Positions 1 to 10,841 of a stretch of 10,841 nucleotides of DNA are shown here, in pieces. Made by a program: the position numbers and the translations under genes. How positions within the stretch are numbered: position 1 is the first letter of the stretch; the number at the start of each line of letters is the position of its first letter. The stretch comes from Xanthobacteraceae bacterium (lineage in GTDB: Bacteria; Pseudomonadota; Alphaproteobacteria; Rhizobiales; Xanthobacteraceae), in NCBI GenBank assembly GCA_030037185.1, contig JASHRR010000651.1:1-10841 (forward strand). The letters are read 5' to 3'. The notes beneath the pieces were generated by a model. The model saw nothing but the letters and a program-made list of their open reading frames with translations, was not told where the DNA came from and did not search any database.

Positions 1-105
1 CGAGGCATTGCGCTTGCGTCTGTTTCGGCGTGGACGTTTTTCGAACAGATCGAGTTGTCGCAACACCGTGCCCGACATGGCACGCACACCGGCCCCAATC
101 AGCAT
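1..105 (-). CDS. Possible N-terminal fragment of an arginine-rich protein, cut by window edge
   Basis: An open frame on the minus strand runs from an ATG at 105 off the left edge (35 codons seen). A second ATG at 78 gives a start reading MSGTVLRQLDLFEKRPRRNR followed by more basic residues. A short 'RQLDLF' stretch followed by a dense Arg/Lys tract recalls the N-termini of some REP-associated (Y1) tyrosine transposases, but the catalytic HUH part would lie outside the window, so this is only a suggestion. No strong ribosome binding site is visible. It could equally be a chance open frame. Confidence 0.2.
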   Translation of the reverse strand, partial: MLIGAGVRAMSGTVLRQLDLFEKRPRRNRRKRNAS

Positions 106-509
106 CGCAGTGGGTTGTACCGGACGTCAGCGAGCGGTTATTGCTAGTGTTGGGGGCCAGGGCTGATTCGAAGCCTCGCCGGGAATCAGAGGCTGCAGAC
201 CAAAAACAGGGAAATGGTGGCAAACACGCACAATTCCCCTCCGGCGATCGCCCACGAGCAAGACCCTCATCGGACCTCATTTCGAAGAGTCGTCGCATGG
301 CCAGATGATCCCGTGTTTCCGGATTGTCCGTCAGGAACGTAATTTTGCGTCGCGTTGACCCACATATTTCAGCGGATCACGACGTCTATTTGCCATCCGT
401 GAAGCGATGCGGCGGCAACAAGAGCGTTTCCACAGGGCGGTTTGCGCCCATGCCGTGGCCCATTCTAGGAAACCCTCTAACACTATCTCCATCCACGCTC
501 CACATCAAC
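106..509. other. Stretch without a supported gene
   Basis: Several overlapping open frames of 60-90 codons occur here on the plus strand, but none has a recognisable domain or convincing ribosome binding site. I see no RNA gene, terminator or mobile-element end. It may hold degenerate sequence together with the distal 5' region of the porin gene. Confidence 0.4.
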
Positions 510-539
510 AACGTTTGCGATTAACAATGTTTGCGCAAA
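510..539. promoter_or_regulatory. Direct repeat with palindrome upstream of porin gene
   Basis: The 10-mer AACGTTTGCG at 510-519 recurs with one change (AATGTTTGCG) at 526-535, sixteen bases on. The second copy runs into the perfect 10-bp palindrome TTTGCGCAAA at 530-539. Spacing of about one and a half helical turns and the position some 130 bases before the porin start make a regulator binding site possible; this is inference only. Confidence 0.3.
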
Positions 540-551
540 TAGGTCACCAGA

Positions 552-581
552 TGTTCTTTCGCGAACTGTTCTTTCGCGGAC
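552..581. repeat. Two tandem 15-bp units upstream of porin gene
   Basis: TGTTCTTTCGCGAAC at 552-566 is followed directly by TGTTCTTTCGCGGAC at 567-581, 14 of 15 identical. They lie about 90 bases before the porin start codon. They could be an activator or repressor site read on one face of the helix, or a simple local duplication. Confidence 0.45.
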
Positions 582-631
582 TTGTCTCGGATTTGTCATG
601 TAGCCAAAGTTACCTCACTCGTCGCGGACGT

Positions 632-646
632 TAAACTCAGCGTTTA
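632..646. promoter_or_regulatory. Short dyad before porin start
   Basis: TAAAC at 632-636 and GTTTA at 642-646 form a perfect 5-bp inverted repeat around TCAGC, ending 24 bases before the porin ATG. It may be an operator or a small 5' UTR hairpin. I cannot identify clear -35 and -10 boxes for the porin. Confidence 0.25.
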
Positions 647-670
647 GATATTCGCAGCGAAGGTGGCAGG

Positions 671-2461
671 ATGCTTGGGCGAAGATTGGGCGTTCTTTTA
701 AATGGCACGGGGATCGGGGCGTGTCTTCTTTTGGCCGCTCCCGCCTCCGCCGATGAGGCCGACTTACAGCGGCAGATCAATGAGTTGCAGCGGCAGCTCA
801 AGTCCATGCAGGACCAACAGCTCCCGATGCAGCGGCAGCTGAAGTCCATGCAGGACCAACTGGCCAGAAGCAAGCAACAGCAGGCAGAGCAGGCCCGTGC
901 GGCCGAGCAATCGGCGCCGAAGGCCCAGCAGCCGGCGCAGAGCATCGAGCAGGCTTACGCTAAGGCCATGGGTGCCGACACAGCAAATCCCCCCGGCGGG
1001 ACCATGTTTAGCAAAGCGATTCCTTCTTCGTTCGGTGCGATGCACCTATCCATGGCCGGGACCTTCGTCGCACTGGAGGGCGCATGGCGTGAGCACAACG
1101 AAGTCGCCAGCGGTGCCAGCAGTCCTCCTTTCGGCAGCCCGGGCATTCCGCTGCATAACTCAGCTCTGTGGAACCAGAATGAGTTCCGTATGACCGCGCA
1201 ACAGAGCCGCATCGCCCTGAGAGCCTGGGGAGACATCGACGCGGTACAGCGCCTCGAAGCCTACTACGAGATGGACTTCCTCGGGGCGTCGGTCGACGCC
1301 AATAACCGCGAGAGCAACAGCTTCGTACCGCGCATTCGCCAGGCCTTTGGAAGTTACGACAACGACGAATACCACTTCCACTTCCTGGGCGGTCAGGCCT
1401 GGAGCTTGCTGACCCAGAACAGGGTCGGAATCACGCCGCGCTACGAAAACATTCCGCTGACGATCGACGCACAGTACGTTGTGGGCTTTAACTGGCTGCG
1501 CAATCCCCAGCTCCGGTTCGTCGGGGACTGGAACAATATTGCCTGGTTTGGCGTCTCGATTGAGCAGCCCGGAGCCGTTTTCCCGAGCGCGCCCTCCGCG
1601 ACGACGGTGACCCCGCCCGGCGAGACGGTCAACATCAATAATTTCTGCACGACCTCCTCGCACCTCAATGGCTCGACCACCTGCTCGAACGACGTCGCCC
1701 CCGATATTATCGAAAAGTTCGCCCTTGATCCAGGTTGGGGTCACTATGAACTGTTAGCCTTGCAGCGGTGGATCAGCGACAGTGTCACTCCTACAGTTAA
1801 CCCCGCTATCCCCGCTAACTGGACGCAGAAGACGACATTCGGGTGGGGCTTCGGCGGTAACTTCCTGGTGCCGGCCATACCTCAGTTCCTCGATCTTCAG
1901 GGCAGCATCTTGTACGGTGAAGGCATCGGCCGCTACAGCTCGAGCCAGTTGCCTGATGCCGTCGTCGGGCCGACTGGTGACCTCACGCCGGTTGCGGGCT
2001 TACAGTTCCTGGTTGGCGGCGTCGTCCACCCGTGGGACGGTCTCGATTTCTATGTCTATTACGGCCAGGATCGGACATACGCCAATCCATGGACCCTTGG
2101 TACGACCCAGGGCGGCTGGGGCAACCCCAATTTCGTTAATAACGGATGTCTCCTGCAGGGCCTGGGCAACGGTCTCACCGGTGGCGCGCTTCTCAGCGGA
2201 AGCCCGTTCAACACCCCGATCACGGGAACCACCTGCACGTTTGACGTGCAAAGCACACAGGAATTCACGACAGGCCTATGGCAGACTGCATACAAAGGGG
2301 AGTTGGGACGCGTCGTTATGGGTCTGCAATACTTTTACATCAGGGTGAACGCGTTCCCCGGCCTTCCCGGACCGATCACGGCGATAAGTACGCCGAATCA
2401 AGGCCTCCATCCCAACAACAACGTTTTCATGTTCTCGTTTCGCTACTATCCCTTCAACTAG
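671..2461 (+). CDS. DcaP-like outer-membrane porin with N-terminal coiled coil
   Basis: This 596-residue protein is an outer-membrane channel, probably trimeric. Residues 1-27 are a Sec signal peptide ending in ASA before Asp28. Residues 28 to about 85 are Gln/Leu-rich heptads predicted to form a coiled coil, as at the N-terminus of Acinetobacter DcaP. From about 110 the chain alternates as a beta barrel, with family-like stretches such as GGQAWSLLTQNRVG and IDAQYVVGFNWLRNPQ, and ends in an aromatic strand (FMFSFRYYPFN) with one extra Asn after the usual terminal Phe. Four cysteines (326, 338, 493, 522) sit in presumed loops and could form disulfides. A GAAGGTGG element at 659-666 supports the start. 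The substrate is unknown; DcaP-type channels are known to favour anions such as dicarboxylates, but nothing here proves specificity. It appears monocistronic, and no terminator is clear downstream. The gene looks intact. Confidence 0.88.
   Translation: MLGRRLGVLLNGTGIGACLLLAAPASADEADLQRQINELQRQLKSMQDQQLPMQRQLKSMQDQLARSKQQQAEQARAAEQSAPKAQQPAQSIEQAYAKAMGADTANPPGGTMFSKAIPSSFGAMHLSMAGTFVALEGAWREHNEVASGASSPPFGSPGIPLHNSALWNQNEFRMTAQQSRIALRAWGDIDAVQRLEAYYEMDFLGASVDANNRESNSFVPRIRQAFGSYDNDEYHFHFLGGQAWSLLTQNRVGITPRYENIPLTIDAQYVVGFNWLRNPQLRFVGDWNNIAWFGVSIEQPGAVFPSAPSATTVTPPGETVNINNFCTTSSHLNGSTTCSNDVAPDIIEKFALDPGWGHYELLALQRWISDSVTPTVNPAIPANWTQKTTFGWGFGGNFLVPAIPQFLDLQGSILYGEGIGRYSSSQLPDAVVGPTGDLTPVAGLQFLVGGVVHPWDGLDFYVYYGQDRTYANPWTLGTTQGGWGNPNFVNNGCLLQGLGNGLTGGALLSGSPFNTPITGTTCTFDVQSTQEFTTGLWQTAYKGELGRVVMGLQYFYIRVNAFPGLPGPITAISTPNQGLHPNNNVFMFSFRYYPFN
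787..860 (+). repeat. 42-bp internal duplication in porin coiled coil
   Basis: Bases 787-818 and 829-860 are 31 of 32 identical with a 42-base period, encoding two copies of QRQLKSMQDQ in the coiled-coil segment. The period is 14 residues, exactly two heptads, so the duplication lengthens the coil without breaking its register. The near-identity at DNA level, with a single C/G difference, points to a recent slippage or unequal-crossover event. Confidence 0.85.
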
Positions 2462-2481
2462 CGGCCGGCGAATTTAAGGCC

Positions 2482-2583
2482 GCCGACCTTGAGCCCGCGG
2501 CAAGCTGCCGGCGGCGTCTTCTCGATCGGCTCGAACGCGGCGACGTCCTGGTGGTCTGCAAGCTCGATCGTCTGGGCCGTGAC
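2482..2583 (+). pseudogene. Serine recombinase (resolvase/invertase) fragment
   Basis: Thirty-four codons read AADLEPAASC... and then RRLLDRLERGDVLVVCKLDR LGRD. The second part is the hallmark of the resolvase/invertase catalytic domain: a helix followed by 'GDVLVV.KLDRLGRD', which carries the conserved Asp-Arg and second Arg of the active site (Asp67, Arg68, Arg71 in gamma-delta resolvase). The N-terminal part with the catalytic Ser and everything after the motif are missing; the frame continues only to a stop at 2620-2622. It is a dead scrap, lying 20 bases after the porin stop. The frame is also open upstream within the porin gene, but that part is only a shadow of the porin. Confidence 0.7.
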
Positions 2584-2865
2584 CGTTTCACACCGACGCA
2601 TGAGTGTATTGACCTCACATAGCCCTAACGTAAGATTTTCCAGCGTAAAGAGTTATAATGATTGCTCGATGTAAGTTGTACTTTTAGCTGTCGGGCGAGT
2701 CTGCCGACGTAGATTTTCGTCTCCGAGCTGGCAGCGGAACGTGCCGAGGTCCTGCCAATTAACGCCGACGCTCTGTCCACGGCGGGCGACCATTGCACAG
2801 ATATCGCGACTTTGCTGCAAGCGGCATTGCCGATCAGACGGTCGTGCTCCGCGGCAGACCAAATC
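2584..2865. other. Degenerate stretch, no supported gene
   Basis: No domain could be recognised on either strand. A plus-strand frame is open from 2713 and runs into the twin-arginine-like peptide that begins at 2866, but has no start codon before that. The sequence is probably decayed DNA left by the event that truncated the recombinase. Confidence 0.35.
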
Positions 2866-2946
2866 ATGAAACGTCGTCAACTCCTGCAATCCGCGAGCCT
2901 CGCCGCGGCCATCACGAGCATAGCCAAGCCCACGAGGAGAGCATGA
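2866..2946 (+). CDS. Orphan twin-arginine signal-like peptide, 26 aa
   Basis: ATG at 2866 opens a 26-residue frame, MKRRQLLQSASLAAAITS and then IAKPTRRA. The KRRQLL start followed by a small-residue hydrophobic run resembles a Tat (twin-arginine) export signal, but no mature protein follows before the TGA. The stop overlaps the ATG of the next frame (ATGA at 2943-2946), which would permit coupling if both were expressed. The most likely reading is the surviving N-terminus of a lost exported protein; a chance match is possible. Confidence 0.3.
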   Translation: MKRRQLLQSASLAAAITSIAKPTRRA

Positions 2947-3614
2947 GCGTGCAGTTGCCGGATTTCCTTCTAATTATCACAGGCGCGGCAACAGCTGCCT
3001 TGGCGCAAGAGGGAACATGTTCGAGTAGTTCGCGAGGCGTCGCCGCTATCCCGGATTTCTCGTTGTTAACTTTCAGGTCGTCCCGAAGAGCTGGACCCTT
3101 ACTTGGTCCGGGGAAAGGCAAATGCAATTGGCACTCTTGATCAGGTAAAGCCAAAGGTATTGGCAAAGTCGCTTTTATGGTGAATTTCGATGTACAACCT
3201 CATGCAATAACGGGTAGCCTCGTTTTTGATTCAGCCGCTCATACCCGGATCGGCAACGCAATAAACCTCGTTTATTTTAAGAACGGGGAGGTGGCGGCTA
3301 GTCAATACAATTGTTTCGAGCAAATAACGTACGCAGGCGAAGGCATCATCCCAATAAACGGTCAGAGCAATACCAACGGCCATCTTTTGGACCTCAGTCG
3401 CTACCAGGGATGGCCTTTTTGGAAAGTGGCGAGGCGGTGCGAGAGCGTCGCCGGTATCCATGCCGCACGCCTGCCGTACGACTGGAAGCGCGCCGACGTC
3501 ATGATCATGCGTTACCCAGGCAATGACCTACGTTCGGAATCGGGTAAAGCCCCGAGAATTGCTGCGCCCGATCCGGGCCACCGCACTGTTGAGCCGTTTC
3601 TTCGTAGTACTTGA
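2943..3614 (+). pseudogene. Possible exported protein interrupted by an in-frame stop
   Basis: One reading frame begins at ATG 2943 with MSVQLPDFLLIITGAATAAL and then AQ, a plausible signal peptide. It meets a TGA at 3138-3140 and resumes in the same frame (SGKAKGIGKVAFMVNFDVQP...) to a stop at 3612-3614. An independent start for the second half exists at 3177. The second half (TGSLVFDSAAH..., ...CFEQITYAGEGIIPINGQ) has alternating hydrophobic strands and reads like a secreted beta-rich domain, but I recognise no family. Between 3071 and 3113 another frame (FQVVPKSWTLTWSG) looks more protein-like than the main one, suggesting compensating frameshifts. Bases 3180-3400 are clearly less GC-rich than the neighbours. 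The last ~35 codons lie antisense to the tannase tail and are probably not authentic. Confidence 0.3.
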
Positions 3615-3669
3615 TCGTCATGAGAACAGGCTGGCCACTGCTGATAATGAGACCATGAAACCATAATCG
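3505..3669 (-). pseudogene. C-terminal tail of a tannase/feruloyl-esterase-like hydrolase
   Basis: On the minus strand 54 codons precede a TGA at 3507-3505. They read RLWFHGLIISSGQPVLMTIK and then YYEETAQQCGGPDRAQQFSG, LYPIPNVGHCLGNA. The pattern 'l.HG..... YYE.......GG......F.RL(F/Y).(V/I)P...HC.G' is the end of tannase/feruloyl esterase family alpha/beta hydrolases, in which the final His is catalytic and the adjacent Cys pairs in a disulfide. The whole upstream hydrolase, including the serine nucleophile, is missing: a stop lies eight codons upstream in this frame. The family hydrolyses ester bonds of plant phenolics. The Asp usually found after the HG motif (e.g. HG.SDP) is not clearly present, so decay has reached this part too. 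Confidence 0.5.
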
Positions 3670-3855
3670 ACGAAGCGTCTGATATCAGCCGAGGTGGCGT
3701 AGGCGATGATCGGGTATTCGGGTTGAGCATTCCCCGATCGGTATTGAAGTTGATACCGAGCTTGATAGACGTCCGCTGTGGTGCAAACAGGAACGCGTAA
3801 CCGAACGTGCCCACCCCAAGGCTGTACCAAGCAAGGAGAAATCGCCGGGCAGGAA
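3638..3855 (-). pseudogene. Remnant resembling SphA/phenol-pathway outer-membrane porin
   Basis: Two minus-strand frames carry successive pieces. The first reads FLLAWYSLGVGTFGYAFLFA and then PQRTSIKLGINFNTDRGMLN. The second takes over with YQLQYRSGNAQPEYPIIAYA. The order 'aromatic strand, NFNT.n......YRSGna...' and a following GFMVSWSHYQQ resemble the C-terminal strands of the outer-membrane porin family annotated as phenol MetA pathway or SphA-like, in which 'fNTeN.aTdY.SG' and 'GyyYQQ' are typical. At least two frameshifts are needed, and the rest of the barrel and the signal peptide are not visible. It overlaps the tannase tail at its end. Assignment rests on motif memory and should be treated as tentative. 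Confidence 0.38.
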
Positions 3856-4019
3856 GCGCGGACCCCGATCTTTCATAGTGTGATGCCGACCGTCGACGTC
3901 CAGCCGCCATCCCAAGAATAGCCATGCGCGATGTTAGCGACGTAGTCTTCGGCAACAGCACCCCGCTGGCGCGGCGATTTCTTGTCCCTTGCTGTTTCGC
4001 TGTCGCCTTGATAGTTTTC

Positions 4020-5305
4020 TTAACGGCCTGAATTTGCGCGCGCGGCAAAAACGTCGCCGAGTAGTCGCGGCCAGCCAAGCACCAGATTGTTGACGTTGGG
4101 AGTGCCAAGCCCTGTGGGAAAATCCCAGCCGATTCCCGCTTTGAAGGCCGGCTGGTATGATGTCGTGGACCTCGACAGCACGCCAAAAGTTCCCCCGGGC
4201 GCGTAGCAATTGGGGCTTTCTGCAAAACATGGTGCGTCGTTATCCCCTTGGGTCACGTCATTGAAAATACAAGTGACGAACGGGCCCCCGCTTCGCGAGG
4301 AGTTGCAGCCGGCGGGATTGGTAAGTTGGGACAGCCCGAAAAGTAGGTAATACGCGGGAGTGGGTAGCCCCTGGCGGCCGCCCGCGTACTCGTTAACCAG
4401 CGTCTGGATTCCCGCCCAGATAGGCGAAGCAAAGGAGGTCCCATCACTCTCCACCCAATCGGCAACTGTGCTGTTGCAAACAACAGGAGAATAACAGAGC
4501 CGGTAGGCGTGCCCCCATACCCAGTTGCCGGCGGGATCCATGATCCGCCGGAAGACACCGCCGGATGAGAATAACGAGACATCGCTAAGTACGCGATGAT
4601 TGGTGCCTATCGGAACAAAAGGAAGCTGCCACAAGGGCACGGGGTATATTGTGCTTGTCCCGGCGGTCGTCCCCGGAAAACTATGGAGGAAAACGGTATT
4701 ACCTGGGGCGTTGTTACAGAATCCATCAGCGCCATACGTGGTCGCAAACCCGAAGGCATTGGCGATCAGCACGCTGCCACAGGAGCTGTTCCAGGGGATT
4801 TCCGGAATGCAGGACCTCGCAGACGACTTGTTTAGATAGTCGGTCGACGAACGGTTGCTCGGTAACCAGTAATTTGCGACTTGGTTTAAGTAGCTGTCTA
4901 GGAAATCGGTGCCGCCTACGGCGACGTTCCACGGTGTGGAGGAGAGCCCGCTGACTGATAGGCCAAGCGTAGAAAACGAAGCGCCATTGCCGTCACATTT
5001 GTACCCAAGGGCGTCACCTGAAGAGACGAAGACGCTGATACCGATCAAAGCCGCCGTCAAGTACAGATTGTTAAATGTCGCGTTCGCTGCTGGTCCGAGC
5101 TCAGCCTCACACTCGCCATAACTGATGCTGATGACGCCGGGCGGGTCAGGCCGACGTCGTTGGCCGCATTGGCCTCCGGCCGGGTATGGCCGGGAAGCAT
5201 GATCCGCTGTGTATTGTCTACTGCTTGCCGGATTAGAGCCACTGATTGCGCGCCTGATGGAGACGAAAACTGCACGGCAAAGCCGAGCATGATCGCGCCA
5301 CTCAA
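4020..5305 (-). pseudogene. S53 (sedolisin/kumamolisin-like) peptidase with large internal deletion
   Basis: Sedolisins are secreted acid serine-carboxyl proteases with a long propeptide. The 5' piece (TTG at 5305, AAGGAG seven bases upstream) encodes a signal-like segment and the propeptide start NTQRIMLPGHTRPEANAAND. The next family-like sequence, in another frame, is already mid-catalytic-domain: PPGVISISYGECEAELG and then GISVFVSSGD. The rest of the propeptide and the front of the catalytic domain, with the Glu and Asp of the Ser-Glu-Asp triad, are gone. Counting from the Met at 5060, what remains has the oxyanion Asp16, VGGTDF, the nucleophile motif DGTSFASP (Ser209), a calcium-site stretch FNDVTQGDN and the normal end (GLGTPNVNNLV). 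The 3' part runs open for 346 codons. Upstream of TTG the same frame reads TRRALLSGAIMLGF, a better signal peptide, with an ATG at 5325 one base out of frame. The protein cannot be an active peptidase. Confidence 0.85.
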
Positions 5306-5458
5306 TAACGCTCTCCTTGTATCATGGCATCCCGCTTCAGGGCAACGTCAACCCGAGTATCGACTCGTGCAACAGCACCGGATGGAATGGTTTTCTAAGC
5401 TAAGTGGCGGGCGTTTTTTTTCGTCAGGACCATCCACCACCGATGAGCCCCGAGCAAC

Positions 5459-5551
5459 TCATGTCGCTGGCCGGGCCTGCGGTTGGGCCACGAAGCGCTG
5501 AATGGCTGCCGACAGCAAAATCGTGAGCACGAAAAGAAGACGAGTTGCCAT
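5459..5551 (-). CDS. Orphan signal-peptide-like ORF, 30 aa
   Basis: ATG at 5551 on the minus strand opens MATRLLFVLTILLSAAIQRF and then VAQPQARPAT, stop at 5461-5459. The start has a basic n-region, a strong hydrophobic core and a plausible cleavage region, but the chain ends before any mature domain. No good ribosome binding site precedes it, although a TATAAT lies about 42 bases upstream. It may be the leftover N-terminus of an exported protein upstream of the S53 remnant, or a tiny secreted/membrane peptide. Confidence 0.35.
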   Translation of the reverse strand: MATRLLFVLTILLSAAIQRFVAQPQARPAT

Positions 5552-5592
5552 GGACGTTCGCCCAACGCCGTACGATGGTTGCAGCATTACGT

Positions 5593-5605
5593 ATTATAGC
5601 GCTAT
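5593..5605 (-). promoter_or_regulatory. Minus-strand -10 box overlapped by palindrome
   Basis: Reading leftwards, TATAAT occupies 5598-5593 and is overlapped by the perfect palindrome ATAGCGCTAT at 5596-5605. A consensus -35 at 16-18 bases is not evident. It lies upstream of the minus-strand signal-peptide-like ORF and the S53 remnant, so it may be the old promoter of that decayed block. Confidence 0.3.
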
Positions 5606-5842
5606 CATCGGTAGCATGAATGAGATTGCAACGCAAGTCAGGTTCCCGGCGCGACACCCAAGCTTACAGCTTTCTATTTATGTTGCCGGAGTTTCTCAGA
5701 CGGGAATAAGGCCCAGTTTTTATTCCTACTCGGGATTAGGGCAATTATGCGTGTGCAACGCGGGCCCTTTTCCAGTGCGCACAAGGGCAATCGGGTGAAT
5801 CAGTAGGCAACAATCTCGCCCCCGAATTAGACCGCACAAGAA

Positions 5843-5871
5843 TTGGCGCGGGGAAGCCCTCGTGCTACAGT
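5843..5871 (+). promoter_or_regulatory. Candidate promoter of the BlaI-M56 operon
   Basis: TTGGCG (5843-5848) and TACAGT (5866-5871) are separated by exactly 17 bases, each matching the sigma-70 consensus at 4 of 6 positions. Transcription would begin near 5878, about 40 bases before the repressor start. The -10 box lies inside the left arm of the dyad at 5862-5885. Confidence 0.45.
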
Positions 5872-5885
5872 GCGTACTGTTACAC
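5862..5885. promoter_or_regulatory. Candidate BlaI-type operator
   Basis: GTGCTACAGT (5862-5871), spacer GCGT, then ACTGTTACAC (5876-5885) form an inverted repeat: the inner ACAGT/ACTGT arms are perfect and the 10-base arms match at 8 of 10 positions. Known BlaI/MecI operators are dyads containing TACA/TGTA-type half-sites, which this resembles. It covers the -10 box and expected start site, so a bound repressor dimer would block polymerase. Autoregulation by the adjacent BlaI-like protein is inferred. Confidence 0.5.
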
Positions 5886-5917
5886 CACCAATTGATCCGT
5901 GAACAAGCGAGAATGCG

Positions 5918-6298
5918 ATGAACGAAAGCATGCCGGACCTGGGCAACCTCGAACGTGATGTGATGCAGTTGATCTGGGCCAACGGGCGGCTCACGGCAGA
6001 GGCTGTACGCGAGAAACTGGCGCGGCGCCTCAAGGAGTCGACGGTTCGCACCGTGCTTCGGCGAGTGGAGGAAAAGGGTTACGTGAATCATACCGTAGAC
6101 GGGCGGACCTACGTCTACCAGGCGACGCATCCCCGCGGGAAGGTTGCGGCCAAGGCTGTCCAGCGGATCGTCGATTTGTTTTGCAACGGATCGGTCGAGG
6201 AGGTTCTAGTCGGCATGGTCGACAGTGCCATGCTCGACCAGCGGCAACTGCGCATTTTGGCCGACAAGGTCGCGAAGGCGAAGAGAGGGAAGCGGTAG
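5918..6298 (+). CDS. BlaI/MecI/CopY-family transcriptional repressor
   Basis: This 126-residue DNA-binding repressor is the usual partner of an M56 membrane protease. Residues 8-70 form the winged helix: LGNLERDVMQLIWANGRLTA at the start, the recognition-helix region STVRTVLRRVEEKGYV at 41-56 and the wing HTVDGRTYVYQA at 58-69. Residues 75-126 form the dimerisation part, with IVDLFCNGSVEEVLVGMVDS typical of the family. Length is normal. In BlaI and MecI, cleavage in the dimerisation domain relieves repression; the site here cannot be assigned. The start at 5918 has only a weak purine tract upstream; ATG 5930 (MPDLGNLER) is an alternative. Its stop overlaps the GTG start of the protease gene by one base, so the two are almost certainly co-translated. 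A dyad over the promoter suggests autoregulation. Confidence 0.93.
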   Translation: MNESMPDLGNLERDVMQLIWANGRLTAEAVREKLARRLKESTVRTVLRRVEEKGYVNHTVDGRTYVYQATHPRGKVAAKAVQRIVDLFCNGSVEEVLVGMVDSAMLDQRQLRILADKVAKAKRGKR

Positions 6299-9054
6299 TG
6301 TCGGACCTGCTCTTGGAATCGGCGTTGCGGTCGCTGGCGCTCGGCGTTGCCGTATGGCTCGGCCTGGTGTTCCTGCGCGTGCGGAACCCGCGCGCTCATA
6401 TGACTGCATGGACCGTCGTGCTGGTCGCCTCCCTGGCGATGCCGGTTCTGATGCATCGTCTCACCGTGAACATTCCCGCCGCCGCGCCGCCGTTACGCGT
6501 GGTGGAGTCCCTGTCGTCAATACTGTCAGGCCCTCTGTCGGAACAGGTCGAGATTCCGGTGCTTCCGGCGCAGGGCCCCCCCGCCCTGCCGCCCGCCGCG
6601 GAGCCCAGCACCGTCCAGCCGCCGTCCCAGTCCGGTACCAAGGAGTCGCTTGTCCGCTTCATTGATTCAATGCAAAGGGGACAGCCAAATTATGATGAAA
6701 TGAGCCCTGAGCTCGCCGCTGCTAACCGCTCACAAGTTTCCTGGTCTGGACCGCTGATGAAGAGCTTGGGCCCATTACATTCAATCACCTTCAGGACCGT
6801 GAATGCGCAAGGGTGGGATGTCTACGACGCAGCTTTCGAAAAAGGCGGCGTGGAATTTTCGATTGCTCCTCTCACCTCGGATGGCAAAGTCACGGCTCGA
6901 GCATGGAACATATTAAGCGGGGCCGAGGCCGTAAGCCCGGCCCAGCGGGCGATGCAAGAATGTCAGGCACGCTATAAATTTGACGCGAGCCATATGTGGG
7001 TAGGACGATGGCCCTTCGTCGAGGCATGCTTCAAGGAAAAGACCGGCTTGTATCCCGGCCAGGTTCCGGTCGATCGGCGTAGGCTCGGTTGGTCAGGCTT
7101 CGACTGGCGCACGCTGGCTACAGCTATCTACCTCGTCGTCGCCGGTGTGATGCTTCTGCGGCTGCTCACAGGCCTGCTACTGAGCTTTAGGATGGCCCGC
7201 GCCGCCCGGGGCATTGACGAAGGTTGGACCGGCGGCGCCGACGTTCGTGTGAGCGATGCCGCCGGGACGCCGGTCACGTTCGGCTCGACAGTTCTGCTGC
7301 CTGCCGAATACGCCGATTGGGGCGAGGAGAAGCGGCAGATCGTGCTGTCACACGAGCGAGCGCACATCGCACATGGCGATTTCTATGTGCTGCTGCTGGC
7401 GGCGTTCAACCGCGCAGTGTTCTGGTTCAACCCGCTCGCATGGTGGCAGCTCGTCCGGATGGCGGAGCTCGCGGAAATCATCAGCGACGACACGGTGCTC
7501 GAAAAGCTAGACGACCGGCCATCCTACGCTGGTATTCTGGTCGACTTAGCCCTTCATAAGGCGACGGTCACCGTCGCAATGGCGCGGGCCTGTACGCTGC
7601 GCAAGCGAGTTGAACGAATTCTGGCCGGGACCGCCGTGCCGGCCCGCATGGGCTGGCGAAAACGCGGGATGGTGGCGATTGCGCTTGCTCCGGCGGTGAT
7701 GTTTTCCGCAGCCGCCGTCGTACCGGGCGCGTCGAAGCCGTCGGCCGAAAGCGTGGCCGCCAGGCCGGGCGCGTCCCCGCCGTACGCCGATACAGTCGAG
7801 CGGGAACCGCACCCGTTCGATCGTTACGTTGGTTACTACGAGTTCGATCCTTCTCGCGCGGTCGCCGTCACGCGTGCGAGGGATCGCGTGATCCTGCATG
7901 AGACTGGACGGCTGAAATTCGAGGCGACAGCGTACGGCGATAGCGAGTTCGTCTCCCGGGACACCGACGAAACTGTCACATTCACGTCCGACGCCGAGGG
8001 CCGCACCACCGCGTTGCTGCTCGGCGAATCGGGGATGATATTACGGCGCGCGGTCCGGATCGACGCCGAGCGCGCACAACAGATCGAGAATGCCTTCGCC
8101 CGCCAGGTCGCAACTGCGCCGGACCGGTACAAGGATCAGTTGCCGGAAGACGGCAGCGAAGCCGCAGTTCTGTGGGCAATCGACGATCTGCAGCGCGGCG
8201 CCCCGAGCTACCGACGCATGAGCAAGCCTTTGGCGGATATCGTCCGTCGCCAAATCGCTCAGTGGCACGCCATGCTCACCGCGCTCGGCGCGGTCGAGTC
8301 GGTCTTCTTTCGCGGCGTCGGGCCCGGCGGCTGGGACATCTACGGCGCCAAATTCGCGCGCGGCCTTGCTGAATTTCGCGTGCGATTGGCTTCGGACGGA
8401 AACATCGATGGCATGTTCTTCCGGCCCGACGGCGATAGCACGCCCGGCGAAATACTGACCTGCACGCAGGAGCAGACGTTGAAAGCGGTGCCGGACACCG
8501 TGCCAATCCGACTGCTGCTCTACAATGAAAGCGGCGCCGACATCCGCGCGTTCGCCCTCGACGGTGACGGCAGGCGATCGCGCGACGTCAAGATCGGTGA
8601 CGACCGGTCGGCGCCGTTCCTAACCCACGTCGGCCAGCCCTGGGTTGTCACGGATGCCTCCGGGCAATGCCTCGAGATCATCATGCCGGGACAGACCACG
8701 CGGTTCCTCATTATACGAGCCGACGCGCACGAGCAGGCCGGCCGGCCCGCGCCGCAGCGCACAACCCCGATGTCGGGTAGCCAGCAAGCGCTTCGCCGGT
8801 ATATGGACGCGCTCGGCCGCGGCGAGCCCAACTACGAAGACATGACGCCGGAAATAGCTCGGTACACACGCCAGAACCTGGTGCTCAACCAGGCGATATT
8901 GGCGAGGCTTGGTGCATTGCGGGCAATGTTGTTCCGGGCCGCTACAGTTTATGGCGAAGACATCTACTTTGTCCATTTTGCCAATGGCTCGGCGGAGTGG
9001 CGCATCGGCCTTGTCAAGCAGGGCAAGATCGGGCGAATTGCGCTCGCCCCGTAG
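6298..9054 (+). CDS. M56 (BlaR1-type) membrane metalloprotease with NTF2-like, DUF3471-like and VHL-beta-like sensor domains
   Basis: A 918-residue inner-membrane protease predicted to inactivate the adjacent repressor on receiving a signal. GTG at 6298 is chosen because AGAGAGGGA precedes it and translation reads straight into TM1; an upstream ATG in this frame lies inside the repressor gene. Order: TM1 (~9-26), TM2 (~34-53), Pro-rich linker, NTF2-like copy A (~112-205), a segment with Cys222 and Cys244, TM3 (~272-295), M56 domain with SHERAHIAHGD (zinc ligands His352 and His356, catalytic Glu353) and Glu393 in AEIISDDTVL as third ligand, TM4 (~457-476), DUF3471-like domain (~505-590), NTF2-like copy B (~620-712), VHL-beta-like domain (~733-806), NTF2-like copy C (~826-918). 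With BlaR1 topology all non-protease domains are periplasmic. No penicillin-binding SxxK/SxN/KTG domain is seen, so a beta-lactam ligand is not expected. Copy A is less GC-rich than the rest. M56 assignment is firm; the sensor-domain names are by motif recall. Confidence 0.92.
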   Translation: MSDLLLESALRSLALGVAVWLGLVFLRVRNPRAHMTAWTVVLVASLAMPVLMHRLTVNIPAAAPPLRVVESLSSILSGPLSEQVEIPVLPAQGPPALPPAAEPSTVQPPSQSGTKESLVRFIDSMQRGQPNYDEMSPELAAANRSQVSWSGPLMKSLGPLHSITFRTVNAQGWDVYDAAFEKGGVEFSIAPLTSDGKVTARAWNILSGAEAVSPAQRAMQECQARYKFDASHMWVGRWPFVEACFKEKTGLYPGQVPVDRRRLGWSGFDWRTLATAIYLVVAGVMLLRLLTGLLLSFRMARAARGIDEGWTGGADVRVSDAAGTPVTFGSTVLLPAEYADWGEEKRQIVLSHERAHIAHGDFYVLLLAAFNRAVFWFNPLAWWQLVRMAELAEIISDDTVLEKLDDRPSYAGILVDLALHKATVTVAMARACTLRKRVERILAGTAVPARMGWRKRGMVAIALAPAVMFSAAAVVPGASKPSAESVAARPGASPPYADTVEREPHPFDRYVGYYEFDPSRAVAVTRARDRVILHETGRLKFEATAYGDSEFVSRDTDETVTFTSDAEGRTTALLLGESGMILRRAVRIDAERAQQIENAFARQVATAPDRYKDQLPEDGSEAAVLWAIDDLQRGAPSYRRMSKPLADIVRRQIAQWHAMLTALGAVESVFFRGVGPGGWDIYGAKFARGLAEFRVRLASDGNIDGMFFRPDGDSTPGEILTCTQEQTLKAVPDTVPIRLLLYNESGADIRAFALDGDGRRSRDVKIGDDRSAPFLTHVGQPWVVTDASGQCLEIIMPGQTTRFLIIRADAHEQAGRPAPQRTTPMSGSQQALRRYMDALGRGEPNYEDMTPEIARYTRQNLVLNQAILARLGALRAMLFRAATVYGEDIYFVHFANGSAEWRIGLVKQGKIGRIALAP

Positions 9055-9109
9055 TACTGACTGCTGCCTCGTAGGACGGTTAGATTAGGCGAGCGCGTAC
9101 CCCGCCCTT

Positions 9110-9134
9110 ATCCCCGCGGGCGTCGCCGGGGGAT
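9110..9134 (+). terminator. GC-rich hairpin after the operon
   Basis: ATCCCCG at 9110-9116 can pair with CGGGGGAT at 9127-9134 (seven pairs, one bulged G) around a ten-base loop, 56 bases after the protease stop. No T-run follows, so it is not a classic intrinsic terminator; it may be a 3' stabilising hairpin or a weak terminator. Confidence 0.3.
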
Positions 9135-9655
9135 TATGCCCTCGGCTGCTTCAAGATCAGCCAACTGCTGTAAGAACGGTGGTTGGAAAGGTTTTGACCG
9201 GCACGCGGGCGGGGCAAACCTTCAAGCTCGAGGGCGGTCGATGCTACGGGTCTCATTCGGCCGACGGCCGCACCCTAGTCTCATCCGTTCTGACACCAGG
9301 GGTGGAAACCCTCACGTATTCGAACGGCGACGTTCTGCTTCGCATCTGCACGGCTTCGAGCGTCTCCATCACGCCCCTTGTCCATCTCTTCGAACAGGTG
9401 TCGTGTCAAGTGTGTTTATCGGTCGCGATTTCCAATCTTTCCATGGCAAACGTCAGTCGGCATCCGGCTGGCTTCGTGCCCGCCCTTTCTTTGACCCGGC
9501 CGCGCCTTATCGTTATGTTGCAGACCACGCTCAGCCCTTCTCGCCGAGAATGCCCCCCGCAAGCCGCTCTACGGGCTTGACGGGCGTGTGTTATTCTTGA
9601 TTCGCTATGAACCCAGCAGTTGCCGCGAAGATTGTAGCCTTAACGCCCAGCTGAG
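9135..9655. other. Unassigned stretch with overlapping open frames
   Basis: Plus-strand frames 9136-9600 (154 codons) and 9179-9580 (133 codons) overlap out of phase, and a minus-strand frame without a start codon is also open across 9600-9418. The start of the 9179 frame (VVGKVLTGTRAGQTFKLEGG, from GTG 9176) looks protein-like, but composition turns implausible after about 50 codons and no family is recognised in any frame. I treat the stretch as degenerate or intergenic. Confidence 0.35.
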
Positions 9656-9955
9656 CTAGCCCGCCGCCGCTTTCCGTGGGTCTTCCCCGCGTTTGCGGGC
9701 AAGCTCTTTCCTGTACTGATCCCACTCTGGCCGCTTATCATCCGGGACGAACGCACGCCGATCCGCAGCTAGCTTATGTGGCATCTCATCCAATGTGGGA
9801 GTCAACCGAGAATCAATCTCTTCAATGGCGCGCCGATCCTGCTCCTTGTGGTGGTGATACCGATAATACGCGTAACAGCCAAATGCGTAACAACCAAAAC
9901 CGACCACTACCACACAAACCGTGAGAGCCGTCACGTCCGCCTCCGAAGTGCGCAT
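9656..9955 (-). CDS. Small single-span membrane protein of unknown function
   Basis: ATG at 9955 gives 99 residues. Residues 8-29 form one hydrophobic segment (VTALTVCVVVVGFGCYAFGC), followed by a His/Tyr-rich cap (YYRYHHHK, 30-37) and a charged C-terminal region (38-99) with EEIDSRL, FVPDDKRPEWDQYRKE and a basic end. By the positive-inside rule the charged tail is probably cytoplasmic. The chain contains a small duplication, GCYAF-GCYAY, from a 15-base near-repeat. The frame stays open upstream to an ATG at 10093, but the extra 46 residues lack hydrophobic or domain character, so the shorter start is preferred; GGTGG close upstream is a weak ribosome binding site. It stands alone between unassigned stretches. 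I do not recognise the family. The charged, soluble-looking tail argues for a real gene. Confidence 0.5.
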   Translation of the reverse strand: MRTSEADVTALTVCVVVVGFGCYAFGCYAYYRYHHHKEQDRRAIEEIDSRLTPTLDEMPHKLAADRRAFVPDDKRPEWDQYRKELARKRGEDPRKAAAG

Positions 9956-10081
9956 ATCCACCGCGCCGCCCGGCGTCTTGCACGGTGCAATCGAGTGGTG
10001 CTCCCGACCTGCCGGTTTAGGGGGGCAACAGGCCGGGAGCGGGCGCATGGTCGCGGGAATGGGGGCGACCGAGCGCAGACC

Positions 10082-10122
10082 AAATGTTAGCATTCGGCCG
10101 CCATCCGACCACTAAATGTTAG
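10082..10122. repeat. 9-bp direct repeats flanking 23 bp
   Basis: AAATGTTAG occurs at 10082-10090 and again at 10114-10122, with 23 bases between. The second copy abuts the point where a TPR-like reading frame abruptly begins (10123). This could mark a recombination or excision scar, or be chance. Confidence 0.4.
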
Positions 10123-10317
10123 TTTAAGCTTGCGCGGAGGGCGGGATCGGCGCTCAATAACCTGGCTGAGTTCTGCCGCCGCCAGGGTCGCCGCGCCGAT
10201 GCGTTGCTGCTGGTGCAGAAGACGATTGCGTCGCTGTCGGAAAAGATTACCGCCTTTCGCCGCGGCCTCGATGTCGAGGCAATCCGACAGGAGGCCGAGG
10301 GCGGCAAGCCGGTCTGA
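10123..10317 (+). pseudogene. C-terminal fragment of a TPR-like protein
   Basis: The frame opens after a stop at 10120-10122 and runs 64 codons to TGA at 10315-10317. Near its start, ALNNLAEFCRRQGRRADALL follows the tetratricopeptide helix-A/helix-B pattern (ALNNLA...yr.qGr..eAl.l), and the rest (KTIASLSEKITAFRRGLDVE...) is helical and charged. There is no ATG in frame; only a TTG at 10130 could serve. It looks like the end of a longer repeat protein whose upstream part has been removed next to the 9-bp repeats. A chance TPR resemblance cannot be excluded. Confidence 0.35.
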
Positions 10318-10412
10318 TGCCGCCGCTGAAGCCGCTCAGCGACGGCGGCGTCGGCAGCAAGCCGCGCATCCGTCCTGGACGGAATCGGGCGAAGGGCTAT
10401 CTTCGGAGGTGA
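10317..10412 (+). CDS. Short basic ORF coupled by TGATG to the TPR-like fragment
   Basis: ATG at 10317 overlaps the preceding stop by one base (TGATG) and opens 31 codons, MPPLKPLSDGGVGSKPRIRP and then GRNRAKGYLRR. The coupling arrangement is typical of operon genes, and the peptide is strongly basic. No family is recognised; it may be a truncated gene start or a chance frame. Confidence 0.22.
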   Translation: MPPLKPLSDGGVGSKPRIRPGRNRAKGYLRR

Positions 10413-10430
10413 AAGGCAGAATAGCCATGC

Positions 10431-10736
10431 ATGCCAACTCTCGACGAAGCTGAATCCCCTCCAAACGACCCGCTCAGACGCCGCCCCTTGCTTGCGGACC
10501 AAGGAACAGAGCCGCTTATCAGGTGGGTCGCGGAGCTGCTCGGCACCCAGCGAGCGCGCAATCCGGTGGCTTATCGCTTTGATGTTGCTGTGCTAAGACT
10601 CCACGTTTGCGGCTCCACGAACGGCTGTGCCGATAACATCAGCGGCACGCCGGAAGTACCCCAGCTAGTACTACTGTATCATAAATTCCATCTCTGGCTG
10701 CTGCGAATGCGGCGCACGCAGTGCGGGCATCTGTGA
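10431..10736 (+). CDS. Hypothetical ORF, 101 aa
   Basis: The frame begins MPTLDEAESPPNDPLRRRPL and has no recognised domain; the last third is rich in Leu, Arg and His (LVLLYHKFHLWLLRMRR). A purine-rich GGAGGTGAAAGG (10405-10416) lies upstream, but its spacing suits the ATG at 10427 (which gives only eight codons) better than this start. Its end overlaps the antisense frame at the right edge. Real coding status is doubtful. Confidence 0.25.
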   Translation: MPTLDEAESPPNDPLRRRPLLADQGTEPLIRWVAELLGTQRARNPVAYRFDVAVLRLHVCGSTNGCADNISGTPEVPQLVLLYHKFHLWLLRMRRTQCGHL

Positions 10737-10841
10737 AGTCTGTTTGCAATCGCGGCGGCCAGTTCGCGACGGATCGTGGCAATCGAGTTGGGGACGTGAC
10801 GCTGCGGCCGGATCGGGGGCGCCTCGGGGTCGATAACCGTC
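10679..10841 (-). CDS. Possible C-terminal fragment with CPHC motif, cut by window edge
   Basis: A minus-strand frame enters from the right edge and runs 53 residues to TGA at 10681-10679. It reads TVIDPEAPPIRPQRHVPNSI and then ATIRRELAAAIANRLHRCPH followed by CVRRI. A helical stretch followed by a CPHC pair resembles the ends of small zinc-binding or mobile-element accessory proteins, but no specific family is claimed. Confidence 0.28.
   Translation of the reverse strand, partial: TVIDPEAPPIRPQRHVPNSIATIRRELAAAIANRLHRCPHCVRRIRSSQRWNL

Follow-up and report, generated by a model that had tools for sequence, protein, structure and literature searches.

A stretch of Xanthobacteraceae DNA analysed here in full (10,841 nucleotides, hereafter the window) carries a gene for a BlaI-family repressor followed by a gene for a BlaR1-like M56 membrane protease. 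These two proteins probably constitute a signalling pair in which the beta-lactam acylation sensor has given way to stacked domains, either ligand-binding or accessory, of a type that serine (S12) hydrolases also carry, such that non-covalent binding of a ligand would lead to BlaI cleavage and to expression of a regulon. In relatives, the partner repressor seems to control hydrolases and proteins of unknown function, so the M56/BlaI system may now respond to another kind of signal.

The protease and its sensor domains

The protease gene is an open frame that begins with a GTG codon at position 6298, where it shares one base with the blaI stop codon, and that ends with a stop codon at positions 9052–9054, yielding a translation product of 918 amino acids. 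This product matches the Pfam family of M56 peptidases (PF05569) with 67.4 bits, relative to a cut-off of 31, and comparison of its predicted model with known folds reveals a BlaR1-like membrane and protease fold. The residues His352, Glu353, His356, Asp361, Glu393, Asp397, Tyr410 and Arg440 are invariant in all 88 aligned sequences, including the query. Furthermore, Glu393 and Asp397 together with Asp361 maintain the spacing reported for BlaR1 (PMC9834060).

Helices formed by residues 2–25, 31–53, 270–302 and 453–472 of the model fit four transmembrane (TM) segments, for which hydropathy was also examined, although confidence in the model is low near TM1, TM2 and TM4 and for most of its TM parts. 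Approximately 446 residues are located C-terminal to TM4. The protein reaches only 38.8 bits for the NCBIfam BlaR1/MecR1 equivalog NF000326, which has a cut-off of 400 bits, and an Rfam scan of the window gave no match.

Five sensor domains can be distinguished. One NTF2-like domain resides in the loop between TM2 and TM3, and a DUF3471-type barrel, a second NTF2-like domain, a VHL-beta-like domain and a third NTF2-like domain follow TM4 in this order (Table 1). The three NTF2 repeats exhibit pairwise identities of 32–41% (E values of 4e-15 to 2e-19), which is far above chance, and the window protein displays the cone-shaped fold of the NTF2-like superfamily. DUF3471 (PF11954) scores 22.7 and 26.3 bits in the window, relative to a Pfam cut-off of 29.3, and is a precomputed domain in 103 of the 120 relatives listed in our protein search. 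It is not among the precomputed domains of P0003, a metagenome protein that differs from the window protein at nine amino acids and that keeps both the reading frame and the loop insertion described below.

Table 1 Features of the window
Feature	Positions	Strand	Details
Predicted BlaI operator TGCTACAGTGCGTACTGTTACA	5863..5884	+	Best ungapped match to the seed from relatives
blaI, BlaI/MecI-family repressor	5918..6298	+	126 aa; PF03965, 95.4 bits, E 3.6e-27
M56 (BlaR1-like) membrane zinc protease gene, non-PBP sensor	6298..9054	+	918 aa, GTG start
TM2–TM3 loop insertion	6607..7083	+	Residues 104–262
NTF2-like domain 1, in loop	6637..6909	+	Residues 114–204; HMM match
TM3 and zinc protease core	7093..7647	+	Residues 266–450; HERAH 352–356, Glu393, Asp397
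DUF3471-type barrel	7783..8097	+	Residues 496–600
NTF2-like domain 2	8155..8427	+	Residues 620–710
VHL-beta-like domain	8476..8736	+	Residues about 727–813
NTF2-like domain 3	8779..9051	+	Residues 828–918; HMM match and alignment A4

The VHL-beta-like domain resembles pVHL by fold alone, as judged by comparison of the model. Specifically, the fragment has no match to the VHL family (PF01847) or to any other Pfam entry up to an E value of 10, a profile built from 15 homologues found no VHL chain up to the same value, and when profiles of the VHL-like and NTF2 alignments were run against the PDB, the former produced a single chance-level match and the latter none. By an ungapped placement, the presumed equivalents of W88, Y98 and H115 in the hydroxyproline pocket of pVHL are occupied by Ala in 73, by Asp in 48 and by Gln or Glu in 77 of the 88 sequences. 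Because under this placement most sequences lack the pVHL residue at three of the five positions of the pocket, hydroxyproline sensing was rejected as the likely function of the domain.

None of the penicillin-binding motifs SxxK, SxN, YxN and [KH][ST]G was found when residues 481–918 were searched. A PBP-like fold in the sensor was also rejected, as neither motifs nor fold comparison reveal one and other folds predicted at high pLDDT occupy the region. These results confirm what the original prediction had read from the DNA letters, namely a HERAH site, Glu393, four TM helices, a long region after TM4 and a sensor that is not a penicillin-binding domain. The structure prediction suggested at that time as a check reveals no PBP-like fold in the C-terminal region, and the assignments to NTF2, DUF3471 and VHL prove right at the level of fold.

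Conservation of the stack and the loop insertion

The protein search yielded 590 relatives, and the 120 listed ones include some fragments. The M56 and VHL-like profiles match all 120 listed proteins, some over only a part of the profile, and a series of one to four DUF3471 copies followed by NTF2, VHL and NTF2 recurs among them, with the last NTF2 domain absent from P0093 and P0113. The NTF2–VHL–NTF2 segment, searched against 391 genomes sampled from the family to which a Bradyrhizobium genome belongs, gave a match at E ≤ 1e-6 in 62 genomes, including 41 with nearly complete matches (E ≤ 2e-78). An order-wide draw of 397 genomes returned five matches at E ≤ 1e-20, all from genomes already found, and no further genome with the full module.

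The varying number of DUF3471 units is a property that would suit a spacer, and NTF2-like domains often dimerise. Both points favour a model wherein the stack is mainly a scaffold for dimerisation or anchoring and the membrane part of the protein reads the state of the envelope or membrane. We consider this model quite unlikely, given that the stack is strongly conserved and that every one of the 88 aligned sequences has its residues Cys722, Cys791 and Trp782.

The NTF2-like domain in the loop has a different distribution, being present only in the window protein and P0003 among 121 proteins compared. The TM2–TM3 loop comprises 239 residues in P0001 and P0003 and no more than 114 residues in the other 68 of 70 proteins in which it could be measured by motif, and thus the loop in the window is 125 residues longer than the next longest. 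The insertion has a G+C content of 56.4% and a GC3 value of 61.6%, compared with 64.5–68.6% and 75.2–81.6%, respectively, in the rest of the gene. Among the loci compared, the closest counterpart of its NTF2-like domain is a sensor domain (51% identical) in an M56 protein, L008, from a Rhodospirillales metagenome-assembled genome. This relationship, along with the lower G+C and GC3 values, makes the loop domain look like an acquisition by the lineage of the window.

The original prediction had raised the possibility that the architecture is a fusion artefact of one genome. This was rejected for the C-terminal stack, which is conserved beside blaI in a family of proteins, whereas the loop domain is private to its lineage and may still be such an artefact.

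The predicted operator and a candidate regulon

The repressor gene product exceeds the cut-off of 22.6 bits for the BlaI/MecI (Penicillinase_R) winged helix family by a wide margin (Table 1). Loci were fetched for 40 of 41 relatives, with genome G393 omitted because its M56 gene sits at a contig end, and 39 of these were readable, one (L139) being truncated by a contig end. In all 39, BlaI is encoded directly upstream of the M56 protein. A single strong BlaI was found in each of 11 genomes, two of which have an additional marginal match (E value of about 8e-4), and each of seven genomes encodes one long M56 protein (open frame of at least 858 amino acids), five of them also encoding a shorter one of 411–424 amino acids. 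The BlaI of locus L008 was missed by a one-sequence profile and was found weakly, or with a better profile. On the basis of an alignment to the Staphylococcus aureus proteins, BlaI would be cut perhaps between Gly99 and Met100. The position that we thereby take to be the cut site is Met in 42 and Ile in 4 of 46 BlaI proteins, and what is presumably the autocleavage-loop position, placed by the same means, is Met in all 46 M56 proteins.

A 22-nucleotide site with the consensus TGCGACrnTCTGTAGCGTTACA precedes blaI in all 39 readable loci of the relatives, its first base being located 33–53 nucleotides upstream of the aligned BlaI start. The predicted operator in the window matches 15 of the 20 fixed positions of the relatives' seed. 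Its first base is 55 nucleotides before the blaI start, and 33 nucleotides separate its end from the start codon. A position weight matrix (PWM) gives this operator 22.4 bits, relative to a background 99th percentile of 6.1, although this score is not independent because the window site is among the 45 pre-blaI sites, five of them from more distant loci, that were the only ones used for training. The background consists of the best scores in 1833 scanned segments of 350 nucleotides each, and its maximum of 29.2 bits equals the score of the displaced site in locus L135.

The same matrix, trained only on sites before blaI, detects a second predicted site behind the M56 gene in relatives. A DUF1800 gene is present in 29 of the 39 loci, and is followed by a DUF1501 gene in 28 of these. 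A second site scoring 22–31 bits lies within 350 nucleotides of the M56 stop codon in 27 of the 29 DUF1800 loci. It directly precedes the DUF1800 gene in 28 of them, with its first base 45–111 nucleotides (median 78) upstream of the aligned DUF1800 start. An S12 match intervenes behind the M56 gene in L114 and L135, where the site is directly before DUF1800. In L121, an S9 match stands between the site and DUF1800. Scores range from −2.7 to 21.6 bits in the ten loci that lack DUF1800 (Mann–Whitney P = 2.5e-5 for loci with versus without DUF1800, the window being counted in addition among the latter). In L113, the site behind the M56 gene precedes an RND-type efflux operon encoding HlyD-type and ACR_tran proteins. 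Assignments to DUF1800, DUF1501, S12 and S9 were confirmed with Pfam in scanned representatives and extended by similarity to the remaining copies.

The question posed at the outset of which genes share the operator is thus largely answered for the relatives, in which DUF1800–DUF1501, S12, S9 and RND genes are the predicted targets. The window itself has only the operator before blaI: a PWM scan revealed no second site above 12 bits, and no match to DUF1800, DUF1501, S12 or S9 occurs within it. A copy that lacks a second operator and a known target gene, and whose loop has grown so far beyond those of 70 measured proteins, could be decaying, with its signalling lost. This explanation is improbable, however, because no stop interrupts the 918 codons, both the catalytic residues and the operator before blaI are retained, and the variant P0003, with its nine differences, likewise keeps the frame and the insertion.

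Sites resembling the operator were also sought throughout 41 genomes by using one pattern for both site types and allowing at most one mismatch. The 106 matches correspond to 93 places (35 and 58, with overlaps counted once), 17 of which are away from the blaI–M56 locus. At six of these 17, an S12 or S9 gene follows: S12 genes with DUF3471 in G336, G105 and G363 (all three scanned with Pfam), an S12-PDZ gene in G336, its homologue in G383, which is split over three frames, and an S9 gene in G338. Two of these S12 genes, those of G336 and G363, share 93% identity. An exact site in G213 is ambiguous, as it lies between a long open reading frame and a divergent stretch with weak similarity to S12. 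Nine of the 17 places, each a site with one mismatch, are not followed by a gene of any target family (L164, L198, L199, L203, L204, L205, L206, L207 and L209). Other open reading frames begin 73–79 nucleotides past the site in L204 and L206.

Two candidates for remotely controlled DUF1800 genes were set aside. Another of the 17 places, in G281, precedes DUF1800–DUF1501, but the M56 gene of this genome ends in a run of 10 N, such that rearrangement and scaffold error are inseparable, and the case was not counted as independent. In G393, a 3.1-kb run of N occupies the place of blaI–M56, and its site was counted as local.

The number of operator-like sites is not enriched, as a reversed-pattern control gave 208 matches versus 106, and in 40 of the 41 genomes its count was no lower than that of the true pattern. 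The case for a regulon therefore rests on where the sites are positioned. Six of these genomes contain 15–21 PF00144 and 4–10 PF00326 matches, and three of the six have one or two DUF1800 matches. If such genes are assumed to make up 0.4–1% of all genes, the occurrence of six of 16 remote sites (G281 excluded) before S12 or S9 genes corresponds to a binomial P value of 3e-11 to 7e-9, which is a guide only because sites in related genomes are not independent.

Proposed signalling and relation to known systems

In our model, BlaI would repress its own operon and the DUF1800–DUF1501, S12, S9 and RND targets with predicted operators when no signal is present. A ligand in the periplasm would bind non-covalently to the NTF2/DUF3471/VHL-like stack; it is probably a peptide or other small molecule that resembles what the induced hydrolases act on. 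Binding would, by analogy with BlaR1, move the sensor against the TM2–TM3 loop. The zinc site would then face BlaI and cut it, and the regulon would be expressed. In BlaR1, the protease cuts BlaI directly, and ligand expels the loop joining helices 2 and 3 from the sensor in which it docks (PMC9834060). The extra NTF2-like domain in the window lineage may tune or widen sensing, since it is located in the loop that docks into the sensor in BlaR1.

A more specific version of this model, which we put forward only tentatively, holds that the receptor consists of the DUF3471 and NTF2 satellite modules that accompany S12 hydrolases but has no catalytic domain. It would read the substrate non-covalently and induce S12, S9 and DUF1800–DUF1501 genes via BlaI cleavage. 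This version is suggested by PF11954, the barrel type of the sensor, which also occurs in three predicted S12 targets. If it is true, the receptor is an inactive relation of the enzyme it controls, and the system is a non-covalent counterpart of the BlaR1 principle.

There may also be a link to beta-lactam-like chemistry, because several of the predicted targets have a beta-lactamase fold. An unlikely extension of this idea is that beta-lactams or peptidoglycan fragments are sensed non-covalently through the NTF2 and DUF3471 domains, with S12 induction serving as a resistance response of its own kind. The predicted targets do include PF00144 proteins and an RND pump, and a domain similar to the NTF2 repeat is the N-domain of ORF12/Cpe, a cephalosporin esterase in which Lys89 touches bound clavulanic acid (PMC6478378).

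Under the broader model of a non-covalent sensor stack coupled to BlaI, the candidate regulon, defined by predicted operators before DUF1800–DUF1501, S12, S9 and RND genes, would be the new element. No paper that describes such a sensor or links BlaI to DUF1800–DUF1501 was found in the open-access literature, which returned nothing for DUF3471; subscription papers and preprints were outside the search. A conserved relative in the Bradyrhizobium group with a predicted operator, a candidate regulon and a defined stack makes both the sensing and the targets of non-PBP M56/BlaI pairs directly testable in laboratory strains. It also offers a regulatory handle on DUF1800 and DUF1501, both of which Pfam lists as families of unknown function.

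The window pair shares many features with BlaR1/BlaI and MecR1/MecI of staphylococci and Bacillus licheniformis, including an M56 gluzincin with HExxH and ExxxD motifs, four TM segments, a C-terminal sensor that by analogy is outside the cell, an adjacent BlaI-family repressor and an operator before the repressor gene. BlaR1 and MecR1, which have been studied mainly as beta-lactam receptors, use a class D beta-lactamase-like sensor and control blaZ or mecA. In contrast, the window receptor has five other domains in place of this sensor, and the predicted targets are DUF1800–DUF1501, S12, S9 and RND genes. Its DUF3471-like barrel matches both the PBP cyclase Ulm16 and the D-aminopeptidase 1ei5, and its NTF2-like domain matches ORF12/Cpe, whereas the serine hydrolase domain of S12 and related hydrolases is absent from the receptor. 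The pVHL beta domain is alike in fold but has no sequence-profile match in the window domain.

Other M56/BlaI pairs with non-PBP tails (among loci L009–L079) likewise combine BlaI with an M56 core whose sensor has been exchanged, although their tail domains (TonB_C, CarboxypepD_reg and others) differ from those of the window. BlaI is encoded upstream in 72 of 77 M56 loci, including L001–L008, the kin of the window, and all ten M56 proteins scanned, L008 among them, lack a PBP domain and carry TonB_C, CarboxypepD_reg or other tails. The suggestion that the window might represent an undescribed class was therefore not borne out. Because M56/BlaI pairs with other sensors are common, the window system is a variant of these pairs rather than a class apart.

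Sensor modules in relatives of the M56 protein

Four consecutive DUF3471-type barrels, followed by an NTF2-VHL-NTF2 module, are present in the longer relatives of the BlaR1-like M56 protease (P0028, P0032, P0088, P0094, P0121 and P0122; 1101-1136 amino acids). Stand-alone DUF3471+NTF2 proteins of 283 amino acids (open frames of 294 amino acids) that carry no M56 part are encoded at loci L015 and L016, and these are possible free-standing relatives of the M56 sensor. At locus L001, a 254-amino-acid DUF3471+NTF2 open reading frame lies directly behind an M56-DUF3471-NTF2 gene, as if a sensor module had been duplicated or split off.

Putative gene remnants in the window

The minus-strand protease-like frame contains SDGTSFASP, which we take to be a subtilisin/sedolisin-type protease motif, and gives a weak Pfam S8 match (E 0.18). 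This frame may be a disrupted gene. The stretch that we assume to be a serine recombinase fragment starts immediately behind the presumed porin-like frame, and is possibly a mobile element relic.

Window features
Feature	Coordinates	Strand	Reading
Protease-like ORF	4020-5060	-	Likeness to C-terminal part of subtilisin/sedolisin-type protease
ORF 2278-2622	End part 2464-2622	+	Reads as serine recombinase piece, LLDRLERGDVLVVCKLDRLGRD
ORF	671-2461	+	Presumably porin-like

Predicted operator targets

The gene for the beta-lactamase-fold S12 hydrolase behind the predicted operator of L202 (genome G383) is spread over three reading frames; either the gene itself is disrupted or the sequence contains an error.

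Position weight matrix scores for the second operator, the predicted BlaI site behind the M56 gene, are 22-31 bits in loci with the DUF1800-DUF1501 pair, compared with 8.5-21.6 bits in loci where the pair is absent behind this gene (L127, L129, L130, L137, L140, L146, L149 and L151). Judged by these scores, the site in pair-less loci looks as though it is decaying. Such loci constitute a natural test of the link between the predicted operator and its DUF1800-DUF1501 target.
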